DNA of 64,000 nt from contig JAICQO010000021.1 of the NCBI GenBank assembly GCA_025937835.1, positions 1 to 64,000 of the forward strand, read 5' to 3'. The translations under genes and the position numbers were made by a program. This document shows positions 1 through 64,000 of the stretch, piece after piece; positions within the stretch are counted from its first letter, which is position 1, and each line of letters starts with the position of its first letter. Source of the stretch: Polyangiaceae bacterium. Lineage in GTDB: Bacteria; Myxococcota_A; Polyangia; Polyangiales; Polyangiaceae. The notes beneath the pieces are model-generated. The model saw only the letters and a list, made by a program, of their open reading frames with translations, was not told the DNA's origin and searched no databases.

Positions 1-1565
1 CGGTTGTTTTGGATCGTGTTGGTCTGGTCGTGCTTGACCAGCGTGGTCATGTCCTTTTCGGCCTGGATGTAGACCTGCTCCTCGCCCTTCTTGTCCTCGA
101 AGCGGAGCTCGTTGAAGTTTTCTTCCGTGCCGCCCTTGCTGCTGCGGCTCTTGATGCCGCTCTGGGTCTGGTTTTCGGGCAGCGTGTACGGCGGCATGTT
201 GACGGCGTTGTAGACGCGACCCGTGATGATCGGCCGATCGGGGTCGCCTTCGAGGAAGTCGACGATCACCTCTTGGCCGATGCGCGGGAGGTGCATGCCG
301 CCCCATTTGGCGCCGGCCCAGATTTGCGCGACGCGCACGAAGCACGAGCTGTTTTCGTCGTACTGGCCCTCGCGATCCCAGAAGAACTGCACCTTCACGC
401 GGCCGAACTCGTCGGTCCAGATTTCCTGGTCTTGCTTGCCCACGACCTGCGCGGTCTGCGGGCCTTCGACGACCGGCTTCTTGGTCACTCGCGGCGAGCG
501 GAACTGGCGCTTGCTGTCGATGGCGCGGAAGCGCAAGCGGTAGTCGGGGTCGATGTCCTCGCTCCTGCCGGATTCGTACTCGCTGGTGCGGATCTCGTAG
601 ATGGCCTCGGTGACCAGGTACTCCTTGTTCTGATCTTCGCGCGGGAAATCGATGAGCGAGAACAGCGTGCCCGCGAACAGGCTGCGCGCCGTGGCGTTGC
701 CCTCGATGACCTCGTATTCGGCCTGGTTCTCTTCGAAGCGGATCCGGGTCTGCTGTTTGGCCTCCGGCGGCTCGAGGAAGTCCCCCGGGTAGTCGAAGAG
801 CTCGTACTCGGCGTGGGCGTGCTGGTTCGGCGCCTTGCGGACGTCGTCGAGCAGCGTGGCGGGGCGCTTGAAGTTGTAGTCCTTGGCCGTGTACGAGCCG
901 GAGCGGATGCGGCGCGAGGCGAGCCAGCCGTTGATGTGCTCGACGTCGCGCCGTTCACGCTCGAGCGGCGGGTAGTACGGTAGCTCTTCGTTGGTGGGCG
1001 CCGGCTCGTGGGCACTGTAAGAGTCGGCGAGCACGAGCGTGTGCTTGCCCTCTTCGTGCTTGAAGAAATAGTAGATGCCCTCCTGCTCCATCAGCCGGCT
1101 GACGAAGTTCAGGTCGGACTCGCGGTACTGCACCAGAAACTCCCAGGTCCGGTACTCGCCCGAGAGCATCTCCTCGAAGTCGGTGAAGCCGTGCTCGCGG
1201 AACATGGCCTTGAGTACGTCCGGTACCGTCTTGTTCTGGAAAATCCGCGAGTTCGTGCGGTTCGAGAGCAACCACAGCCACGGGCGCAGCACGGCCCGGT
1301 AACGGATGAACCGACCGTGCTCACCCGCGAGCGCGAAGTGCGTCACGATCCCGTGAAAGTAACGGATCGAGGCGTCGTTCCGCTCCAGCGCGACCGACGC
1401 GGGCTGACCGAGCAACTCCGACAGGTCGATGTTCGGATCGGCGCTCAGCAGGTCGACCTCGTAGACGAAGGGTTGGCCGAGCGCTTCACGCCCGCTCATC
1501 GCGTAGAAGAGCAACGGACCCGGCCCCAGCGGATTCGCAAATACCGTCGTGCGATCGAGCGTCAT
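1..1565 (-). CDS. vgrG: VgrG, type VI secretion tip protein (3' end cut by window edge)
   Basis: Reading leftwards from ATG at 1565, 521 codons are open and the frame continues past the window edge. The N-terminal part (about residues 1-370) resembles the gp27-like phage baseplate region of VgrG, including YRESDLNFVSRLMEQEGIYY near residue 160. About residues 390-470 form the gp5-like OB fold, with DEFGRVKVQFFWDREG, SCFVRVAQIWAG and GQEVIVDFLEGDPDRPIITG. VgrG trimers cap the Hcp tube and carry effectors out of the cell. The distal needle and any C-terminal effector domain lie outside the window. No other T6SS gene is seen here, so this may be an orphan vgrG island whose effector and adaptor genes lie to the left. 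Only a weak purine-rich stretch precedes the start. Confidence 0.95.
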   Translation of the reverse strand, partial: MTLDRTTVFANPLGPGPLLFYAMSGREALGQPFVYEVDLLSADPNIDLSELLGQPASVALERNDASIRYFHGIVTHFALAGEHGRFIRYRAVLRPWLWLLSNRTNSRIFQNKTVPDVLKAMFREHGFTDFEEMLSGEYRTWEFLVQYRESDLNFVSRLMEQEGIYYFFKHEEGKHTLVLADSYSAHEPAPTNEELPYYPPLERERRDVEHINGWLASRRIRSGSYTAKDYNFKRPATLLDDVRKAPNQHAHAEYELFDYPGDFLEPPEAKQQTRIRFEENQAEYEVIEGNATARSLFAGTLFSLIDFPREDQNKEYLVTEAIYEIRTSEYESGRSEDIDPDYRLRFRAIDSKRQFRSPRVTKKPVVEGPQTAQVVGKQDQEIWTDEFGRVKVQFFWDREGQYDENSSCFVRVAQIWAGAKWGGMHLPRIGQEVIVDFLEGDPDRPIITGRVYNAVNMPPYTLPENQTQSGIKSRSSKGGTEENFNELRFEDKKGEEQVYIQAEKDMTTLVKHDQTNTIQNN

Positions 1566-1865
1566 GTTTCCATTCCCACGTATTGTCGGGCTCGATTTCC
1601 ACCGACCTCGACAGGACCACGGACCTGCGGAGGGGCCGTCACCGGCCGTCCAACAACCACCACCTTACCTCACATATCACGTTCCCCTGATCGTGGCATG
1701 AGAACCTACGTCGGCGCGCGCCGAACCCTCCCCCGGGCTCACGCTGATCATCCTTTGGCCGATGGCCCAGTCGCAGCGCGAAACACGACGCTCTGGCGCA
1801 CATTTTCTGGATTGCCGGGGCAGGCCGCGGGGCGGATACTGCTAGCTCGCGCGGTGGAGGCGTCG
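1566..1865. other. Divergent intergenic region between vgrG and the PEGA-like gene
   Basis: These 300 bp separate two divergently transcribed genes and should carry both promoters. I found no convincing -35/-10 or -24/-12 pair. The last bases (GTGGAGGCGTCG before ATG 1866) give the right-hand gene a good ribosome binding site. No gene or repeat is apparent. Confidence 0.5.
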
Positions 1866-2873
1866 ATGAGCAGCCAGGGTCGGAACGCAATTGGGATCGG
1901 GGGCGGCGTGTATCTGCTGCTCGCTAGCCAGGCGGCGCTGGCGGCCGATCCTCCAAGTCCCGCAGTGCCGGATGACCGAGGGCCGGCCCTGCAGGCGGCG
2001 TGCACCGAGCTGGTGCGGGACGCCGAGCTCGACCCCACGCAAAACCGGCTGTTCGCCGCTGGACGTTGCGAGGAAGGAACAGGGCGCATCGCCAGCGCCT
2101 GGACGCACTATCGCAAGGCCGCGCGCCGAGCCGAGGAGAGCGGTGACAGCGGCGCGGACGCGCGTGCTGCTGCCGCCAAGCTGGAGCCGTCGCTCAGCCG
2201 GGTCGAGGTGCGTGTCCCCGCGTTCGATCCGCGCACCATCGAGGTCTGGCTCGACGGCAAGCTGCTACGCCCCGAGGCCATCGGCTTCCCGATCCCAGTC
2301 GATCCGGGCAGTCACGAGATCACCGTGCTCGCGAGCGGGCGCGTACCGTGGTCGGTGAAGGTGTCGCCGCCACCCGCGTCGGTCACACGCATCGACGTAC
2401 CGGTGTTGGTGCCGTCGGAGCAGGCGACCCGGGTCGTCGGCCAAGTCGAGATGCCCCCGAGCGATCGCGGTCCGGCAGCGCCGTTGCCGAGCTTCGTCCC
2501 GCCTCCACCGGCTCCGGGCGTGCGCGATGAAGATCCGGGAAAATCCCAGCGAACGGTGGCTTGGGCGCTCGGCGGTGCCGGCGTGGGTGGGATCCTGCTC
2601 GGCACGTATTTCTCGCTGAAGTCCTCGGCCACTCGCGACGACATGAAATGCAAGGACGCACACTGCCCGGCGTCGCAAATCGATGCCCTCGATCGCTCGC
2701 GGCGGCAGAGCGAGATCGCGAGCTGGGCCTTCGGGCTCGGCGGCGCCTCGCTCGCCACGGGCGTCGTGGTCTACGTGCTGGCGCCTTCGCGGCCGCACGC
2801 TGCTTCCGCGCTACAGGTCTCACCGGTGCTCGGGACGAACAACGCGGGCCTCACGGCGAGCGGGCGCTTCTGA
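1866..2873 (+). CDS. Secreted/membrane protein with TPR-like and PEGA-like region
   Basis: The protein has 335 residues. It starts with a signal peptide ending near LAADPPSP, followed by a helical stretch (about residues 40-110) with the spacing of a TPR pair. Then comes a beta-rich PEGA-like domain (about 115-190) containing EVWLDGKLL and PVDPGSHEITVLASG. A proline-rich linker follows, then two hydrophobic segments (about 235-255 and 295-320). This layout is frequent in myxobacteria, often near Ser/Thr kinases, and its function is unknown. ATG 1866 is chosen because it has a GGAGG ribosome binding site and exposes the signal peptide; the frame is open much further upstream but that part overlaps vgrG. 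Confidence 0.75.
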   Translation: MSSQGRNAIGIGGGVYLLLASQAALAADPPSPAVPDDRGPALQAACTELVRDAELDPTQNRLFAAGRCEEGTGRIASAWTHYRKAARRAEESGDSGADARAAAAKLEPSLSRVEVRVPAFDPRTIEVWLDGKLLRPEAIGFPIPVDPGSHEITVLASGRVPWSVKVSPPPASVTRIDVPVLVPSEQATRVVGQVEMPPSDRGPAAPLPSFVPPPPAPGVRDEDPGKSQRTVAWALGGAGVGGILLGTYFSLKSSATRDDMKCKDAHCPASQIDALDRSRRQSEIASWAFGLGGASLATGVVVYVLAPSRPHAASALQVSPVLGTNNAGLTASGRF

Positions 2874-2883
2874 CGAGCTCGGT

Positions 2884-3672
2884 CTACGGCCCCGAAGCGG
2901 GGCACTTATCCCAGTAAGCTCCGCAGGCGGGCGTGGGCTCCGGTTCGAAGCTGAGCGCCGCTTCGAGGTTCGCCAGCGTGAGCTCGCTGCACTTCGGCAT
3001 GCCCATCGCGACCTGCTCGAGGTACTCGGGGTACTCGTCCACGCAAGCCTGGAACTCGGAGATCGTCGCGGGGCACGTCGCGTTCCCCTCGCAGTCGTCG
3101 TCGATCTCGAGCGGCTCGGCCACGCACTCGTCGTAAGTCTCCTGGCAGAGCCGTTGCAGCTCCGCGTCCGACGACGGCTCGAATAGCACCACGGCAAAGA
3201 TGCCCGCGGTGCGGCAGGTGAGCTCGCCCGCGGTATCGGTGGCGCCCGAGGAGTCGAAGCTGGCTCGCGCGCCGGCGCAGAGCTCTCCGAGCTCGTCGGG
3301 GGTCAGGCTCTCGAGCGTCGGCTCGCCCGGGTTGGCGGAGCCGCCAGTCGAGGCGGGCACGGAGCCGCCCTGCGTCCCGGTCGAGCCGCCCTGGACCGGG
3401 TTGCCGCCGAGCGACGGTGCGAACCCGCCGAAGCCCGCAGATCGACCGCCGGTAGCGGGGGGAGCGCCAGCGTTGGAAACGCCCGTGCCGCCCGTCGTGC
3501 TCGCGTTGCCGCTTCCACCCATGCTCGGGCTCGTGTTCGAGCCACCCGAGCTCGGCCCGCCCGCGCCACCGCCGTCGTCGCTCTGGTCGTCGCTGCTGCA
3601 TGCAGCGAGCAGCGCCGCCAGAGCCAAGCCAACGACTACCCGCGAGCGAGTCCGCTGTCGTTGCATGGGCAA
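2884..3672 (-). CDS. Cys-rich lipoprotein with Gly/Ser/Thr linker
   Basis: The protein has 262 residues with a typical lipoprotein signal (lipobox LAAC at about residue 25). A low-complexity linker (about 30-120, GG, TGG and STGG units) precedes a C-terminal domain of about 140 residues with roughly ten cysteines (for example CRTAG, LCQETYDEC, CVDEYPEYL, CPASGP), so disulfides are likely. I do not recognise the family. It starts 6 nt after the DUF1552 stop codon, so it is probably the last gene of the DUF1592-DUF1552 operon and may act with those exported proteins at the cell surface. A second in-frame ATG lies at 3666. Confidence 0.75.
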   Translation of the reverse strand: MPMQRQRTRSRVVVGLALAALLAACSSDDQSDDGGGAGGPSSGGSNTSPSMGGSGNASTTGGTGVSNAGAPPATGGRSAGFGGFAPSLGGNPVQGGSTGTQGGSVPASTGGSANPGEPTLESLTPDELGELCAGARASFDSSGATDTAGELTCRTAGIFAVVLFEPSSDAELQRLCQETYDECVAEPLEIDDDCEGNATCPATISEFQACVDEYPEYLEQVAMGMPKCSELTLANLEAALSFEPEPTPACGAYWDKCPASGP

Positions 3673-3678
3673 GGCGTA

Positions 3679-5058
3679 TCAGAGCTCCGCGATCGGGCTG
3701 CCCGCGGGATCGCCGTAGCGCGACACCTCGAGCCCGAAGCGTCGGATGATCGAGGCGTGCAGAGCGCCCGTGGGCTGATTCGGCGCCGCGACGCAACGCC
3801 CGGTCTCGAAGCCGCCAGCATGTCCGGCGATCAAGGTCGGCATCTTCTTGCGCTCGTGGCTGTCACCGTTGCCGTTCTCGGAGGCGTAGACCGCGAGCGT
3901 TTCGTCGAAGAGCGTGCCATTCGCGGTCGGCGTGGCCTTCAACGCATTCACCAGGTACGCGAAGCGGCGGATCTTGAAGCGCGAGGTCAACACCACGCGC
4001 GCATCGGCGATCTTTCCGGCATCCGCGACGCCGTCCAGATCGGTCGCGCGATCCTTGTCGCCGAGCTTGTGCGAGATGAAGTGATCGCTCCAGTCCTTGA
4101 GCGCTTCGAGGCCCGAGCCGATCGTGTAGCCGTTGTAGTGCACGCCCCAGCTGTCGCTGTATTGCAGCGAAACTACGCGCGTCAGATCGCAGGCCATCGC
4201 CAGCACCGCCAGATCGATGAAGGCTTTCATCTTCGTGTGCCAGTCGCTGGTGGTGCCGGGGGCCTCCGGGACCGTGCAGCCCATGGTCGGCGCAGCCATC
4301 GCGTTGACTTGCTTTTCGACCTCGAACACGGACTCCAGGTGCTGATTGATGCGGAGCTGATCGGCGGCTCCGAGCTTCGCTTTCAAGCGGTTCGCATCTT
4401 CGCTCAGGTAGTCGAGCAAGCTGCCCTGGCGCTTCTTCAGCTTGTCGTCGGCCGCGGGCATCATACCGCCGGCGCCCGCGGTGCCCTTGCCGAACAGCGT
4501 GTCGAACAGCTTCTTCGGGTTGCGCTCGACGGTCTCGACCTGGCCGCCCTCGCGAAACGAGATGTTGCCCTGGGCGATGTCGGTGCTCGGAGTCGCCGAC
4601 AGCGCGAGGTTCCGGTACGGCGTGTCACCGCGCAAGCTCTCCGCCAGGTACTGATCGAGCGTCGGCTGCGGCGGCGTGTAGTTGTTCTTCTGCCCCTTGT
4701 GCGCCGAAAACGCCATGGACGGCACGTGGATGTCCGTGCTCACGCCGGAGTGATCGATACCGGTCACCACCGTCACGTCGCCGACCGTCGCCTCTCCGGC
4801 GGGCCAGATCCCTTCGGCAGCGAAGCCATCGAGATCCGTGAGACAAACCGGCAGCGAGCCAGACTTGAGCGCGCCCGCGGGCGGATCCCAGCGCGATGGA
4901 TCGGTGCCGTTCGGATAGAAGAAGCCGATGAAGCGCTGGACCGCGGCGCTTTGCGCGCTGGCTCCGCGCGAGCCGGTCATGGCCTCCAAGAACGGGAGCG
5001 AGAGGCAAAGGCCCGCGCCGCGGAGCACGGTTCGTCGAGAGAGAGGTCGTATCGCCAT
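3679..5058 (-). CDS. DUF1552 family protein, Tat-exported
   Basis: The 459-residue protein begins with a twin-arginine signal (SRRTVLRG at residues 7-14, then a hydrophobic stretch and an AQS-type cleavage region). The body matches the DUF1552 family, including FFYPNGTDPSRWDP early and the near-C-terminal ASENGNGDSHERKKMPTLIA, which resembles the sulfatase-like DUF1501/DUF1552 group. Length is normal for the family. The gene lies 17 nt downstream of the DUF1592 gene, the pairing seen in planctomycetes and myxobacteria. The biochemical role is unknown; folded export via Tat suggests a bound cofactor or metal. ATG 5058 is chosen because it gives the Tat signal; the frame is open further upstream. 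Confidence 0.9.
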   Translation of the reverse strand: MAIRPLSRRTVLRGAGLCLSLPFLEAMTGSRGASAQSAAVQRFIGFFYPNGTDPSRWDPPAGALKSGSLPVCLTDLDGFAAEGIWPAGEATVGDVTVVTGIDHSGVSTDIHVPSMAFSAHKGQKNNYTPPQPTLDQYLAESLRGDTPYRNLALSATPSTDIAQGNISFREGGQVETVERNPKKLFDTLFGKGTAGAGGMMPAADDKLKKRQGSLLDYLSEDANRLKAKLGAADQLRINQHLESVFEVEKQVNAMAAPTMGCTVPEAPGTTSDWHTKMKAFIDLAVLAMACDLTRVVSLQYSDSWGVHYNGYTIGSGLEALKDWSDHFISHKLGDKDRATDLDGVADAGKIADARVVLTSRFKIRRFAYLVNALKATPTANGTLFDETLAVYASENGNGDSHERKKMPTLIAGHAGGFETGRCVAAPNQPTGALHASIIRRFGLEVSRYGDPAGSPIAEL

Positions 5059-5075
5059 CTGGATCCTCGTGGGCG

Positions 5076-6869
5076 CTACTGCGCCACCGGCGCTTTCCGC
5101 AGGCGGAACTCGGGAGCTTCGACGAGCCCCTTCACGAGCCCAGTGAACGACTGACCGCCCGCGGCGAAGGCCTTGCTGGCGGCGTCGATGGTGCAGGCGT
5201 CTTCTGCGGCGGGCTCGTGGCCGTTGACGTACAGGAAAGCCTTGGACGCGAGGCAAGCCGAAACCGCCGGCAACTCGCGCAGCTTGAGCGAGAGCTCGGC
5301 GACCGATGCGAACGCGGGCTCCGCGGCGTCCGGGAGGCCTGGAGCGACGCCGTAGGCCGCGATGTCGACCGTCTCGTCGTAACGCCCGGTCACGTCGAAC
5401 TTGGCGAAGCCCACGCCGATCGGATCGATCAGCGCGTGGCACCCCTTGCAGGCGGTCTCGGAGTTGCGCGCCTGCACGATTTGCTCCGGGCCGAGCCCCT
5501 TCAGGCGATCGCCGATCAGCGTCGCAAGGTCCGCCGGCACGGTCACGTGCTGGCACAAAAACGTCTTCCTCAGCCAGTTGCCGCGGATCGCGATCGGATC
5601 GCCGTCGGTCTTCATGCTGATCAGCGCCGGGTGCGTGAGCACGCCGCTGTTCTCACGCGGGTGGCCCGCGGGGAACGTCACCGTGCCGTCGGCTGCCGGC
5701 GCCGGGAGCCCGAAGAATTTGGCGACGTCGGCGCTGACGCGGGTCGTGTTGCTGGTGAGCAGATCGAACACGTTGCGGTTCGACCAGGCCACTTCGGAGA
5801 CGGCAGAGTCCGTCTCTTCTTGCATCAGCGGCATCAGCGTGTCGGCCCAGCCCGTGGGGCGCACGTTCGGAGCGCGCAGCTTGTCGAAGCCGAGCCACTG
5901 CCGGAAGAACGCGCCGAAGAAGCTCTGCGTGCGCGGGTCCGCGAGCATCGTGCTCACGACCTTGGTGTAACCCTCGGGGGTGCTGAGCTCCCCCGCTGCC
6001 GCCTGGTCGAGCAGCGCGGCGCTCGGGCTGCGCCCCCAGAGCGCGAACGACAGGCGCGACGCGAGCTCTTCCGGCGCGAGCGTGGACACGCCCTCGGGCT
6101 CGCTGCCGACCTCGATGCGGAACAGGAAATTCGGCGAGGCCAGCAGCGCCTCGATCACGAACTTGAACTGGTCGCTTTCGTCGAGCGCATCGGCCGTGGC
6201 GCGGCTCGTGAGCGCCGTGACCTCTTCCGGCGCGAGCGCACGACGCCAGGCGACGCGCCCGAAGCTCGCCGTGAACTGGGCGAGGCAGTCGGTGGCGGTG
6301 GGGGCGCAGCCGAGCACCTTTTGCTGGCGCGCCGTGTCCGTCATCAGCGCGTCGGCGAGCTCGTGCGCCTTGTCGAGGTAGGCGCGGACGTGTTGCGGCG
6401 AGACCGTCTGCACCTCGGCGAAGGTCCGGAAGCCGTCCTTGTCCGTGTCGGGCGGCATGCCCTCGACGCTCGGCGGCTCCGCGAGAGCGAACAGGTCTTG
6501 CAGCGTGAGCTGGTACTCGAGGTTCGAGAGGCGCCGCAGCACTCCAGCACCGGTGTTGGTGCCCGGGCTCGTGCACGCGCTCGCGGGCGCCCCCGGTGTG
6601 CCCGGAGCGCCGGGCGTTCCCGGAGTGGTGCCGGTCGGCGGCGGAGCCGCGGTCCCGCCCGTCGGCGAGGTGCCAGGAGCACCCGGGGCGGTGCTGCCCG
6701 TCGTCGGCTGCGAAGTGGGCGAACCCGGCGCGGGGCTCGCAGTGCCTCCGGGCGCCTGAGGAAGCGGACCCGGCGCATCCGAGGTGCTGACTTCACCCGT
6801 GCAGCCGCCCAGCGCGAGCGCGAGCACGAACGCCGAGACGGGAGAGCGAGAGTCGCTTGGTTTTCTCAT
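5076..6869 (-). CDS. DUF1592 multidomain lipoprotein with c-type heme motif
   Basis: The 597-residue protein has a lipobox (ALGGC, about residue 22) and a Pro/Gly/Thr-rich linker. Next come the usual domain string of this family: DUF1587 (about 108-175), DUF1595 (about 190-250), DUF1592 (about 265-395), DUF1588 (about 410-460) and DUF1585 (about 480-590). The DUF1585 part starts with CKGCH, a CxxCH heme-attachment motif. The family is widespread in planctomycetes and myxobacteria, is linked by inference to extracellular polymer oxidation or degradation, and lacks a proven activity. It heads the operon with the DUF1552 gene and a Cys-rich lipoprotein. ATG 6869 follows a strong GGAGGAGTGTG site. 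Confidence 0.9.
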   Translation of the reverse strand: MRKPSDSRSPVSAFVLALALGGCTGEVSTSDAPGPLPQAPGGTASPAPGSPTSQPTTGSTAPGAPGTSPTGGTAAPPPTGTTPGTPGAPGTPGAPASACTSPGTNTGAGVLRRLSNLEYQLTLQDLFALAEPPSVEGMPPDTDKDGFRTFAEVQTVSPQHVRAYLDKAHELADALMTDTARQQKVLGCAPTATDCLAQFTASFGRVAWRRALAPEEVTALTSRATADALDESDQFKFVIEALLASPNFLFRIEVGSEPEGVSTLAPEELASRLSFALWGRSPSAALLDQAAAGELSTPEGYTKVVSTMLADPRTQSFFGAFFRQWLGFDKLRAPNVRPTGWADTLMPLMQEETDSAVSEVAWSNRNVFDLLTSNTTRVSADVAKFFGLPAPAADGTVTFPAGHPRENSGVLTHPALISMKTDGDPIAIRGNWLRKTFLCQHVTVPADLATLIGDRLKGLGPEQIVQARNSETACKGCHALIDPIGVGFAKFDVTGRYDETVDIAAYGVAPGLPDAAEPAFASVAELSLKLRELPAVSACLASKAFLYVNGHEPAAEDACTIDAASKAFAAGGQSFTGLVKGLVEAPEFRLRKAPVAQ

Positions 6870-7093
6870 CACACTCCTCCGCGTAGCCGCGGGGGACCGC
6901 CAGTGCAGGACCACGGAAAACGATATCCGATCGTCGCATCGGTCACCAGCCGCACCAGCCGGCAACTCGCGAAGCGAAACGGGCTGCCGCTAAAAAAATG
7001 CCGCCGGCACGACAGTGTTCCGTCAATGTCGGAAGGCACCGCGCCAGTTCAGCGACCCTCGGCAATATAATGCGAAGGTCGCAGATTTCGGGC

Positions 7094-7867
7094 TCAGCGC
7101 GTACCCGTTCGGATGGAGTCCGAGCCCTCGGAGAACGGGATGGCCGAGCGAACGCCGGACTTGGACGCAGCGCTCGGTCGGCGGAGCTTGGCCGCGAACG
7201 CTTCGACCACGATCTCGGTCGCCGCCTGGAGCGTGATGGTGCTCGAGTTGATCAACAGATCGAACTGGCCCAGTTGCTCGATGTCGACGTTGAACCGGTC
7301 GCGATAAAACGCCGTACGCTCGGCATCCACGCGCGTGGTGAGCACCTCGGCCTGCGCGAGCGAGATCCTGCGGCGATCGGCGATGCGCTGCGAGCGCCAG
7401 GCCGCCGGCGCGAACGAGCGCACTCTGAGCGTGAGCTCCGGATCGAGGATCAAATGCGCACCGCGCCCGACGATCACGCCCTGCCCGTGGCGCGCGAACG
7501 TGAGCAGAACCTCCGATAGGTTCCTCAGATAGTCGCTGGCGGTGAAATGCCGCTGTTCGACGAGCTCATCGACCCAGCGCACGATGCCGGAGCGCGCCCG
7601 CTCGTCGAGCGATTCGACGACTTTGCGGCGGACGTGCGCGTGCTTGGCGATCTCGTCGACCAGATCTTGATCGTACACGTGAAAGCCGAGCCGCTCTCCG
7701 ACTGCTCGCGCCAGATCCGCTCCGTAGGCGCCGAACTGTCGCGATACGCAGATCACGGGTCGCTGGCCTTCGCCACGGCTCGGCGGCGGATCGTCCGGGA
7801 CTCGCCGTTGTTGCTCCAGCCACTTCAACACTTGTTGATTGACGAGTTGCTCGATACTTCGCGACAT
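7094..7867 (-). CDS. Cytidylate kinase-like protein
   Basis: The 257-residue protein resembles the cytidylate-kinase-like family (PF13189). After a 45-residue N-terminal extension it has VICVSRQFGAYGADLARAVG, a P-loop-like segment, then YDQDLVDEIA and an Arg-rich lid region (RSQRIADRRRISL, RDRFNVD). Such proteins are distant relatives of CMP kinase, and the true substrate is not known. ATG 7867 (MSRSIEQ) is chosen over ATG 7894 because GGGAGGCGCCG stands in front of it. The last 35 residues are Ser/Arg-rich and probably disordered. It is transcribed divergently from the endoglucanase. Confidence 0.8.
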   Translation of the reverse strand: MSRSIEQLVNQQVLKWLEQQRRVPDDPPPSRGEGQRPVICVSRQFGAYGADLARAVGERLGFHVYDQDLVDEIAKHAHVRRKVVESLDERARSGIVRWVDELVEQRHFTASDYLRNLSEVLLTFARHGQGVIVGRGAHLILDPELTLRVRSFAPAAWRSQRIADRRRISLAQAEVLTTRVDAERTAFYRDRFNVDIEQLGQFDLLINSSTITLQAATEIVVEAFAAKLRRPSAASKSGVRSAIPFSEGSDSIRTGTR

Positions 7868-7954
7868 CGGCGCCTCCCGTGTGGTCGAACGCATAGATTA
7901 CTGCGTTGCCGAGATTGTCGCCATGATAAAACCCTGCCAGCGGAACCCTCGAGG

Positions 7955-9544
7955 ATGACGCACAAAGACATTTCCCAACGCAAAGCGCTGCGAGCACGCA
8001 GCATGCAAGGCTCGCTCGCTTCGATCTTGGTCATCGTCGCGGCTTCGCTCGACGCCACCGGCTGCGACGCCAGCAACTCTTCGGGGGGCGACGCGACCGG
8101 CAGCGCGCCACCGATCTCGACCGGCGGCACGCCGGGAAACGCCGGTAGTCCGGGCGCGAACGGCGGCGCACCAGCGCCCTCGAGCGGCGGGGTTGCGACT
8201 GGCGGCGCGCTGGCCGCCGGCGCTGCGAACGGCGGCGGCGGTGGCTCAACCAGCACCGGCAACGCCGGGAGCGGTGCAGGCGGGGCGGCAAATGGCGGTA
8301 GCAGTAACGGCGGCGCGCCTTCGGGCGGCATGGCCTCGAGCGGCAGCGCGGGCCTCGGCGGCAACGCAGGAAGCGGTGGAATGAGCACGGCAGGCAGCGG
8401 CGGAAAAATTGGAACGGGCTCGCATCAGTTCCCCGAAAACCAGCGCCTCGAGCGTTGCGCTTACCCGACGAACGCCAACCCCGCCGACGTCGTCAAGGCC
8501 TACGAGCGCTTCAAGACCGAGATCGTCACGTCCGAAGGCGCGCGCGGTCACCTGCGCGTGAAGCGACCGAACTCGCCGGGCGCCGAGGTCAACTCCACCG
8601 TCTCCGAAGGCATCGCTTACGGCATGGTGATTGCCGTCGCGATGGGCGATCAGCCGTTGTTCGACGGCCTCTGGAAGTACTCGCAGGAGTTCTTGAACGA
8701 GAACGGGTTGATGCACTGGTACATCAACCCCGCCGGCACCGCGCCGATTTCGACGGGAGGCGCCACCGACTCGGACGAGGACATGGCCTGGGCGCTGGTG
8801 ATGGCCGACCGGCAATGGGGCGGCAAAGGCTCGCTCGACAAGGACTACATCGAATACGCGAAGACCCAGATCCAGGCGATCTGGGATCACGAGATCGACC
8901 ACACCCAGGGCGATTTCCTGAAGCCGGGAGACACCTGGAACGAGACGGTCTTCAACCCGTCGTACTTCGCTCCCAATCAGTATCGGATCTTCGGTCAGGT
9001 CACCGGCAAGGTCGCGGAGTGGAACCGCGTGATCGACCGCGGCTACGAGATGCTCGACAAGTGCCTGAACGCCGAGAACAAGAACCAGGACAACGGCCTC
9101 GCGCCGGCCTGGTGCGACTTGAACGGCAAACCCACCGGCACCAACAGCGCCTTCAACTACCAGTACGACTCCGCGCGCATCCCTTTCCGCATCGGCCAGG
9201 ACTACTGTTACAACGGCGAACCGCGCGCCAAGGCGTACCTCGAGAAGATCAGCACGTTCTTCGCGAACATCGGCGCCGCCAAGATCGTCGACGGCTACGC
9301 GCTCGACGGGACGCCCGAGCCGGACAAGGACAGCGACCCGAACGGCCCGCAATCAGCCGTGTTCGTCGGCACCGCCGCAGTCGGCGCCATGCACGACCCC
9401 AAATTCCAGAGCTTCATCGACGAAGCCTACGCGCTCGTCGCGACCGGCGAGCTGCTCGCACGCAGCCGCTACTACAACCTGAGCTGGACGCCCCTCACGC
9501 TGCTGATGCTCACGGGCAACCTCAACGAATTCCCGGCCCCCTAA
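7955..9544 (+). CDS. Glycoside hydrolase family 8 endoglucanase, lipoprotein with long Gly/Ala linker
   Basis: The protein has 529 residues with a hydrophobic leader ending in ATGC (probable lipidation site), then a Gly/Ala/Ser-rich linker (about residues 40-150) and a GH8 catalytic domain (about 160-529). The proton-donor motif SEGIAYGM (Glu in VSEG) and the base-bearing ATDSDEDMAWAL segment are both present, as are the conserved W and Y residues of the cleft. GH8 enzymes invert beta-1,4 links in cellulose, xylan, lichenan or chitosan; the substrate cannot be read from sequence. A surface-tethered cellulase fits a saprophytic Sorangium-like life style. ATG 7955 and ATG 8003 are both possible starts. 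Terminator-like repeats follow directly. Confidence 0.92.
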   Translation: MTHKDISQRKALRARSMQGSLASILVIVAASLDATGCDASNSSGGDATGSAPPISTGGTPGNAGSPGANGGAPAPSSGGVATGGALAAGAANGGGGGSTSTGNAGSGAGGAANGGSSNGGAPSGGMASSGSAGLGGNAGSGGMSTAGSGGKIGTGSHQFPENQRLERCAYPTNANPADVVKAYERFKTEIVTSEGARGHLRVKRPNSPGAEVNSTVSEGIAYGMVIAVAMGDQPLFDGLWKYSQEFLNENGLMHWYINPAGTAPISTGGATDSDEDMAWALVMADRQWGGKGSLDKDYIEYAKTQIQAIWDHEIDHTQGDFLKPGDTWNETVFNPSYFAPNQYRIFGQVTGKVAEWNRVIDRGYEMLDKCLNAENKNQDNGLAPAWCDLNGKPTGTNSAFNYQYDSARIPFRIGQDYCYNGEPRAKAYLEKISTFFANIGAAKIVDGYALDGTPEPDKDSDPNGPQSAVFVGTAAVGAMHDPKFQSFIDEAYALVATGELLARSRYYNLSWTPLTLLMLTGNLNEFPAP

Positions 9545-9561
9545 CGGCCAAACGGCCACGG

Positions 9562-9928
9562 GCGCTCCAGAATTTACCGCCAAAGGCGCCAGGCGGAACG
9601 CCACGGGCGCCAGGTTTTTTGGGGGGGAGCACTGCGCGTCGCTGCGCGCAAGGTTACGACTCGGGCTCCGTTTACCTCTGCGCGCTCGGAGATACCGCCA
9701 CGCGCGCTCCAGAATTGACCGCCAATGGGCGCCAGGCGGAACGCCACGGGCGCCAGTTTTTTTTGGGGGGGAGCACTGCGCGTCGCTGCGCGCAAGGTTA
9801 CGACTCGGGCTCCGTTTACCTCTGCGCGCTCGGAGATACCGCCACGCGCGCTCCAGAATTGACCGCCAAAGGAGCCAGGCGGAACGCCACGGGCGCCAGG
9901 TTTTTTGGGGGGAGCACTGCGCGTCGCT
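9562..9928 (+). repeat. Tandem repeat array, period about 143 bp, 2.6 copies
   Basis: The marker GCGCTCCAGAATT recurs at 9562, 9704 and 9848 (spacing 142 and 144). Each unit holds an ACCGCCAA segment, a GGCGCC...GGCGCC palindromic core, a run of 6-8 T followed by 6-7 G, then in units 1 and 2 a spacer with TACGACTCGGGCTCCG and the 5' flank of the next unit. The third copy breaks off at about 9928. Copies differ by a few substitutions and T/G-run length. Confidence 0.92.
9585..9620 (+). terminator. Hairpin plus T-run, candidate terminator of the endoglucanase gene (first of three)
   Basis: GGCGCC (9585-9590) can pair with GGCGCC (9606-9611); inside, GGCG and CGCC flank a GAA loop. TTTTTT follows at 9615-9620. 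Two further copies follow in the array: 9728-9764 with eight T, and 9871-9906 with a degenerate left arm (GGAGCC). Position 40 nt after the stop codon fits intrinsic termination. Confidence 0.6.
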
Positions 9929-10016
9929 ACGGTTCGTGGGACGACCGCGTCGAGACCTTCTTAGACGCTCTCGACGTCATTCGTGCCGCTGCTCAAGCGA
10001 TGCCAGACGGCGGTGC

Positions 10017-10320
10017 CGTGACCTTCGACCAGGTTCGACGTAGTTCGCGACCCCATAATCCTGGCGCCCGTGGCGCTCTGCCCGGCGCCCGTGGCGGTAA
10101 AACTCTGGAGACGTCCCCGTCGTGACCTTCGACGAAGTTTGACGTGCAGTGCGACCCCCCCAAATCCCTGGCGCCCGTGGCGCTCTGCCTGGCGCCCTGG
10201 CGGTAAATCTGGAGCGTTCAGAGACGTGCCCTTTGCGAGGTTCGACGTACTTCGCGACCCCAAATCCTGGCGCCTGTGGCCTCTGCCTGGCGCCCGTGGC
10301 GGTAAATTCTGGATACGTCC
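10017..10320 (-). repeat. Tandem repeat array, period about 104 bp, about 2.9 copies, inverted relative to the first array
   Basis: The marker GCGACCCC recurs at 10047, 10151 and 10254 (GCGACCC plus C), spacing 104 and 103. Each unit reads TTCGAC...GCGACCCC, then CTGGCGCCCGTGGCG and a GGCGCC/GGCGGTAAA segment. That core is the reverse complement of the core in the 9562-9928 array, so the two arrays face each other. Its T-run equivalent is shorter (GGATTTGGGG on the minus strand). Confidence 0.9.
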
Positions 10321-10342
10321 GCGACGTCCAGGGGCCGCGACG

Positions 10343-12757
10343 TTAGTGGGTGAGGGGGACGGTCGCGAGGATCTTGGAGAGCTCGGTGAGGTTTGCGACG
10401 TTGAGCTTGGTGTCGCTGATGCCGAGCGCGAAGTCGTCCATGAAGATGCTGCGCTTCACGAGGGAGGTGCTGTTGGACCACCAGGTGCCGCAGCTCGCGC
10501 CGGGGGTGCCCGCGGGTGCGGCTTGTTGGGCGTCCACGAAGGGCATCCGGCCCCGTTCGACGATGCCTTCTTCGAGTGACACGTCGAACACCATCAGCCC
10601 GCTGAACGTGAGCTGGTCGGCGTAGACTCCGTCGTCACCGCCTTCGCAGACGGTCATCGGTAGCGCGAGCAGCTGCTTCTGCGCGAAGTAGTTGAACGCC
10701 AGGTGGTTCATCAGCGCCTCGGAGCCCGAGCCGCGCGTGCCGATCACGGTTTTGTGCAAGAGCCGGGGGTCCGCGAGATCCGTCACGTCGAAGATCTGGA
10801 TCTGAATACCGTCGAAGTACGCAAAGTCGCCGTGGTCGTCCGCGTCGAAGCCCACCGCGAGCAGGTGATGGTCGTCGAGCCGGTGCATGTACGTCGAAAA
10901 ACCCGGGATCTTGAGCTCGCCGAGCACCTTCGGCGCGCTCGGCTCGGCAAGGTCGATCACGAACAGCGGGTCGGTCTTCTTGAAGGTGACAACGAAGCCG
11001 CGGTCGCCGTCGAAGCGCACCGAGCGGATGTCTTCCTGGGGAGCGAGCCCGGTCAGCTCACCGCGCCGCACGAAGTTTCCCTGTTCGTCGGAGCCGAACG
11101 TGGTCACGTTGCTCGAGACGTCCGGGTTCGGGACGCGGCCGCTGCTAGTGGCCACGCGCAGCACTCCCTGGTGCTCATCCATGCTGAATTGATTGAGCAC
11201 GTGGCCGCGCACCGCCTGGCTGCCGGCGTAGAGCGTGCTCGTGCCCTCGAGCGAAAACTTGTGGATCGTGCTGCGCTCGCTTTCGGCGGCGCCGGAGTAA
11301 GGCTGCGGGTAGGCGTCGCCGCCGTCCACGCCGTCGGTCGCGAGGTAGAGCGCCTCCGCCGACGAATACACGAACCCCGGCTTGCCCGCGATCAACGTGC
11401 GCCGCGGAGGCGCGAGCGTATCGAGATCGAACGCCACGAGCGAGACGAAGCTGAGCCCGGCGGCGGCCTTGCCCACCAGCGCCGAGTCGCACGCCTCGAT
11501 CGGCTGGGGCTCACCGCCGCTCTCGCCCACCTCACTGACCCAGGGCACGAAGAACGCAGACGGCACGGCGTCGATCGTCTGCTCGATCGACTGGCGGCGG
11601 TCCTGATAGCTCGCGCGCAGCGCCTCCAGGCTCGTAGACTCGAGCTTCAGGTCCACCGGTGGAGACGAAGTGGCGCCCGTGTCGTGGACCACCGTGTACA
11701 CGGTCGACCCGACCCGGCGCGCCGCTACGAAGCCGCCAGACAGGTCGAAGCGATGGAGCAGCACCGGAGCGGCCGCGTTCGACACGTCGAACAGCGTGAT
11801 CGCGGTGCGGCCGCCCTCGCTCGTGAAGCGACAGTCGTAGCCGTAGGTGCAGCCTTGCATCGACGGGCTCTGCCCAGCCGCCCCGACCCCGTTCGGAGCG
11901 TAGCTCGACGACTCGACGCGCGAATACACGGCCAGCACGTCCCCCTCGAGGAACATGCGTCGCGGCTCGCCGACCACCGTGATCTTCGCGATCTCTCTGG
12001 CCTCTTCGGCGGGCCAGGCATCGATCACGTGCAAGCCAGTCGGCGACAGCACGTAGACGTGCTCGTCGTCGTTCTTCACGAAATCCGGCTCGTCGACGTC
12101 CTCTACCTGAGTGTTCGTGGTGGACACTTCACTGGCGCCGCCCCCCTCGTCCTCCGTTGCCGGCGTGCCCGTGTTCCCCGGCATGGTGGGGGACGGCGCG
12201 GTAGGCGCGAATGCGATGGGCGAACCCGGCGCGCTGGATGTCCCCCCGGTGGCGCTCGGCCACATCGTGGTGGATGGACAATACGGGATCCGCTCTCCGC
12301 GCTCGTTCGTGAGATAGCTCGAGGTAGTCGGAAAGCAGCGGCTCGCGAGCTGGCTGCGGTACGTCGCGTCGAGTTGCGCGACGTAGTTGCGCTTCAGCAC
12401 GGGCCTCCGCAGCGCGGCGAGGCCCGCGCAATCAGTCTGCGAGAGCGACACGTCCAGGCTATCGCTAGAGCTCGTCACGGGGACCGCTGGCGTAGGCGTC
12501 GCGCCCGTGCTCACTCCTCGCGCGAGGTCCTTCTCTTCTTGCGTGCACTCCCACGCGGGCGGCATCTCGACGATAACCGTGATGCACTGGCTGGCAGTCG
12601 GTGGCGGCGGCTCGACGCTCGTGACTTTCCCGCCGTCCTCCGTGATGTCGCCGACCTTGGGCAGCCCCTCGGAGCTGTTCGAGTGTCCGCAGCCCGCAAG
12701 CACAGCGAAGGTCAGCCCCGTCGCACGCAACCCTCCGAGCCATTTCGTGTATGCCAT
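10343..12757 (-). CDS. Lipoprotein with C-terminal beta-propeller domain (COG4880-like)
   Basis: The 804-residue protein starts with a lipoprotein signal (lipobox LAGC near residue 20). After about 190 residues of Pro/Thr/Ser-rich sequence comes a region matching secreted beta-propeller proteins (PF09826), opening with VEDVDEPDFVKND and continuing with repeated hydrophobic strands (for example VLGELKIPGFSTYMHRLD and HLLAVGFDADDHGDF). The family is found in archaea and diverse bacteria and its role is unknown. ATG 12757 is chosen over upstream codons because GGAGGCTGGCGA precedes it and it exposes the lipobox. Confidence 0.88.
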   Translation of the reverse strand: MAYTKWLGGLRATGLTFAVLAGCGHSNSSEGLPKVGDITEDGGKVTSVEPPPPTASQCITVIVEMPPAWECTQEEKDLARGVSTGATPTPAVPVTSSSDSLDVSLSQTDCAGLAALRRPVLKRNYVAQLDATYRSQLASRCFPTTSSYLTNERGERIPYCPSTTMWPSATGGTSSAPGSPIAFAPTAPSPTMPGNTGTPATEDEGGGASEVSTTNTQVEDVDEPDFVKNDDEHVYVLSPTGLHVIDAWPAEEAREIAKITVVGEPRRMFLEGDVLAVYSRVESSSYAPNGVGAAGQSPSMQGCTYGYDCRFTSEGGRTAITLFDVSNAAAPVLLHRFDLSGGFVAARRVGSTVYTVVHDTGATSSPPVDLKLESTSLEALRASYQDRRQSIEQTIDAVPSAFFVPWVSEVGESGGEPQPIEACDSALVGKAAAGLSFVSLVAFDLDTLAPPRRTLIAGKPGFVYSSAEALYLATDGVDGGDAYPQPYSGAAESERSTIHKFSLEGTSTLYAGSQAVRGHVLNQFSMDEHQGVLRVATSSGRVPNPDVSSNVTTFGSDEQGNFVRRGELTGLAPQEDIRSVRFDGDRGFVVTFKKTDPLFVIDLAEPSAPKVLGELKIPGFSTYMHRLDDHHLLAVGFDADDHGDFAYFDGIQIQIFDVTDLADPRLLHKTVIGTRGSGSEALMNHLAFNYFAQKQLLALPMTVCEGGDDGVYADQLTFSGLMVFDVSLEEGIVERGRMPFVDAQQAAPAGTPGASCGTWWSNSTSLVKRSIFMDDFALGISDTKLNVANLTELSKILATVPLTH

Positions 12758-12874
12758 TCGCCAGCCTCCGCCGGCGGCTTCAGCACGCTTCGTGCCAGTC
12801 GATAACTCCTCGAATTCAGGAGATTGCGACTCGGCGCGACGCGCCGACCGGCACACACTGGCACACGAATCGGC

Positions 12875-13990
12875 TCAGGCGACGTGGCTCGCGACGTCGG
12901 GAGCCCGGCACGGTGCGGCGACGCTTTCGAGGCGCACCCGCTCTTCGAACGGCTTCTTGCCGAGCGAAAGCAAGCGCTCGCGCGTGATCTCGAGCGAGCG
13001 CGCGTTCATGTCGATGCCGATGGCTCGGCGCTCGAGGCGAGCGCAAACCGCCAGGGTGGTGCCGCTACCAGCGTAAGCGTCGAGCACCAGATCGCCGGGC
13101 TCGGTGCAAGCCTCGACCAGACGCTGCAGCAGCGCCTCCGGCTTCTGCGTGGGGTAGCCGGTGCGTTCGCGTGCCACGGGTGCGATGATCGAGATGTCCC
13201 AGACGTCGCCGAGCGGCGTGCCGGGCGAGGGCTCGGCGGTCACGCTCGAACGCCGCCTGCGCCCCGAGTCGTCCACGACGGCGCGCTGCCGGCTCTCGCC
13301 CCAGGTCGCGAGCGTCGAGGCCGCGAGCGGCTCGTAGAGCTGGCAGAAGCGCGGCGACGCGTCCGGGTTCTTCACGTAGCGGAGCAGCACGTCGTGCACG
13401 CGCTGGAAGTTGCGCGTCTTCGCCGGCCAGCGCCGGTAGCGCCAGATGATCTCACTGGCGAAGGCGCGGGCACCGAACAGCTCGTCGCACACGATTTTTG
13501 CGTAGTGGCTGGTCTTCGGGTCGACGTGCAGCACCAGGCAACCCTCGTCGGAAAGCAGCTCCCGCGCGGCGCGCAGCCGCTCGTAGAGCGCCCCCAGGTA
13601 CTCTTCGAGGCTGCTCCAGCGATCGTCGAAGGCCTTGGTGAGCGTGCGCCGCACGCCCGTCGCGGTGCGCTCGCGCTCCACGTGCTCGTGCTCCCGCCCG
13701 GTGAAGAACGGCGGATCGAGGTACACCAGCGTGGCCCGCTCGGAGCGCTCGGCGAGCGCCGTGAGCGCCGCCAGATTATCGCCCTCGATAAGCCGGTAGC
13801 TCGAGCTCCCGCGGCGGACGATTTCGAGATTTGCCGGGGACGAAGCAGCGGGGCTCGGCGCGGGCTTGCCGGCCCATTCGAGACGGATCCCACCCCGCGG
13901 GTTGGCCGGTGTGGCCACCGCCCGCCCGCTTTCGACGAGCCGGGGACTGTGCTTTCGAGCAGGGACGGGACCGGGACCGATTCGAGCCAT
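12875..13990 (-). CDS. Orphan site-specific DNA methyltransferase, beta class (N4-C or N6-A)
   Basis: The 371-residue protein carries the catalytic motif DPPF (residues 92-95, motif IV) before the AdoMet-binding motif DAYAGSGTT (about residue 315, motif I). This is the circular order of beta-class amino-methyltransferases that modify N6-adenine or N4-cytosine. TGYPTQKPEALLQRLVEA before motif I is also typical. The N-terminal 60 residues are Pro/Ala/Arg-rich and probably disordered. No restriction endonuclease gene is adjacent, so this is probably an orphan, perhaps regulatory, methylase. ATG 13990 is preferred; the frame is open upstream but overlaps the divergent lipoprotein gene. Confidence 0.9.
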   Translation of the reverse strand: MARIGPGPVPARKHSPRLVESGRAVATPANPRGGIRLEWAGKPAPSPAASSPANLEIVRRGSSSYRLIEGDNLAALTALAERSERATLVYLDPPFFTGREHEHVERERTATGVRRTLTKAFDDRWSSLEEYLGALYERLRAARELLSDEGCLVLHVDPKTSHYAKIVCDELFGARAFASEIIWRYRRWPAKTRNFQRVHDVLLRYVKNPDASPRFCQLYEPLAASTLATWGESRQRAVVDDSGRRRRSSVTAEPSPGTPLGDVWDISIIAPVARERTGYPTQKPEALLQRLVEACTEPGDLVLDAYAGSGTTLAVCARLERRAIGIDMNARSLEITRERLLSLGKKPFEERVRLESVAAPCRAPDVASHVA

Positions 13991-14096
13991 GGGTTCTCTG
14001 AAAAAATCGTATCGAGGCGCGATCGGAACTGCCAAGAACCGAGCATCCCGGTCGTTTTGGGGTCCCCGGACGGGCGTTCTCGGGGCATGACTCGCG

Positions 14097-14615
14097 GTGA
14101 TGCTGGCCCGCCCACCGCACCGATCGTGCTCTTCGCGGCCCCGGGCGTGCCGCGCGCTGTGGTTTTGTCTGGTGCTCGGCGTGCTGCCCGCGCTCCCCGG
14201 TTGTGAGGGCGACCCGATCGACGAGACGCCGGAGCGCGTCGTCGAAGAGTTCATCGCGCGCATGCAGCGCGTGCACGGAGATCCGAAGGCGTCGCGCGCG
14301 GCCTACGAGCTGTTGTGGGTCGAGGCTCGGCGAAACCTCGCCGAGCGGGCGCGCCGCGCTCGCGCCGTCGCCGGTCGGGAAGTTGCCCCCGAGGAGATGC
14401 TCGCGCCCTCGCGCTTCGCGCTCAAGACCACACCGAAGCGCTACCGCTCGCGGATCGACGGCGACTGGGCAATCGTCACGGCCAGCGGGGAAGGCCCCGA
14501 AGCGCACGAGTACGACATTCGCTGCGTCCGCGAAGACGGCCACTGGCGCGTCGTGCTCGAGCTCCCGCCTCTGTCACCGATCCAAAAACGCGTCGCACCG
14601 GACACGGGCAGCTAG
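14097..14615 (+). CDS. Small lipoprotein of unknown function
   Basis: The 172-residue protein has a signal ending in LPALPGCEGD, a lipobox near residue 36. The mature part has a helix (ERVVEEFIARMQRVHGD) and a beta-rich second half (KTTPKRYRSRIDGDWAIVTASG, then REDGHWRVVLELPP), as in NTF2-like/DUF4878-type lipoproteins; the relation is by look only. GTG 14097 and ATG 14100 are equally possible starts. It diverges from the methyltransferase and converges with cdnL. Confidence 0.7.
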   Translation: MMLARPPHRSCSSRPRACRALWFCLVLGVLPALPGCEGDPIDETPERVVEEFIARMQRVHGDPKASRAAYELLWVEARRNLAERARRARAVAGREVAPEEMLAPSRFALKTTPKRYRSRIDGDWAIVTASGEGPEAHEYDIRCVREDGHWRVVLELPPLSPIQKRVAPDTGS

Positions 14616-14664
14616 GCCGCCGCGTCGTGGCCCTTTCTGTGCCGCGCTTGGCCGCAAATGACGA

Positions 14665-14698
14665 AAGGCGCGCACTGCTTGTGGACAGGGCGCGCCTT
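14665..14698 (-). terminator. Inverted repeat between convergent lipoprotein gene and cdnL
   Basis: AAGGCGCGC (14665-14673) and GCGCGCCTT (14690-14698) are perfect 9-bp arms around a 16-nt loop. On the minus strand the hairpin is followed by TTCGTCATTT, a weak U-tract, 26 nt past the cdnL stop. It could serve both convergent genes. Confidence 0.5.
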
Positions 14699-14723
14699 CG
14701 TCGGCGGCGGGGGCCGCTGTGAA

Positions 14724-15230
14724 TCAGTTCGAGAAGAAGATCGCTTCGATCTCGGTCTTCACGTCTTCTTCGGTCTGGGTGCGGGCGATCGCGATCTCTT
14801 TCACGATCAGGCCGCGCGCCGTGTCGAGCATGCGACGCTCGCCGAACGACAGCTGCTTGTTGGCCTTGAGGCGATACAGATCGCGCAGCACCTCGGCCAC
14901 GTCGTAGATCGAGCCGGTCTTGATCTTGTCCATGAAGCCGCGATAGCGCCGGTTCCACGTCTGCGTGTCGAAGCCAATCGTGCGCTCTTTCAGGATATCG
15001 AAGATCTCCCGGATCTCCTGCTCGCTGATGACCTGCCGCAAGCCGACAGCATTGGCATTCGATACCGGAACCATGATCTTGCGGTCGGTGTCGAGGATCC
15101 GCAGCACGTAGAAACGCTGGCGCTGGCCGGCGATGTCTTTCTCGTCGATGCTGATCACCTCGGCGACGCCCTGGGCGGGGTAGACCGCCTTGTCGCCGAC
15201 CTTGAACTCGATTTCCTGGCTCGCTTCCAT
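14724..15230 (-). CDS. cdnL: CdnL, CarD-family RNA polymerase binding protein
   Basis: The 168-residue protein matches CdnL/CarD_CdnL_TRCF proteins across its length. The N-terminal RNAP-interaction domain (about 8-65) contains FKVGDKAVYPAQGVAEV, and the helical C-terminal domain contains TWNRRYRGFMDKIKTG and LSFGERRMLDTAR. CdnL stabilises open complexes at sigma-A promoters, notably those of rRNA, and is essential in Myxococcus xanthus. It lacks the HMGA-like tail of CarD itself. AAGGAG stands 5 nt before the ATG. It is a single-gene unit with a sigma70-like promoter far upstream. Confidence 0.95.
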   Translation of the reverse strand: MEASQEIEFKVGDKAVYPAQGVAEVISIDEKDIAGQRQRFYVLRILDTDRKIMVPVSNANAVGLRQVISEQEIREIFDILKERTIGFDTQTWNRRYRGFMDKIKTGSIYDVAEVLRDLYRLKANKQLSFGERRMLDTARGLIVKEIAIARTQTEEDVKTEIEAIFFSN

Positions 15231-15793
15231 GACTGCTCCTTATTGCGCGGTACCTGCGGGCACACCCGGAACATGCGGGCGTGTGAGTCCCACCGGACCT
15301 TCAGACCAAACTCGACCTAAGTCCCGCCGATGCCTCGCGACGGCTGCTTCGGGCCCGGCATGAACGAACGGGACTTGGAATTCATTCCGTCTCTCACGGA
15401 GCCCGCTTCGTGCGCATGTCGCGCTCGTTTCTGCCGGGCTCGCGGCCACACTCCCAACCTGAAGTCAGGGGGCGCCAGGCGCGGTACTCTAGTCTGAGGA
15501 TTCTGCTCTGTCAACTTCAGATGACCTTGATGAGTCACTTCTGTCCGCAGCCCCAGACCTGCGCCCTCGCGTGGTTTGGCACTGAAACGGCTTGTTTGAC
15601 CGGAAAAATCCGAAGCCGGTTTCAGGGCGCGGGCAAAAATGTAGCATGAAACCCACATCCGGCCAGGCCGATTGCCGATTTCGTCCCGGCGAGCTCGCGG
15701 CGCGCGTCGGGCGCGCTGTTTTCCCCTGCGTTTCGCTAGTGGTGACGGCGGCCGCACCTGAACACGCAGGCGGGCCAACTCGTCAGGCGAGGC
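15231..15793. other. Long intergenic region upstream of cdnL
   Basis: These 563 bp between ppx (ending at 15794) and cdnL hold no convincing gene. They contain the cdnL promoter (15486-15514) and an implied leader of about 250 nt. Small frames on both strands have no family resemblance and no ribosome binding site. The ppx-proximal 280 bp show nothing I can name. Confidence 0.6.
15486..15514 (-). promoter_or_regulatory. Sigma70/sigma-A-type promoter for cdnL
   Basis: On the minus strand a perfect -35 TTGACA (15509-15514) is separated by exactly 17 bp from TAGAGT (15486-15491), which matches the -10 consensus at 4 of 6 positions. The start would fall near 15479, giving a leader of about 250 nt before the cdnL ATG. 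A perfect TTGACA is notable in DNA this GC-rich. Confidence 0.7.
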
Positions 15794-16708
15794 TCAGGTG
15801 AGGCGCTCCGCCAGGCCCCAGCGCACGCCGCGATCCGATACGACCAGTTCGGAGCTGCCCGACCAGTCGAGCACTTCGCGCACGATCGCGGCGCCGACCA
15901 CGATCACGTCGGCGCGCTTGGGTTCGAGCCCGGCCAGGGCCTGGCGCTCGGCGAGGCTCAGCGCTGCCAGTTGGTCGGCGAGCGCAGCGACGCTCGAGCG
16001 CCCCAAACGAGCGCCGTGCACGCGCGCCGGATCGTAGTCGTCGAGACCGAGCTCGATCGCGGCCAGCGTCGTCACGGTTCCGGCAACACCCACCAGGGTT
16101 ATTCCGCTGCTCGCTGCGGGTGGCTCGACCGTGCCGAGCGCTGCGCGGATATCGTCGCGTGCTCGCTCGAGCTCGTGCTTCCGCGGTGGGTCGCTGCGAA
16201 CGTGGCGCTCGAACAGGCGCACGCTGCCGATATCGAAGCTCTTGCCGCGCGTGAAGCTCGGCTTCGAGCCGGCCCGCCCGCTGATGACCTCGGTGCTGCC
16301 ACCGCCCACGTCGAACACGCTGACCGCGCCGTCCAGACCGAGTCCCGAGAGCGCGCCGTGGAACGTGAGCTCGGCCTCTTCGTCGCCGCTGATCACGCGC
16401 GGCCGCTCGCCCAGCAGCCGCTCGGCGGTTTGGATGAACTCGGAGCCGCCGGCGGCGTCTCGCATGGCGCTGGTGCCGACTGCCTCCAGGCGCTCGACGC
16501 CGAACGCGCGGAGCTCTTCGGCGTAGCTCGCGAGGCAGCTCAGCGTGCGCTCGACGGCCTCGGGCAGGAGACGCCGCGTGGCGTCCACGTTCTGTCCGAG
16601 GCGCGTGATGGTCGCGCGCTCGAGCAGCGGGACGAGCACACCGTCCCGCCGCTCCGCGATCAACAACAGAACCGAGTTGGTTCCGATGTCGATCGTCGCG
16701 ACCTTCAC
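15794..16708 (-). CDS. ppx: Ppx/GppA family exopolyphosphatase
   Basis: The 304-residue protein has the ASKHA fold signatures of Ppx/GppA phosphatases: IDIGTNSVLLLIAE at the N-terminus (phosphate 1 loop), GTSAMRDAAGG, the VFDVGGGSTEVISG phosphate 2 loop near residue 135, and GVAGTVTTLAA. It would release phosphate from polyphosphate or act on pppGpp. The length (about 300) is that of the short, catalytic-domain-only forms. It starts with GTG, 13 nt after the OmpA-like gene stop, so the two are probably co-transcribed. Confidence 0.92.
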   Translation of the reverse strand: MKVATIDIGTNSVLLLIAERRDGVLVPLLERATITRLGQNVDATRRLLPEAVERTLSCLASYAEELRAFGVERLEAVGTSAMRDAAGGSEFIQTAERLLGERPRVISGDEEAELTFHGALSGLGLDGAVSVFDVGGGSTEVISGRAGSKPSFTRGKSFDIGSVRLFERHVRSDPPRKHELERARDDIRAALGTVEPPAASSGITLVGVAGTVTTLAAIELGLDDYDPARVHGARLGRSSVAALADQLAALSLAERQALAGLEPKRADVIVVGAAIVREVLDWSGSSELVVSDRGVRWGLAERLT

Positions 16709-16721
16709 GCGTTCTCGCTTT

Positions 16722-17540
16722 TCACTTGGCGAGGGTCTGCAAATTCAGCATCTCGCTCACGTCGGGCTGCACGACCAGCTCGACGCGGCGGTTCTTTTGC
16801 CGCCCGTCGTCGGTGTCGTTGCTGGCGACGGGGTCCGTGTCGGCGTAGCCGGCGGCGCTCCAGAGCGCGGGGTTCAGGCCGCCCTTACCCGTCAGCTGCA
16901 AGAGCACGGAACGAGCGCGCATCGCGCTCAAGCCCCAGTTGTCCTTGAATTGTCCGCCCACGAGCGGCTTCGCGTCGGTGTGACCGGCGACCTGGAAGCG
17001 GCGCTTGTTGAGATCCGCGTCGGTGCGAATCACCTCCGCAACCTGCAGCAGGATCTTCTCGCCCTCGTCGCGCAGCTTGTCCTTGCCCGAGTCGAACAGG
17101 ATGTCCCCGGGGAGCTGGATCAGCATGCGGTTGTTGCGCACCTCGACCTTGAGGCCGAGCTGCGTCAGCTTCTTCAGCTTCGTCTGCAGCAACTCGAAGC
17201 GCTTGCGGATCTGGTCGAGCTGCTCGGCGCGCCTGGCGTACTCCTCGAGCGCCTTCTTCTGCTGGGCGAGATCCGCGCTCAGGCTGTCGATGTTCACGCC
17301 GCGCTCGGTGAGCTGCTTCTTCAGCTCGTCGATCTGCTGGTTGGCGGCGGCGTGATCCGATTCGCACTTCTTCCGCGCCTGCCGCTCGGACGCGAGCTCG
17401 GAGCGCAGCCCCTCGTTCTCGCGAACCTTCTGGTCCCACTCCTCTTGCGAGTAGCCGCACGCGACCACCAGCGGAAGCATCAACAGAATCCCGAACCGGC
17501 GAAGCGCCCGGTGCGCATCGAAAAAAGCTCGCATTGTCAT
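16722..17540 (-). CDS. OmpA-family lipoprotein with coiled coil
   Basis: The 272-residue protein has a lipobox (VVACG near residue 28), a long coiled coil (about 35-125, heptads rich in E, K, L and Q) and a C-terminal OmpA/MotB domain (about 145-260). The latter has ILFDSGKDKL, VAGHTDAKPL, NWGLSAMRARSV and KNRRVEL, the peptidoglycan-binding residues of the fold. It probably anchors the outer membrane to the cell wall. The start is ATG 17540; ATG 17534 also fits. Confidence 0.88.
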   Translation of the reverse strand: MTMRAFFDAHRALRRFGILLMLPLVVACGYSQEEWDQKVRENEGLRSELASERQARKKCESDHAAANQQIDELKKQLTERGVNIDSLSADLAQQKKALEEYARRAEQLDQIRKRFELLQTKLKKLTQLGLKVEVRNNRMLIQLPGDILFDSGKDKLRDEGEKILLQVAEVIRTDADLNKRRFQVAGHTDAKPLVGGQFKDNWGLSAMRARSVLLQLTGKGGLNPALWSAAGYADTDPVASNDTDDGRQKNRRVELVVQPDVSEMLNLQTLAK

Positions 17541-17818
17541 GAGTCAGCGGGCGCCGGGGAAAGCGGCGCCTTCTCCAGCACGACGCGCTAACAGCCTTCG
17601 GCTCGAGGGGTCAAGTGCCCGAGGCCCCTGGTTTTTCCTGGAGCGGAGCGACCGGCGACCCCCATGAGGATCGTCCGCGTGGGGAAGGTTCGCCGACCGG
17701 CGCTCCTCCAGGGCGGATTCCTGGCGCAGCACCTGCACAGACGTGCCCTCCGCAACGACTGCGGGGCCGGAGATCCCACAAAATTTGCCAGGCCATGGGG
17801 CCCGGAGAATTTTTTTCG
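17541..17818. other. Intergenic region upstream of OmpA-like and histone-like genes
   Basis: This divergent region of about 280 bp should hold the promoter of the OmpA-ppx operon. Frames on both strands run through it but have no start site or family resemblance. Nothing else was recognised. Confidence 0.5.
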
Positions 17819-17848
17819 TTGACACATCACAATAGGTGGCAATATACG
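17819..17848 (+). promoter_or_regulatory. Strong sigma70-type promoter of the histone-like gene
   Basis: TTGACA (17819-17824) is followed after 17-18 bp by ATATAC/TATACG (17842-17848), in a locally AT-rich stretch with a T-run just upstream of -35. A leader of about 70 nt would follow before ATG 17927. The clear consensus suggests high constitutive expression. Confidence 0.72.
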
Positions 17849-17926
17849 TCTTGCAACATACCCTCGGAACAACCTCACGGGCCGGAGCCCGGCGAGGAGG
17901 TCCCGAATCAGGGAGGTAACGAGAAA

Positions 17927-18049
17927 ATGGCTGCAAAGAAGACCCGTTCGAAGACCGCACGTAAGACCGCCGCGAAGAAGGCCCCCAAGGTCGCCAAGAA
18001 GCGCACGACCAAGAAGCGCAAGGCCAGCAAGCGCCGCAAGAAGGCGTGA
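17927..18049 (+). CDS. Histone H1-like Lys/Arg/Ala-rich small protein
   Basis: The 40-residue protein begins MAAKKTRSKTARKTAAKK and consists almost entirely of K, R, A, T, S, P and V, with about half the residues Lys or Arg. It resembles the C-terminal tails of bacterial H1-like proteins (AlgP, HctA/B type) and isolated small basic proteins of deltaproteobacteria. It probably binds DNA or RNA without sequence preference. GGGAGGT lies about 9 nt before the ATG. It is monocistronic, with a near-consensus promoter and a hairpin-rich 3' region. Confidence 0.85.
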   Translation: MAAKKTRSKTARKTAAKKAPKVAKKRTTKKRKASKRRKKA

Positions 18050-18426
18050 GCTCCCGAACGCCGGTAGCGCCGACTCGGGTTTCCCGAGGCTCTGGCCGCC
18101 GGCATTCGCGCCCCGCCCCGTCGAGGACCTGACCCAAGCTCATTCGTGACGGAGCAGGTCCTTCCCGACGCGGCGGGAGCGGCCAATCGGAGCGTTCATC
18201 CGGTTCGACCCCAGCGGCGACCGGGTGAGCCACCAAGGCGGCGGATTCAGATCCCTTCCTTGGCCCGGGCACGCGAACGGTCGGATTCATCTATCCCTCC
18301 GTTCGCGTGCTCGGCACGAGACTGCAGTCCCTGAGGAAACGCAGTCTCCCGCACTAACGGCCCTGAGCTCGGGGTGCGATCTCGTTACTTCGCGCCCTGC
18401 GACGCGCCCTGCTCATCCCCGAAAAT

Positions 18427-18494
18427 CTGGCGCCCGTGGCGCGCTGCCTGGCGCTCTGGCGGTTTCTCTGGAGCCGTTGCCGAGACGTGGTGCG
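18427..18494 (-). repeat. Solitary dispersed copy of the GGCGCC repeat core
   Basis: TCTGGCGCCCGTGGCG and a following GCCTGGCGCTCTGGCGGT segment match the core of the array at 10017-10320. Similarity continues through CTGGAGC...GAGACGTG to about 18494. On the minus strand the core ends in ATTTTCGGGG. As at 10 kb, it sits 3' of a gene ending towards it (18599). Confidence 0.75.
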
Positions 18495-18575
18495 CGGCTT
18501 TTCAGGGAGGCGTGGCGCGGCTGCTGTGGGAGCTGCGACGGGGAGGGGCGCCTGGTGACGTCTGCGACTCGTAGC

Positions 18576-18595
18576 GCGCCCTTTTCAGAGGGCGC
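18576..18595 (-). terminator. Hairpin just after the 18599 stop codon
   Basis: GCGCCCT (18576-18582) and AGGGCGC (18589-18595) form a 7-bp perfect stem with a 6-nt loop, 3 nt beyond the stop of the minus-strand gene. There is no U-tract, so termination is uncertain. Confidence 0.4.
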
Positions 18596-18598
18596 ACC

Positions 18599-20203
18599 CT
18601 AATCCCCCAGATAGAGCCGGAGGGTGCTGGCGGCGGCGCGGCGGTCGAAGGGCGCGGAGGAGAGCTCTTCGCGGCGGGAAATGTCTTCGAACAGCTGCGA
18701 GAGGAATTGGTGGAAGGCGACGCATTCTTCGAGCGCGACGCGGAGGCGCGCGGGATCGATCAGATCCGTCTCTTCCAGGCGCGACATCGCGGTCATGAAG
18801 GAGTCGACACGCGGGTAGTCCGAGGCGCGGAGCAGCGGTAGGCCCATGGCGCGGAAGTAGTTGAGGAACTCGCGCACGTACTGGAAGTTCTGGAGGGCAG
18901 CCCAGCGATCGTCGCCCGGGGAGTGCTGGGCCTTGGTCGCGAAGGCGCGGACGATTTGCGCGAACATCCAGATGTCGCGGCGTAGCCGTTCGCTGGCGTC
19001 GCGGCGCGCTGCGAGGGCGTCGAAGACTCCACCCTCGTCGAGGCTGACGCCCAGCGCCTTGCCGAGGAACAGGATCGAGTTGCGGAGCGCGGGTCGTAGG
19101 TTCTCGACCGCGAGCAGCACCGCCTGAGTCGTGGCAGCGGGGGCGTCGAGCGACTCGGGGTCGGGCAGATCGTGCTGAAACGCGCGCCGGAAATCGAGGC
19201 GCAGGCCGCCGGCAATGCCCTCGAGCGCGCTCTTGATGCCGAGCAGCCGGTGACCCGCGGCGTGCAGGTTCGCTGCGCGCGCCGGGAGCGCCTGCGCGTG
19301 CACGGACAAGACGTCGCGTTCGAAGCTATCGGCGAGCAGCCGGCCCGCGCGGCGGCGGAGATGGTCGCTGAGCGCGCGCGCGTCCGAGCGCAGCACGCTG
19401 AGCACGAGGTACGCGCTGCCCACGGCCTGGCGGCGGCTCGCGCTCTCGGCGCTCAGGCGCTCGAGCAGGGACAGGTAGCGCAGCATGCGGAACAGCGACA
19501 GAAAGGTCAGCGCCACCAGGCGGTGGGCCTCGACTCCCGGCACGCTGCGGATCAACTCGAGGACCTGCGCTGAGCGAATGCGATCGAACTCGGGGCGAAA
19601 CTCGAGCGCGTTCAGCGGGTTGAAGAAGGTGTTGCGGTCGATCTCGCGATACAGCGAGGCGAGCAGCGTGTGGAACAGGCGGTACGAGACGCGCTGGGCG
19701 CGCACGACGCCGTCGGCGAGCTCGGCGGTGCCGATCAACGCCTGGCGCAGCGCGATCAGGCTCTCTTCCGGCGTGCGCTGGCTGCCGCCCTCCGACAAGA
19801 GCCGCGTCCGCGCCTGGTCTTCGGGCAGCACCGTCTCGAGGTAGCGGTGGAAGACCAGCGCGCGCTCGCGGTTGCCGAGCAAGATCCGCGACAAGCCCGC
19901 AGCACGCGAGAAGCCGTCACAGGCGAGCTGGGTCGCCGAGCGGAAGTTCTGGGCGACGACAGGCACGCGTCGCGGCTTGCCGGGGTGGTTGCGCGGGTTC
20001 GAGAAGCAGGCCGCGGCCTTGAGCAGCACCTCGAACTCGAACAAGACCTCTTCCTTGTTCTCGAGCTCGAGGCCGTCGTGCCACGCGTCGCGCTCGGCGC
20101 GCTGCTCGCGAGCCAGGCGGCGAGTGCCGCTCAGGAGCGCCGCATACGCGTCTTCGCCCCCGAGCGACGGCGGGATCAGGCTACGCCGTGCCGACACGTC
20201 CAT
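18599..20203 (-). CDS. Conserved hypothetical protein, largely helical
   Basis: The 534-residue protein has no signal peptide, membrane segment or motif that I recognise. It is rich in Leu, Ala and Arg with a regular helical pattern throughout, for example the stretch around LVALTFLSLFRMLRYLSLLERL (about residues 230-250). It is probably cytoplasmic. The gene starts 12 nt after the stop of an AgmX-type lipoprotein gene, so the two are probably co-transcribed. The role is unknown. Confidence 0.7.
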   Translation of the reverse strand: MDVSARRSLIPPSLGGEDAYAALLSGTRRLAREQRAERDAWHDGLELENKEEVLFEFEVLLKAAACFSNPRNHPGKPRRVPVVAQNFRSATQLACDGFSRAAGLSRILLGNRERALVFHRYLETVLPEDQARTRLLSEGGSQRTPEESLIALRQALIGTAELADGVVRAQRVSYRLFHTLLASLYREIDRNTFFNPLNALEFRPEFDRIRSAQVLELIRSVPGVEAHRLVALTFLSLFRMLRYLSLLERLSAESASRRQAVGSAYLVLSVLRSDARALSDHLRRRAGRLLADSFERDVLSVHAQALPARAANLHAAGHRLLGIKSALEGIAGGLRLDFRRAFQHDLPDPESLDAPAATTQAVLLAVENLRPALRNSILFLGKALGVSLDEGGVFDALAARRDASERLRRDIWMFAQIVRAFATKAQHSPGDDRWAALQNFQYVREFLNYFRAMGLPLLRASDYPRVDSFMTAMSRLEETDLIDPARLRVALEECVAFHQFLSQLFEDISRREELSSAPFDRRAAASTLRLYLGD

Positions 20204-20215
20204 GCCGAGCCGGGA

Positions 20216-20719
20216 TCAACGCTTGAAATCGAAGGGATAGTTGACTTCGCTCTCCATGCCGCGCGACGAACGCGGAAACTTCATGGCTTTGAGCACGCCG
20301 AGCGCGCAGTCGACCACGACGGGCTCGACGATGTCGGAGCGCTCGCGGTTGAGCTCGGCGGTCTTGACCTCGCCCTTGGGGTTCAGGACGAAATGCAGGG
20401 TGAGCGTCCCCTCGAGCTCCGGGATCTTCTTTTTGCCCTTTTCGTAGCAGTCGCGGAAAGGCTGGCGGTTGTCGCGGATCACCTGGGCGATGACCTCGCT
20501 GGTGCGCGTCTCGCCGTTCGAGTCCGCAGCGGGCGCGGCGGGCGCGGGCTCGGCGCTCGGTGCTGCTGCCGTTTCCGTGGGAGCGGGCTCGGGCAGGCTG
20601 GGCGGCTCGACCACCTCGGCTTCGGTGATCGGCGAGACGGGCGGCTTGTCCGGTCCACAAGCAAGGCTCAGTAGAAGGCCCAAGCTCACGAGGCGCGCGA
20701 GGTGCGGCAAAGCTTTCAT
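20216..20719 (-). CDS. Lipoprotein with AgmX/PglI-type (TonB-like) C-terminal domain
   Basis: The 167-residue protein has a lipobox (SLACG at about residue 21), a Pro/Ala/Glu-rich linker (about 25-70) and a C-terminal domain of about 95 residues. The domain shows VIRDNRQPFRDCYEKGKKK, LHFVLNPKGEVKTAEL and VVDCALGVLKAMKFP. This is the TonB-C-like fold labelled AgmX/PglI C-terminal in myxobacteria, named from a gliding-motility protein of M. xanthus. It is common in myxobacterial envelope proteins; the partner is unknown. Confidence 0.8.
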   Translation of the reverse strand: MKALPHLARLVSLGLLLSLACGPDKPPVSPITEAEVVEPPSLPEPAPTETAAAPSAEPAPAAPAADSNGETRTSEVIAQVIRDNRQPFRDCYEKGKKKIPELEGTLTLHFVLNPKGEVKTAELNRERSDIVEPVVVDCALGVLKAMKFPRSSRGMESEVNYPFDFKR

Positions 20720-20761
20720 GCGCCGGGATGGTAGTGCAGCTCCCGGGGTTTCGGGTGATTT

Positions 20762-20815
20762 CTAGCCCGCCTGCAAGAATGGATGCCACTCGGCGAACGG
20801 CTCGCGCGTGATCAG
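20762..20815 (-). repeat. Duplicated 3' end of the HNH gene (copy 1)
   Basis: These 54 bp are identical to 20964-21017, 202 bp away. Read on the minus strand they encode the last 17 residues of the HNH protein and its stop codon. The two codons upstream of the identity block (Ile-Arg) are the same amino acids in both copies but use different codons (ATC CGC here, ATT CGG in the gene). The sequence further upstream of copy 1 does not resemble the HNH gene. Confidence 0.9.
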
Positions 20816-20884
20816 GCGGATCCCAACGCGCCCGTCTTGCCCGAAGCAGATCACGATCGGCGCGGGCGGCGACTCCGAGAAAAT

Positions 20885-20899
20885 CCCGGCGAGGCCGGG
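20885..20899 (-). terminator. Hairpin with T-run, candidate terminator of the HNH gene
   Basis: On the minus strand CCCGGC-CTC-GCCGGG is followed by ATTTTC. It lies about 65 nt beyond the HNH stop codon, between the two copies of the duplicated 3' end. The same 15-nt hairpin occurs at 47781-47795 downstream of another gene. Confidence 0.55.
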
Positions 20900-20963
20900 C
20901 GGGGCCTGGCTTCAGGCGACGCTGGACGCGCGAGGTTTCAAACACCGAAACCCCCAAAAAACC

Positions 20964-21017
20964 CTAGCCCGCCTGCAAGAATGGATGCCACTCGGCGAAC
21001 GGCTCGCGCGTGATCAG
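20964..21017 (-). repeat. Duplicated 3' end of the HNH gene (copy 2, in the gene)
   Basis: This is the in-gene copy of the 54-bp direct repeat whose partner is 20762-20815. It encodes the final 17 residues plus stop of the HNH protein. Confidence 0.9.
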
Positions 21018-21527
21018 CCGAATCTGCGTCGCGGTCGTCCAGCGCGGGCGGTGCGGAACCGAGAGCAGTGCCATGCCCGCCTCGGTCGGGGTGCGCCGGC
21101 CCTTGCGCAGATTGCAGGTGCGACACGAGACCACCAGGTTCTCCCAGGAGTCGAGCCCGCCGCGGGAGCGGGGCACGACATGATCGACGTTGAGGTCGCG
21201 CTGGGTCGGGCTGCGGCCGCAATACTGACACTGGAAGCCATCGCGGATCATCAGGTTGCGTCGCGTCAGACGCACGGCGACGCGCGGTGCGCGATCATAA
21301 CGTAGCAAATGCAGCACTCGTGGAACGCGCACTTCGCCGCCGACGATCGGTAGGCCGTCGTCTTCGCTGCGAACGGGCTGCGTCAACCACGACTGGAAAT
21401 CGTACGTTTCTCCCGAATCGACTGCATGCGCGGCATCGCTGAACAAAAGCACCACGGCACGGCGTACGGTCGCAACACTCACCGGGGCAAAGTGCCGATT
21501 GAGGAGCAGCACCGGCAGCGTGAGCAC
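20964..21527 (-). CDS. HNH endonuclease
   Basis: The protein has 187 residues from GTG 21527. Its C-terminal half is a typical HNH module: CQYCG zinc knuckle, NVDHVVPRSRGG (catalytic His in DH), WENLVVSCRTCNLRKG with the second CxxC. The N-terminal part (VLLLNRHFAPVSVATVRRAVVLLF) is that of the common stand-alone HNH family of bacteria. Targets are unknown; such genes are usually chromosomal and harmless. GTG 21527 has GAAAGGGAC before it, and GTG 21575 is an alternative. The last 54 bp are duplicated 202 bp downstream. Confidence 0.9.
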   Translation of the reverse strand: MLTLPVLLLNRHFAPVSVATVRRAVVLLFSDAAHAVDSGETYDFQSWLTQPVRSEDDGLPIVGGEVRVPRVLHLLRYDRAPRVAVRLTRRNLMIRDGFQCQYCGRSPTQRDLNVDHVVPRSRGGLDSWENLVVSCRTCNLRKGRRTPTEAGMALLSVPHRPRWTTATQIRLITREPFAEWHPFLQAG

Positions 21528-21752
21528 GTCCCTTTCGGTCCGGCGTGTCGCGCGGGGCGGTCCCAAGGAATTCACGCTCGTGAAGGATAGTCCAGATCGG
21601 GCGAGTTGGCGACTCGCCCCCCGGGCTTGCGAGGCACGCAGCGCGCCGACGCGAAGAAACCCGCGCGCCGATCCGAACGTAGATCACTTCACGAACGGCG
21701 CTCCCTCGCCCCTGGCGGCCCCGCAGCGCCCGTTCGAGAACAGGAGTTCACC

Positions 21753-22106
21753 ATGGTGAAGGCATGGGTGTTCGGTTCATTGGTGGCGGGGGCGACGTTG
21801 TTCGGGACGGCGCTGTACATCCAGACGCAGCCGCTCGCGTTCACGCAAAGCGGAATCGCTGCTTCGATGGAGCCCGCACTCGCGGTCGAGGCGCCCGAGG
21901 TGCCCACGCTGATCGAGCCGCTCGGCGACGTGCGCGTGGACGCCCTCGAGCTCGCGCCGATTTACATCACACCGCGGCCGCTCGCGGTTCCGGCCGAGAA
22001 GGCCGCGCCCGCCCTCGAGCCGTGCTCCGACTGGCGCGACATCGGTCCGGCACACGTGGAACGAGGGCAGGGGCTCGACACGCGCCGCGTGCGCGAGCTT
22101 TGCTAG
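21753..22106 (+). CDS. Small secreted or membrane-anchored protein of unknown function
   Basis: The 117-residue protein has one hydrophobic N-terminal segment (about residues 4-24), which may be a signal anchor. The rest is Pro/Glu/Ala-rich with short beta-type stretches (DVRVDALELAPIYITPRPL) and ends with two cysteines. CAGGAGTTCACC before ATG 21753 supports the start. I do not recognise the family. It diverges from the HNH gene. Confidence 0.65.
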   Translation: MVKAWVFGSLVAGATLFGTALYIQTQPLAFTQSGIAASMEPALAVEAPEVPTLIEPLGDVRVDALELAPIYITPRPLAVPAEKAAPALEPCSDWRDIGPAHVERGQGLDTRRVRELC

Positions 22107-22256
22107 GACAATCGCCGGGGTTGCGCGCTCCGGGCTCGGGAGCGCGGGGCTGCCGGACGGACCGGCGCCACGAGCGGAAACGAGTGACCTCGGTCGCTCA
22201 ATGGGCTAAGCCGTCTCGTCCGCGCGGCCCCTCGCCCCGCGGGCGCGCGCTTCGCC

Positions 22257-23708
22257 ATGTCGATCTCACGAGCCTTCTCTAGCCTCCGCCGTTCTTCGGC
22301 TTGGATCTCCGTCGTCGTCTTGACCGGCTGCACCGCTTCCTTCGCGTCGGGCGACGCGGAGTGGCCCCCGACCGCGCGCAAGTGGTTCGACCGCGCCGAG
22401 GCGAGCTTTCGGGTGGGCGACACCGAGGACGCGCGCGCTGCCGTAGACAACGCGCTCCGCGTCGTGCCCAACCGCGAAGAGGCGCGGCTGCTGTCCGCGA
22501 AGATCGCGCTGGCCGATCTGGAATACGACCGGGCGCTGGCGAGCATCAACGACATCCAGACCTCGGAAGCGAGCTCGGTGCGCGGGCGCGCCTACTGGTA
22601 CGGTGGACAGGTCGAGAAAGCCGCCGACGAGCTGGAGCGGCTGCTCGCGGATCCCGAGGTGCGCGACCCCTGGGCGAAGGAGATCGCGAAGCTCGCTCGC
22701 CTCGGCGTGGGCCGCACTCCGTTCGCCATCTCGGGTGGGCTCGTGGCCGTGACGGACATGCCGCGCGCGGGCACCCCGTCGCTGATCGTGCCGCTCGAGC
22801 TGAATGGCGAGCCGGCGCTGGGCCTGGTCGCCACGGGCATGGCCGAAGCGGTGATTGATTCGAGCGGCGGCGCGAGGCCGTCCTGGGTCTCGCTGCGCTT
22901 CGGCGAGCGGATCGAGGTGCGCGACGTGCCCGCCCTCGCCGAAGATCTGTCGGGCCTGTCGAAGCAGATCAACGCGCCGATCAAGATCTTGCTCGGCGTG
23001 AACGTGCTGCGGCACCTGCACCCGACCTTCGACTTCGCCGGCGGCCAGTTCGTGGTCCGCTCCTTCGATCCGCCGACCCCGCCCGCCGCCACCACCGTGC
23101 GGTTGAGCTACATCCGCGGCGGCGGCATGCTGATGCGCGGCGCGCTGGGGTCGGAGGCTGCGCAGAGCTGTTCGCTGCTGGTCGACACCACGCACACCTT
23201 CACGGTCGCGCTCGACGACGGCGGCTGGAAGAAAGCCGGGATCAACCCCAACACGCTCACGCCCGTGCCGGGCGGCGGGCAGCTCAAACACGGCGTGCTG
23301 CCGCTGATCAAGCTCGGCGCGTTCGACGTGCCGCGCGTTCCGGGCATCGCGGGTGAATCGGTGATCAAGCAGCGCGAGGACGGGCTGGGCGTCGAGCTCG
23401 ACGGGCTCATCGGCTCGGGCTTGCTCGCGACCTTCCGCGTCACCCTGGTCGACGGCGGCCGCACCATGTGGCTCGAGGACTTGCCGCAGGAGGCGCTCAA
23501 CCAGCCGTCGCTGTTCGCGAACCAGCCGCCGGTCCTCGACGATCCGGACGTGGATACCGGCGCCGAAGAGACGCCCGAGGCGCCCGCGAAGGGCGGCAAG
23601 GCAGCACCGAAGCCCAAGGCGCCCGCCGCACCGAAAGCCGCGCCCGCTCCCGCGGCGCCCGCGCCGGCAGCGCCGAAGGCCGCGCCTCCCGCGGGGTCCA
23701 AGCCGTGA
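22257..23708 (+). CDS. TPR lipoprotein with aspartyl-protease-like fold
   Basis: The 483-residue protein has a lipobox (VLTGC, about residue 25), then TPR-like helices (about 40-140, WFDRAEASFRVGDTEDARAAVDNAL). Two beta-rich repeats (about 155-280 and 285-410) look like retropepsin-type halves: SLIVPLELNGEPALGLVATG...VIDSSGG, LLGVNVLRHLHPTFDF, then SCSLLVDTTHTFTVAL and LDGLIGSGLLATFRV. The canonical DTG triads are altered (DSSG, DTTH), so catalysis is doubtful. The C-terminus is a Pro/Ala/Lys tail. The gene overlaps coaD by 4 nt (GTGA), suggesting coupling. Confidence 0.75.
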   Translation: MSISRAFSSLRRSSAWISVVVLTGCTASFASGDAEWPPTARKWFDRAEASFRVGDTEDARAAVDNALRVVPNREEARLLSAKIALADLEYDRALASINDIQTSEASSVRGRAYWYGGQVEKAADELERLLADPEVRDPWAKEIAKLARLGVGRTPFAISGGLVAVTDMPRAGTPSLIVPLELNGEPALGLVATGMAEAVIDSSGGARPSWVSLRFGERIEVRDVPALAEDLSGLSKQINAPIKILLGVNVLRHLHPTFDFAGGQFVVRSFDPPTPPAATTVRLSYIRGGGMLMRGALGSEAAQSCSLLVDTTHTFTVALDDGGWKKAGINPNTLTPVPGGGQLKHGVLPLIKLGAFDVPRVPGIAGESVIKQREDGLGVELDGLIGSGLLATFRVTLVDGGRTMWLEDLPQEALNQPSLFANQPPVLDDPDVDTGAEETPEAPAKGGKAAPKPKAPAAPKAAPAPAAPAPAAPKAAPPAGSKP

Positions 23709-24196
23709 CACAGAGCGTCCAGCTCGCGATCTACGCGGGCAGCTTCGACCCGCCGACGAACGGCCACCTCGATCTCGTCGAGCGCGCCTCGCGCCTGTTC
23801 CCGCGGCTGATCGTCGCCGTCGGCAAGAACGCCGCGCGCGCGCCGTTGTTCGCCCCGGACGAACGCATCGAGATGATGCGCGAGGTCTGTAAGCCGTACT
23901 CGAACGTGATCGTGGATTCGTTCCAGGGCTTGCTGGTGGACTACGGCAAGCGCGTCGGAGCTCGCGTGATCGTTCGAGGGCTACGGGCGGGTGCCGATTT
24001 CGAGTACGAGCTACAGATCGCGCACGCCAATGCGGACCTGAAGCCGGAGATCGATACCGTGTTCTTGCCGACGCGCACCAACTACGGCTTCATTTCTGCC
24101 TCACTGGTGCGAGAGATCGCAAGTCATGGCGGAGACGTGAGTCGCTATGCCCCGCCCGTGGTCTGCGACGCGCTGAAACGTCGATTCCAGCCGTAG
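23705..24196 (+). CDS. coaD: Phosphopantetheine adenylyltransferase
   Basis: The 163-residue protein has all signatures of bacterial CoaD: GSFDPPTNGHLDLVERA with the nucleotidyltransferase T-x-G-H (residues 18-21), RGLRAGADFEYELQIAHAN, and YGFISASLVREIA. It transfers AMP from ATP to 4'-phosphopantetheine, the penultimate step of CoA synthesis, in the cytoplasm. The GTG start at 23705 overlaps the stop codon of the preceding lipoprotein gene, so translation is probably coupled. Confidence 0.96.
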   Translation: MTQSVQLAIYAGSFDPPTNGHLDLVERASRLFPRLIVAVGKNAARAPLFAPDERIEMMREVCKPYSNVIVDSFQGLLVDYGKRVGARVIVRGLRAGADFEYELQIAHANADLKPEIDTVFLPTRTNYGFISASLVREIASHGGDVSRYAPPVVCDALKRRFQP

Positions 24197-24277
24197 CTGG
24201 GAAAAACCGCGCCGAAATACCGGCTTCGCCGCCTCTTGCGAGCGCGGGCTACGCGACTTAGTCGTTCTCGAATACGC

Positions 24278-24808
24278 ATGTTGCAATCGAAGCTGATCGG
24301 CACTGGTGTTCGAGCTCTGGGGGTTCTGGCAATAGCGGCCTGTGCGCTGTGGCCGAAGGACGCGCACGCCGGCCCTCAGCTGGCGCTCGACCTCGACTAT
24401 GCCGGCGGCGTCGACGAGCCCGGTATCGGTCACGGTACGGGCGGGCAGCTGCGCTTCGGCCAGCAGCTCGACCTCGTGGTCGTCAGCCTCACGGGTGAGC
24501 TCGGCGTCAGCTACCACACGTTCGACGGCCCCGCCGATCCCTCGCACTACTCGGGGTTCGTGGGCGGGCGGCTCGGCTTCGGCAAGATCCTCGAGCCGTC
24601 GATCTTCGCTCATGTCGGGTACGGCAGCCTGAACGTCGCCGACGAGCACGACTGGGGACCGGTGTTCGATCTGGGCCTGGCGCTCGACCTCACGGTGTTG
24701 CCGCTGATCGACATCGGCGTGCACGCCGCCTACGACTTTCAGCGCCTCGACACCGGGAACAACCTCGACTTTTACCGGGTCGGCGCGCACGCGGCGCTGG
24801 TGTTCTGA
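24278..24808 (+). CDS. Secreted outer-membrane-barrel-like protein
   Basis: The 176-residue protein has a signal peptide cleaved near DAHAGPQ (about residue 31). The mature part is a run of alternating beta strands (LALDLDYAGGV, GQLRFGQQLDLVVVSLTGELGVSY, GGRLGFGKI, SIFAHVGYG) and ends in phenylalanine, like small OmpW/OmpX-type barrels. Function is unknown. It may follow coaD in one transcript (81-nt gap). Confidence 0.7.
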   Translation: MLQSKLIGTGVRALGVLAIAACALWPKDAHAGPQLALDLDYAGGVDEPGIGHGTGGQLRFGQQLDLVVVSLTGELGVSYHTFDGPADPSHYSGFVGGRLGFGKILEPSIFAHVGYGSLNVADEHDWGPVFDLGLALDLTVLPLIDIGVHAAYDFQRLDTGNNLDFYRVGAHAALVF

Positions 24809-24823
24809 CGCAGCGCGGGCCGC

Positions 24824-25819
24824 TCACGTCCGCGTGAACGGCATCGGCATGAACAGCAGCACGAACAGCACCAGGCAGCCCCAGGCCACGGCCTTGCGCC
24901 AGGGGTCGAGCTCGCCCGGTTCGCAGGGCGGGTGATTGGGGCTGCCGGACAGGACGGACATCACCCCGAGCACGATCAGCCAGGTGAACCAGAACACGGA
25001 GTTCCAGATCGCGACTTCTAGCGTGAGGTTGGATCTGCCGAGCAGCACCGGGGCCACGAAGTAGATCGCGCTACCTAGAAACAACAAGCGCAGCGCGTGC
25101 CGGAACCAGGCCGCCACGCGGTGATGCGCCTCGCCGAGCAGCGCATAACCGATGTGGCCGCCGTCGAGCTGGCTCACCGGCAAGAGATTGAGCATGGTCA
25201 CGAACAGGCCTGCCCAGCCCGCGAACGCCGTGGGGTGCAAGAACACGTCGTGGCCGTCCGGGATCGGGCCGAGCACCACGCGCTTGACCAGCAGGTACAA
25301 GAGGCTCTGCCCCTCCTGCATCGCGTGCTCGGTCACCGGCTGAACGGGCGAGAGCGTGAGCCCGTATGCGAGCACGGGCAGCGCCACGACCATGCCCGCG
25401 AGCGGGCCGGAAGCTCCGATGTCGAGCAGCGCCCTGCGCGAACGGATCGTTTCGCGCATCACGATCACCGCGCCCATCGTGCCGAACGTCGCCGGGAACG
25501 GGATGAAGAACGGGAACGAAGCCGGCACGCGATGGTAGCGCGCCGCGAAGAAATGGCCGAACTCGTGGGTGATGAGGATCGCGAGCAACGGCACCGCGAA
25601 GGCGGCGCCGCTGGCGAGAAACCCGGGATCGCGCAATTGCTGCCAGATCTCACGCGAATCCTCGATGCCCCGGGCGCCCTGGGCGAAGATCGCGCCCGCG
25701 TAGAGCATGCTGATCACCGTCACCGCGAACAGGATCAGGTTGGTGCGGACCGGCGGCAGCGGCAGCGGTGCGTCGCGAGGCGCTGCCGCCGGAGAGCGAA
25801 AGTCGTGCTCGCTGTTCAT
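24824..25819 (-). CDS. M50 family site-2 protease-type membrane metalloprotease
   Basis: The 331-residue protein has about seven hydrophobic segments. The zinc site HEFGH lies in the third (LLAILITHEFGHFFAARYH, about residue 85) and the third ligand in NLLPVSQLDGGH (about 215), both intact. S2P enzymes cut transmembrane segments of anti-sigma factors or other membrane regulators; this one is the non-PDZ short type. Its start overlaps the stop of the FliH/YscL-like gene by 4 nt (ATGA), so it is the last gene of that operon. The substrate is unknown. Confidence 0.9.
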   Translation of the reverse strand: MNSEHDFRSPAAAPRDAPLPLPPVRTNLILFAVTVISMLYAGAIFAQGARGIEDSREIWQQLRDPGFLASGAAFAVPLLAILITHEFGHFFAARYHRVPASFPFFIPFPATFGTMGAVIVMRETIRSRRALLDIGASGPLAGMVVALPVLAYGLTLSPVQPVTEHAMQEGQSLLYLLVKRVVLGPIPDGHDVFLHPTAFAGWAGLFVTMLNLLPVSQLDGGHIGYALLGEAHHRVAAWFRHALRLLFLGSAIYFVAPVLLGRSNLTLEVAIWNSVFWFTWLIVLGVMSVLSGSPNHPPCEPGELDPWRKAVAWGCLVLFVLLFMPMPFTRT

Positions 25820-26460
25820 GGAGGGGCCGCTCGCAGCGCAGCAACCAGCCGGTCGAGTTGCACCGAGAGCTCCGCGTCGAGCACGCCAATTTCCGTCTCG
25901 AGCCGCAGGCTGCCGCGCGTACGCTCGGCGTTGGGCAGGACGCGCGTCACGCGCTCGAGCTCGCCCTGACGGAGCGCGCGCTCGAGCTCCGGCAAATCTT
26001 CCGGGTGCGCGACGATCGTGACGCTGCGCGCGCCGCGGGCTTCCGCGAGGGCCGCCCGTGCCAGCGACACGACGCGCGCCGGCTCGAGCTGCAAGGCCTC
26101 ACCGAGCAGTCGCTCCGCGAGCAGCCTGGAGAGCTCGGTCGAGCGTGATAGCGCGCGCTCGTCGAGCGCCGCCTCCGCGCGTGACAGCGAAAGCGCCTGC
26201 GCAGAGAGCTCGGCCAGCGCGAGCTCTCGCCCCAGGCGGCGAGCCTCGGCCTTCAAACGCTCGAGCTCGGCCTCGGCTCCGTCCACGAGCTCGCGAGCGC
26301 GCAGCTCGGCGGCGGCGACGATGCTGCGCGCCTGCTCGTGAGCATCGACGACGACCGCCGGTACGATCGACGCCGGGAGCGTGTCCCCGGCCGGCACCGA
26401 AACGGGGACCGCGGCCTCGGCGGACTCGGCGCGCACCACGCGGGCCAGGGTCAGCGTCAT
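25816..26460 (-). CDS. FliH/YscL(SctL)-like stator protein
   Basis: The 214-residue protein has a short N-terminal region and a long Ala/Glu/Arg-rich helix (about 40-110, ELVDGAEAELERLKAEARRLG). Its C-terminal domain carries the FliH/HrpE/YscL signature GSLRLETEIGVLDAEL followed by QLDRLVAALR. FliH/SctL form the stator that holds the export ATPase of flagella or type III secretion. No ATPase, FliI or other secretion gene is present in the window. It overlaps both neighbours by 4 nt. Confidence 0.75.
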   Translation of the reverse strand: MTLTLARVVRAESAEAAVPVSVPAGDTLPASIVPAVVVDAHEQARSIVAAAELRARELVDGAEAELERLKAEARRLGRELALAELSAQALSLSRAEAALDERALSRSTELSRLLAERLLGEALQLEPARVVSLARAALAEARGARSVTIVAHPEDLPELERALRQGELERVTRVLPNAERTRGSLRLETEIGVLDAELSVQLDRLVAALRAAPP

Positions 26461-26693
26461 CGGAGCCTCCGCGCTTCGAGCACGCGCGCGATGCGCTTGA
26501 GCTCGACGGCCAGCGCTTGCGCACGCTCTGTCCGAACGCCGGACGACAGCGTGCGCACGAGCTCGAGCGCGCCCTCGGTCGCTCGAGCGAAGGGCGCTAG
26601 CGGCGCCGCTTCACGCGCTCCAGCCGCGTAGCGCACGGCCACGAAGGCGCGTTGAAAATCGGCGTCCACCAGCCAACCTTCGGAGTCGTTCAT
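26457..26693 (-). CDS. Small hypothetical protein upstream of FliH-like gene
   Basis: The 78-residue protein starts MNDSEGWLVDADFQRAF and ends in a Leu/Arg-rich helix. There is no signal peptide or recognised family. Its stop overlaps the FliH/YscL-like start (ATGA). The start is 41 nt after the thiolase stop and has no strong ribosome binding site. By position it could be a partner of the FliH-like protein (an SctK-like role is only a guess). Confidence 0.65.
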   Translation of the reverse strand: MNDSEGWLVDADFQRAFVAVRYAAGAREAAPLAPFARATEGALELVRTLSSGVRTERAQALAVELKRIARVLEARRLR

Positions 26694-26734
26694 GCCGCGC
26701 ACACAGCATGTCGGAGAACCGGCCCGCGCGCCAA

Positions 26735-27919
26735 TCAGACCCGCTCGACGACGACGGCCACCGCTTCTCCCCCGCCGATGCAGAGGGTGGCCAGGCCGCG
26801 GCGCAGCTTTTCGCTCTTCAGCGCGAACAGCAGCGTGGTCAGCACCCGCGCCCCCGAAGCACCGATGGGATGTCCGAGCGCCACGGCGCCGCCGCGGACG
26901 TTGACCCGCTCCGGATCCGCCCCGGACAGACGCGTGCAGGCTAGCGTGACGCACGAGAACGCTTCGTTGATCTCCCAGAGGTCGATCTCGCGCGGCGTGA
27001 GGCTGAGCCGCTTCAGGGTGTTCTCGATTGCGAGCGCTGGCGCGGTCGTGAACCACTCCGGCGCGCGCGCCCCCGCGCCCCAGCCCGCGATGCGCGCGAG
27101 CGGCGTGAGCCCGTGCTTCTTCACGGCGTCTTCGCTCGCCAGCACGACCGCCGCGGCGCCGTCGCTCAGGCTGGAGGCATTGGCGGCGGTGATCGTGCCT
27201 TGCTCGTCGAACACCGGCTTGAGCTCCGCGAAGCGACTCGGATCGCCACGGCCCGGCTCTTCGTCGGCCGTTACCTGCGTCTCGGCTCCCTTCTTACCCG
27301 GGACCCCGACCGCGACGATCTCTTCCTGAAAGGCGCCCGATGCGACGGCGGCGCGCGCACGGCGGTAGCTCTCGGCGGCGAACGCGTCCTGTTGCTCGCG
27401 GCTGATCGACAGCTCCCTGGCGCACAGCTCGCCGGCCTGCCCCATGTGGAAATCGTTGTAGGGGTCCCACAAGCCGTCGAAAATCATGCCGTCCACCAGC
27501 TTGCCGTCGCCCATCCGGTAGCCGGTTCGGGCTTGTCGCAGGTAGTACGGCACGTTCGACATCGACTCCATGCCGCCCGCCACGACGAGCGACGCATCAC
27601 CCGTCAGGATGGCGCGAGCGCCGAGGACGACGGCCTGGAGCCCGGACCCGCACACCTTGTTGACGGTGGTGGTCGGGACCTTGTCGGGCAACCCCGCGTG
27701 CAAGCTGGCTTGCCGCGCGGGGGCCTGGCCGATCCCGGCCGACAACACGTTGCCGAAAAAGACCTCGTCGATCACGTCGCTGCCGAGCCCGGCGCGCTCG
27801 ACCGCGGCGCGGATCGAAGCGGCGCCCAGGCGCGGCGCGGGGAGCGGAGACAGAGCTCCGAGATACGAACCGATGGGCGTGCGGGCAGCGCTGACGAGGT
27901 AGACGTTCGGGGCGGGCAT
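26735..27919 (-). CDS. Acetyl-CoA C-acetyltransferase (thiolase)
   Basis: The 394-residue protein is a full-length thiolase. It has the acyl-accepting Cys in NKVCGSGLQAV (about residue 90), NEAFSCVTLAC, the active-site His in VRGGAVALGHPIGASG (about 345), and the second catalytic Cys in CIGGGEAVAV near the C-terminus. It condenses or cleaves acetoacetyl-CoA; biosynthetic and degradative forms cannot be told apart here. It precedes the small protein/FliH-like/M50 genes on the same strand with a 41-nt gap. Confidence 0.94.
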   Translation of the reverse strand: MPAPNVYLVSAARTPIGSYLGALSPLPAPRLGAASIRAAVERAGLGSDVIDEVFFGNVLSAGIGQAPARQASLHAGLPDKVPTTTVNKVCGSGLQAVVLGARAILTGDASLVVAGGMESMSNVPYYLRQARTGYRMGDGKLVDGMIFDGLWDPYNDFHMGQAGELCARELSISREQQDAFAAESYRRARAAVASGAFQEEIVAVGVPGKKGAETQVTADEEPGRGDPSRFAELKPVFDEQGTITAANASSLSDGAAAVVLASEDAVKKHGLTPLARIAGWGAGARAPEWFTTAPALAIENTLKRLSLTPREIDLWEINEAFSCVTLACTRLSGADPERVNVRGGAVALGHPIGASGARVLTTLLFALKSEKLRRGLATLCIGGGEAVAVVVERV

Positions 27920-27945
27920 GGCGACCCGCAGCCTAGCACCACTAC

Positions 27946-28668
27946 CTACGCGGCCAGCTGCTCGGCGATACGGCGCAAGACGGGGCCCGTGTCGTCGGTG
28001 ATGATGTTGCCGTGCGAGACCACGATCCGGCGCAGGTTCGGGATCTCCGCCCAGTGTTCGAGCTGCGCCTTGAGCGCGGATTCGTCCTTGACCTCGCGCA
28101 GCTTGATCACCGGGGGAAGATGCGGCTCTTCACCGGTCAGGCCGAGCGTTCTCAAGAGCCAACCCGAGAACCCGGGCCGATTCGCCAGATTGAAGATCAG
28201 GTCGTTCAAGACCAGCGTCGTGCCGGACTGGTTTTCGACGACGAGCGCGCCTTCGCGATCTCCCGTGCCGGGCACGGTGACGAAGCGCACGTCGGGATCG
28301 CCGAGGTCCACGTCTGCCGCGTTGACGGGCACCACGTCCTCGACGCGCTTTTGCGCGCCGCGCGGCGCGACCACGATCAGCGACGGATAGCGATCCTTGT
28401 AGACGCGCGCGTCCGTGCGGTGGATGTCGTTCGGGACTATCAGATACTCCGGCGTTCCGAACGCCTCGAGTGCGCTCATTTCTGCCTCGTCGAGCGCGAT
28501 CGCGCTGTAGATGACCAGGCCTCCGTCGCGCAACCTCACGCAGGTCATGCGGCGCTCCACGTCTCCGAGCGGCATGTGGATCCGACCCGTCACCGTGAGG
28601 ATGTTGTCATCGAGCCGCGTCAGCTTTCCGTGCGGCAGCACGGTCCATTCGCGAAAGGGCTTGGTCAT
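27946..28668 (-). CDS. DUF4336-like protein (metallo-beta-lactamase-related fold)
   Basis: The 240-residue protein opens with LPHGKLTRLDDNILTVTGRI, then MTCVRLRDGGLVIYSAIALDEAEM and EYLIVPNDIHRTDARVYKDRYP. The latter resembles the degenerate MBL-fold proteins labelled DUF4336. The canonical HxHxDH zinc motif is absent, but N-D-I-H-R-T-D and VVSHGNII keep His/Asp residues. GGAGGAACC precedes the ATG. It is divergent from the DUF455/ATP-grasp pair across 133 bp. Confidence 0.75.
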   Translation of the reverse strand: MTKPFREWTVLPHGKLTRLDDNILTVTGRIHMPLGDVERRMTCVRLRDGGLVIYSAIALDEAEMSALEAFGTPEYLIVPNDIHRTDARVYKDRYPSLIVVAPRGAQKRVEDVVPVNAADVDLGDPDVRFVTVPGTGDREGALVVENQSGTTLVLNDLIFNLANRPGFSGWLLRTLGLTGEEPHLPPVIKLREVKDESALKAQLEHWAEIPNLRRIVVSHGNIITDDTGPVLRRIAEQLAA

Positions 28669-28801
28669 TGCTGGTTCCTCCTGCGCCTACGGATGCAAGC
28701 GCCGGGCCCTGAATTCCGGGGATTTTCCCGATTATGCCGGGAGACCGCCCACTTGGAGCGCGCTCGAAGCGACGGCCCTGGCGGCGTGGTAGACGCGGGC
28801 C

Positions 28802-29650
28802 GTGCCCGAAGCAACCGAAACGGCCAACGAGCTCCCAGACGTCGAAGCCTGGGCGGAGCACTACATCCTGAGCGCGGAGCTGTCCGTGAAGCTCGCTCCG
28901 CCGCCGGTTCCGAGCCGCTTTCGCGACGGCGCCGTGCCGGTGCGGATCGCGGCGCCAGGGCGACCACCCGAGCTCCGGCTCGCGCGCCGCGGCGAACGCA
29001 CGCCCAGGCTCGAAGCGCTCAAGGAGCCCCACTATCGCGCCCGCATGCTGCACACGTTCTGGCACCACGAGCTCCAGGCGGCGGAACTGATGTGTTGGGC
29101 GGTGCTCGCCTTCGCGGACGCCGAACCCGAGTTTCGCCGAGGCCTCGTCGGCATCTGTCTGGACGAGATCCGTCACATGAACCTGTACCGAGCGCACATC
29201 GAAGCGCTGGGCGAGCGTATCGGAGCGTTCGGGATCCGGGACTGGTTTTGGAAGCGAGTCCCCACTTGCCGCAGCAAGCTCGCGTTCGTGTCGCTGATGG
29301 GCATGGGCCTCGAGGCCGCGAACCTGGAGCACGCGCCGAATTTCGCGGCGTTGCTCCGCAGCGCCGGAGACGAGACGGCTGCGGCGATCCAGGACCAGGT
29401 CGCGCGCGAAGAGCTCGCGCACGTCCGCTTCGGCACTACCTGGTTTCGTCGTTGGACGGGCGGTTGCGACTTCGACGCCTGGCTCGTGGAGCTGCCTCCG
29501 CCGCTCTCACCGTGGGTGCTCAAGTCGGAGCCGCTCGCGAAGAGCGCGCGGCTCAGCGCCGGCATGACGCCGGAGTTCCTAGAAAAGCTCGTGGCCTACG
29601 TGCCGACGACCAAGGGTCGAGTCGCGCCCGCTTACGACAGCGGCGAATGA
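28802..29650 (+). CDS. DUF455 family ferritin-like protein
   Basis: The 282-residue protein matches DUF455, a ferritin-like four-helix family. Metal-ligand-type motifs appear in order: HTFWHHELQAAELMCWAVLAF (Glu and His), CLDEIRHMNLY (E-x-x-H) and QVAREELAHVRFG (E-x-x-H). These are the EExH pairs expected of a di-iron or mixed-metal centre, so an oxygenase or hydroxylase role is plausible but unproven. It starts with GTG. Its stop codon overlaps the ATP-grasp start (ATGA), so the two are translationally coupled. Confidence 0.85.
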   Translation: MPEATETANELPDVEAWAEHYILSAELSVKLAPPPVPSRFRDGAVPVRIAAPGRPPELRLARRGERTPRLEALKEPHYRARMLHTFWHHELQAAELMCWAVLAFADAEPEFRRGLVGICLDEIRHMNLYRAHIEALGERIGAFGIRDWFWKRVPTCRSKLAFVSLMGMGLEAANLEHAPNFAALLRSAGDETAAAIQDQVAREELAHVRFGTTWFRRWTGGCDFDAWLVELPPPLSPWVLKSEPLAKSARLSAGMTPEFLEKLVAYVPTTKGRVAPAYDSGE

Positions 29651-30513
29651 GCGTGCGCTTCGCCTGGGTGTTGAACCTCGACGCCGAGCTCGAGCTCGCG
29701 CAACCAAACTACGCGCCCCGCGCGCGCGTCGTGCAGCAAATCGAGCTCTACGGGCGGGACTCGCAGCGCTTATTGGGGCCAGGCGACGTGTTGCTCTCGG
29801 CGCGCGCGCCACTCGAGGCGCCGGCGTCGTGGCTCGGCCGCACGTGGTGCCCGACGCCGCGCGCGCTCGCGCAGTTCGCCGGCGCGGGGGTCCCACCCGA
29901 GCCGCATCCGGACCCGGGCGTGCTCCGGCGCGTCAATCACCGGCGCTTTGCGCACGAGCTCGGCGGAGGTCTGACAGGACAGCGATACCTCGAAGATCGC
30001 CGCGAGCTCGAGCAGGCGCTACGGGATGCCACGGCGCCGCTGCTGCTCAAACGACCGCTCGCGTTCGCGGGCCGCGGGCAGCAGCGAGTCTACGCTTACT
30101 CGAAGCTCACGGATAAAGAGCGGTCGTGGATCGCGGCGTCACTCCGCGAAGACGGGCTGATCGTGGAGCCGCTCGTCGAACCGTTGCTCGAGGTCAGCGT
30201 GCACGGCTTCATCTGGCGCGACGGGCGGCACGAGCTCGGGCTTGCGTGTGTTCAGGGCGTGAGCGATCGCGGAGTGTTCCGCGAGATCCGCCGCGCGCGA
30301 GCCGGCGAGCTCTCCAACGACGAGCTCGAAGCGCTGTTCGAGCGCGCCGGAGCGACCGCCAGCGCGCTGTTCGAAGCGGGCTACTTCGGGCCCTTCGGCA
30401 TCGACGCTTACCGCTACCGCCACGGCTTCTGTGCGCAGAGCGAGATCAACGCGCGCTACACGATGGGCTTCGTCAAGGGCTTCCCGCGGCCGTCGCACGA
30501 GCTCGTGCTCTGA
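29647..30513 (+). CDS. ATP-grasp-like protein coupled to DUF455
   Basis: The 288-residue protein has features of the ATP-grasp fold in its second half: TAPLLLKRPLAFAGRGQQRVY (Lys and Gly-rich loop), GLIVEPLVEPLLEVSVHGFI, and a C-terminal FGPFGIDAYRYRHGF...SEINARYTMGF with the E/N pair that binds Mg-ATP. It should ligate a carboxylate to an amine. The first 100 residues are specific to this group. The 4-nt overlap with the DUF455 gene indicates that the two act on the same substrate; neither the substrate nor the product is known. Confidence 0.8.
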   Translation: MSVRFAWVLNLDAELELAQPNYAPRARVVQQIELYGRDSQRLLGPGDVLLSARAPLEAPASWLGRTWCPTPRALAQFAGAGVPPEPHPDPGVLRRVNHRRFAHELGGGLTGQRYLEDRRELEQALRDATAPLLLKRPLAFAGRGQQRVYAYSKLTDKERSWIAASLREDGLIVEPLVEPLLEVSVHGFIWRDGRHELGLACVQGVSDRGVFREIRRARAGELSNDELEALFERAGATASALFEAGYFGPFGIDAYRYRHGFCAQSEINARYTMGFVKGFPRPSHELVL

Positions 30514-30528
30514 GGGCTCGCTCCGCGG

Positions 30529-31203
30529 TTACTTGAAAAAGCCCTGGCGGCGCTGCTTCTCGGCGTCGCTCACGGCGTGGACGGTGCGGATCACCAGCGC
30601 GAACCGCGTCTTCCGGCTTGCCGCGCGGCCGAGAAACTCGGAGAGCGCCTCGAGATCACGGCGCAAGTCGGCCTCTGCCGCCGAAACCTGCGGAGTTATC
30701 ACCTTGATCGTGGCGACGGCCAGCGCGGGCTCGTGCCACTTCATCGGCTCGCCGTAGAAGTCATCGACGAACCCGAAGCTCGACAGCGGGTTCGCGCCGG
30801 CGGCGGCGGCCAGCTCGTCGAGGTGCTCGGAGTTTTTGGCCAGGGCGTCGCCGCCGCTGAAGGGCGCGGGCTCGCCCAGGCTCTTCTCGAAGTAGGGCAC
30901 GACTCGGGGGACGAGCAGCGCGCGCAGCGTGCGGTAGCAGATGAACCCGCCGAACCCAGCGATGCCGAGCAGCAGCAGGCCGAACACGACGCGCAGCGGC
31001 AACCACGCCGAGCCGGCGAACCAGGCGATGGCTCCCCCCAGCGGGAGCAGCAACAACAGCACCACGGCGACGGCAGCGCGCTTGCCTTCGTCGAGGAAGA
31101 TCTCGCGATAGCGCGCCGGGTAGCCTCGCCAGTAAGAGAAGCGAGGTGTTCGAGTCTCTGCGTCAGGCGCGGGCATGTCCGGTCCGACCGGAATGCCTAT
31201 CAC
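30529..31203 (-). CDS. Membrane protein with two transmembrane segments
   Basis: The 224-residue protein has two adjacent hydrophobic segments (about residues 44-64 and 70-92). The cytoplasmic C-terminal domain (about 100-224) is rich in charged residues. I see no known domain. In-frame starts are ATG 31203 and ATG 31179. The stop is 15 nt from the end of the convergent ATP-grasp gene; purC lies 22 nt upstream and may be in the same transcript. Confidence 0.65.
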   Translation of the reverse strand: MIGIPVGPDMPAPDAETRTPRFSYWRGYPARYREIFLDEGKRAAVAVVLLLLLPLGGAIAWFAGSAWLPLRVVFGLLLLGIAGFGGFICYRTLRALLVPRVVPYFEKSLGEPAPFSGGDALAKNSEHLDELAAAAGANPLSSFGFVDDFYGEPMKWHEPALAVATIKVITPQVSAAEADLRRDLEALSEFLGRAASRKTRFALVIRTVHAVSDAEKQRRQGFFK

Positions 31204-31225
31204 GAATCCGCGCGTTCGGGATCGC

Positions 31226-32203
31226 TCAGGCGCTCAGGTAGCGGTCGACGTTCTTTTGAATACGTGAGAGCGGCTCGCTCAGGTCCGGCTCGAAGCTCTG
31301 ACCCGTGATGCGCTCGACGGCGGTGAGATAGCGGCGCGACGCCTCGACCTTCACCTCGTCCGGGATTTCGGGGATCGGCCCGTCACCGCGGAAGCCCTGG
31401 TCGGCCAGAAAACGCCGAACGTACTCCTTGTCGAGGCCTTCGGGCGCTTCCCCGCGAGCGAAGCGCGACGCATAGCTCTCGAGGTACCAGAACCGGGACG
31501 AATCCGGGGTGTGGATCTCGTCGATCAGCACGATCTCGCCCTCCGGCGTCTTTCCGAATTCGTACTTGGTATCGACGAGGATCAGGCCGCGATCGGCGCA
31601 CAGCGCCTGACCGTGGCGGAACAGCGCCATCGCAAGTTCACCGGCCTTGTCGAAATCGGCGGCCGACATCCCGGACAATTTCAGGATCTCTTCACGCGAG
31701 GCGGAAATATCGTGGTCGCCGTGGGCCGCCTTGGTGCTCGGCGTGAGGATCGGCTCGGGGAGCCGCTCGTGTTCGCGCAGCCCTTCAGGCAGCGCGTGGC
31801 CGCAAAAGCTGCGTTCGCCCCGGGCGTAGTGGACCCAGATGCTGGTCGACGTGGTGCCGGTGAGATAGCTGCGCACCACCATCTCCACCGGCAAAGGCTG
31901 GCACTCTTTCGCGACGAGCACGTTCGGGTCCGGCACACCGAGCACGTGGTTCGGTGCAATCTTCCGAGTCTCCTCGAACCAGAACGCCGCGACGGAGTTG
32001 AGCAGCTGGCCCTTGAGCGGCAGCGTACCGAGGATGCGATCGAACGCGCTGATGCGATCGGTGACGACCAGCACGCGCCGCCCGTCCGCGGTCGTGTAGT
32101 TGTCGCGCACCTTCCCCTCGTAGCGCCGGCCCCACGAGAAGTCCGTGTGCTGCAGGGGATGGCTCAGAGCTTTGGTGAGGATCTGGTTGACGTCGCCGAG
32201 CAC
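31226..32203 (-). CDS. purC: Phosphoribosylaminoimidazole-succinocarboxamide synthase
   Basis: The 325-residue protein is a complete SAICAR synthetase of the longer, eukaryote/proteobacterial type. It shows YEGKVRDNYTTADGRRVLVVTDRISAFD, the ATP site PLKGQLLNSVAAFWF, VEMVVRSYLTGTTSTSIWVHY, and LILVDTKYEFGKTPEGEIVLIDEIHTPDSSRFW. It joins aspartate to CAIR in purine synthesis. GTG 32203 is the start. No other purine gene is nearby. Confidence 0.96.
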   Translation of the reverse strand: MLGDVNQILTKALSHPLQHTDFSWGRRYEGKVRDNYTTADGRRVLVVTDRISAFDRILGTLPLKGQLLNSVAAFWFEETRKIAPNHVLGVPDPNVLVAKECQPLPVEMVVRSYLTGTTSTSIWVHYARGERSFCGHALPEGLREHERLPEPILTPSTKAAHGDHDISASREEILKLSGMSAADFDKAGELAMALFRHGQALCADRGLILVDTKYEFGKTPEGEIVLIDEIHTPDSSRFWYLESYASRFARGEAPEGLDKEYVRRFLADQGFRGDGPIPEIPDEVKVEASRRYLTAVERITGQSFEPDLSEPLSRIQKNVDRYLSA

Positions 32204-32232
32204 GGTCGGGCGAAGCTAACACGCCTGGCGAC

Positions 32233-33282
32233 TCACATCCCGAGCTCTTCCGCGCGGACCCAGAACTGGCCGTCCGGACGCGGGACGACCTGGAGTGACT
32301 TGGGCATCACGCTCACCCAACCCGCGACCACGTCGAGCACGTAAGCCTCCGCTTCTGGCTCGATGACGCCGATCGGCGGCTCGCTGTCGAGCGCGCGCGC
32401 ACGGAACGGAACCTCGCGGAGCGCCTTGACCACGCGGGGCTCGCCCTGGACCGCCAGCTGCGCAGAAATCCTGGAACCCCCGTCCGTTCCCAGCTGATCG
32501 AGCGCCTCGCCCGGCGGCAGCGCCTCGAGGTCGCCCGCTCGCACCCAGGCGTCGATGATCAGCTCGCCGCGGTACTCGACGCGCAGGAACGAACCGCGTT
32601 GCTCGCGACCGAAGAACAGCGCGGGCGGCGCCTGTGACGAGCTCTGGAGCGTGAGCAGCCGCGCCTCGGGTTTGCGTGGATCGCCGAGCAGGTCGAGGCG
32701 CGCGCGCCTCACGACGTAGCCGGGAGCATCACCCTTAGGAGTGACAGGAGCTGCGGCGGGTCGCGACAGGGACACCGCGGCGCACGGCGCCCAGGCCCGG
32801 AAGCTCTGCGCGAACGGCACGCTGACGCGCTTCTCCACGTGGAGCGCGCCCCGACCGCTGCCGAGGTAGGACAGGCTCTTGCCCTGGGCGATCCACACGT
32901 GGCCCGGGGCGACCGCGATCGGCGAGGCCGCATAGAGCGAGAGCTCGCGCACGGGCGTGAAGCCGTGGACGCGGAAGCTACCCTTGCCGGTCCCCGTCGT
33001 GACGCGAACCCGTCCGTTCGGCTCCGCGGGAAAGGCTTCGACGACGAGCTCGGTGACGGCGCCGCTGAAGCGCGCGACCAACCGCCCCTGTGCGTCTTCG
33101 ATGGGCGCATTCGCGCGCGGCTCGGCCGTGCCCTGCACGCGGCAGCCAGCGACCCGGCGCTCGGCGCTCGGCTTGGCTGCAACGGCGGCAGAGCGCTTCG
33201 ACCCGGGATCGCTCGCAGCTCTGCCGGCGCCGAGGATCAGCGCGAGGCCGAGTCCGAACGCCGTGAAGCGATCCACTGCCAT
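32233..33282 (-). CDS. Secreted protein of unknown function
   Basis: The 349-residue protein has a signal peptide (about residues 1-23, GLGLALILGAGRAAS). The mature protein is mainly beta, with SH3-like stretches (FFGREQRGSFLRVEYRGELI, DAWVRAGDLEALP; near the end AGWVSVMPKS, GQFWVRAEEL). These last suggest two SH3b-like modules; the rest I do not recognise. It is probably periplasmic. It lies 29 nt upstream of the purC start, on the same strand. Confidence 0.7.
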   Translation of the reverse strand: MAVDRFTAFGLGLALILGAGRAASDPGSKRSAAVAAKPSAERRVAGCRVQGTAEPRANAPIEDAQGRLVARFSGAVTELVVEAFPAEPNGRVRVTTGTGKGSFRVHGFTPVRELSLYAASPIAVAPGHVWIAQGKSLSYLGSGRGALHVEKRVSVPFAQSFRAWAPCAAVSLSRPAAAPVTPKGDAPGYVVRRARLDLLGDPRKPEARLLTLQSSSQAPPALFFGREQRGSFLRVEYRGELIIDAWVRAGDLEALPPGEALDQLGTDGGSRISAQLAVQGEPRVVKALREVPFRARALDSEPPIGVIEPEAEAYVLDVVAGWVSVMPKSLQVVPRPDGQFWVRAEELGM

Positions 33283-33452
33283 GCGAGCTTTGCCGCGGAT
33301 AGTCGGCCGCAGCGACCGCGACGTAAAGCCAAAAGCGCCGCCGGAAGCGCGGGGTTACAGCACAGACGGTAGTTTTCCCCCGCAGCCTGCGAGCCCGGCG
33401 TGTCGATCTTCCAAGCTGGGCTAGAGTGCGGCGCGCGTCGGAACGCGCTCGC

Positions 33453-34343
33453 ATGCATCTAGCCTTCGGAACACCGAGAAAACTCCCCAAGGTCAACAGC
33501 CTCGCGGGCCGCGTGGCGGTGCTCGACATCGCGTTCGCCGGCGGCACCTCCGGCGGGGGTTTCGACAAGGTGACTCGGCCGTTCATCGAACGGCTCGGCG
33601 AGCGTCTGGCGGTCTGGGTCGATCACCACGACCACGAAGAACACCCGAACTACGCGCAGGATCGGCGCTTCGTGCTGTCGACCAAGGCCGAGCACGGCGC
33701 GTGCCCGGAAATGATCAGCCCCGAGCTCGTGGCGCGCACCGGTCCGGTGGACACGATCGTGTGTCACACGGACTTCGACGGGCTCGCGAGCGCGGCGAAG
33801 TGGATGCGCGCCGGCGTCGAGCCGTATCCGGGCTGCGACGACGATGCGCGCGCCATCGACACGCGGATGGGCACCCCGAGCCGCGTCGCCGATCGCATCG
33901 ACCGCGCGCTGCGCGGGCGCCCGCACGACATGGGTTTGTTCGGGCTCGTGGTGCGGCTGCTCGCGGGCGGGCTGTCGGACGACTCGCTGTGGACGCCGGT
34001 CGACGCCGCCGCGGCGGAGCTCTTGCCGGTGGAGCGCGAGACGCAGCGCGCCGCCGAGAGCTACAAGCGCGTGCCGCCCGGTGTCGCCATCGTCGACGTG
34101 ACCGAGGGCTTCACGCGGCTCGACAAGACCCTGCTGCTGCTGCTCGGCCAAGAGCGGGAGCCGGTGAGCGTGGTGGTAGACCGCGACAACGTGAGCGTGG
34201 CTGCTCGCTTCGACTCGGGGCTGAACTTCGTGGAGCTGCTCGGGCTGGGCGGCGGCATGCCGACCCGCGTCGCCGTGCCGCGCTCTCGCCTGGACGAAGT
34301 CCTCGCGGCGTTGGGCGTGCCTGCGGGCGCGTACGCGACCTAG
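33453..34343 (+). CDS. Probable DHH-superfamily phosphoesterase-like protein
   Basis: The 296-residue protein has VLDIAFAGGTSGGGFDK near the start, VWVDHHDHEEHP (about residue 55) and IVCHTDFDGLASAAKWMRAG (about 105). The DHHDH and H-x-D-x-D-G pieces recall the metal sites of DHH/DHHA1 phosphoesterases. The typical GGGH near the C-terminus is replaced by LGLGGGMPTRVAV. Nucleotide or cyclic-dinucleotide hydrolysis is a reasonable guess, not a demonstration. ATG 33453 is preferred; GTG 33426 is in frame. Confidence 0.65.
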   Translation: MHLAFGTPRKLPKVNSLAGRVAVLDIAFAGGTSGGGFDKVTRPFIERLGERLAVWVDHHDHEEHPNYAQDRRFVLSTKAEHGACPEMISPELVARTGPVDTIVCHTDFDGLASAAKWMRAGVEPYPGCDDDARAIDTRMGTPSRVADRIDRALRGRPHDMGLFGLVVRLLAGGLSDDSLWTPVDAAAAELLPVERETQRAAESYKRVPPGVAIVDVTEGFTRLDKTLLLLLGQEREPVSVVVDRDNVSVAARFDSGLNFVELLGLGGGMPTRVAVPRSRLDEVLAALGVPAGAYAT

Positions 34344-34401
34344 CCGTCGCGAGCGAGAGTGGTGGCGCCGGGGGCGCGGCTTTGGCAGGCTTTGCCCGCC
34401 G

Positions 34402-36816
34402 ATGACCCCGCTGCTGCGCAAGGTTTCGCTCACCCTCGGGCTGTGTACGCTGACGAAGCTCTCCTGGGCCGCGCCGGCGTTCGCGCCTCCGGGCAAGGGG
34501 CAGAGCGGGCTCGCCGTCGGCAATGACGCGAGCGGCGTGCTGCGCGCCGTGGCCTGCGCGGCCGAGCCATGTCGCGTGGACGGCGGCGTGGCGCTGGACC
34601 TGCCGGCGGCGCTGCGGGCGAACACCGGCCGCGCGCGGCTGTCGGTGGTCGGTATCGGCGGCGGGCGGCGCGCGATCGTCGTCAGCGTGCCCGGCGCGGC
34701 CTTCGGACAGAGCTACGAAGCCGTAGTCGCGATGCCGATCGGCGGGCGCGAACCGCGCGTCGTGTTCCAGGGGCTCACGGGGCTGGTCGAGGGCAGCGAC
34801 GGCGTGCGCCAAGGCAAGAGCGTGACGATCTCGGAGGCGGACGAAGACGGCGCGCGCCGGATCGTCGTCGGTGACGAGCGCGAGGATCTGAACCTGTGCG
34901 GGCGCCGCGCCGTGCTCTCGCCGAGCCTGCTCGACCCGAACGACCTGTCGCTGAAGCCGGCGCGCGTGCAGCGGCTCTCGGCCGCCGAGCGCGAACAGGC
35001 GCCGAAGCTCGCTGCGACGAAGCTGGACACCGCCGCGCCTCCGGCGAGCGCCTCGCTGCGCGCGCTCGGCGCGAGCAGCGCAGTCGGCACGCCGTGGGCG
35101 CTGACGGACGGCAAGCTCGACACGGCGTGGGCGGAGAACCGCGGCGGCAATGGCCGCGGCGAGTTCGTGGTGCTGAGCGCCCCGCAGGAGCTGCCACTCG
35201 CCGGCTTCGATCTCACCCCTGCGACAGGGCGCGGCCCGCGCGACGTGCCGAAGGAGCTGTGGCTGGTCACTCGCGGAGAGGTCTTCCAGGTGACGCTTCC
35301 CCAAGATGCGACGGCGAGCCCGGGCCAGCGCTACCGCGCCATGCTGCCCGAGCCGGTCAGTACGGACTGCGTCGCGCTCGTGATCGAGAGCGGCTTCGAC
35401 GACGAGCCGGACTCCAGGCTCGGCCTCGCCGAGCTCGCGGCGGTCACGGAGTTCGCAGGGCAATCGCCGGAGTCGCTGGTGGCCGCGCTCGCGGGCGGTG
35501 CCGAGCGGGCGCGCGCGGCGGGCGCTGCCTTGCGGGCGCTCGGCGCGCCGGGGTACGCCGCGATCGCGCGCGGCTTCGATGCGCTCGACGCTGGCGGGCG
35601 CTCGGTCGCGCTCGACGCGATCGACAGCGCGCCCTGCGACGTCAGCGGGCCGCTGTACGTGCGCGCGCTCGGCAGTGGCGTCGAGAGCCACGTGCTCCAC
35701 GCTCGTGATCGCATCCCGCGCTGCGCCGAGGCCGCCACGGAGCCGCTGCTCGCGGCGACGTCTGCGGCGCAGGGCGAGGCGCTGGCGCTGTACGGCTCCG
35801 AGCTCGTCACCGTCGCACCCGGGCGCGCGGTCGAGGCGCTGACGCCGCGGCTCGGCAAGCTCGGTCTGCGTGATCGCCGCAGGGTTCGCGTCTTGCTCGG
35901 TCGCGCCGCAGCCGCGCCCGCCGCGGACGCGCCGGTTCGCCGTTTCCTTCAGGACGCGACGCTCGCCCCCGCGGCCACCATCGACCTCTTGCGCGCGATC
36001 GGGCCGCGCATCGGGCATTTCGGCAAGGACGCACAGGTCGCGCTCGCGCGGCTCGCCGCCGATCCCAGCTTCCGCACGCGCTACCTGTTGCTCGAGCCCG
36101 CGGCGGCGCTCGCGGAGAGCGACGCGGGCGCCGCGAACCTGCTCGCGAAGAGCCTGTCCGATGCGCGCGAGCCGCGGCTGCGCACCCGCGCGCTCGAGGT
36201 CGCGCCGCGCTCGGCGGCCTACGCGCCGGCGTTCAGCGCCGCGCTCGCCGACGAGAACGTGCGCGTTCGCGAGGCAGCGGCGTACGCCCTCGGCGAAGGC
36301 CGCTTCACCCGGAGCGGCGGCGCGCTGTCGAAGCTGCTCGAGGACGACGCCTGGCCGATCGCGCGCCGCGCAGCCGCCACGAGCCTCGGCCGCATGCCGG
36401 ACGACGCCGCATCGCGCGCCGCGCTGATCGCGGCGATCGGGGACGAGGCACCCTGGGTTCGCGCGGCGGCGATCGAGAGCCTGGGGCTACGCCGCTCGCC
36501 GGGCGCCACCGACCCGATCCGCGAAAAGCTCGACGAGCGGGAAGAGCGCGTCGAAGTGCGCCGCGCCGCCGCGCTCGCGCTGGGAGCGCTGTGCGATCAG
36601 AACAGCGTCGACCTGCTCGACAAGCTCGCTCGCCGCATCGCCGATCCGATGTCGACCCCGGAGGATCGAGCCATCGGCGAAGCTTCTCTCTACGCGCTCA
36701 TCCAGCTCCACCCGCGGGATCTGGAGGCGCGTCTCGCGCCGCTTTCCAAGGGCCCTTCGGCCTCGGCGGTGCGCCGCGCCCGCGCGCGGATCGGCGCGGG
36801 CTGCGGCGCTCGCTAG
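34402..36816 (+). CDS. Secreted HEAT-repeat protein with discoidin-like domain
   Basis: The 804-residue protein has a signal peptide (about 1-24). A region at about 215-345 resembles a discoidin/F5-8C module (ALTDGKLDTAWAE, FDLTPATGRGPRDVPKEL, VALVIESGF). The C-terminal half is alpha-helical with HEAT/PBS-lyase repeats (about 600-790, for example VREAAAYALGEGR, IARRAAATSLGRMP, VRAAAIESLGLR, VRRAAALALGALC). It probably binds carbohydrate or protein in the periplasm or on the surface. The end is 3 nt from the convergent GYF_2-protein stop. Confidence 0.78.
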   Translation: MTPLLRKVSLTLGLCTLTKLSWAAPAFAPPGKGQSGLAVGNDASGVLRAVACAAEPCRVDGGVALDLPAALRANTGRARLSVVGIGGGRRAIVVSVPGAAFGQSYEAVVAMPIGGREPRVVFQGLTGLVEGSDGVRQGKSVTISEADEDGARRIVVGDEREDLNLCGRRAVLSPSLLDPNDLSLKPARVQRLSAAEREQAPKLAATKLDTAAPPASASLRALGASSAVGTPWALTDGKLDTAWAENRGGNGRGEFVVLSAPQELPLAGFDLTPATGRGPRDVPKELWLVTRGEVFQVTLPQDATASPGQRYRAMLPEPVSTDCVALVIESGFDDEPDSRLGLAELAAVTEFAGQSPESLVAALAGGAERARAAGAALRALGAPGYAAIARGFDALDAGGRSVALDAIDSAPCDVSGPLYVRALGSGVESHVLHARDRIPRCAEAATEPLLAATSAAQGEALALYGSELVTVAPGRAVEALTPRLGKLGLRDRRRVRVLLGRAAAAPAADAPVRRFLQDATLAPAATIDLLRAIGPRIGHFGKDAQVALARLAADPSFRTRYLLLEPAAALAESDAGAANLLAKSLSDAREPRLRTRALEVAPRSAAYAPAFSAALADENVRVREAAAYALGEGRFTRSGGALSKLLEDDAWPIARRAAATSLGRMPDDAASRAALIAAIGDEAPWVRAAAIESLGLRRSPGATDPIREKLDEREERVEVRRAAALALGALCDQNSVDLLDKLARRIADPMSTPEDRAIGEASLYALIQLHPRDLEARLAPLSKGPSASAVRRARARIGAGCGAR

Positions 36817-36819
36817 CGC

Positions 36820-37812
36820 TCAGAGGTTGCCGTTGAGCGGGTCGTTGGCGTTGCCGCCGCTCTTGAACCCGGTAGACGAGCCACCACCGCGCCGAGTCGC
36901 CGGGCGCGAACGCGTGGCCTTCGACGCCTTGCTCGCCTTGGCAGACTTCCCCTTCGCCGACTTCTTGGTCTTGTCGTTGGCGAGGAGCGCGGCCTTCACG
37001 TCCTCCGAGAGGCGATCGCTGCTGGCGCTGTCGTCCTTCTTCTCGGCTTCCGCATTCGCCGCGGCGGGCGCGGGCGTGGGTTCCGGAGCGGGAGACGGCG
37101 CGGGCGCGGGCGGCGTGTACGCCGGAGCCGGCGGCTGCGCAGCCTGAACCTTCGGCTCTTCGATGGCGGCCGTCGGCGGTTGATCGAGGCGAGTCAACGC
37201 GAAGAAGCCGCCGCCCAACACGGCAGCAACGCCGAGCACCGCGCCGATGAGCTTGGTCCGCTTGCCGCGCTTGTAGGAGCCGACGTCCAGATCGATGTCT
37301 CCGAGATCTTGCACCACTGGAACGGTGCTCATCGGACCCGGAGGGAAGGAGGAAGCAGCCGGCCCGAACGAGGGCCGCGCGGCAACGGCGGGCCAGCCAT
37401 CGCTCGACGCGCTCATGGCCGGTGCGGCCTGGGAAGCACGCTTCTTTGCGGCAGCAGCGGCGGCGGCGGCAGCGGCAGCGGCGGCTGCACCACCGGGGAC
37501 GGCCGGCGCCGGCATGGAGGCGCCCGCTTTTCTCGCGGCGGCGGCGCGCGCCGCGGCGGCAGCGGCGGCGGCGGCACCACCGGGAGGCGGCGCGGCTGCC
37601 GGGGCCGGCGCGTGGGACTCGTCCGAGTCATCGCTGAGGCCGGCCACGTCGGCGAGGGTCTGCCACTCGGTCCCGCCGACCTGAATCAGGAAGGTCTTCT
37701 CGTGAACGAGCCCTTGCTGGAACGCCTCGTCCAGTTCCTCGAGGGTCATCAGCCGAACTTCAGCCGAATCGAACTGTACGTACCAACGCTCTTCGTTTTC
37801 GTTGTCAGCCAC
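36820..37812 (-). CDS. GYF_2-domain membrane protein with poly-alanine tracts
   Basis: The 330-residue protein starts with a GYF_2/DUF4339-type domain (about 8-55, WYVQFDSAEVRLMTLEEL and TEWQTLADVAGL). There follow a low-complexity region with runs of 8-13 alanines (about 70-125), one transmembrane segment (about 185-205, IGAVLGVAAVLGGGFFALT), a Pro/Ala linker and a Lys/Ser-rich C-terminal tail. GTG 37812 is chosen since GGAGG sits 8 nt before it; the TTG at 37827 overlaps that ribosome binding site. Related proteins in myxobacteria sit in signalling or motility contexts; function is unknown. Confidence 0.78.
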   Translation of the reverse strand: MADNENEERWYVQFDSAEVRLMTLEELDEAFQQGLVHEKTFLIQVGGTEWQTLADVAGLSDDSDESHAPAPAAAPPPGGAAAAAAAAARAAAARKAGASMPAPAVPGGAAAAAAAAAAAAAAKKRASQAAPAMSASSDGWPAVAARPSFGPAASSFPPGPMSTVPVVQDLGDIDLDVGSYKRGKRTKLIGAVLGVAAVLGGGFFALTRLDQPPTAAIEEPKVQAAQPPAPAYTPPAPAPSPAPEPTPAPAAANAEAEKKDDSASSDRLSEDVKAALLANDKTKKSAKGKSAKASKASKATRSRPATRRGGGSSTGFKSGGNANDPLNGNL

Positions 37813-37875
37813 GCGAGGAACCTCCAATGTCGGCCACCCGTGCAGGGCGAATCCTCAGGCTAGCTCACCTTTACC

Positions 37876-37902
37876 GACCACGCTTTGCGGAAAAGCATGG
37901 TC
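37876..37902. promoter_or_regulatory. Inverted repeat upstream of the GYF_2-protein gene
   Basis: GACCACGCTTT (37876-37886) and AAAGCATGGTC (37892-37902) pair at 10 of 11 positions around a 5-nt loop, about 65 bp before the GTG start. It could be an operator or a leader hairpin. A second perfect 6-bp pair ATGGAC/GTCCAT (37939-37944, 37950-37955) lies closer to the divergent epimerase gene. Confidence 0.4.
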
Positions 37903-38033
37903 ATTCCAACAAGTTACGCACCCTTACTGAATAAATCCATGGACACTGGGTCCATCGGCCGGGAATTTCACCCAGGTCGAAGTGCAGCTCGTTGTGTTGG
38001 GGATGCGGGCGAGCGTGGTAGTTAGCGGACCCC

Positions 38034-39089
38034 ATGCCTGCGCAGTGGACGTTGGTCACCGGTGCCTCGGGATTCATTGGCTCGACGTTGGTTCGCCGCC
38101 TCGTCGAGCGCGGCGAACACGTGAAAGCCTTCGTGCGGCCTGGCTCGAGCCTGGCGCCGCTCCAGGGGCTGCCGGTGGATCGCTTCCAGCTCGCCTATGG
38201 CGACATCAACGTCGGCGACACGGTTTTCCGCGCGCTCGCGAGCTGCGACCGCATGTACCACGTGGCGTCCGTGTTCAGGTACGCGAGCAAGCGCCCGGAA
38301 GAGATCCTGAACCCGACCGTCGCGGGCACGCGCGGCGCGTTGCTCGCTGCCAAGCGCCGCGGCATCGAGCGCGTCGTGGTCACGAGCTCGGCCAGCGTGC
38401 TCGGCGTCACGCACGGCGACGATCCGATGGACGAAGCGCACCCGTTCGGTCTCTCGGATCCCGAGACGTACATCCGCGCGAAGGTCGAGCAGCTTCAGGT
38501 CGTGGACGAGATGATCGACGACGGGTTGCCGGTCGTGACGGTGCTCCCGACCGCGGTCTTCGGCCCTGGCGATCACCGCCCCACGCCGAACGGGCGCACG
38601 CTGATCGACTACCTCAAACAGTCGTTCGGTCGCCGCGTGCCGAGCAGTGACGGCGGAATCTCGGTGGTCGACGTCGAGGACGTCGTGGACGGGCACATTC
38701 AGGCCATGAGCTCGGGCCGCCTCGGCGAGCGCTACATCCTCGGCGGCGAGAACCTCACGTTCACCGACTTCTTCGCCCTGCTCCACGAGCTCACGGGCTT
38801 GGCGGAGCCGGGCAAGTCGCCGTCACCCGGGATGATCCGCCTCGCAGGCTGGCTGATCGAACGCTACGCCGCGTGGACCGAGCGCGAGCCGATCCTCACC
38901 TACCGGCTCGCGCGCGACTACGCTTTCGCGCGGGTTTGGGTCACGAGCGACAAGGCCGCGCGCGAGCTCGGTTATTCGAGCCGCCCGGCGCGCGAGACGC
39001 TGTCTCGCGCAATTCGCTGGTTTCTGGCTAACGGCTACGTGCCGCGCCCGCTCGCCAATCGGGTTCGCCTCGAGCTCCGACCGGTGTGA
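38034..39089 (+). CDS. NAD-dependent epimerase/dehydratase (extended SDR)
   Basis: The 351-residue protein has the Rossmann motif TGASGFIGSTLVRRL (about residue 9), SSASVLG with the catalytic Ser/Thr region, and an active-site Tyr/Lys pair in ETYIRAKVE. It resembles the HpnA-like and dihydroflavonol-reductase-like group of extended SDRs, which act on nucleotide sugars or polyketide/isoprenoid-like ketones. The substrate is not clear. The GTG start of the next gene overlaps its stop (GTGA). Confidence 0.85.
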   Translation: MPAQWTLVTGASGFIGSTLVRRLVERGEHVKAFVRPGSSLAPLQGLPVDRFQLAYGDINVGDTVFRALASCDRMYHVASVFRYASKRPEEILNPTVAGTRGALLAAKRRGIERVVVTSSASVLGVTHGDDPMDEAHPFGLSDPETYIRAKVEQLQVVDEMIDDGLPVVTVLPTAVFGPGDHRPTPNGRTLIDYLKQSFGRRVPSSDGGISVVDVEDVVDGHIQAMSSGRLGERYILGGENLTFTDFFALLHELTGLAEPGKSPSPGMIRLAGWLIERYAAWTEREPILTYRLARDYAFARVWVTSDKAARELGYSSRPARETLSRAIRWFLANGYVPRPLANRVRLELRPV

Positions 39090-39766
39090 CGGTTCGTTCG
39101 GGCTTGCTGTTCGGAGTGGTCGCAGCGTCGATGGCGGCGCTGCCGGCGGCGCTCCGCTCGGGTGAGGGGCTCGTGGTGTGGGCGGCCCTGGCCGGGGCCG
39201 CTGCGGTGTTGCTCGGTCCGGTGCTCGCGGCGCTCCCGCAACTGCGCCCGGTACCGTTGGGGCTCGCGGCCGTGGCGCTCGGCCTCGGGCTCGCGGCCTG
39301 GCCGACGGCGTTGCTTCTTTCCTTGCTGAAATCCGCGACTCACCACCGCCCACTCGGTGCGGTCACGTTCGCCTTCGCGGCCGCAATCTTCGCGCTCGCA
39401 GCGACCGCCGCCGCGCTGCGCTGGCTCACCTGGTTTCAGCGCGAGCGGCCGGACGGATTTGCACAAGCCGCGCGCAGCGCGTTGATCGTGCTGGCCGCGC
39501 TCGGACCGCTCGTCCTCCTCCTGCGGCTGGGTGCCAACACCCAGACACGCGCTCCGCTGTTCGACGCGTCGCTCGCGCTGGGACTTGCGGCGCTGACCCA
39601 GCTGATACCGTGGCCATCGAGAATTCTGCGCTGGGCCGAGCGGCTGGGCGTGCCCGTGTGGGGCGCCGTGGTCGCGCTCGGATTGCTGTCGGCCCACGCG
39701 GCATCCGAGCGCGCCTTCGTCGCATCCCCGGCGCTGCTCTCGCCGATCGCGTGGCTCCTGCGCTGA
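39086..39766 (+). CDS. Polytopic membrane protein coupled to the SDR gene
   Basis: The 226-residue protein is almost entirely hydrophobic, with about six predicted membrane segments rich in Leu and Ala and no conserved charged motif that I recognise. It starts with GTG overlapping the SDR stop, suggesting joint translation. Its function is unknown; a role in the same lipid or polysaccharide step as the SDR is an inference from position. Confidence 0.7.
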   Translation: MTVRSGLLFGVVAASMAALPAALRSGEGLVVWAALAGAAAVLLGPVLAALPQLRPVPLGLAAVALGLGLAAWPTALLLSLLKSATHHRPLGAVTFAFAAAIFALAATAAALRWLTWFQRERPDGFAQAARSALIVLAALGPLVLLLRLGANTQTRAPLFDASLALGLAALTQLIPWPSRILRWAERLGVPVWGAVVALGLLSAHAASERAFVASPALLSPIAWLLR

Positions 39767-39855
39767 GGGCGCCCACCTTCCACCCGAACGAGCAGTCGTT
39801 ACCCGCCGATCCGGAGGGCGGCGGGTGCGGGAAAAACGGTCCATAGTGTTCTCCG

Positions 39856-41070
39856 ATGCGGCCGCGGCGAAGCGTCGGAGAGTCCCTGCTCGCTCGAGCC
39901 GCGCGACTCGTGATTTCGCTGCTCTTGCTGCTCGGACTGGCCGGCAGCGCAGGGGCCCAAGCGGTCGACACGCCGCGCCTCGAGAAGCCGCCAGCCGCTG
40001 CAGCCGAGGTCGCGCCGCACGACGCCCCGCGCCTCGGTAGCGGGCGCCTGGCCCCGACGCCTCCCCCGCACGGCTTCAACGTCTTCGACGGCGGTTGGAT
40101 CCGCTTCTATTACCATCCGTCGGTCCGCGAGCGCGTCCAGCCGCTGATCGAAGAATCCACATTGGTTCGCCGCGAGCTCAGCGAGCGCCTCGGGACACCG
40201 GTGCTCTCGAACGTGCGCGTGGACATCGCGCGAACGCCCGGGGAAATGCAGACCCTGGCTCCCGAGGACGCGCCGTTCCCGGACTATGCCGCCGGCGTCG
40301 CCTATTCCGATATCGACCTGGTGTTGTTGACGATCGCGCCGGTACACCCGACCGATCAGCACGACCTGGTGCAGGTCTTCCGGCACGAGCTCGCGCACAT
40401 CGCGCTCTCGGACGCCACGGCCGGGCAGCACGTGCCGCGTTGGTTCAACGAGGGCTTCGCGGTGCTGGCGTCCAACGAGACCTCGTTCACCCGCCTACAA
40501 ACGCTGTGGACGGCGACCATCGCCGAAACGCTGATCCCGCTCGACCGGCTCGAGCGCGGCTTTCCCTCCGACGAGAGCACCGCGTCGATCGCCTACGCCG
40601 AGTCGGTGGACGTGGTGCGCTTCCTGGTGCGCGAACGCGAGCAGTACCGCTTCCACGGCATGGTCGAGCGCCTGCGCGGCGGCGAGGCCTTCAACTCCGC
40701 GTTGCTCGGCTCGTACGGCATCGACCTCGCGCAGCTCGAACAGGAGTGGCGCGAGGACGTGGCCAAGCGTTACACGTTCTTCCCGGTGCTGTTCAGCGGC
40801 ACCGTGATCTGGGCCGGCATCTTGGGCCTGTTCGTCTGGGGTTGGCGCAAACGCCGCGCCCGCATGAAGACCACGCTCCAGCGCTGGGCCCGCGAAGAAG
40901 CCCGCGAAGAGCAGCTTCGCGCCCGCGCCTCCCGCATGCAGGCCGAACGCGTACACATCGTCCTCGCGCGCGCCCCGCAAGAAAACACGCTTCCGCCCGC
41001 GCCGCCGCCCCCGCCCGAAGCGGAAGTTCCCCGTGTCCAGCACGAGGGACAGTGGCACACGCTCCACTAG
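39856..41070 (+). CDS. Membrane-anchored gluzincin (peptidase MA-like)
   Basis: The 404-residue protein has a signal sequence (about 13-35). Its catalytic domain (about 75-310) carries the zinc motif HELAHIAL (about residue 178) and the third-ligand segment WFNEGFAVLAS downstream, the arrangement of gluzincins of the peptidase MA type (PF13485). One transmembrane segment (about 312-332) follows, then a cytoplasmic Arg/Glu-rich helix and a Pro-rich tail. The active site should face the periplasm. No substrate is known. Confidence 0.85.
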   Translation: MRPRRSVGESLLARAARLVISLLLLLGLAGSAGAQAVDTPRLEKPPAAAAEVAPHDAPRLGSGRLAPTPPPHGFNVFDGGWIRFYYHPSVRERVQPLIEESTLVRRELSERLGTPVLSNVRVDIARTPGEMQTLAPEDAPFPDYAAGVAYSDIDLVLLTIAPVHPTDQHDLVQVFRHELAHIALSDATAGQHVPRWFNEGFAVLASNETSFTRLQTLWTATIAETLIPLDRLERGFPSDESTASIAYAESVDVVRFLVREREQYRFHGMVERLRGGEAFNSALLGSYGIDLAQLEQEWREDVAKRYTFFPVLFSGTVIWAGILGLFVWGWRKRRARMKTTLQRWAREEAREEQLRARASRMQAERVHIVLARAPQENTLPPAPPPPPEAEVPRVQHEGQWHTLH

Positions 41071-41128
41071 TCACAGGGGCCGCACGCGCCGCCCCTCCCC
41101 GCCGAAGTGAATTCGACGCGCGCAGAGT

Positions 41129-41440
41129 CTACTTGCGCTGCACGTGGTGCTGTTCGATGCGGCGGGATTCGTCGATCAGCCGTTCGAAGATGCGGCGCAC
41201 GGTGTCGCCGTCGAGGGGCTCGGGGGCCAGCGAGGCGAGCTTGGCGAGCAGTGTGCGCTCGCGCTCCGGATCGTAGACGGCGAGGCCGCGGGCGCGCTTG
41301 TAGTCGCCGACGGCGAGGACCACGCGAACGCGGTCGGCCACGAGCTCGAGGATGCGTCGATCGATGTCGTCGATTGAACGGCGGAGCTCGTCGATGTCTT
41401 CGCCAGGGGCCGGCATTTCGGGGCCGGGACTATAGCTCAC
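41129..41440 (-). CDS. AroQ-type chorismate mutase
   Basis: The 103-residue protein is a stand-alone AroQ helical domain: IDELRRSIDDIDRRILELVADR (N-terminal helix with catalytic Arg), VGDYKRARGL (Lys), VYDPERE (Arg/Glu) and a final Arg/Glu helix. It converts chorismate to prephenate for Phe/Tyr synthesis. GTG 41440 overlaps the VWA-protein stop by 4 nt; ATG 41416 is an in-frame alternative that would remove the overlap. No other aromatic gene is nearby. Confidence 0.9.
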   Translation of the reverse strand: MSYSPGPEMPAPGEDIDELRRSIDDIDRRILELVADRVRVVLAVGDYKRARGLAVYDPERERTLLAKLASLAPEPLDGDTVRRIFERLIDESRRIEQHHVQRK

Positions 41441-42618
41441 TCGATGACGGTGTTGCAGCCGTAGACGATGGCCACGTTCGCGACCGCTCCGGAGCGGAGC
41501 TCGTCACACGCCGCCCCGCGCAAGGACAGCGCGCTGGCTCCGTCCCATTCCCAGCCGTTTTCCGGGTCGTAGGCGACGACGTTGCCATCGTAATAGACGT
41601 TGACCAGCGAGGCGTCCTCCGGAACCTCGGACAAGCTGAGGTCGCAAGCGATGGCGACTCCGGTGCCGATCTCGAGCAGCGCCTGGCCGAGCGCGGCTTC
41701 GTCTTCGACTGCGAAATAGCGCGGCTCGGCGTCGCGCGCGGTGCCGCCTGCAACCGCGAGCCGGTCGAGGAGCTGCTCGAATGCCCCGGCGCCGGGCATG
41801 CCGACGACGTACGTCGGAACGCCGGCTTCGGCGAGCGCTGAGACCTCGGCGAACGCAGCATCGTCATCGACGCAGTTGCCGCCGGCGCCCTTGCCGACGA
41901 CCGCCGGATCGCAGCACGAGAACTCCACGCCGCACTGCTCGCCTTCGAGGAACGCGCCCTCGATGTCGGGGATGCAGGCTGCCGCGCCGCAGCTCGCGTC
42001 CGGGTTGCAGTTGGGCGCGCCGTCGGTAGCGAGGATCACGTAGGTGCGCGAGCTCGAGCCGACGAGCGAGGGACGCAGCGCTGCCAGCGTCGCGGCGACC
42101 GGGGTGCCGCCGCCGGGTTCGATCAGCGACAGCCGATCGATCAGATGTTGCAGGCTCGGGCCGTTGCGGCTCGAGCCCGGGTTCGGCGCGTCGCCGCGCG
42201 TGAACGGCATGATCTGGCGGCCTGCATCGCAGGTGCTCTCCGACCCGGGGAACGTGGCCGCGCCGTACTCGACGCGGTGCCCGATCGCGCGCAGCAACGT
42301 GACGATCGCGGTCTGCGCCGCCCGCCATTTGCTGCGGGTCTGCCCGGGCAGGGCTTCGAGCATGCTGCCGGAGCCGTCGATCACGAAATAGAGCCGCGGT
42401 ACGTCGATCACCGCGGCGATCTCTTCACCGCCGCAGCCCGTGGGCGGACCGCCGGGGACGGGAATGCCCGTCGGTGCCGGCTCGGCCGTGCGCCCCGGCA
42501 CCGTGAAGCTCGGGGGTGGCGGACGGTCGTCGTCTCTGCCGCCGCAGGCGGAGAGCGACAGCGCGCACGTCGCACCCAACAGGGCACGCGCGATCGGTCG
42601 CGGCTCGACTCGGCGCAT
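41437..42618 (-). CDS. VWA-domain lipoprotein
   Basis: The 393-residue protein has a lipobox (LSACG, about residue 25), a Pro/Thr-rich linker and a von Willebrand factor A domain (about 70-290). The MIDAS motif is intact: DGSGSM, then GGGTPVAATL (Thr) and ATDGAPN (Asp). A cluster of cysteines (CNPDASCGAAACIPD, CGVEFSCCDP) is typical of myxobacterial VWA lipoproteins with disulfides. It probably binds a protein or metal ion at the surface. ATG 42618 is preferred; ATG 42636 is possible. It overlaps chorismate mutase by 4 nt. Confidence 0.85.
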   Translation of the reverse strand: MRRVEPRPIARALLGATCALSLSACGGRDDDRPPPPSFTVPGRTAEPAPTGIPVPGGPPTGCGGEEIAAVIDVPRLYFVIDGSGSMLEALPGQTRSKWRAAQTAIVTLLRAIGHRVEYGAATFPGSESTCDAGRQIMPFTRGDAPNPGSSRNGPSLQHLIDRLSLIEPGGGTPVAATLAALRPSLVGSSSRTYVILATDGAPNCNPDASCGAAACIPDIEGAFLEGEQCGVEFSCCDPAVVGKGAGGNCVDDDAAFAEVSALAEAGVPTYVVGMPGAGAFEQLLDRLAVAGGTARDAEPRYFAVEDEAALGQALLEIGTGVAIACDLSLSEVPEDASLVNVYYDGNVVAYDPENGWEWDGASALSLRGAACDELRSGAVANVAIVYGCNTVIE

Positions 42619-42719
42619 TGCCACGAAGGATACCATCGGCCGTGCCCGCCGAGAGTTGATGCCGGGCGAATGAATTGGAGCAGAGTGTCAGTGCGGGTGC
42701 GCCGGCACTGCGCTGGCAC

Positions 42720-43337
42720 TCAGAACCCGACGCCGACATGGCCCACCGCCAAGAGCCACGGACTTGCGTCCTCCGAGCCCCCGCCTGGCGTGGCCGGCAC
42801 GCAACCGATGGCGTCGATTCCCACGCGAGCGTCCACGCCCGCGACGGGCAAGAGGTATTCGACGCTGCCGCGTAGAACGCCGATGCCGAGCGTGGCCGTC
42901 TGTTCTTCGCGTTCGACGCGCGCCACCCCCACGCCCGCGCCGAGGATCGGGTGGAGCGCTCGACCTGCGCCGAAATCGATCCAGAGCTCCGCCGCGTATT
43001 GTGAGATGCCGTGCTCGGTGCTGGTGCGCACCCACGAGCCCGAAGCGCGCAGCCCTGCGGCGCGCGCTCCCACGTCGAGCGCGACGTAGAGGCCGCCATT
43101 TGTCTTCGGCTCGGCCACGCGCAGCGTCGGACCGACGCTCACGCGGACGGTGGACGGTTGTGTCGGGGACGGCTCCGAATACGGCGTGTACACCTCCGGG
43201 TTCGGAGCTTCGTATTCCTGCACCAAGGGTTGATCGGGCGGATCGGCAAATCCCGCTTCGGCGAGCGCGGCCCGCGGGAACCAGCAGACGGAGCCGAGCA
43301 GCAGCGAGAACCCGAACCGGCGCAGCGGGGAGGACAT
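42720..43337 (-). CDS. Secreted outer-membrane-barrel-like protein
   Basis: The 205-residue protein has a signal peptide cleaved after ALAEAG (about residue 26), a Pro/Glu-rich segment and a beta-strand-rich domain (VRVSVGPTLRVAEP, GGLYVALDVGARAAGLRASGSWV, YAAELWIDFGAG, ARVGIDAIGC). It ends in GVGF, a terminal aromatic residue typical of outer membrane barrels. GGGGAAACGCC precedes ATG 43337. Confidence 0.7.
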   Translation of the reverse strand: MSSPLRRFGFSLLLGSVCWFPRAALAEAGFADPPDQPLVQEYEAPNPEVYTPYSEPSPTQPSTVRVSVGPTLRVAEPKTNGGLYVALDVGARAAGLRASGSWVRTSTEHGISQYAAELWIDFGAGRALHPILGAGVGVARVEREEQTATLGIGVLRGSVEYLLPVAGVDARVGIDAIGCVPATPGGGSEDASPWLLAVGHVGVGF

Positions 43338-43504
43338 GGCGTTTCCCCATCAACGCGGGCATTCGAGCGTCCTTACACCCGAGCCCAGCGTGGAACGTTG
43401 CCCCTGTGTGTCAGGCGCGGACCGCGTGGAAACCGCCAGCACCGCGGATCCATCGGATTTTCTCGGAGTCGCGCTGTGGCACACCGACTGCAATGCCTGC
43501 GCTC

Positions 43505-43936
43505 ATGATTCGTACTCTGTCATCAGTAGTGGCGATGGCTGGCCTGGTCTCCGTCATCGCGTGCAACAAGCAGAACGAAAGCCACGACTCGGAGTATCCG
43601 GTCACGAGCTACGAGGAGCGCAAGGACAACGAGCTGCGTCCCGCGAGCCGCACGTCCTCCGCGGCCGAGTCGATCACCGAGGCGCGCTGCGCCCGTGAGC
43701 AGCGCTGCGAGAACATCGGAGCGGACAAGAAGTACTCCTCGTTCGCCGACTGTTCCGCGCGCATTCGCAACGACTGGAAGGACGAGCTCAACACGCGCGA
43801 ATGCCCTGGTGGCATCGATCAGAAGGAGCTCGACGAGTGCCTGGCGGCCGTCCGCGCGGAGGACTGCAACAGCCCGTTCGATACGCTCGGCCGACTCTCC
43901 GAGTGCACCGCCGGGCCGATCTGCCGCGGCGATTGA
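43505..43936 (+). CDS. DUF6184-like Cys-rich lipoprotein
   Basis: The 143-residue protein has a lipobox (VSVIAC, about residue 19) and eight further cysteines, with RCAREQRCENIGADKKYS, ECPGGIDQKELDECLAAVR and SECTAGPIC. This resembles the DUF6184 lipoproteins of myxobacteria, annotated by some resources as natural-product associated; no biosynthetic cluster is present here. ATG 43493 is an in-frame alternative that adds four residues. The spacing of Cys suggests disulfides outside the cytoplasm. Confidence 0.75.
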   Translation: MIRTLSSVVAMAGLVSVIACNKQNESHDSEYPVTSYEERKDNELRPASRTSSAAESITEARCAREQRCENIGADKKYSSFADCSARIRNDWKDELNTRECPGGIDQKELDECLAAVRAEDCNSPFDTLGRLSECTAGPICRGD

Positions 43937-44015
43937 CGCCATTCCCGGGCCTCGGAGCGCGAAAAACCGCGAGCGGGAAGCACCGTAGGCGCCTCTGGCG
44001 TTATGGTGTGCCCGC

Positions 44016-46940
44016 TTGCGACGTGCTCTCGAGGCCCTGATTTTCTGGTGTGCGCTGCTCGGGAGCGTGCTCCTGCTGCTCGGGCCAGGCGATAGCTCGG
44101 CCCGAGGGCTCGTGAGCCGCGTGGAGCAGCGGGCGCTCGAGAGCTTTCGGCTCTGTGTAAGCGTGCGCGCGCGATCCGGCCAAGGGGTACCGCTGGCCGA
44201 GCTACGCGCTTTCCACGAGCGTTCGACCCGCCTGTTCGAAGCCGCGGGCAGCGCACGCACGGAGGGTGGTCGTGCTTGCATCGACGACGTGCCGCGCGGC
44301 GTGTCGTGGTTGTTGGTCGACGCAGCGGGTTTTGCGCGAGCTTCCGCGAAGATAAACCTCAAGAGTGATCTAGAGCACGAGCTCACGCTGGACCCGGAGT
44401 CGAAGCTCGGGGTGCTGGTGCTCGACGAGCTCGGCGAAGCCATCCCGCGCGCGACGGTGCTCGTCACTGGCGCCGAGCCGCTGCCGTTCGGAGCCCTGAC
44501 CAACGCCGAAGGCAAGGCCGAGCTCGGCCGCCTGCCGCCCCCACCGTGGCGGGTGCGAGCGCATGCGATGGGCTTCGAGAGCGCGAGCAGCGAAGGCGTG
44601 GTGCGCGACCTGCGGCTCGTGTTGCGGCGGCTCGCGGCGATCGATGTACGGGTTCTTTCCGACGGAGCGCCGGTCGACGGCGCCGACGTGTTCATCGCGG
44701 GCTCGACGCTGTGGCCCGCGCGGCGAGCTCGAACGGACGCGGCCGGCATCGCCCGCATTCGTGGCCTGTCCGAGGGCAGCTACGATCTGCGCGCGAGCCA
44801 CGGGAACCTCGTGGCTCCGACTTTGCACGGCTTCGAGCTCGGCCGCGGCGTCACCGAGACGGTCACGCTCGAGCTTGCGCCCGGGCGACTCGTGACGGCG
44901 CTGGTCACGGACGGTGAATCGAATACCGCGCTCGGCGTGCCTGGCGCGGACGTGGTGCTCGTCGAAGCCGGCGTCGCGTCGTTCCCACTCCAGGGTCGTA
45001 CCAACAAGGACGGCAAGGTCACGCTCGGGCCGATCGCGCCGGGGCCCACCACGCTCTCGGCCCGCGCTACGGATTTCGTCGGCGGGCCGCTGGTGGTCGT
45101 CCCCGATGTCGTCACCGAGCCGGTGCGCGTGCCGCTGATCCGCGGCGGCCGGCTGCGCGGTGAGGTCGTGGACGATCGCGGCTTCCCGATCGAGGGCGCA
45201 GGCATCGAGATCATCGGCACCGATCGCTTCGGCTTGCCGATCGCGGAGACGCCGCTCGTGAATCGCTTCCGCGCCGTGCATTTCGAGTGGTCGCTGGGCG
45301 GCCCGCCCCCGCTCATCCCCGCGGGTGAGCTCGGCGTGATGCCGGGCCCCGTGCCGCCGATCCCGCACGGCCCCTTCGCGGCGAGCGTGCCCGCAACGAC
45401 CGCGAGCGGCGTCGCGGCGGAGCCGCCGCCTGCGCCGTGGATCACCAACCGAAGCGGCGAGTTCGACGCCCGGCCGATCACGCCGGGCCGCGTGCGTGCC
45501 CTGGTGCGCCATCCGGACTACGTCGAGACCACGAGCGAGCTCGTCACCGTCGGCTCGGGCGGGGAGGCGCGGGTCAAGGTGGTGTTGCTGCGCGGCGGTG
45601 GCGTCGACGGCCGCGTCCTCGACGACCGCGGTTTCCCGGTCGAGGGCGCTCAGGTGCTACTGGTCGCCGAGCGCGGCACCTTCGAGCGCCGCGAGCTCAC
45701 TCGCGGCGACGGCGCCTTCTCGTTCAGCGCCGCGCCGTCGCGCGTCACGCTGTCGGTGGCACGCCCCGAGGATCCCGGACGCCACGTGCTGGTGCGCGCG
45801 CTCGAGGTGCCGGAAAACGGCCGCGTCGAGCTCGATCTGACGCTGCCAAAGCCGCGCGAGGCCGTCCGCATCACGGTCGTCGACTCCCAGGATGCGCCAA
45901 TCGAGCTCGCCGAGGTGCGCGCGCTGTCGCTCGCCCCCGACGTCCCGCTGCGCAAGACGCTGTTCACGGGCGAGGACGGCCGGCTCGAGCTGCCCGACGC
46001 GGCAGGGCTCCCGCTGCGCCTGGTGGTCGACGCGCCGCACTTCTCTGCGATCGAGAAGACCTTCGACGCCGCGCCGGCCGAGGTTCGAGTGACGCTGGAC
46101 GCCGGCGTGCTGATCACGGGCCGCGTCACGGCCGTACGCGGCCGCAGCGGCGTGCCGAACGCGATCGTCAGCCTGCGCGGACCGGTCCAGCGCCGCAGCA
46201 CGAGCAGCGACGCGGACGGCTTCTTCCGCTTCGACTCGGTCGCGCCCGGGCCGATCGAGCTCCGCGTCTCACACCCCGACTACGCCGACGAGAGCCGCGG
46301 CTTCGAGGTCACGAGCACTGGTCGCGCCGACCGCCCGCTCGAGCTCGAACCGATCGATCTGGAAGAGCCCGGCTCGATCGAGGGCCGGGTGGTCGACGCC
46401 AACGGCAATCCGGTTTCGGGCGCGCGCGTCGGAGAAAACTTCGTGCCCACGTACGTACCGGAGGGCGCGTTGCCCGCGGGGATGGCGCTCAGCGACTCGA
46501 GCGGCGAGTTCGTGCTGCGCGGCTTGAAGCCAGGGCCGCGCCGGCTCTCCGCCTACGCCCCGGGCGTCGGCCGCGGCTCGGTCGACGCGGTCGAGGTCGT
46601 GGCCGGCCGCAGCGTGAGCGGCGTCACGGTCCGGCTGAGTGATCTGTCCGTCGAGAACGAACCGTTCGCGACGGGGGGTCTCGCAGTGACGCTCGGCGAA
46701 CAGCGCGACGGCGACGCGGTCTCCGTGGTGGTGGTCGATGTCAGCGCAGGCAGCGAAGCGGAGCGCGGCGGGCTACGCGCGAACGACGTGCTCACCCTGA
46801 TCGACGGTCAAAGGCCGAGCTCGATGAACGACGCGCGGGTGCGCCTCGCAGGCCGCGCCGGCACCGACGTCGTGCTCGAAGTCTCCCGCACCGACGGCCC
46901 GGTCCGACTGCGCATCACGCGCCAGGCCATCCGCCGCTAG
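44016..46940 (+). CDS. Large exported protein with carboxypeptidase-regulatory-like repeats and C-terminal PDZ
   Basis: The 974-residue protein has a signal anchor (about 8-27), then a string of beta-sandwich CarboxypepD_reg-like modules. They repeat the pattern V-x-D-x-x-G-x-P-I/V-x-G-A, as in VVDDRGFPIEGAGIEI, VLDDRGFPVEGAQVLL and VVDANGNPVSGARVGE. A Pro-rich insert occurs near 430-470. The last about 85 residues form a PDZ domain (SEAERGGLRANDVLTLIDGQ). The start is TTG 44016, the only codon that exposes the membrane segment in frame. It probably scaffolds protein contacts in the envelope. Confidence 0.8.
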   Translation: MRRALEALIFWCALLGSVLLLLGPGDSSARGLVSRVEQRALESFRLCVSVRARSGQGVPLAELRAFHERSTRLFEAAGSARTEGGRACIDDVPRGVSWLLVDAAGFARASAKINLKSDLEHELTLDPESKLGVLVLDELGEAIPRATVLVTGAEPLPFGALTNAEGKAELGRLPPPPWRVRAHAMGFESASSEGVVRDLRLVLRRLAAIDVRVLSDGAPVDGADVFIAGSTLWPARRARTDAAGIARIRGLSEGSYDLRASHGNLVAPTLHGFELGRGVTETVTLELAPGRLVTALVTDGESNTALGVPGADVVLVEAGVASFPLQGRTNKDGKVTLGPIAPGPTTLSARATDFVGGPLVVVPDVVTEPVRVPLIRGGRLRGEVVDDRGFPIEGAGIEIIGTDRFGLPIAETPLVNRFRAVHFEWSLGGPPPLIPAGELGVMPGPVPPIPHGPFAASVPATTASGVAAEPPPAPWITNRSGEFDARPITPGRVRALVRHPDYVETTSELVTVGSGGEARVKVVLLRGGGVDGRVLDDRGFPVEGAQVLLVAERGTFERRELTRGDGAFSFSAAPSRVTLSVARPEDPGRHVLVRALEVPENGRVELDLTLPKPREAVRITVVDSQDAPIELAEVRALSLAPDVPLRKTLFTGEDGRLELPDAAGLPLRLVVDAPHFSAIEKTFDAAPAEVRVTLDAGVLITGRVTAVRGRSGVPNAIVSLRGPVQRRSTSSDADGFFRFDSVAPGPIELRVSHPDYADESRGFEVTSTGRADRPLELEPIDLEEPGSIEGRVVDANGNPVSGARVGENFVPTYVPEGALPAGMALSDSSGEFVLRGLKPGPRRLSAYAPGVGRGSVDAVEVVAGRSVSGVTVRLSDLSVENEPFATGGLAVTLGEQRDGDAVSVVVVDVSAGSEAERGGLRANDVLTLIDGQRPSSMNDARVRLAGRAGTDVVLEVSRTDGPVRLRITRQAIRR

Positions 46941-46984
46941 CCACTTCACCGCCAGCTCAACCGCGGAGACGTCGCTTCGGCGCG

Positions 46985-47125
46985 TCAGTTCTTCTGCTCG
47001 GAATCCAGGCGATCGGTCGGCTCGGTCTCGTCGCCGGGCGACAACAAGAACAGGAGCGGGATGGTGCCCATCGCCAACAGCATGGTGCCGATGATCTTCG
47101 CGAGCGTGACGAGCCCAGGTTCCAT
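46985..47125 (-). CDS. Small single-pass membrane protein
   Basis: The 46-residue protein has one hydrophobic helix (about residues 7-27, IIGTMLLAMGTIPLLFLL) and an acidic C-terminal tail (DETEPTDRLDSEQKN). Longer in-frame starts exist, but ATG 47125 gives a compact membrane microprotein and avoids an implausible Arg/Cys-rich N-terminus. I do not recognise it. Confidence 0.5.
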   Translation of the reverse strand: MEPGLVTLAKIIGTMLLAMGTIPLLFLLSPGDETEPTDRLDSEQKN

Positions 47126-47288
47126 AACGGGCCGGACCCTAGCGCGGATCTGCCGAAGTCGCAGACAAAAACGCCGAGGCCGCTCGCCCCCGCAGGATTC
47201 ATGCGGCGGACGTGCGGCGAGGTACGAGCCGTCGCAGAAATTCAGACGGCGGCGACTCGGCGCGGGCCTTGCACAGACACCGAGCGCC

Positions 47289-47696
47289 ATGCCGTTGTTC
47301 CGCTCCCGAGCTCCCCGTTCCACGACGCCGATCGTCGCCACCGTACTCGTGGTCGATGACGATCTGATCGTCGGCCGGAGCTTGTGTCGAGCTCTGCAAG
47401 CTCTGAGACCCGATTTTCGAGTCGAGTTCGCGCTCAGCGGCGAGGCCGCGCTCTCGATGCTCGCCGCCAGCCGCTACGACGTCGTCGTCACCGACCTCGA
47501 GATGGGCCGCGTCAGCGGCGCGGATCTGCTCCGAATCCTTGCACGCGACTACCCCGCGGTGCGCCGCATCGTGCACTCGTCCCATACCGAGGCGAGCCAA
47601 ATGCACGATCTGAGACAGTTGGTACACGCGGTCCTGGAGAAGCCGGCGAGGCCGGGGGAGCTGCTGGAAGCGGTGGAGATGGTCCTGCGGGCATGA
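47289..47696 (+). CDS. Single-domain response regulator
   Basis: The 135-residue protein is a receiver domain only: VVDDDLIVGRSL (acidic pocket), phosphoacceptor Asp in VVVTDLEM (about residue 68), RIVHSSHTEA (switch Ser/Thr) and the conserved Lys in VLEKPARPGEL. It lacks an output domain and so acts like CheY-type or phosphorelay regulators. No histidine kinase is adjacent. A hairpin with T-rich tail follows 85 nt after the stop. Confidence 0.9.
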   Translation: MPLFRSRAPRSTTPIVATVLVVDDDLIVGRSLCRALQALRPDFRVEFALSGEAALSMLAASRYDVVVTDLEMGRVSGADLLRILARDYPAVRRIVHSSHTEASQMHDLRQLVHAVLEKPARPGELLEAVEMVLRA

Positions 47697-47780
47697 GGGT
47701 GACTGCAGGCGCTGAAGGTCTTTCTTTTGGGGTTCGGTCCCTGGGCCCCCTGGCGACTGTTCTTTACTGAAACCAGGCCC

Positions 47781-47802
47781 CCGGCCTCGCCGGGCTTTGT
47801 TC
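47781..47802 (+). terminator. Intrinsic terminator candidate after the response regulator
   Basis: CCCGGC (47781-47786), CTC loop, GCCGGG (47790-47795), then CTTTGTT. The same 15-nt hairpin is found on the minus strand at 20885-20899. Confidence 0.6.
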
Positions 47803-47968
47803 CTGGAGTGCGCCGCTAGGGGTGATCGTGATCTGCTACGGGCAAGGGGTGAAGCGCGTGCTCTGGGTGTCTGGACGGCTTTGACGTCTTCGCTTGATGA
47901 CCTTGCACGACTGAAATAGCTGAGTTCAGGGGTGCACTTCGCGGCTCGGCTGGGCAAGATTCGGCTCG

Positions 47969-49582
47969 ATGGGTCAACCGTGGGATACGCGGCGGAAGCT
48001 CTTGATGGGGGGCGGTGCGGCGCTCGTGGCAGTGGGGGCGGGGGTTGCGTTCTGGCCGAGTGACGAAGACCGCGTGGCGTATCCGTTCGCGCGGCGGCTT
48101 ACGGGGAAGCATCAGGCGCTGTGGGATGTGAAGGCCGAGGATTTGTCGGAGGCGAGCGGCGACGATGCGGAGCGGCTGGAGCAATTGCTGCCGCAGCTCG
48201 ATCGCGCGGTCGCGACGCTGGAGCAGCTCGAGCCGCGGCTCGCCAACGCGCAGGTCGGTGAGCTCGGCGCTGGTGATCGGGACCGATTGCGCGAGCTCTG
48301 GTTCCAGATGTTCGAGCCGATCCTGGCGATCGACGCGATCAAGAGCCGCTACGCGGGCTGGTGGGGGCTCGATTATCAGCGAGAGCCAGGGCTGCACGCG
48401 CGCGCCTATGCGCTGTGCTTCGCGTCGTTGTGCGGTCAGGTCGACGCGGGGCTGCGGCTGCTGGCGGCGATCGCGGACAAGAAGCTCCTGCCCGTGCTGT
48501 TCGACGAAGAGATGCCCAACGTCGGGCTGCCGGCGCGCACCTTCAGCGGCTTGCGCGCGCGCATCGGTCGCACCCGCGATCTGTGGCTCTTGCCGCTCGG
48601 AGACGAGTGGTACGAGCGATGGATCCTGGCGCACGTTCAGAAGGACGCGAAGCTCGGCGAGGTCTCGAAGCTGCTCGACACGCTGCGAGCCCGCGCCAAG
48701 AAGCGAGTCTGGACCCCGACGTCCCAGGGCGTCTCGAACAAGGTCGACGTCGTGCGCGGCGAGCTGTTCGCGCGCTGGTTCCCACTGCAGAAGGGCCTCG
48801 CCGAGTGGGCCGGCGACACGCGCTTCGCCCGCGCAGAGCGCCGCCTGATCGACGACGCGGCGCTCTCCACCTTCCACGAAAAGCTCGAGCCGGGCGACAT
48901 CATCCTCGAGCGCCGCAACTGGTACCTCTCGAACGTCGGGCTGCCCGGCTTCTGGCCGCACGCCGCGCTGTACGTCGGCACGCAACCGCAGATCCTGAAA
49001 GCTCTGGCTGAAGAGCCCGACGTCCGGCAAGCCTTCGGCGACTTGCGCGCTCACTATCAGAAGCTCGCGCCCAAGGCCTGGGCGTCGCTCGCCGAGCGCG
49101 ACCACGGCGGCCACGCACACTGCATTCTGGAAGCGGTCAGCGAAGGCGTGGTTGCGGCTTCGCTCGAGCACTCCTGCGGCGCCGACTACGTCGCGGCGCT
49201 CCGCCCGCGCTTGCCGCCCGCCGTGCGCGCCCGCGCCATCGGCCGCGCCCTCACCTTCTGGGGCCGCCCCTACGACTTCAATTTCGACTTCCTCACCGAC
49301 GACCAGGTCGTGTGCTCCGAGCTCGTGGTGAAGGCGTACGAGAAGCTCGGCAACGACGACCCCGGCCTTTCCGTTCCCTATGTCGAGCTGGTGGGCCGCC
49401 GCGCCGTGCCTCCGACGGAAATCGTGCGCCTGTTCCGCGATCAGAGGAACGCTCCCAACCGCCAGCTCGACTTCGTCTATTTCCTCGAAGGCCGCGAATC
49501 CGAGCGGAAAGCCGTGGTGGCGGACGCAGATGCCCTGGCCAGCACCTGCGACCGCCCGAAGTGGGACCTCGTTCAACCCTGA
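47969..49582 (+). CDS. YiiX-like (permuted papain-fold) hydrolase with N-terminal membrane segment
   Basis: The 537-residue protein has a basic RRKLL start and a hydrophobic segment (about 13-30). A helical domain follows (about 60-300), then a permuted NlpC/P60-type domain (about 310-480). The latter shows GDIILERRNW, FWPHAALYVG (active-site His) and DDQVVCSELVVKAYEKLG (active-site Cys), as in YiiX/YebB (PF05708). Members hydrolyse amide bonds in peptides or lipids. The large helical N-terminal part is unusual for the family. Confidence 0.82.
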   Translation: MGQPWDTRRKLLMGGGAALVAVGAGVAFWPSDEDRVAYPFARRLTGKHQALWDVKAEDLSEASGDDAERLEQLLPQLDRAVATLEQLEPRLANAQVGELGAGDRDRLRELWFQMFEPILAIDAIKSRYAGWWGLDYQREPGLHARAYALCFASLCGQVDAGLRLLAAIADKKLLPVLFDEEMPNVGLPARTFSGLRARIGRTRDLWLLPLGDEWYERWILAHVQKDAKLGEVSKLLDTLRARAKKRVWTPTSQGVSNKVDVVRGELFARWFPLQKGLAEWAGDTRFARAERRLIDDAALSTFHEKLEPGDIILERRNWYLSNVGLPGFWPHAALYVGTQPQILKALAEEPDVRQAFGDLRAHYQKLAPKAWASLAERDHGGHAHCILEAVSEGVVAASLEHSCGADYVAALRPRLPPAVRARAIGRALTFWGRPYDFNFDFLTDDQVVCSELVVKAYEKLGNDDPGLSVPYVELVGRRAVPPTEIVRLFRDQRNAPNRQLDFVYFLEGRESERKAVVADADALASTCDRPKWDLVQP

Positions 49583-49605
49583 GGACCACGCTTACGCCTT
49601 TCGAC

Positions 49606-50955
49606 TCATGCCGCGCGGTCGAGCAGCACCTCTTGCTCCGCTCGCAGCGTGGCTTCGATGCGCTTCGCGTGCCAGCGCTCCCAGAGCCGTTGGACGCGCG
49701 CGCGATTGCGCTCGACGTAGGCGGCGCCCACGATCAGTGCAATGCCCGTGACCGTCAGGGTCACCCAGCGCACGAGGTTGTCCTCGTGGATGGCCAGCCA
49801 CACTTCGCTGCCGACGCCGTACAGCGCCACGATCGCGCCGCACGCGGTCCAGACGCGCGACCCGGTTCCGGCTGCGCACACGGCTACCAGCGTGCCGCTG
49901 ACGATGCAGATCAAGGCCGAGATCGTGCTGAGACCGGCCATACAAGCCACGAGCGTGCTGCCGAGGCCGACCACGGCGGCCGCGCTGACCAGCGCCTTTC
50001 TCAGGAGCTCCGCGCGCAGCGAGCTCATGAAGAACAGCACCGCGAGCGGCACGCCCAACAGCAGCGCTTGCAGGGACGAGTAGTACTCCTTGTCCGTCAG
50101 CGCGATCCAGCACAGCAGCCAGCCGGCGCCGGACAGCGCCGCCACGGCGAGCGCGCCGAGGTCACGGTTCACGCGATCGCGCACGCGCGAAAGCATCAGC
50201 CACACCATCGCCGCGGCCACCAGCAGCAGCCCGCCCAGGAACGGCAGGCGCACCGGATACAGGTAGACGACGCGCCCGATCACGATCAGCGGCGCGATGA
50301 AGGGCATCGCGCGCGCAAGCCGGCCCTCCAGGGTGTCGAGCCGAGAGCTCCGCGACAGCCTCGACTGATCGAAGGCGAGCAGCCCGATCAGCGCCGCTCC
50401 CGCCATCGCGATCATCAGATCGGGTGTGCGGACCGGAAGCAGCAGCAGTGAGATCGACGCCAGGAACGCCAGCGTGAGCGACGCCGCGCGCTTGCGAGCC
50501 AGCGCCAGGAACGAGACGAACGAGAGCGGCGCCAAGATCGCGAGCGAGAGCCCGAGCGCGAGCAGGGCGGAGGTCAAGCTCGGCGCGATCCAGCGCACGT
50601 ACGAGGGCAGGTCCAGCGGCGTGTCCCACGGGTGCACCTGCGAGTAGAGCAGCGCGCCACAGACCGTGAAGCAGATCGGCACCGTGCCCAACACCAGCGC
50701 GAGCAGCGTGCGCGCGGAGCGGCTCTCTCGCACGGTGATGCCGACGAACCAGGCCGTGCCGAACAGGAACAAGGACTGCGTGACTAGCATCGCGTAGCGG
50801 ATCAGGTCGTTGCCGGACTCCACCCAGTTTTGCAGCATGAAGGTCGACGCCGCGGCGACCACCAGCACCGCGCCCGCGATCCTGAGCGCGCGCGTGAAGG
50901 CCTCGGCATCGAAGCCGCCCGGCTTCCTCTGCGCCGGAATGGGCTCGGGGCTCAT
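49606..50955 (-). CDS. Polytopic membrane protein coupled to pspA-like gene
   Basis: The 449-residue protein has 12 or so predicted membrane segments (for example ILAPLSFVSFLALA, LMIAMAGAALIGLLAF, ALICIVSGTLVAVCAAG) and a basic C-terminal tail. I recognise no family motif. It starts with ATG overlapping the pspA-like stop (ATGA), so it should be made in proportion to PspA and may be the membrane target of the stress module. Confidence 0.75.
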   Translation of the reverse strand: MSPEPIPAQRKPGGFDAEAFTRALRIAGAVLVVAAASTFMLQNWVESGNDLIRYAMLVTQSLFLFGTAWFVGITVRESRSARTLLALVLGTVPICFTVCGALLYSQVHPWDTPLDLPSYVRWIAPSLTSALLALGLSLAILAPLSFVSFLALARKRAASLTLAFLASISLLLLPVRTPDLMIAMAGAALIGLLAFDQSRLSRSSRLDTLEGRLARAMPFIAPLIVIGRVVYLYPVRLPFLGGLLLVAAAMVWLMLSRVRDRVNRDLGALAVAALSGAGWLLCWIALTDKEYYSSLQALLLGVPLAVLFFMSSLRAELLRKALVSAAAVVGLGSTLVACMAGLSTISALICIVSGTLVAVCAAGTGSRVWTACGAIVALYGVGSEVWLAIHEDNLVRWVTLTVTGIALIVGAAYVERNRARVQRLWERWHAKRIEATLRAEQEVLLDRAA

Positions 50956-51617
50956 CGTGCCTCCTCCTCGACCGAAGACTCGGAAGAGACCTTGAGCTCG
51001 TTGAGCTCGAGCCTGAGCGACGCTTCTTCCTCCGCGCTCGTGAGCTCCTCGTCGAGCGTATCGACCGGCACGCGCACGCAGCCGCCCAGGACCTCATTTT
51101 CGGACACGCGCAGCTCCCAGCGCTCGAAGATCTCGGTGATCTCGCTGCCACAGAGCTCGCCCTGGCCGTACACGATGGTCATGGCCTCGGCGCGCGACTG
51201 GCGCGTGCGCATGGTGTTGCGTTGCTGGCGGAGCTCGACCACGCGCTGCTCGAGCGTGCGGATGTCGGAGGCGAGCTGGTGCTCGACCCGCTCGTGGTCC
51301 AGCAATTGACGGTCGAGCTCGAGGCTGCGCGTCTCGCTGCGCTTGCAGCGACGCAGGCACTCGAGCGCGCGCTTCTCGTCCTCTTCGCGCCTGGCGCGCT
51401 CGCGCCAGCGCTTGGCTGCCTCGCGTTCCTGCCCGAGCGACTGGCGGAGCGCCACGCCGTCGCGCTCGACACGCTGGAGCTGCACCTTGGAGCGCAGCAC
51501 ACCGCGCTCGAGCTCACGCAACGCGCTCGCCACCTGCGCTTCGTGGTTTTCTACCTGAGAGATCACGCTGTCGATGCTGGCCACGAATCCGCTGGACCAG
51601 CGCTTCCAAAGAGTCAT
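50952..51617 (-). CDS. PspA/IM30 family phage-shock protein homologue
   Basis: The 221-residue protein is a long coiled coil with the N-terminal MTLWKRWSSGFVASIDSVISQVENHEAQV pattern of PspA/IM30 (amphipathic helix then KR-rich heptads), followed by heptads (LGQEREAAKRWRERAR, RKCKR-type basic repeats, LDRQLLDHERVEHQL) and an acidic tail. PspA binds stressed membranes and buffers proton leakage. ATG 51617 follows GAGGAGGCTCGTG. A sigma54 promoter lies 35 nt upstream of the start, and the next gene on the other strand is a sigma54 activator. Confidence 0.85.
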   Translation of the reverse strand: MTLWKRWSSGFVASIDSVISQVENHEAQVASALRELERGVLRSKVQLQRVERDGVALRQSLGQEREAAKRWRERARREEDEKRALECLRRCKRSETRSLELDRQLLDHERVEHQLASDIRTLEQRVVELRQQRNTMRTRQSRAEAMTIVYGQGELCGSEITEIFERWELRVSENEVLGGCVRVPVDTLDEELTSAEEEASLRLELNELKVSSESSVEEEAR

Positions 51618-51663
51618 CACGAGCCTCCTCGCTCCACCGCGGAGCAGTTGTGGCCGTGCCTTC

Positions 51664-51679
51664 AGCAAGGCATGCGCCA
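51664..51679 (-). promoter_or_regulatory. Sigma54 (-24/-12) promoter of the pspA-like operon
   Basis: On the minus strand TGGCGCATGCCTTGCT matches the consensus TGGCACGNNNNTTGCW at all positions except G for A at 5 and A for G at 7. GG and GC are spaced 10 bp apart as required. Transcription would begin near 51652, leaving a 35-nt leader with the ribosome binding site. Confidence 0.75.
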
Positions 51680-51755
51680 GCGCCGCTCAAACCTGGAAGA
51701 GCCGGTTATTGCTCAGGAAAGACTCGACCCCAGATTCTGCCTGCTGTCCCTCTGT

Positions 51756-51771
51756 TGTACAGCGATGTACA
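51756..51771. promoter_or_regulatory. TGTACA-N4-TGTACA palindromic pair, candidate operator
   Basis: Two TGTACA hexamers (51756-51761, 51766-51771) are separated by GCGA, making a near-perfect dyad 5 bp before the activator ATG. It overlaps where a ribosome binding site should be and could be an autoregulatory site. Confidence 0.45.
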
Positions 51772-51775
51772 TTGG

Positions 51776-53317
51776 ATGAACATGCTCTTTCGCGCCGAGG
51801 AACGCCGCTTCGCCAGCGCGGTGGCGCGCATCGCTTACGACAATCCGTTTTCCCCGGAGCGCATCGAGAGCGAGCGTGAGGCGCTCGGCAGTCGTTTCTC
51901 GGACAGCGGCAGCGTCTGGTCACCGGACGGGTCGCACGCGGAGAGCCAGGGCTTTCACCGCGAGCGCCCGAACGTGATCCAGCTTCGAGATCTGAGCTTC
52001 CTCCTCGCCCACGGCCTCCGCGACAAGCTGGACGCTTCGCGCGCGGACCTCACGGCGCAGGATCTGGAGCTCTACGAAGACCTTTGTTTGTACGCGCTGT
52101 TTGCGCGCTACGAGTTCTACCTGTTCCAGCTTGCCACCGACGAGTCGGCTCAGACCAAGAAGGCCGCCTTCTATCCGGACTTCCGGCGCGATTTCCAGCG
52201 GCTCCTGGTCGAGCCTGGGCTGCCGTTCCCTTCGAAGCTCGACGCAGCGGGTGCGCTGGCATTTTTCTTCCAGATCCGCCGCGCTTTTCACTACATTTTC
52301 CGCTACCTGCTCGGCACCTCGCGGCCCGTCGCCGAGCTCCGCGCCGAGACCTGGCACTCGGTGTTCACGCACGACTTGCGGCGCTACCGCAGCAGTGTGT
52401 ACCGCCACATGGCGGACATTCCGACGCTGATCGTCGGACCGTCGGGAACCGGTAAGGACCTGGTCGCACAGGCGATCGGCCACTCGCGCTACCTCGCGTT
52501 CGACGAGGCCAAGCAGCGCTTCGTCGACGCGTTCTCGAAGCAGTACCACCCGCTCAGCGTGTCGGCGCTGTCGCGCGGGGTGATCGAGTCGGAGCTGTTC
52601 GGCCACCGCCGCGGGGCGTTCACCGGAGCGCTCGAGGATCGTCAAGGCTGGTTCGAGCACTGCGGCCCGGACGGCAGCGTGTTCCTCGACGAGATCGGCG
52701 ATCTGTTGCCCGAGCTCCAGGTGAAGCTGTTGCGCGTGCTGCAAACGCGCGAGTTCCAGCGCATCGGTGAGACGGAGCGCCGGGTATTTCTGGGTAAAAT
52801 GCTGGCGGCGACGCACCGCGATCTCGACGCCGGCATCCGTGAGGGTTGGTTTCGGGAGGATCTGTATTACCGCCTGTGCGCCGACCGGATCCAGACGCCG
52901 AGCTTGTTCGAGCGGCTCGAGAACGACCCCGGAGAGCTCGCGCTGCTGGTGGGCGCGCTCAGCGAGCGCATCGCCGGCCCGGAGCACGGCAGCCAGGTGG
53001 CCACGGAGGTGCTGGCGTGGATCGAGGCGGAGCTCGGGCCTCGCTACGCGTGGCCGGGCAACGTGCGCGAGCTCGAGCAGTGCGTGCGCAACGTGCTGGT
53101 GCGCAAACGCTACGTGCCGGCGCGTCGCAAGAGCGCCGCCGGCGAGCTCGACCGCGCGCTATTGGAGGCGCGCCTCGACGCAGAAGCGCTGCTCGACCGC
53201 TACGCGGCGCTCGTTTATCGCGAAACCGGCAGCTACGTCGAAACCGGCAGGCGCCTGGGGCTCGACCGACGCACCGTCAAGGAGCGAGCCGAGCGCGGTT
53301 CGAAGCTCGTCGAGTGA
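51776..53317 (+). CDS. Sigma54-dependent transcriptional activator with novel N-terminal domain
   Basis: The 513-residue protein has a central AAA+ domain (about 200-430): Walker A GPSGTGKD (about 220), GAFTGA sigma54-contact loop (about 280, in RRGAFTGALEDRQGW), Walker B VFLDEIGD, and GNVRELEQ sensor region. The C-terminus has a Fis-type helix-turn-helix (YVETGRRLGLDRRTVKERA). The first 190 residues lack a receiver, PAS or GAF domain and look helical with aromatic clusters (YALFARYEFYLFQLATDESA). The gene is divergent from pspA. No clear ribosome binding site precedes ATG 51776; ATG 51782 is also in frame. Confidence 0.85.
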   Translation: MNMLFRAEERRFASAVARIAYDNPFSPERIESEREALGSRFSDSGSVWSPDGSHAESQGFHRERPNVIQLRDLSFLLAHGLRDKLDASRADLTAQDLELYEDLCLYALFARYEFYLFQLATDESAQTKKAAFYPDFRRDFQRLLVEPGLPFPSKLDAAGALAFFFQIRRAFHYIFRYLLGTSRPVAELRAETWHSVFTHDLRRYRSSVYRHMADIPTLIVGPSGTGKDLVAQAIGHSRYLAFDEAKQRFVDAFSKQYHPLSVSALSRGVIESELFGHRRGAFTGALEDRQGWFEHCGPDGSVFLDEIGDLLPELQVKLLRVLQTREFQRIGETERRVFLGKMLAATHRDLDAGIREGWFREDLYYRLCADRIQTPSLFERLENDPGELALLVGALSERIAGPEHGSQVATEVLAWIEAELGPRYAWPGNVRELEQCVRNVLVRKRYVPARRKSAAGELDRALLEARLDAEALLDRYAALVYRETGSYVETGRRLGLDRRTVKERAERGSKLVE

Positions 53318-53338
53318 GCCGCGCGGGATGCGGAGCCC

Positions 53339-54265
53339 TTACAGCGGGCTCATCGAGGTGTCGTCGATGTAGTAACTCGCGGTCGCGTCGGTGCTCTCGA
53401 CGTAGACGAGCAGCTTGCTGGGAACGCAGCTGCCCGGGATGCTGAGCGTGCCGTGGAGCTCCACCCAGGCGGAGCTCGTAGCGTTCTCTGCGCTGTCGAG
53501 CCAGACGAACTGCTCCCCGCTGCAGCCTTGAAGCTCGCGCGTCAGCCGGAGCGTGCTGCTCGGGCTGCCCGCTGCGAGGCGAGCCCAGACGGTGACCGCG
53601 TAAGCGTCGCCCGCCGTGACCAGCGATCTCACGTCGTATTCTGCACCGTGCCAGTTCGCCGTACGGCCCGTCACCTTCAACGAGGACTCGCCCGAGTGGC
53701 TTTGCTCGTCGGTGACCGTCAGCGTCGCGGTGCCGCGGGCGCGCCAGCCGTCGGGGTCCGACTGCTCGAAGCCGTAGCTCATCAGTACGTTGTCGGGCGG
53801 CCCACCCGTGCTCGGCGCGCCCCCCGTAGGAGCGCTGCCGCCGGTTGCGGGCACGCCGCCCGTGGGGTCGACTCCGCCCGTTGACGAGACGGCTCCGCCG
53901 GTGGCTGGCGCGCCACCCGTCGGGCTGCGTCCACCCGTTGCGCCGCCCGTTGCCGGGGCTCTCCCACCTGTCGCGGGCGCGCCGCCCGTCGGAGCTCTGC
54001 CTCCGGTGGCGTTGACACCGCCGGTCGCCCTGCCACCGGTGGCCGGTGCGCCGCCAGTTCCATTACCGCCGGTGCTGGAGCTTCGCCCGCCCGTCGAGGT
54101 GCCGCCGGTCGCTACCGCGCCGCCGCTTCCGTCCCGTCCGCCGACGTCGTCAGCGTAGGACAATTCGGCTTCTGCGCAGCCGCTCGCCCACAGACCGGGC
54201 GCTCCGACGAAGAAAGCGAGAGTGATGAGCCCGGTGCAGACGTGTGGGGTGCGCGCGTTCCGCAT
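53339..54265 (-). CDS. Lipoprotein with TGG repeats and C-terminal carbohydrate-binding-like domain
   Basis: The 308-residue protein has a lipobox (WASGC, about residue 29) and a low-complexity stalk of (TGG/ATGG/APTGG)-type repeats (about 45-155). A C-terminal domain of about 150 residues resembles CBM4_9 (CenC-like): MSYGFEQSDPDGWRARGTATLTV, SHSGESSLKVTGRTANWHG, and AYAVTVWARLAAG, ending YYIDDTSM. The stalk displays the lectin-like head on the cell surface. The same architecture recurs in the 3-kb lipoprotein and the GH8 enzyme. Confidence 0.75.
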   Translation of the reverse strand: MRNARTPHVCTGLITLAFFVGAPGLWASGCAEAELSYADDVGGRDGSGGAVATGGTSTGGRSSSTGGNGTGGAPATGGRATGGVNATGGRAPTGGAPATGGRAPATGGATGGRSPTGGAPATGGAVSSTGGVDPTGGVPATGGSAPTGGAPSTGGPPDNVLMSYGFEQSDPDGWRARGTATLTVTDEQSHSGESSLKVTGRTANWHGAEYDVRSLVTAGDAYAVTVWARLAAGSPSSTLRLTRELQGCSGEQFVWLDSAENATSSAWVELHGTLSIPGSCVPSKLLVYVESTDATASYYIDDTSMSPL

Positions 54266-54339
54266 GGCAAACGATAAAGATACGCACTTCTCCGCTCAGC
54301 GCGAGCAACTCCCGGTCTAAAAACGAGAATCGATAGGTG

Positions 54340-54373
54340 CTTGTGTGCCGCTATAGGTCGCCCGCCACACAAG
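54340..54373 (-). terminator. Inverted repeat 3' of the 54395-55072 gene
   Basis: CTTGTGTG (54340-54347) and CACACAAG (54366-54373) form perfect 8-bp arms around an 18-nt loop, about 22 nt past the stop codon at 54395. A T-run (TTTTT, minus strand) lies about 20 nt beyond, not adjacent. Confidence 0.4.
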
Positions 54374-54394
54374 GCGGCAGAAGCGCCGACGTCG

Positions 54395-55072
54395 TTACTG
54401 CTCGGCTTGTTCGAGCGAGAGCAGCGGCTTCTTCGGCTGCGACTTCCAGTGGCGCGTGGTGCCCTCGACCTGGAGCTCGCGGCCTTGTTCGTCTACCTGC
54501 GGCGGGCTCACGGTCTCGATGCACTCGCGTGTCAGAAAATTGCAGCTCGTCTCCGTGCTCTCTCCCGTGATCGCGTCGGCGCTCCTCCGGTCTTCACCGA
54601 TCCACTCGAAGAGGCGGCGCGAGCGGTTCCACCGGAAGCGGTTCAGCCAGGTCGTGAATTGGCGCGAACCCGAGATCTGGTCCACGAGCAACACGCCCTT
54701 TTGAATCTCGATCGACGGCATGCCCTCGCCGCCCTTCGCGCCCGAGCACATCCAGCACGAGACGAGCCCCACGTTCGAGCCGCCGAGCACGTAACCCGAG
54801 TCACGCTGGAGTAACGCGAGGACCGCTCGTTCGCGGTCGCCCTCGGGCCCGTCCTCGAGCAACACCAACACGGTGTCCGGCTTCTTGTCGGCGTCGAGGT
54901 CGCCTTCGACCGTGACCTCGACCGACCAGCCCTTCGGGACGAACGCAGCGGGCGTCGGGCCGCGCTTGGGGAGCGCCGCGATCGCCGCCCGAGCGCGCGG
55001 AAGCTCCGCGCTCGCCGTCAGGGTCGAGAACAATGCCGCTACGGCCAAGCAACCACTTCCGAACCGCACCAT
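54395..55072 (-). CDS. Secreted protein with VCBS/FG-GAP-like calcium-binding segment
   Basis: The 225-residue protein has a signal peptide ending near TASAELP (about residue 22). Near residue 55 is EGDLDADKKPDTVLVLLEDG, a D-x-D-x-D loop typical of calcium-binding FG-GAP/dockerin-like repeats. The rest is unassigned, with CWMCSG and further Cys. ATG 55072 (MVRFGSG) is preferred because it exposes the signal; longer in-frame starts exist. It is divergent from nhaA. Confidence 0.65.
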   Translation of the reverse strand: MVRFGSGCLAVAALFSTLTASAELPRARAAIAALPKRGPTPAAFVPKGWSVEVTVEGDLDADKKPDTVLVLLEDGPEGDRERAVLALLQRDSGYVLGGSNVGLVSCWMCSGAKGGEGMPSIEIQKGVLLVDQISGSRQFTTWLNRFRWNRSRRLFEWIGEDRRSADAITGESTETSCNFLTRECIETVSPPQVDEQGRELQVEGTTRHWKSQPKKPLLSLEQAEQ

Positions 55073-55275
55073 GGCAGAGACAACGCTGGAGCTCGTGGAA
55101 CCCATCCGCACCCCCGCGATTGCAGCATTTCGGCGACTCGGGAGTCGACCACGCCACAGAACCGTGCGAAAGTCCCCGAGATTTCGACGCAATCAAGGGT
55201 GCGGCAAGCCACGCCGCAGGACAACGGATAGTCGGGCCGCTATCCCGCCGGGAACCGCCCGGCCAAGTGAAACCC

Positions 55276-56697
55276 ATGTCGTCTGCACCCACCCCCTCGA
55301 GCCCGCTCGCCTCGCCTCCTCCCGAAGCGTGGGAGCCGCTGGTGCGCTTCGCGCGGCTCGCCGGCAAACCGCTCGAGCGCTTCCTTCGGATCGAAGCTGC
55401 CAGCGGAATCCTGCTCTTGGCCGCTGCTGCCGCCGCGTTGGCTCTGGCCAATTCGCCTTGGGCGGAGTCCTACTTCGCCTTCTGGCACGCGACGCTCGGG
55501 ATCCGCGTCGGCCCGTTCGTCTTCGAACGCTCCCTCGAGTGGTTCGTGAACGACGGCCTGATGGTGATCTTTTTCTTCGTGGTGGGCGTCGAGATCCGGC
55601 GCGAGATCCACGAGGGAGAGCTCTCGGAGTGGAGGCGTGCGGCGCTGCCGGCGGCCGCGGCGCTCGGAGGGATGCTCGCGCCCGCGGCGATCTATTTGTT
55701 GCTCGCGGGAGCACCCGAGACGCGCTCGGGCTGGGGCGTGCCGATGGCGACGGACATCGCCTTCGCCGTCGGCATCCTCACCTTGCTCGGAAAGCGCGTG
55801 CCTGCGGCGCTGCGCGTGCTGCTTCTGGCGCTGGCCGTGATCGACGATCTCGGAGCGATAGTGGTAATCGCCCTGTTCTATTCCGGCGGGGTCGCCGCAT
55901 CCGGGCTGATCATCGCCGCTTGTGGGCTGGCCGGGGTGATGGTGATGCAGCGCTTCGGAGTTCGCACCAAACTCTGGTACATCGCACCAGCGCTCGTGGC
56001 CTGGGCCGGTGTTTACGCGGCCGGCATCCATCCGACGATCGCCGGCGTGATCGTCGGACTGATGACGCCCGTTCGAGTCTGGCTCGGTCCGAGCGGTTTT
56101 CGAGCCGGCGTGCAGAAGGAGCTCGATCACCTGGCGAGCGCCGAGAGCCGGCAGCAGTTGTCGCCGCACGAGCTCTCGCAAACCCTGGTGCACGTGGACG
56201 CCGCACGGCGCGAAGCCGTGTCTCCGGCGGAGGGCCTCATCCACGCGCTCCATCCGTGGGTCGCCTTCGGCATCATGCCGATTTTCGCCCTGGCGAACGC
56301 GGGCGTCACGGTCTCGTCCGGCGCGCTCGGCGGGGCGACCTGGACCGTGCTCCTGGCCGTGGCCGCGGGCCTGGTGATCGGCAAGCCGATTGGCATTCTG
56401 CTCTTCAGCTGGCTCACGCTGCGCCTGCGGATCAGCGCGCTGCCGAAGGGGCTCGGCTTGGGACACTTAGTGGTGCTCGGAACCGTCGCGGGCGTGGGCT
56501 TCACGATGGCACTGTTCATCGCGCAGCTCGCCTTCGCGGATCCGGAGTTACTCGCGGCAGCCAAGCTCGGCGTGCTGATAGCCAGCGGCGTCGCCGCTAT
56601 TTTGGGCCTCACGCTCGGCATGCTGTTTCTGAAGCAAGAGGTCGTAGAGGGGGCCGCCACCTCCGCGGACGACGCGGAGCGGTCGACGGAAGCGTGA
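55276..56697 (+). CDS. nhaA: Na+/H+ antiporter NhaA
   Basis: The 473-residue protein has 12 predicted membrane segments and the diagnostic features of NhaA: the ion-binding AspAsp pair in LAVIDDLGAI (Asp190/Asp191), WGVPMATDIAFAVGIL (helix IV/XI region) and GVGFTMALFIAQLAF. It exchanges Na+ or Li+ for protons and protects from salt and alkaline pH. The first 40 residues are a Pro/Ser-rich extension. Its stop overlaps the DUF389 start (GTGA). Confidence 0.95.
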   Translation: MSSAPTPSSPLASPPPEAWEPLVRFARLAGKPLERFLRIEAASGILLLAAAAAALALANSPWAESYFAFWHATLGIRVGPFVFERSLEWFVNDGLMVIFFFVVGVEIRREIHEGELSEWRRAALPAAAALGGMLAPAAIYLLLAGAPETRSGWGVPMATDIAFAVGILTLLGKRVPAALRVLLLALAVIDDLGAIVVIALFYSGGVAASGLIIAACGLAGVMVMQRFGVRTKLWYIAPALVAWAGVYAAGIHPTIAGVIVGLMTPVRVWLGPSGFRAGVQKELDHLASAESRQQLSPHELSQTLVHVDAARREAVSPAEGLIHALHPWVAFGIMPIFALANAGVTVSSGALGGATWTVLLAVAAGLVIGKPIGILLFSWLTLRLRISALPKGLGLGHLVVLGTVAGVGFTMALFIAQLAFADPELLAAAKLGVLIASGVAAILGLTLGMLFLKQEVVEGAATSADDAERSTEA

Positions 56698-58412
56698 GCC
56701 CCGCACTGCGAACTCTCTCGCGTATTCGGCGCCTTCAGGACACGCTCCTGAACGTGCTCGGGCACGATGCCGAGAGCCGCTCCGCCGTGGTCGCGAACAT
56801 GCTGCACCGGGACGCCAGCGAGTCGACCGCCTACTGGCTGCAGCTCGTCGTCTCGGTCGGCATCGCCACGCTCGGGCTCGTCGTCGGCAGCGCGGCGGTG
56901 GTGATCGGCGCCATGCTCGTCGCGCCGCTGATGGGGCCGATCGTCGGCCTTGCGATGGGCCTCGCCGCGGGCTCCCCCTTCCTCGTGCTCCGCACCGCCG
57001 GGCGCATCGTGCTGAGCGTCGTCGTCGCCGTCGCAGGCGCGGCGACGATTACGATGATGCTGCCATTCCACGAGCTCAACTCCGAGATCGCGGCGCGCAC
57101 CTCGCCGACGCTGCTGGATCTGATCACGGCCGGGTTTTGCGCGCTAATCGGCGTTTATGCTTCGCTGCGAGCGGGGGCCGGCACCGATATCGCGACGACC
57201 GCAGCCGGGACGTCGATCAGTATTTCACTCGTGCCACCGCTGTGTGCCAGCGGCTATGGCGCCGGTATCGCCTCCTGGACGATCGGCGGGGGTGCCGCCC
57301 TGCTGTTCTTGACCAACCTGGTGGCGATCGTCGTGGTCGGGACGGTGGCCTTCGTGGCATCCGGCTTCAACCGCGTCGACGTGGTGGCGCTCGAACACTA
57401 CGAGCTCGAGCGCGGCGGCCAGGGCGCACCGATCGCCCGAAGCCTCGCGCGCCGGCTGTCTTGGGTGTTCGAGTCGCGTTGGGGCTCTGCGCTGCGCTTC
57501 TTGATGCCGTTCGCGCTGCTCGCGGCGGTCTACCTCCCGCTCCGGCGCGCGCTGGACGAGGTCGCGTGGGAGGTGCGGGTTCGAGCCGCGATCCGGCTCG
57601 CGATCGAGGACGAGACGGCGCGAGTGGTCCAGAGCCGCGTCCGCGTCGAACGCCACGAGGTCGAGCTCGTGCTGGTCGTCGTGGGGAAGACCCGCGACGC
57701 CGAGGGTCTGCGCGAGCGGATGGACAAGAAGATCCGAGCCGCCGCCGGCGTCGCTCCGCACCTCGAAATTTTGGCCGTTCCGGACGCGCACGCGATCGCG
57801 GGTATCGAATCCTCGTTGCTGACTCCGAAGGTCGCGGCCACGGCCGTGCAGGTCGCGCCCTCGCCGAGCGCGGAGCTCGACGAGGTTCGGGGCCGGATCC
57901 GCAGAGCGGTGGAAGCCGCCTGGCCGAGCGCATCCGCGGGTGAGCCGGCCGCGATCGATGTCGGGACGATGAGCGACGAGGTCGTCTCCATTCGCATCGT
58001 GCATCTCGGAACGCCGCTCAGCGCCGACGGTGCAGAGGCCGTTCAGCGCGCAGTAGAACGCGTGCTCGAGCGCGAGCTGCGGCTGTTCGACGTCGCGGTG
58101 CCGGCGACGGAGCTGACGCGAAAAGACGGCGATCTCGCGTTCATCGCCAACGTCAGCGCCGGGCTTCGCGATACCCTCGAGGTTCTCGGTCTGAGCGTGT
58201 GCGTGGTGCGCCCAGAAAAGCCAGCAGCCGCTCGCCAGGCGGCGGCCGCCGACACCGAGCTCGCAACGGCCCTGGATCAGGCGCTTTCGACGCATCCGCG
58301 CGTGCACGAGCGCGTCGGCGAATCGTGGAGCATTCGCTTCGTCCGAGGCGATTGTGTCCCGCCCGCCGCACCCGCTGCGCCCCCTGCTTCTGCTGCCCCC
58401 GCCGCTCCGTGA
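56694..58412 (+). CDS. DUF389 membrane protein
   Basis: The 572-residue protein has a DUF389 core (about 30-250): SAAVVIGAMLVAPLMGPIVGLAMGLAAGSP, ALIGVYASLRAG, SISLVPPLCASGYGAG, in about six membrane segments. A large soluble C-terminal region follows (about 265-560) with two apparent BON/ferredoxin-like repeats. GTG 56694 overlaps the nhaA stop, so the frame that stays open for 600 further codons upstream is not part of the gene. DUF389 is often next to ion transporters; its activity is unknown. Confidence 0.85.
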   Translation: MSPALRTLSRIRRLQDTLLNVLGHDAESRSAVVANMLHRDASESTAYWLQLVVSVGIATLGLVVGSAAVVIGAMLVAPLMGPIVGLAMGLAAGSPFLVLRTAGRIVLSVVVAVAGAATITMMLPFHELNSEIAARTSPTLLDLITAGFCALIGVYASLRAGAGTDIATTAAGTSISISLVPPLCASGYGAGIASWTIGGGAALLFLTNLVAIVVVGTVAFVASGFNRVDVVALEHYELERGGQGAPIARSLARRLSWVFESRWGSALRFLMPFALLAAVYLPLRRALDEVAWEVRVRAAIRLAIEDETARVVQSRVRVERHEVELVLVVVGKTRDAEGLRERMDKKIRAAAGVAPHLEILAVPDAHAIAGIESSLLTPKVAATAVQVAPSPSAELDEVRGRIRRAVEAAWPSASAGEPAAIDVGTMSDEVVSIRIVHLGTPLSADGAEAVQRAVERVLERELRLFDVAVPATELTRKDGDLAFIANVSAGLRDTLEVLGLSVCVVRPEKPAAARQAAAADTELATALDQALSTHPRVHERVGESWSIRFVRGDCVPPAAPAAPPASAAPAAP

Positions 58413-58522
58413 GTCGACCAAATGGTCTGACCGGGCAGCGCGAAGTGGGGAAACCCAAGCAGCGCGCCGGGCGACCCGAGAGGGTATGATTCGAGCTCGA
58501 ACCATCCGACCGAAAGAGGAAC

Positions 58523-59716
58523 ATGAGCACGAAAGCGGCGTTGGTTTCGGGCGCCGGGATCGCCGGACCAGCCGTCGCGTATTGGCTGCTCCAGCATGAC
58601 TATGCGGTCACGCTCGTCGAGCAAGCGCAGAGCTTGCGCAGGCAAGGCTACATCATCGACTTCTGGGGCGCCGGGTACGATCTCGTGGAACGCATGGGGC
58701 TGCTACCTCAGGTGCTCGCGGCGGGGTACGACGTGCAGGAGCTGCGGCTCGTCGACCAGCGCGGAGGGCGCGTGGGCGGAATCGACGGCAGCCTCTTCAA
58801 GGCGCTCTCGGGCGGCCGCTACACGAGCCTGTCGCGGGCCGATCTCAGTGCCATCCTGTACCGCGCGATCGAGCCGCGCTGCGAGTGCTTGTTTTCGAAT
58901 TCCATCACCGGCATCGATGCGCCCAGTGACGCGAATGAGCCCCTGCTCGTGCACTTCGCGCACGGTTTGCCGCGCCAGTTCGAGCTGGTGGTCGGCGCCG
59001 ACGGATTGCATTCGAACGTCCGAAAGTTGGCGTTCGGCCCGGAGGACCGCTACCAAAAATATCTCGGCTACCTGGTGGCCGCTTTCGAAGTATCCGGATA
59101 TCCGCACCGGGACGAGCAGGTCTACGTGAGCTACTCGGTGCCCGGCAGCCAGGTCGCGCGCTTCGGCCTGCGCGATGACCGAACGATGTTCTTGATAGTC
59201 ACCGCCGAAGCGACGCCGCCCCCGATCGAGCCACACGACCTGCCAGCGCAAAAGGCCTATCTTCGGCGGCGATTCGCCGGCGCCGGCTGGGAATGCGAGG
59301 AGATCCTGGCGGCGCTCGAGCGAACCGAGGCGCTGTACTTCGATCAGGTGAGCCAAATCCATCTCGGGGCGTGGTCCAAGGGTCGCGTCGTTCTGGTCGG
59401 GGACGCCGCATACGCACCGTCGCTGCTCGCGGGTCAGGGTTCCGCGCTCGCCATCATCGGCGCCTACGTCCTGGCCGGTGAGCTCGCCCGTGCGCCGAGC
59501 ATTCGCAGCGGTCTCGCCAACTACGAGAGCCGACTGCGCGGCTTCATGGCTTCGAAGCAGCGGGGGGCCGAGCGGTTCGCCGCGTCGTTCGCGCCGCGCA
59601 CGGCGCTCGGCGTTTTCCTGAGAAACCAGCTGACCAGGGCGATGGCGCTTCGACCCGTCGCGAAGCTCGCGATGCGGGGAGCGCTCTTGGACCGGATCTC
59701 ACTGCCGGACTACTGA
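58523..59716 (+). CDS. FAD-dependent monooxygenase (TetX/PHBH type)
   Basis: The 397-residue protein has the FAD site GAGIAGPAVAYWLLQ (residues 10-24), the DG motif in VVGADGLHSNVR (about 155) and the second FAD motif GRVVLVGDAAYAPSLLAGQG (about 290). These are characteristic of class A flavoprotein monooxygenases such as TetX and PHBH, which hydroxylate aromatic or polyketide substrates. The substrate is unknown. AAAGAGGAAC precedes the ATG. Confidence 0.92.
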   Translation: MSTKAALVSGAGIAGPAVAYWLLQHDYAVTLVEQAQSLRRQGYIIDFWGAGYDLVERMGLLPQVLAAGYDVQELRLVDQRGGRVGGIDGSLFKALSGGRYTSLSRADLSAILYRAIEPRCECLFSNSITGIDAPSDANEPLLVHFAHGLPRQFELVVGADGLHSNVRKLAFGPEDRYQKYLGYLVAAFEVSGYPHRDEQVYVSYSVPGSQVARFGLRDDRTMFLIVTAEATPPPIEPHDLPAQKAYLRRRFAGAGWECEEILAALERTEALYFDQVSQIHLGAWSKGRVVLVGDAAYAPSLLAGQGSALAIIGAYVLAGELARAPSIRSGLANYESRLRGFMASKQRGAERFAASFAPRTALGVFLRNQLTRAMALRPVAKLAMRGALLDRISLPDY

Positions 59717-59744
59717 GCGGCGCGCCGGTTAAGGGCGTGCTTGA

Positions 59745-60821
59745 ATGGGGGCGAGGCGCGGCGTGCAGCTCCAGGAACGGCTGTTGTGGCTTTGTGGGAT
59801 CCCGTCGACGACCGGGACGGAGCAGCGGCTCGCGGACGAGTTGCAAGCCGCGTTCACGGCGATGCGTTTGGCCGAGCCGGTGCGCCGCTACGGCAACTCG
59901 CTGGTGGTTCCGGTAACGCGCGGTCGAGGACCGAAGGTGCTGCTCGTGGCGCAGCTGGACGCCGCCGACGCGGGGCAGCCCTATCAGCCCCGGGAAGAGA
60001 GCGGGTGGATCCTCGGATCCGGCAGCGCCGATCCGAAGAGCGGATTGTGCGTGGCGATCGATCTTTGCGAGCGGCGGCTGCCGCTCCGTGCCGACCTCAC
60101 GCTGGTACTGCACGCGCGCGGTGAGGCCGGCTCGGAGGGCAGCGAGCTGCGCTTCGTGGTGCACCGGGAGCCGGAGTTGATGCGCGCCGACTTTGCGCTG
60201 GTGCTGAAGCCGACCGATAACCGACTGGAGCTCGGCTGCGGTGGGAGCACGCACGCGCTGCTGGCCTTTGCCGGGCGCTCGGCGCACAGCGCGTTTCCGG
60301 GCGCGGGCGTCAACGCGATCCACAAGTTCGCGCGCGTCGCCGAGAAGCTCGCGGCGGCCGAGCCAATCGCGGATCAAGTCGACGGGCTCACCTGGTTCGA
60401 GGTCCTGCAAGCGACGGCCGCGCAAGGCGGCAAGCCGTTGCAGAGCGTGGTCCCGAACGAGCTCGAGGTGTACGTGCACCACAGCTTCGGTCCGAGCACT
60501 TCGCTTCACGACTCCCAAGAGAAGCTGATCGCGCTGATGGACCGGCTCGGCGCGGTCCGCTTCGAGTCGCTGTCGGCGGCCGCCCTGCCGAAGCGCGAGC
60601 ATCCGCTGCTCTGCGCGTTGCAGGAATCGGGCTCGCTGAACATCGGCGCGCACCAGCCGTGGAGCGAAGTCAGCCGCTTCACGGCGCAGGGCGTGGCCAC
60701 CGCGAACTTCGGTCCGGGCGCGGCGCGCTCTGCTCACTCGCGTAACGAGGGGACAGAGCTGAAGTCGCTCGAGGCGGCTTCGGCGATCCTCGCCGGGTGG
60801 CTGACGACGCTGCCCGGCTGA
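59745..60821 (+). CDS. M20-fold protein with altered metal-binding site
   Basis: The 358-residue protein follows the DapE/ArgE fold, with catalytic and dimerisation parts (SSTTGTEQ, SAHSAFPGAGVNAIHKFARV, AHSRNEG). The usual first ligand motif GHxDxVP reads AQLDAAD (His to Gln). The EE pair reads GEAGSEG (second Glu to Ala). The EPT motif reads LKPTD (Glu to Lys). The Asp in GSGSADPKSGL and the final His remain. Three of five expected ligands are lost, so ordinary zinc hydrolysis is unlikely. GTG 59763 is an alternative start. Confidence 0.85.
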   Translation: MGARRGVQLQERLLWLCGIPSTTGTEQRLADELQAAFTAMRLAEPVRRYGNSLVVPVTRGRGPKVLLVAQLDAADAGQPYQPREESGWILGSGSADPKSGLCVAIDLCERRLPLRADLTLVLHARGEAGSEGSELRFVVHREPELMRADFALVLKPTDNRLELGCGGSTHALLAFAGRSAHSAFPGAGVNAIHKFARVAEKLAAAEPIADQVDGLTWFEVLQATAAQGGKPLQSVVPNELEVYVHHSFGPSTSLHDSQEKLIALMDRLGAVRFESLSAAALPKREHPLLCALQESGSLNIGAHQPWSEVSRFTAQGVATANFGPGAARSAHSRNEGTELKSLEAASAILAGWLTTLPG

Positions 60822-60823
60822 CG

Positions 60824-61444
60824 CTAGCTCGCGGACGCGAGGTAGCAGAGCAGCCCGAGACGCCCCGAAACCCCCAGCTTTCGATAGACATTGCCGATCT
60901 GGTTGGCGACGGTGCGCGGCGACGTCTGACGTTGGCGTGCGATGTCGCGGTAGCTCTTGCCTTCGACGAGCGCGGCGGTCACCTCGAGCTCGCCCTCGCT
61001 CAGCCGATCGGAGAGCGCGAGCTCCGGACGCGGGCTCTCGAGCACGCGCAGCTCGCCGTCTTCGCGGTGCTGCGACTGCAGACGCACTTCGCAGCGGCCG
61101 GCCTTGCCGTGTAAGACGTGCAGCATCAACACCAGCAGCGCGGGTACGTTGCTGCACTTGCGCTCCAGGCCGAGAGCGCGCAGGCACCCACCCACGTCGC
61201 TCGCGACGGTGGAGATCGAGCAGCGCGTCTCGTCCGCCACGACCTTCTGCGACTGGCCGAGCAACACGCGCTCGAGGCGCTCGACACGGCGCCGGCTGAG
61301 TTTGTCGAGGCCGCGTCCGCGAGCGCGACGCGCGATGTGAAAGTAGTGCGAGGTCGCAGTGACTCCAGAGTCCACGATCGTGGCCTCGCCAGCGAGCAAC
61401 TCGGGCCAGAGAGTCGATGCGTAACTCGATGCTTGCGTGAACAT
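60824..61444 (-). CDS. LuxR-like regulator with two helix-turn-helix regions
   Basis: The 206-residue protein ends in a typical GerE/LuxR helix-turn-helix (LSEGELEVTAALVEGKSY, SPRTVANQIGNVYRKLGVSG). A second, degenerate copy of the same pattern lies upstream (LSRRRVERLERVLLGQS, SISTVASDVGGCLRALGLERK, about residues 50-100). There is no receiver or autoinducer domain. ATG 61444 (MFTQASSY) is preferred; the frame is open to ATG 61591, which would overlap the divergent sigma factor start. The gene ends 2 nt from the convergent M20-fold gene. Confidence 0.75.
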   Translation of the reverse strand: MFTQASSYASTLWPELLAGEATIVDSGVTATSHYFHIARRARGRGLDKLSRRRVERLERVLLGQSQKVVADETRCSISTVASDVGGCLRALGLERKCSNVPALLVLMLHVLHGKAGRCEVRLQSQHREDGELRVLESPRPELALSDRLSEGELEVTAALVEGKSYRDIARQRQTSPRTVANQIGNVYRKLGVSGRLGLLCYLASAS

Positions 61445-61589
61445 GACCCGAAGGACGCGCGAGCCGTCTCGCTGTGAGAAAGGAATCGTCCGTGCACGGC
61501 GAAAACCCCGCGAAAGCACCCGCCTCCAGAAACCCGCTGAAATACGATTGAAATGGAGGGCCGAGGGGCTCGGCGATACTCGTGGGGAC

Positions 61590-62093
61590 ATGACTTCTCC
61601 GTCGATCCCGGCATGCCCCTTTCAGCGCGCTGAGCTGCTCCGACGCTGCCTGCGCTGGACGCGCGGTGACCTCTATGAGGCAGAAGACTTGCTCGGCGAC
61701 GCCTGCCTGCGCGTGGTCGAGGCGACTCGGCGCGGCGAAGGCAGCCTGAACAGCCCGACTTCGTTCTGGATGACGGTGATCAACAACCTGGGTCGTGATC
61801 GGCTGCGCCGCGCCCGGCGCTGGCGCTTCGATCACGGAGACGAGGCCTGGAACACCTTGCTCGAAATGCTGGCTCCGGCCAGCGACACCGAGAACCAGGC
61901 TTGCCTGCGCGAGCGTCTGCAGGTCGCCCTGCGAGAGCTGAAACGCTTGAAAGCCAAACAACGAGCCGCTCTCTTGCTCCGAAGCCGCGGAGTGGAGTAT
62001 CCGAGGATAGGAGAGCTGCTCGACACCTCGAGCGCGAACGCGCGAAAGCTCGTGGAGACGGCGCGCACGGCGCTGGCCGAAAAAGCGGCCTAG
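61590..62093 (+). CDS. RNA polymerase sigma factor, ECF type
   Basis: The 167-residue protein has sigma region 2 (about 10-80, LRWTRGDLYEAEDLLGDACLRVVEA with PTSFWMTVINNLGRDRLRR) and region 4 (about 105-160, RAALLLRSRGVEYPRIGELLDTSSANARKLVETAR). This is the minimal sigma2-sigma4 architecture of ECF factors. No anti-sigma factor gene is adjacent; instead it is flanked by a LuxR-like regulator and an FHA protein. It probably serves a signalling role with these. Confidence 0.85.
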   Translation: MTSPSIPACPFQRAELLRRCLRWTRGDLYEAEDLLGDACLRVVEATRRGEGSLNSPTSFWMTVINNLGRDRLRRARRWRFDHGDEAWNTLLEMLAPASDTENQACLRERLQVALRELKRLKAKQRAALLLRSRGVEYPRIGELLDTSSANARKLVETARTALAEKAA

Positions 62094-62123
62094 CACCACC
62101 CCCCGCGAGATGCGCGAGACAAC

Positions 62124-63011
62124 GTGGCCATACTCCGAAACTCCAAGAGAAGCGTGATTGTGCCGTGTCGATGCCTCGTCGGCCGCTCGAGCCTCTCGGA
62201 CATCGTGCTCGAGAGCCGCCGCGCGTCCAACGAGCACGCGTCGATCGGTTGGTATTCGAACCACTGGTACGTTCGGGATCTCGGCAGCAGCAATGGAACC
62301 AACGTGGACGGCCGGCTGCTCGCGCCGCGCGAACGCGTGGCGCTGTCGGCCGGGAGCATCGTTCAATTCGGAGGCGAGGGCGACGAATGGCAGGTCGCGG
62401 ACACCACCGCCCCCGCCCCGTGTGCCGTCCTGCTCGGCCCGCAATACACCGTCTGGGGTCAGGGCTCGGTGCTGGTCCTGCCGGACGAGGCCGCGCCCGA
62501 GGCCAGCGTCTACTTCGGCGACGGCGGGTGGCACGTGGACGACGGGAGCGGCGCGCGAACCGCTCCGGATTGCGGGGACATCGTGAGCCTGCCGAGCGGC
62601 TACTGGCGGTTGCTCCTCCCGGACGATCCGGACGCGGCGGCCTTCACGTTGGGGTACCAGCTCGAGCTCGAAAAGCTGGAGCTCCGCTTCGACTCCAGCC
62701 ACGAAAACCTGCTCGTACACGTGGTTCAGGGCCCGAACCAGGTGCGGCTACCGTCGCGCGCCTGCCTGCAGACGTTGTGGCTCTTGGCAAAGCTCCGGCA
62801 GGGCCCCGCCCGCGCGACCGAAGGCTGGATCGCCACCTCCGAGCTGGCCGCGCTCCGCGCCTGCAGCCCGGAGAAGATCAACGTGGACGTCCATCGACTA
62901 CGCAAGCTGTTCGAGGAGGCCGGCGTCCACGGAGCTGCGAACATCGTCGAGCGCGACGACACCAAGCGCCTGCGCATCGGTGTCCAGCGTCTCCGCACCG
63001 AGCCGACATAG
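62124..63011 (+). CDS. FHA domain protein with C-terminal winged-helix domain
   Basis: The 295-residue protein has an N-terminal FHA domain (about 15-90) with GRSSLSDIVL, SRRASNEHASI and DLGSSNGTNVDG, the phosphothreonine-binding loops. The C-terminal region (about 205-290) looks like an OmpR/SARP winged helix (ARATEGWIATSELAAL, KINVDVHRLRKLFEEAG). It probably binds DNA after recognition of a phosphorylated partner such as the kinase that follows. GTG 62124 is the start. Confidence 0.82.
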   Translation: MAILRNSKRSVIVPCRCLVGRSSLSDIVLESRRASNEHASIGWYSNHWYVRDLGSSNGTNVDGRLLAPRERVALSAGSIVQFGGEGDEWQVADTTAPAPCAVLLGPQYTVWGQGSVLVLPDEAAPEASVYFGDGGWHVDDGSGARTAPDCGDIVSLPSGYWRLLLPDDPDAAAFTLGYQLELEKLELRFDSSHENLLVHVVQGPNQVRLPSRACLQTLWLLAKLRQGPARATEGWIATSELAALRACSPEKINVDVHRLRKLFEEAGVHGAANIVERDDTKRLRIGVQRLRTEPT

Positions 63012-63034
63012 CCCCATTCGTACTGAACATCCGA

Positions 63035-64000
63035 ATGCGTACGGCTGAAAATATTACGCTATCCGGTGGCGTCGGGGTGGTGCTGAATGTCGCCGTGGTC
63101 GATTCTCTGTTCCCCGGTCGAGTCATCAGTGAGCGGTTCCGGCTGGAAAGTCTGCTGGGCCGCGGCGGGATGGGGACGGTCTGGCGAGCTCGCCACCTGT
63201 CCCTCGATACGGAGATCGCGATCAAGTTCCTGAACGCGGAGCTCTCGCAGCGGCAAGACATCCGCTCGCGGTTCGCGCGCGAGGCGAGCTCCGTCGCGCG
63301 GATCCGCAGCACGAACGTGGTCGGCGTGCTCGACTCCGGCTTCACCGACGACGGCTTCGCGTTCATCGCCATGGAGCTCCTGCACGGGGAAGATCTCGGC
63401 CGGCGCCTGGCGCGGGAAGGCCGCTGCTCGCTGCGAGAGACCAGCTCGATCGTGACGCAGGTCGCGCGCGGTCTCTCCAAGGCGCACGCCGTCGGCATCG
63501 TTCACCGCGACCTGAAACCCGAAAACCTGTTCGTCGTCTCCGACGACGAGGGCTTCGTCGTGAAGATCCTGGATTTCGGCATCGCCAAGGCGGTCGGCCC
63601 CGGCGCGGCAAGCCATCAGACGGACACCGGGCAGCTGCTCGGAACGCCGACGTACATGAGCCCGGAGCAGGCCATGGGTCGGCCGCTCGATCGCCGCTCG
63701 GATCTGTATTCGCTGGCAGTCGTGGCGTACCGCTGCCTGGCGGAACGACCGCCATTCGCGCACTCGGCGCCGGGGGAATTGATCGTCGCGGTGAGCACGC
63801 GAACGCCCCCGCCGCCTTCGACCTTCAACCCCGAGCTGCCGACGGTCTTCGATGCGTGGTTCGAGCGCGCTCTCGCCAAGGACCCCGACGACCGCGGTTG
63901 GCAGACCGCTGCCGAGCTCGCAGAGTCATTCGAACGCGTCTGCGCCGAAGCCGAAGCCGAGCTGCCCGTTTCTCGACGCCCGCGTCCCGGCACTCTCCAG
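63035..64000 (+). CDS. Hanks-type Ser/Thr protein kinase (3' end cut by window edge)
   Basis: All 322 visible codons are open. The kinase domain (about residues 35-310) has LLGRGGMGTVW (Gly loop), the ATP Lys in EIAIKFL, HRDLKPENLF (catalytic loop), DFGIAKA (Mg loop), GTPTYMSPEQ and SDLYSLAVVAYRCL. The C-terminal sensor or scaffold part is missing. Start is uncertain: ATG 63035 gives a 20-residue extra N-terminus, while GTG 63095 (VDSLFPGRVISERFRL) resembles the usual start of such kinases. It probably acts with the FHA protein upstream. Confidence 0.93.
   Translation, partial: MRTAENITLSGGVGVVLNVAVVDSLFPGRVISERFRLESLLGRGGMGTVWRARHLSLDTEIAIKFLNAELSQRQDIRSRFAREASSVARIRSTNVVGVLDSGFTDDGFAFIAMELLHGEDLGRRLAREGRCSLRETSSIVTQVARGLSKAHAVGIVHRDLKPENLFVVSDDEGFVVKILDFGIAKAVGPGAASHQTDTGQLLGTPTYMSPEQAMGRPLDRRSDLYSLAVVAYRCLAERPPFAHSAPGELIVAVSTRTPPPPSTFNPELPTVFDAWFERALAKDPDDRGWQTAAELAESFERVCAEAEAELPVSRRPRPGTLQ

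Follow-up and report, generated by a model that had tools for sequence, protein, structure and literature searches.

REP elements are palindromes of 20-40 bp capable of folding into a stem-loop, and one of their ends bears a GTAG or CGTC tag (PMC3733652). Together with BIMEs and REPINs, they are high-copy extragenic sequences with a preference for convergent and unidirectional spacers (PMC3733652, PMC3116915, PMC2817692, PMC1525189), and the repeat family described here resembles them in these traits as well as in lying 3′ of coding regions, forming pairs of opposite orientation and having ends able to supply stop codons. Apart from REPs, few dispersed bacterial repeats are bound so strictly to the layout of genes, and the present family departs from the REP pattern: in place of a constant palindrome its core consists of direct words in a row, whose spelling is interchangeable, and neither a conserved tag nor a RAYT/Y1 transposase was found. 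The cyanobacterial STRR sequences are short tandemly repeated heptamers in intergenic DNA; compared by description, the present words share with them the heptameric unit and the intergenic location, but they lie 1-4 nt apart with a variable spacer, are oriented to gene ends and are common to several phyla. The attC sites and the Vibrio VCR repeats are, like the present repeat, inverted elements located directly behind a stop codon in an orientation fixed to the gene, and attC sites carry conserved RYYYAAC/GTTRRRY boxes (R″/R′) and belong to one cassette array. In contrast, the copies described here are dispersed over the genome, and those boxes were not among the conserved columns of an alignment of 84 copies (alignment A1).

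The window, that is, the whole stretch of 64,000 nt analysed from a Polyangiaceae bacterium (contig JAICQO010000021.1), contains a GH8 glycosyl hydrolase gene ending in a TAA stop codon (9542-9544) and, convergent to it, a gene encoding a beta-propeller domain protein. In the spacer shared by these genes, Tandem Repeats Finder recovered the two opposed tandem arrays that an initial annotation had described, with three copies on the + strand and three on the − strand (Table 1). The periods proposed there, 143 and 104 bp, are close to the copy-to-copy steps, which measure 145 and 144 bp in array 1 and 106 and 104 bp in array 2. The arrays are mutually inverted, with 56-nt arms that are 86% complementary; units inside them are 75-95% identical, and each array is directed away from the adjoining stop codon, as had been noted. 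One repeat underlies the two arrays, and its GGCGCC core occurs twice per copy, the two occurrences lying ∼21 nt apart. Read in the orientation of the coding strand, the shared part of the window copies approximates TTTACCGCCACGGGCGCCAGGCAGAACGCCACGGGCGCCAGG, followed by a T-run and then a G-run. The T-run reported behind the core of the first array is clear (TTTTTT, TTTTTTTT and TTTTTT, then G-runs), while that of the second array is weak (ATTATGGGG, ATTTGGGG and ATTTGGGG). Chance is excluded as the origin of the window arrays because the same element recurs in ∼50 other spacers.

Table 1. Genes, arrays and repeat copies of the window, and type D arrays at other loci (types are named after the repeated word; see text)
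Feature	Position	Strand	Basis and remarks
GH8 glycosyl hydrolase gene, 5′ of array 1	7547..9544	+	PF01270, E=1.8e-50; ORF limits, true start uncertain
Beta-propeller domain protein gene, 5′ of array 2	10343..12757	-	PF09826, E=1e-123; stop codon 10343-10345
Array 1, tandem	9555..9928	+	Tandem Repeats Finder; period 144, 2.6 copies, 94% matches
Array 2, tandem	10017..10327	-	Tandem Repeats Finder; period 104, 3.0 copies, 80% matches
Type A copy 1, array 1	9573..9624	+	Profile match; two GGCGCC words, T6, G7; 29 nt past GH8 stop codon
Type A copy 2, array 1	9718..9767	+	Profile match
Type A copy 3, array 1	9862..9910	+	Profile match; first core degraded to GGAGCC
Type A copy, array 2, innermost	10052..10101	-	Profile match
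Type A copy, array 2, middle	10158..10207	-	Profile match
Type A copy, array 2, nearest to gene	10262..10306	-	Profile match; 37 nt from beta-propeller stop codon
Lone further type A copy	18418..18462	-	BLAST/profile match; 137 nt behind - strand gene 18599-20203, same orientation rule
Type D arrays	L092:7516-7775; L097:3921; L110:3134 and 3525; L121:3188
Type D arrays, continued	L124:3144, 3387 and 3614; L270:3806; L273:3206

A BLAST search with the core gave 35 matches in this Polyangiaceae genome, and a profile built from the 84 aligned copies of A1 gave 115 copies at E ≤ 0.001; the copies are kin, so that such counts do not represent independent events. The genome is a draft MAG of 6.9 Mb in 227 contigs with several arrays at contig ends, and therefore the copy numbers are minimum values and misassembly may have affected some arrays. 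Contigs with arrays at their ends include C45, C14, C159, C205, C25, C160, C201, C202 and C182 of this genome (G000), which indicates that the assembly breaks at the repeat and that the true copy number is probably higher. Position, T-run and tail are common to the spellings A, B and C while the repeated word differs, being CGCCACG/CGCCAGG in type A (the spelling of the window), CGCCAAG in type B and CGCAAAG in type C. Type D, recognised after these three, carries the word AGGAAG, as in AACAGGAAGACAGGAAGACAGGAAG, also followed by a T-run. At each of the diagnostic columns 11, 34 and 45 of A1, a C-to-A change occurred in 11 of the 84 copies; visual inspection places the change in the same 11 rows at all three columns, and thus the words of one copy change spelling together. 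Columns 54-56 hold a T in 78-82 of the 84 copies, and the consensus of the tail 3′ of the G-run is close to GCACTGCGCGNCGCAGCGCGNCGNAGTAACGGCG. Rfam yielded no match at the gathering score, with two sub-threshold matches only, to a plant microRNA model, and a plasmid search with a repeat unit from the window gave no match.

With genes called by a purpose-written codon-model script, complete spacers carrying copies comprised 29 convergent, 13 tandem and 1 divergent, versus 7, 61 and 51, respectively, among copy-free spacers of at least 50 bp in the same DNA (Fisher's test, P = 3.2e-15 for the enrichment in convergent and P = 8.7e-8 for the depletion in divergent spacers). The family is thus placed as REPs are: it is extragenic, enriched between convergent genes and depleted between divergent ones. 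At 57 gene ends the array is directed away from the stop codon, with the first copy a median of ∼29 nt behind it (mostly 4-60 nt). The lead of the element contains the stop codon itself in several genes (L108, L102, L119). The order is inward in all 12 spacers that hold A, B or C copies of both orientations. Few cases break the polarity: L118 and L266 do so, as do the + copies on the outer side in L092 and L104, and also L115, next to which the gene call is doubtful. Type D arrays, which were outside the set that defined the polarity rule, were directed away from the 3′ end of the adjacent gene in 11 of 11 cases; they are often placed at the gene end opposite CGCCAAG arrays and fill a gene end that had seemed empty in L092, L097, L110, L121, L124 and L270. 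Judging from the positions, an inward B/D pair appears to have been duplicated as a single unit in L092 and L110. The genome-wide search called for by the initial annotation therefore argues against random placement and orientation, since copies concentrate in convergent spacers with an orientation fixed relative to the upstream gene.

Single copies make up 35 of the 57 gene-end arrays and the remaining 22 hold 2-5 copies, with a unit length that varies between arrays from ∼20 to 250 bp. Distal copies are no less intact than the first, both in the T-run (P = 0.90) and in the profile score (P = 0.90), as expected of a repeat and not of a single needed terminator. These differing unit lengths and equally intact distal copies support the independent local amplification that had been proposed from the unequal periods of the two window arrays. 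In L096:1057-1167, a type A copy is lengthened by several internal repeats of 21 bp (GCCACGGGCGCCAGGCAGAGC), which represents growth inside a copy.

The description of the repeat as terminator-like held for type A and failed for its sister spellings. Type A copies show a predicted hairpin with a median of −18.0 kcal/mol whose stem ends 3 nt before the T-run, and so resemble an intrinsic (rho-independent) terminator, in that a GC hairpin precedes a T-run at a short distance from the stop codon. However, types B (−10.9 kcal/mol, z −0.3) and C (−8.5 kcal/mol, z +0.2) occupy equivalent places without folding above shuffled sequences, complementary arms were absent by eye from type D, and RNAalifold found no family-wide hairpin in the 84 copies (2 pairs, −0.24 kcal/mol). 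A further difference from intrinsic terminators is that the present repeats occur in dispersed and tandemly amplified form and that relatives lack them. The outer stem of type A is 96% paired and shows no compensatory change, so that its conservation may reflect mere descent. Type A copies may well terminate transcription, but hairpin and T-run occur together in the window spelling and are not combined in its sister spellings, so that termination neither unites nor defines the family.

The presence of the element among relatives is patchy. Profile matches were obtained in only 3 of 38 relatives, with four in G003, which is related to the window genome at the genus level, three in G020 and one in G016, and in these the element resembles AACCGCCAAGACGCCAAG...CTTGGCGTCTTGGCGGTT. 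At ppk, this genome carries the element and seven relatives lack it; neither target-site duplications nor a clean empty site were identified, because the DNA behind the gene differs in every relative. In this genome, the element is also missing from two beta-propeller paralogues. Its near absence from the 38 relatives, together with its absence at ppk in relatives and from the paralogues, marks the T-run form as a lineage-specific expansion. The earlier term 'mobile element' goes further than this patchy distribution, from which it would have to be deduced, as neither an empty site, nor a target duplication, nor a transposase was found.

We lean towards a dispersed extragenic repeat of REP-like kind that resides at gene ends, whose local amplification gave the window arrays and whose type A copies possibly terminate transcription. 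A copy is composed of a short lead that begins at or overlaps the stop codon, a few near-identical words, the T-run and G-run, and a GC-rich tail; in a convergent spacer each gene has its own array and the pair consequently faces inward. Copies would have spread within the genome and persisted at gene ends because promoters are unharmed there, and the polarity could derive either from the way copies arise behind a stop codon or from selection for a 3′-end function. Tandem duplication would then lengthen the arrays in place, while the strong predicted hairpin before the type A T-run may contribute to ending the transcripts of the two convergent genes, as a side effect or a co-opted role. The strictness of the polarity counts against this reading, as it is stronger than promoter avoidance alone would give; so do the negative results for a Y1 transposase, target-site duplications and a clean empty site, and the draft state of the assembly.

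The fixed polarity, the location close behind stop codons, the T-run in nearly all copies and the interchangeable words before the same T-run and tail would be accounted for if word array and U-tract formed a functional 3′-end module maintained by selection, either a terminator or a 3′-UTR stabiliser, with a word-reading RNA- or DNA-binding protein acting where the hairpin is absent. We regard this module as unlikely, because only ∼60 gene ends carry the element in a 6.9 Mb genome, relatives do without it at the same gene (ppk) as do the two beta-propeller paralogues, types B and C have no hairpin, and compensatory changes are missing even from the type A stem.

The words themselves extend well beyond this genome. 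When stretches with three exact copies of the word CGCCAAG were sought, at least 117 were returned, and the matches listed cover more than 10 phyla (Planctomycetota, Proteobacteria, Verrucomicrobia, Lentisphaerae, Cyanobacteria, Acidobacteria, Chloroflexi, Bacteroidetes, Gemmatimonadota, Nitrospinota and Myxococcota) and include isolates and complete genomes such as Sorangium cellulosum So ce26, Nostoc and Oscillatoria; across them, word identity is kept inside an array while the spacers drift. Within the phylum of the window genome, 66 of 377 genomes had at least one two-word match, giving ∼208 matches in total, concentrated in ∼12 genomes, versus ∼40 for the reversed pattern. Other spellings, for example CGCAAAG, CACAGAG, CGCGGAG and CGCAGAT, also occur: among triples without CGCCAAG in the same 8-kb stretches, 19 of 46 consisted of three identical words, with 0.67 expected by shuffling. 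A word-specific control gave 2 triples versus 219, most of the 219 being search-selected, and a reversed-sequence control was discarded because reversal preserves direct repeats. The type D word AGGAAG was not found in other genomes in a search that covered the cross-phylum word-array loci.

In the other phyla, inward pairs outnumbered outward pairs by 33 to 2 and convergent spacers were again enriched (32/104 vs 48/337, P = 2.5e-4). Tandem spacers showed no polarity to the gene (15 vs 21), so that the strict polarity characterises this genome and not the word class in general, and a T-run was not the rule in the genomes looked at. Neither the word strings nor repeats of this kind were found described in a search of the open-access literature. 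Tentatively, and with somewhat less than even confidence, we propose a pan-bacterial class of extragenic word arrays, in which a 7-base word (CRCNRAG/T) would be repeated three to four times with variable spacers of 1-4 nt, forming inward pairs mainly between genes, with many spellings but usually one per array, read or written by some machinery, and coupled in this lineage to a T-run to yield polar tags of gene 3′ ends. This raises the testable question of what copies or reads the words, and whether they shape transcript ends between convergent genes.

The enrichment between convergent genes, the inward pairs found elsewhere and the constancy of the word while spacers vary could also suit paired inward arrays that act as a roadblock or as a topological insulator separating convergent genes, perhaps by binding gyrase or a nucleoid protein, as has been suggested for BIMEs. 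This analogy seems to us rather improbable, given that copies are carried by 13 tandem spacers, mostly in one orientation only. Still less probable, and largely refuted, is the view that the family is a genuine REP/REPIN element with a RAYT transposase as the source of its mobility. High copy number, extragenic location in convergent and tandem spacers, paired opposite copies and overlap with stop codons are all as reported for REPs (PMC3733652), but the link to RAYT was rejected because no Y1 transposase (PF01797) matched at E ≤ 0.001 in this genome, of which ∼4% is missing, while five control genomes did match. In addition, a palindrome occurs in type A only and is absent family-wide, and no conserved columns corresponding to a GTAG or CGTC head were present in the 84 copies of A1 or in the tail consensus. 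An assembly artefact or a simple polymerase-slippage minisatellite without a family, which the draft state of the MAG and the frequent location of arrays at contig ends might suggest, is hardly credible, as single and tandem copies in ∼50 spacers obey the same rule, copies differ within the window arrays, and word arrays are present in relatives and other phyla. A family of REP-like repeats amplified at gene ends is the reading that we retain.

Finally, the arms of inward pairs differ in the spacers between their words: of 21 pairs, 14 had the same first spacer in both arms (8.2 expected) and 4 the same second spacer (2.3 expected). These counts lend little weight to exact hairpin pairing between the arms, and the variation argues that it is the word, and not exact base pairing, that is maintained. 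In a Bacteroidetes MAG (L183), triples of CGCCAAG and CACAGAG lie beside a CGCAAAG pair within ∼150 bp. Nested inward arrays with a mirrored vocabulary, CGCCAAG in the outer and CRCAGAG in the inner arrays, occur in two IMG/VR contigs filed as viral (L364:4390-4526 and L363:2011-2555).
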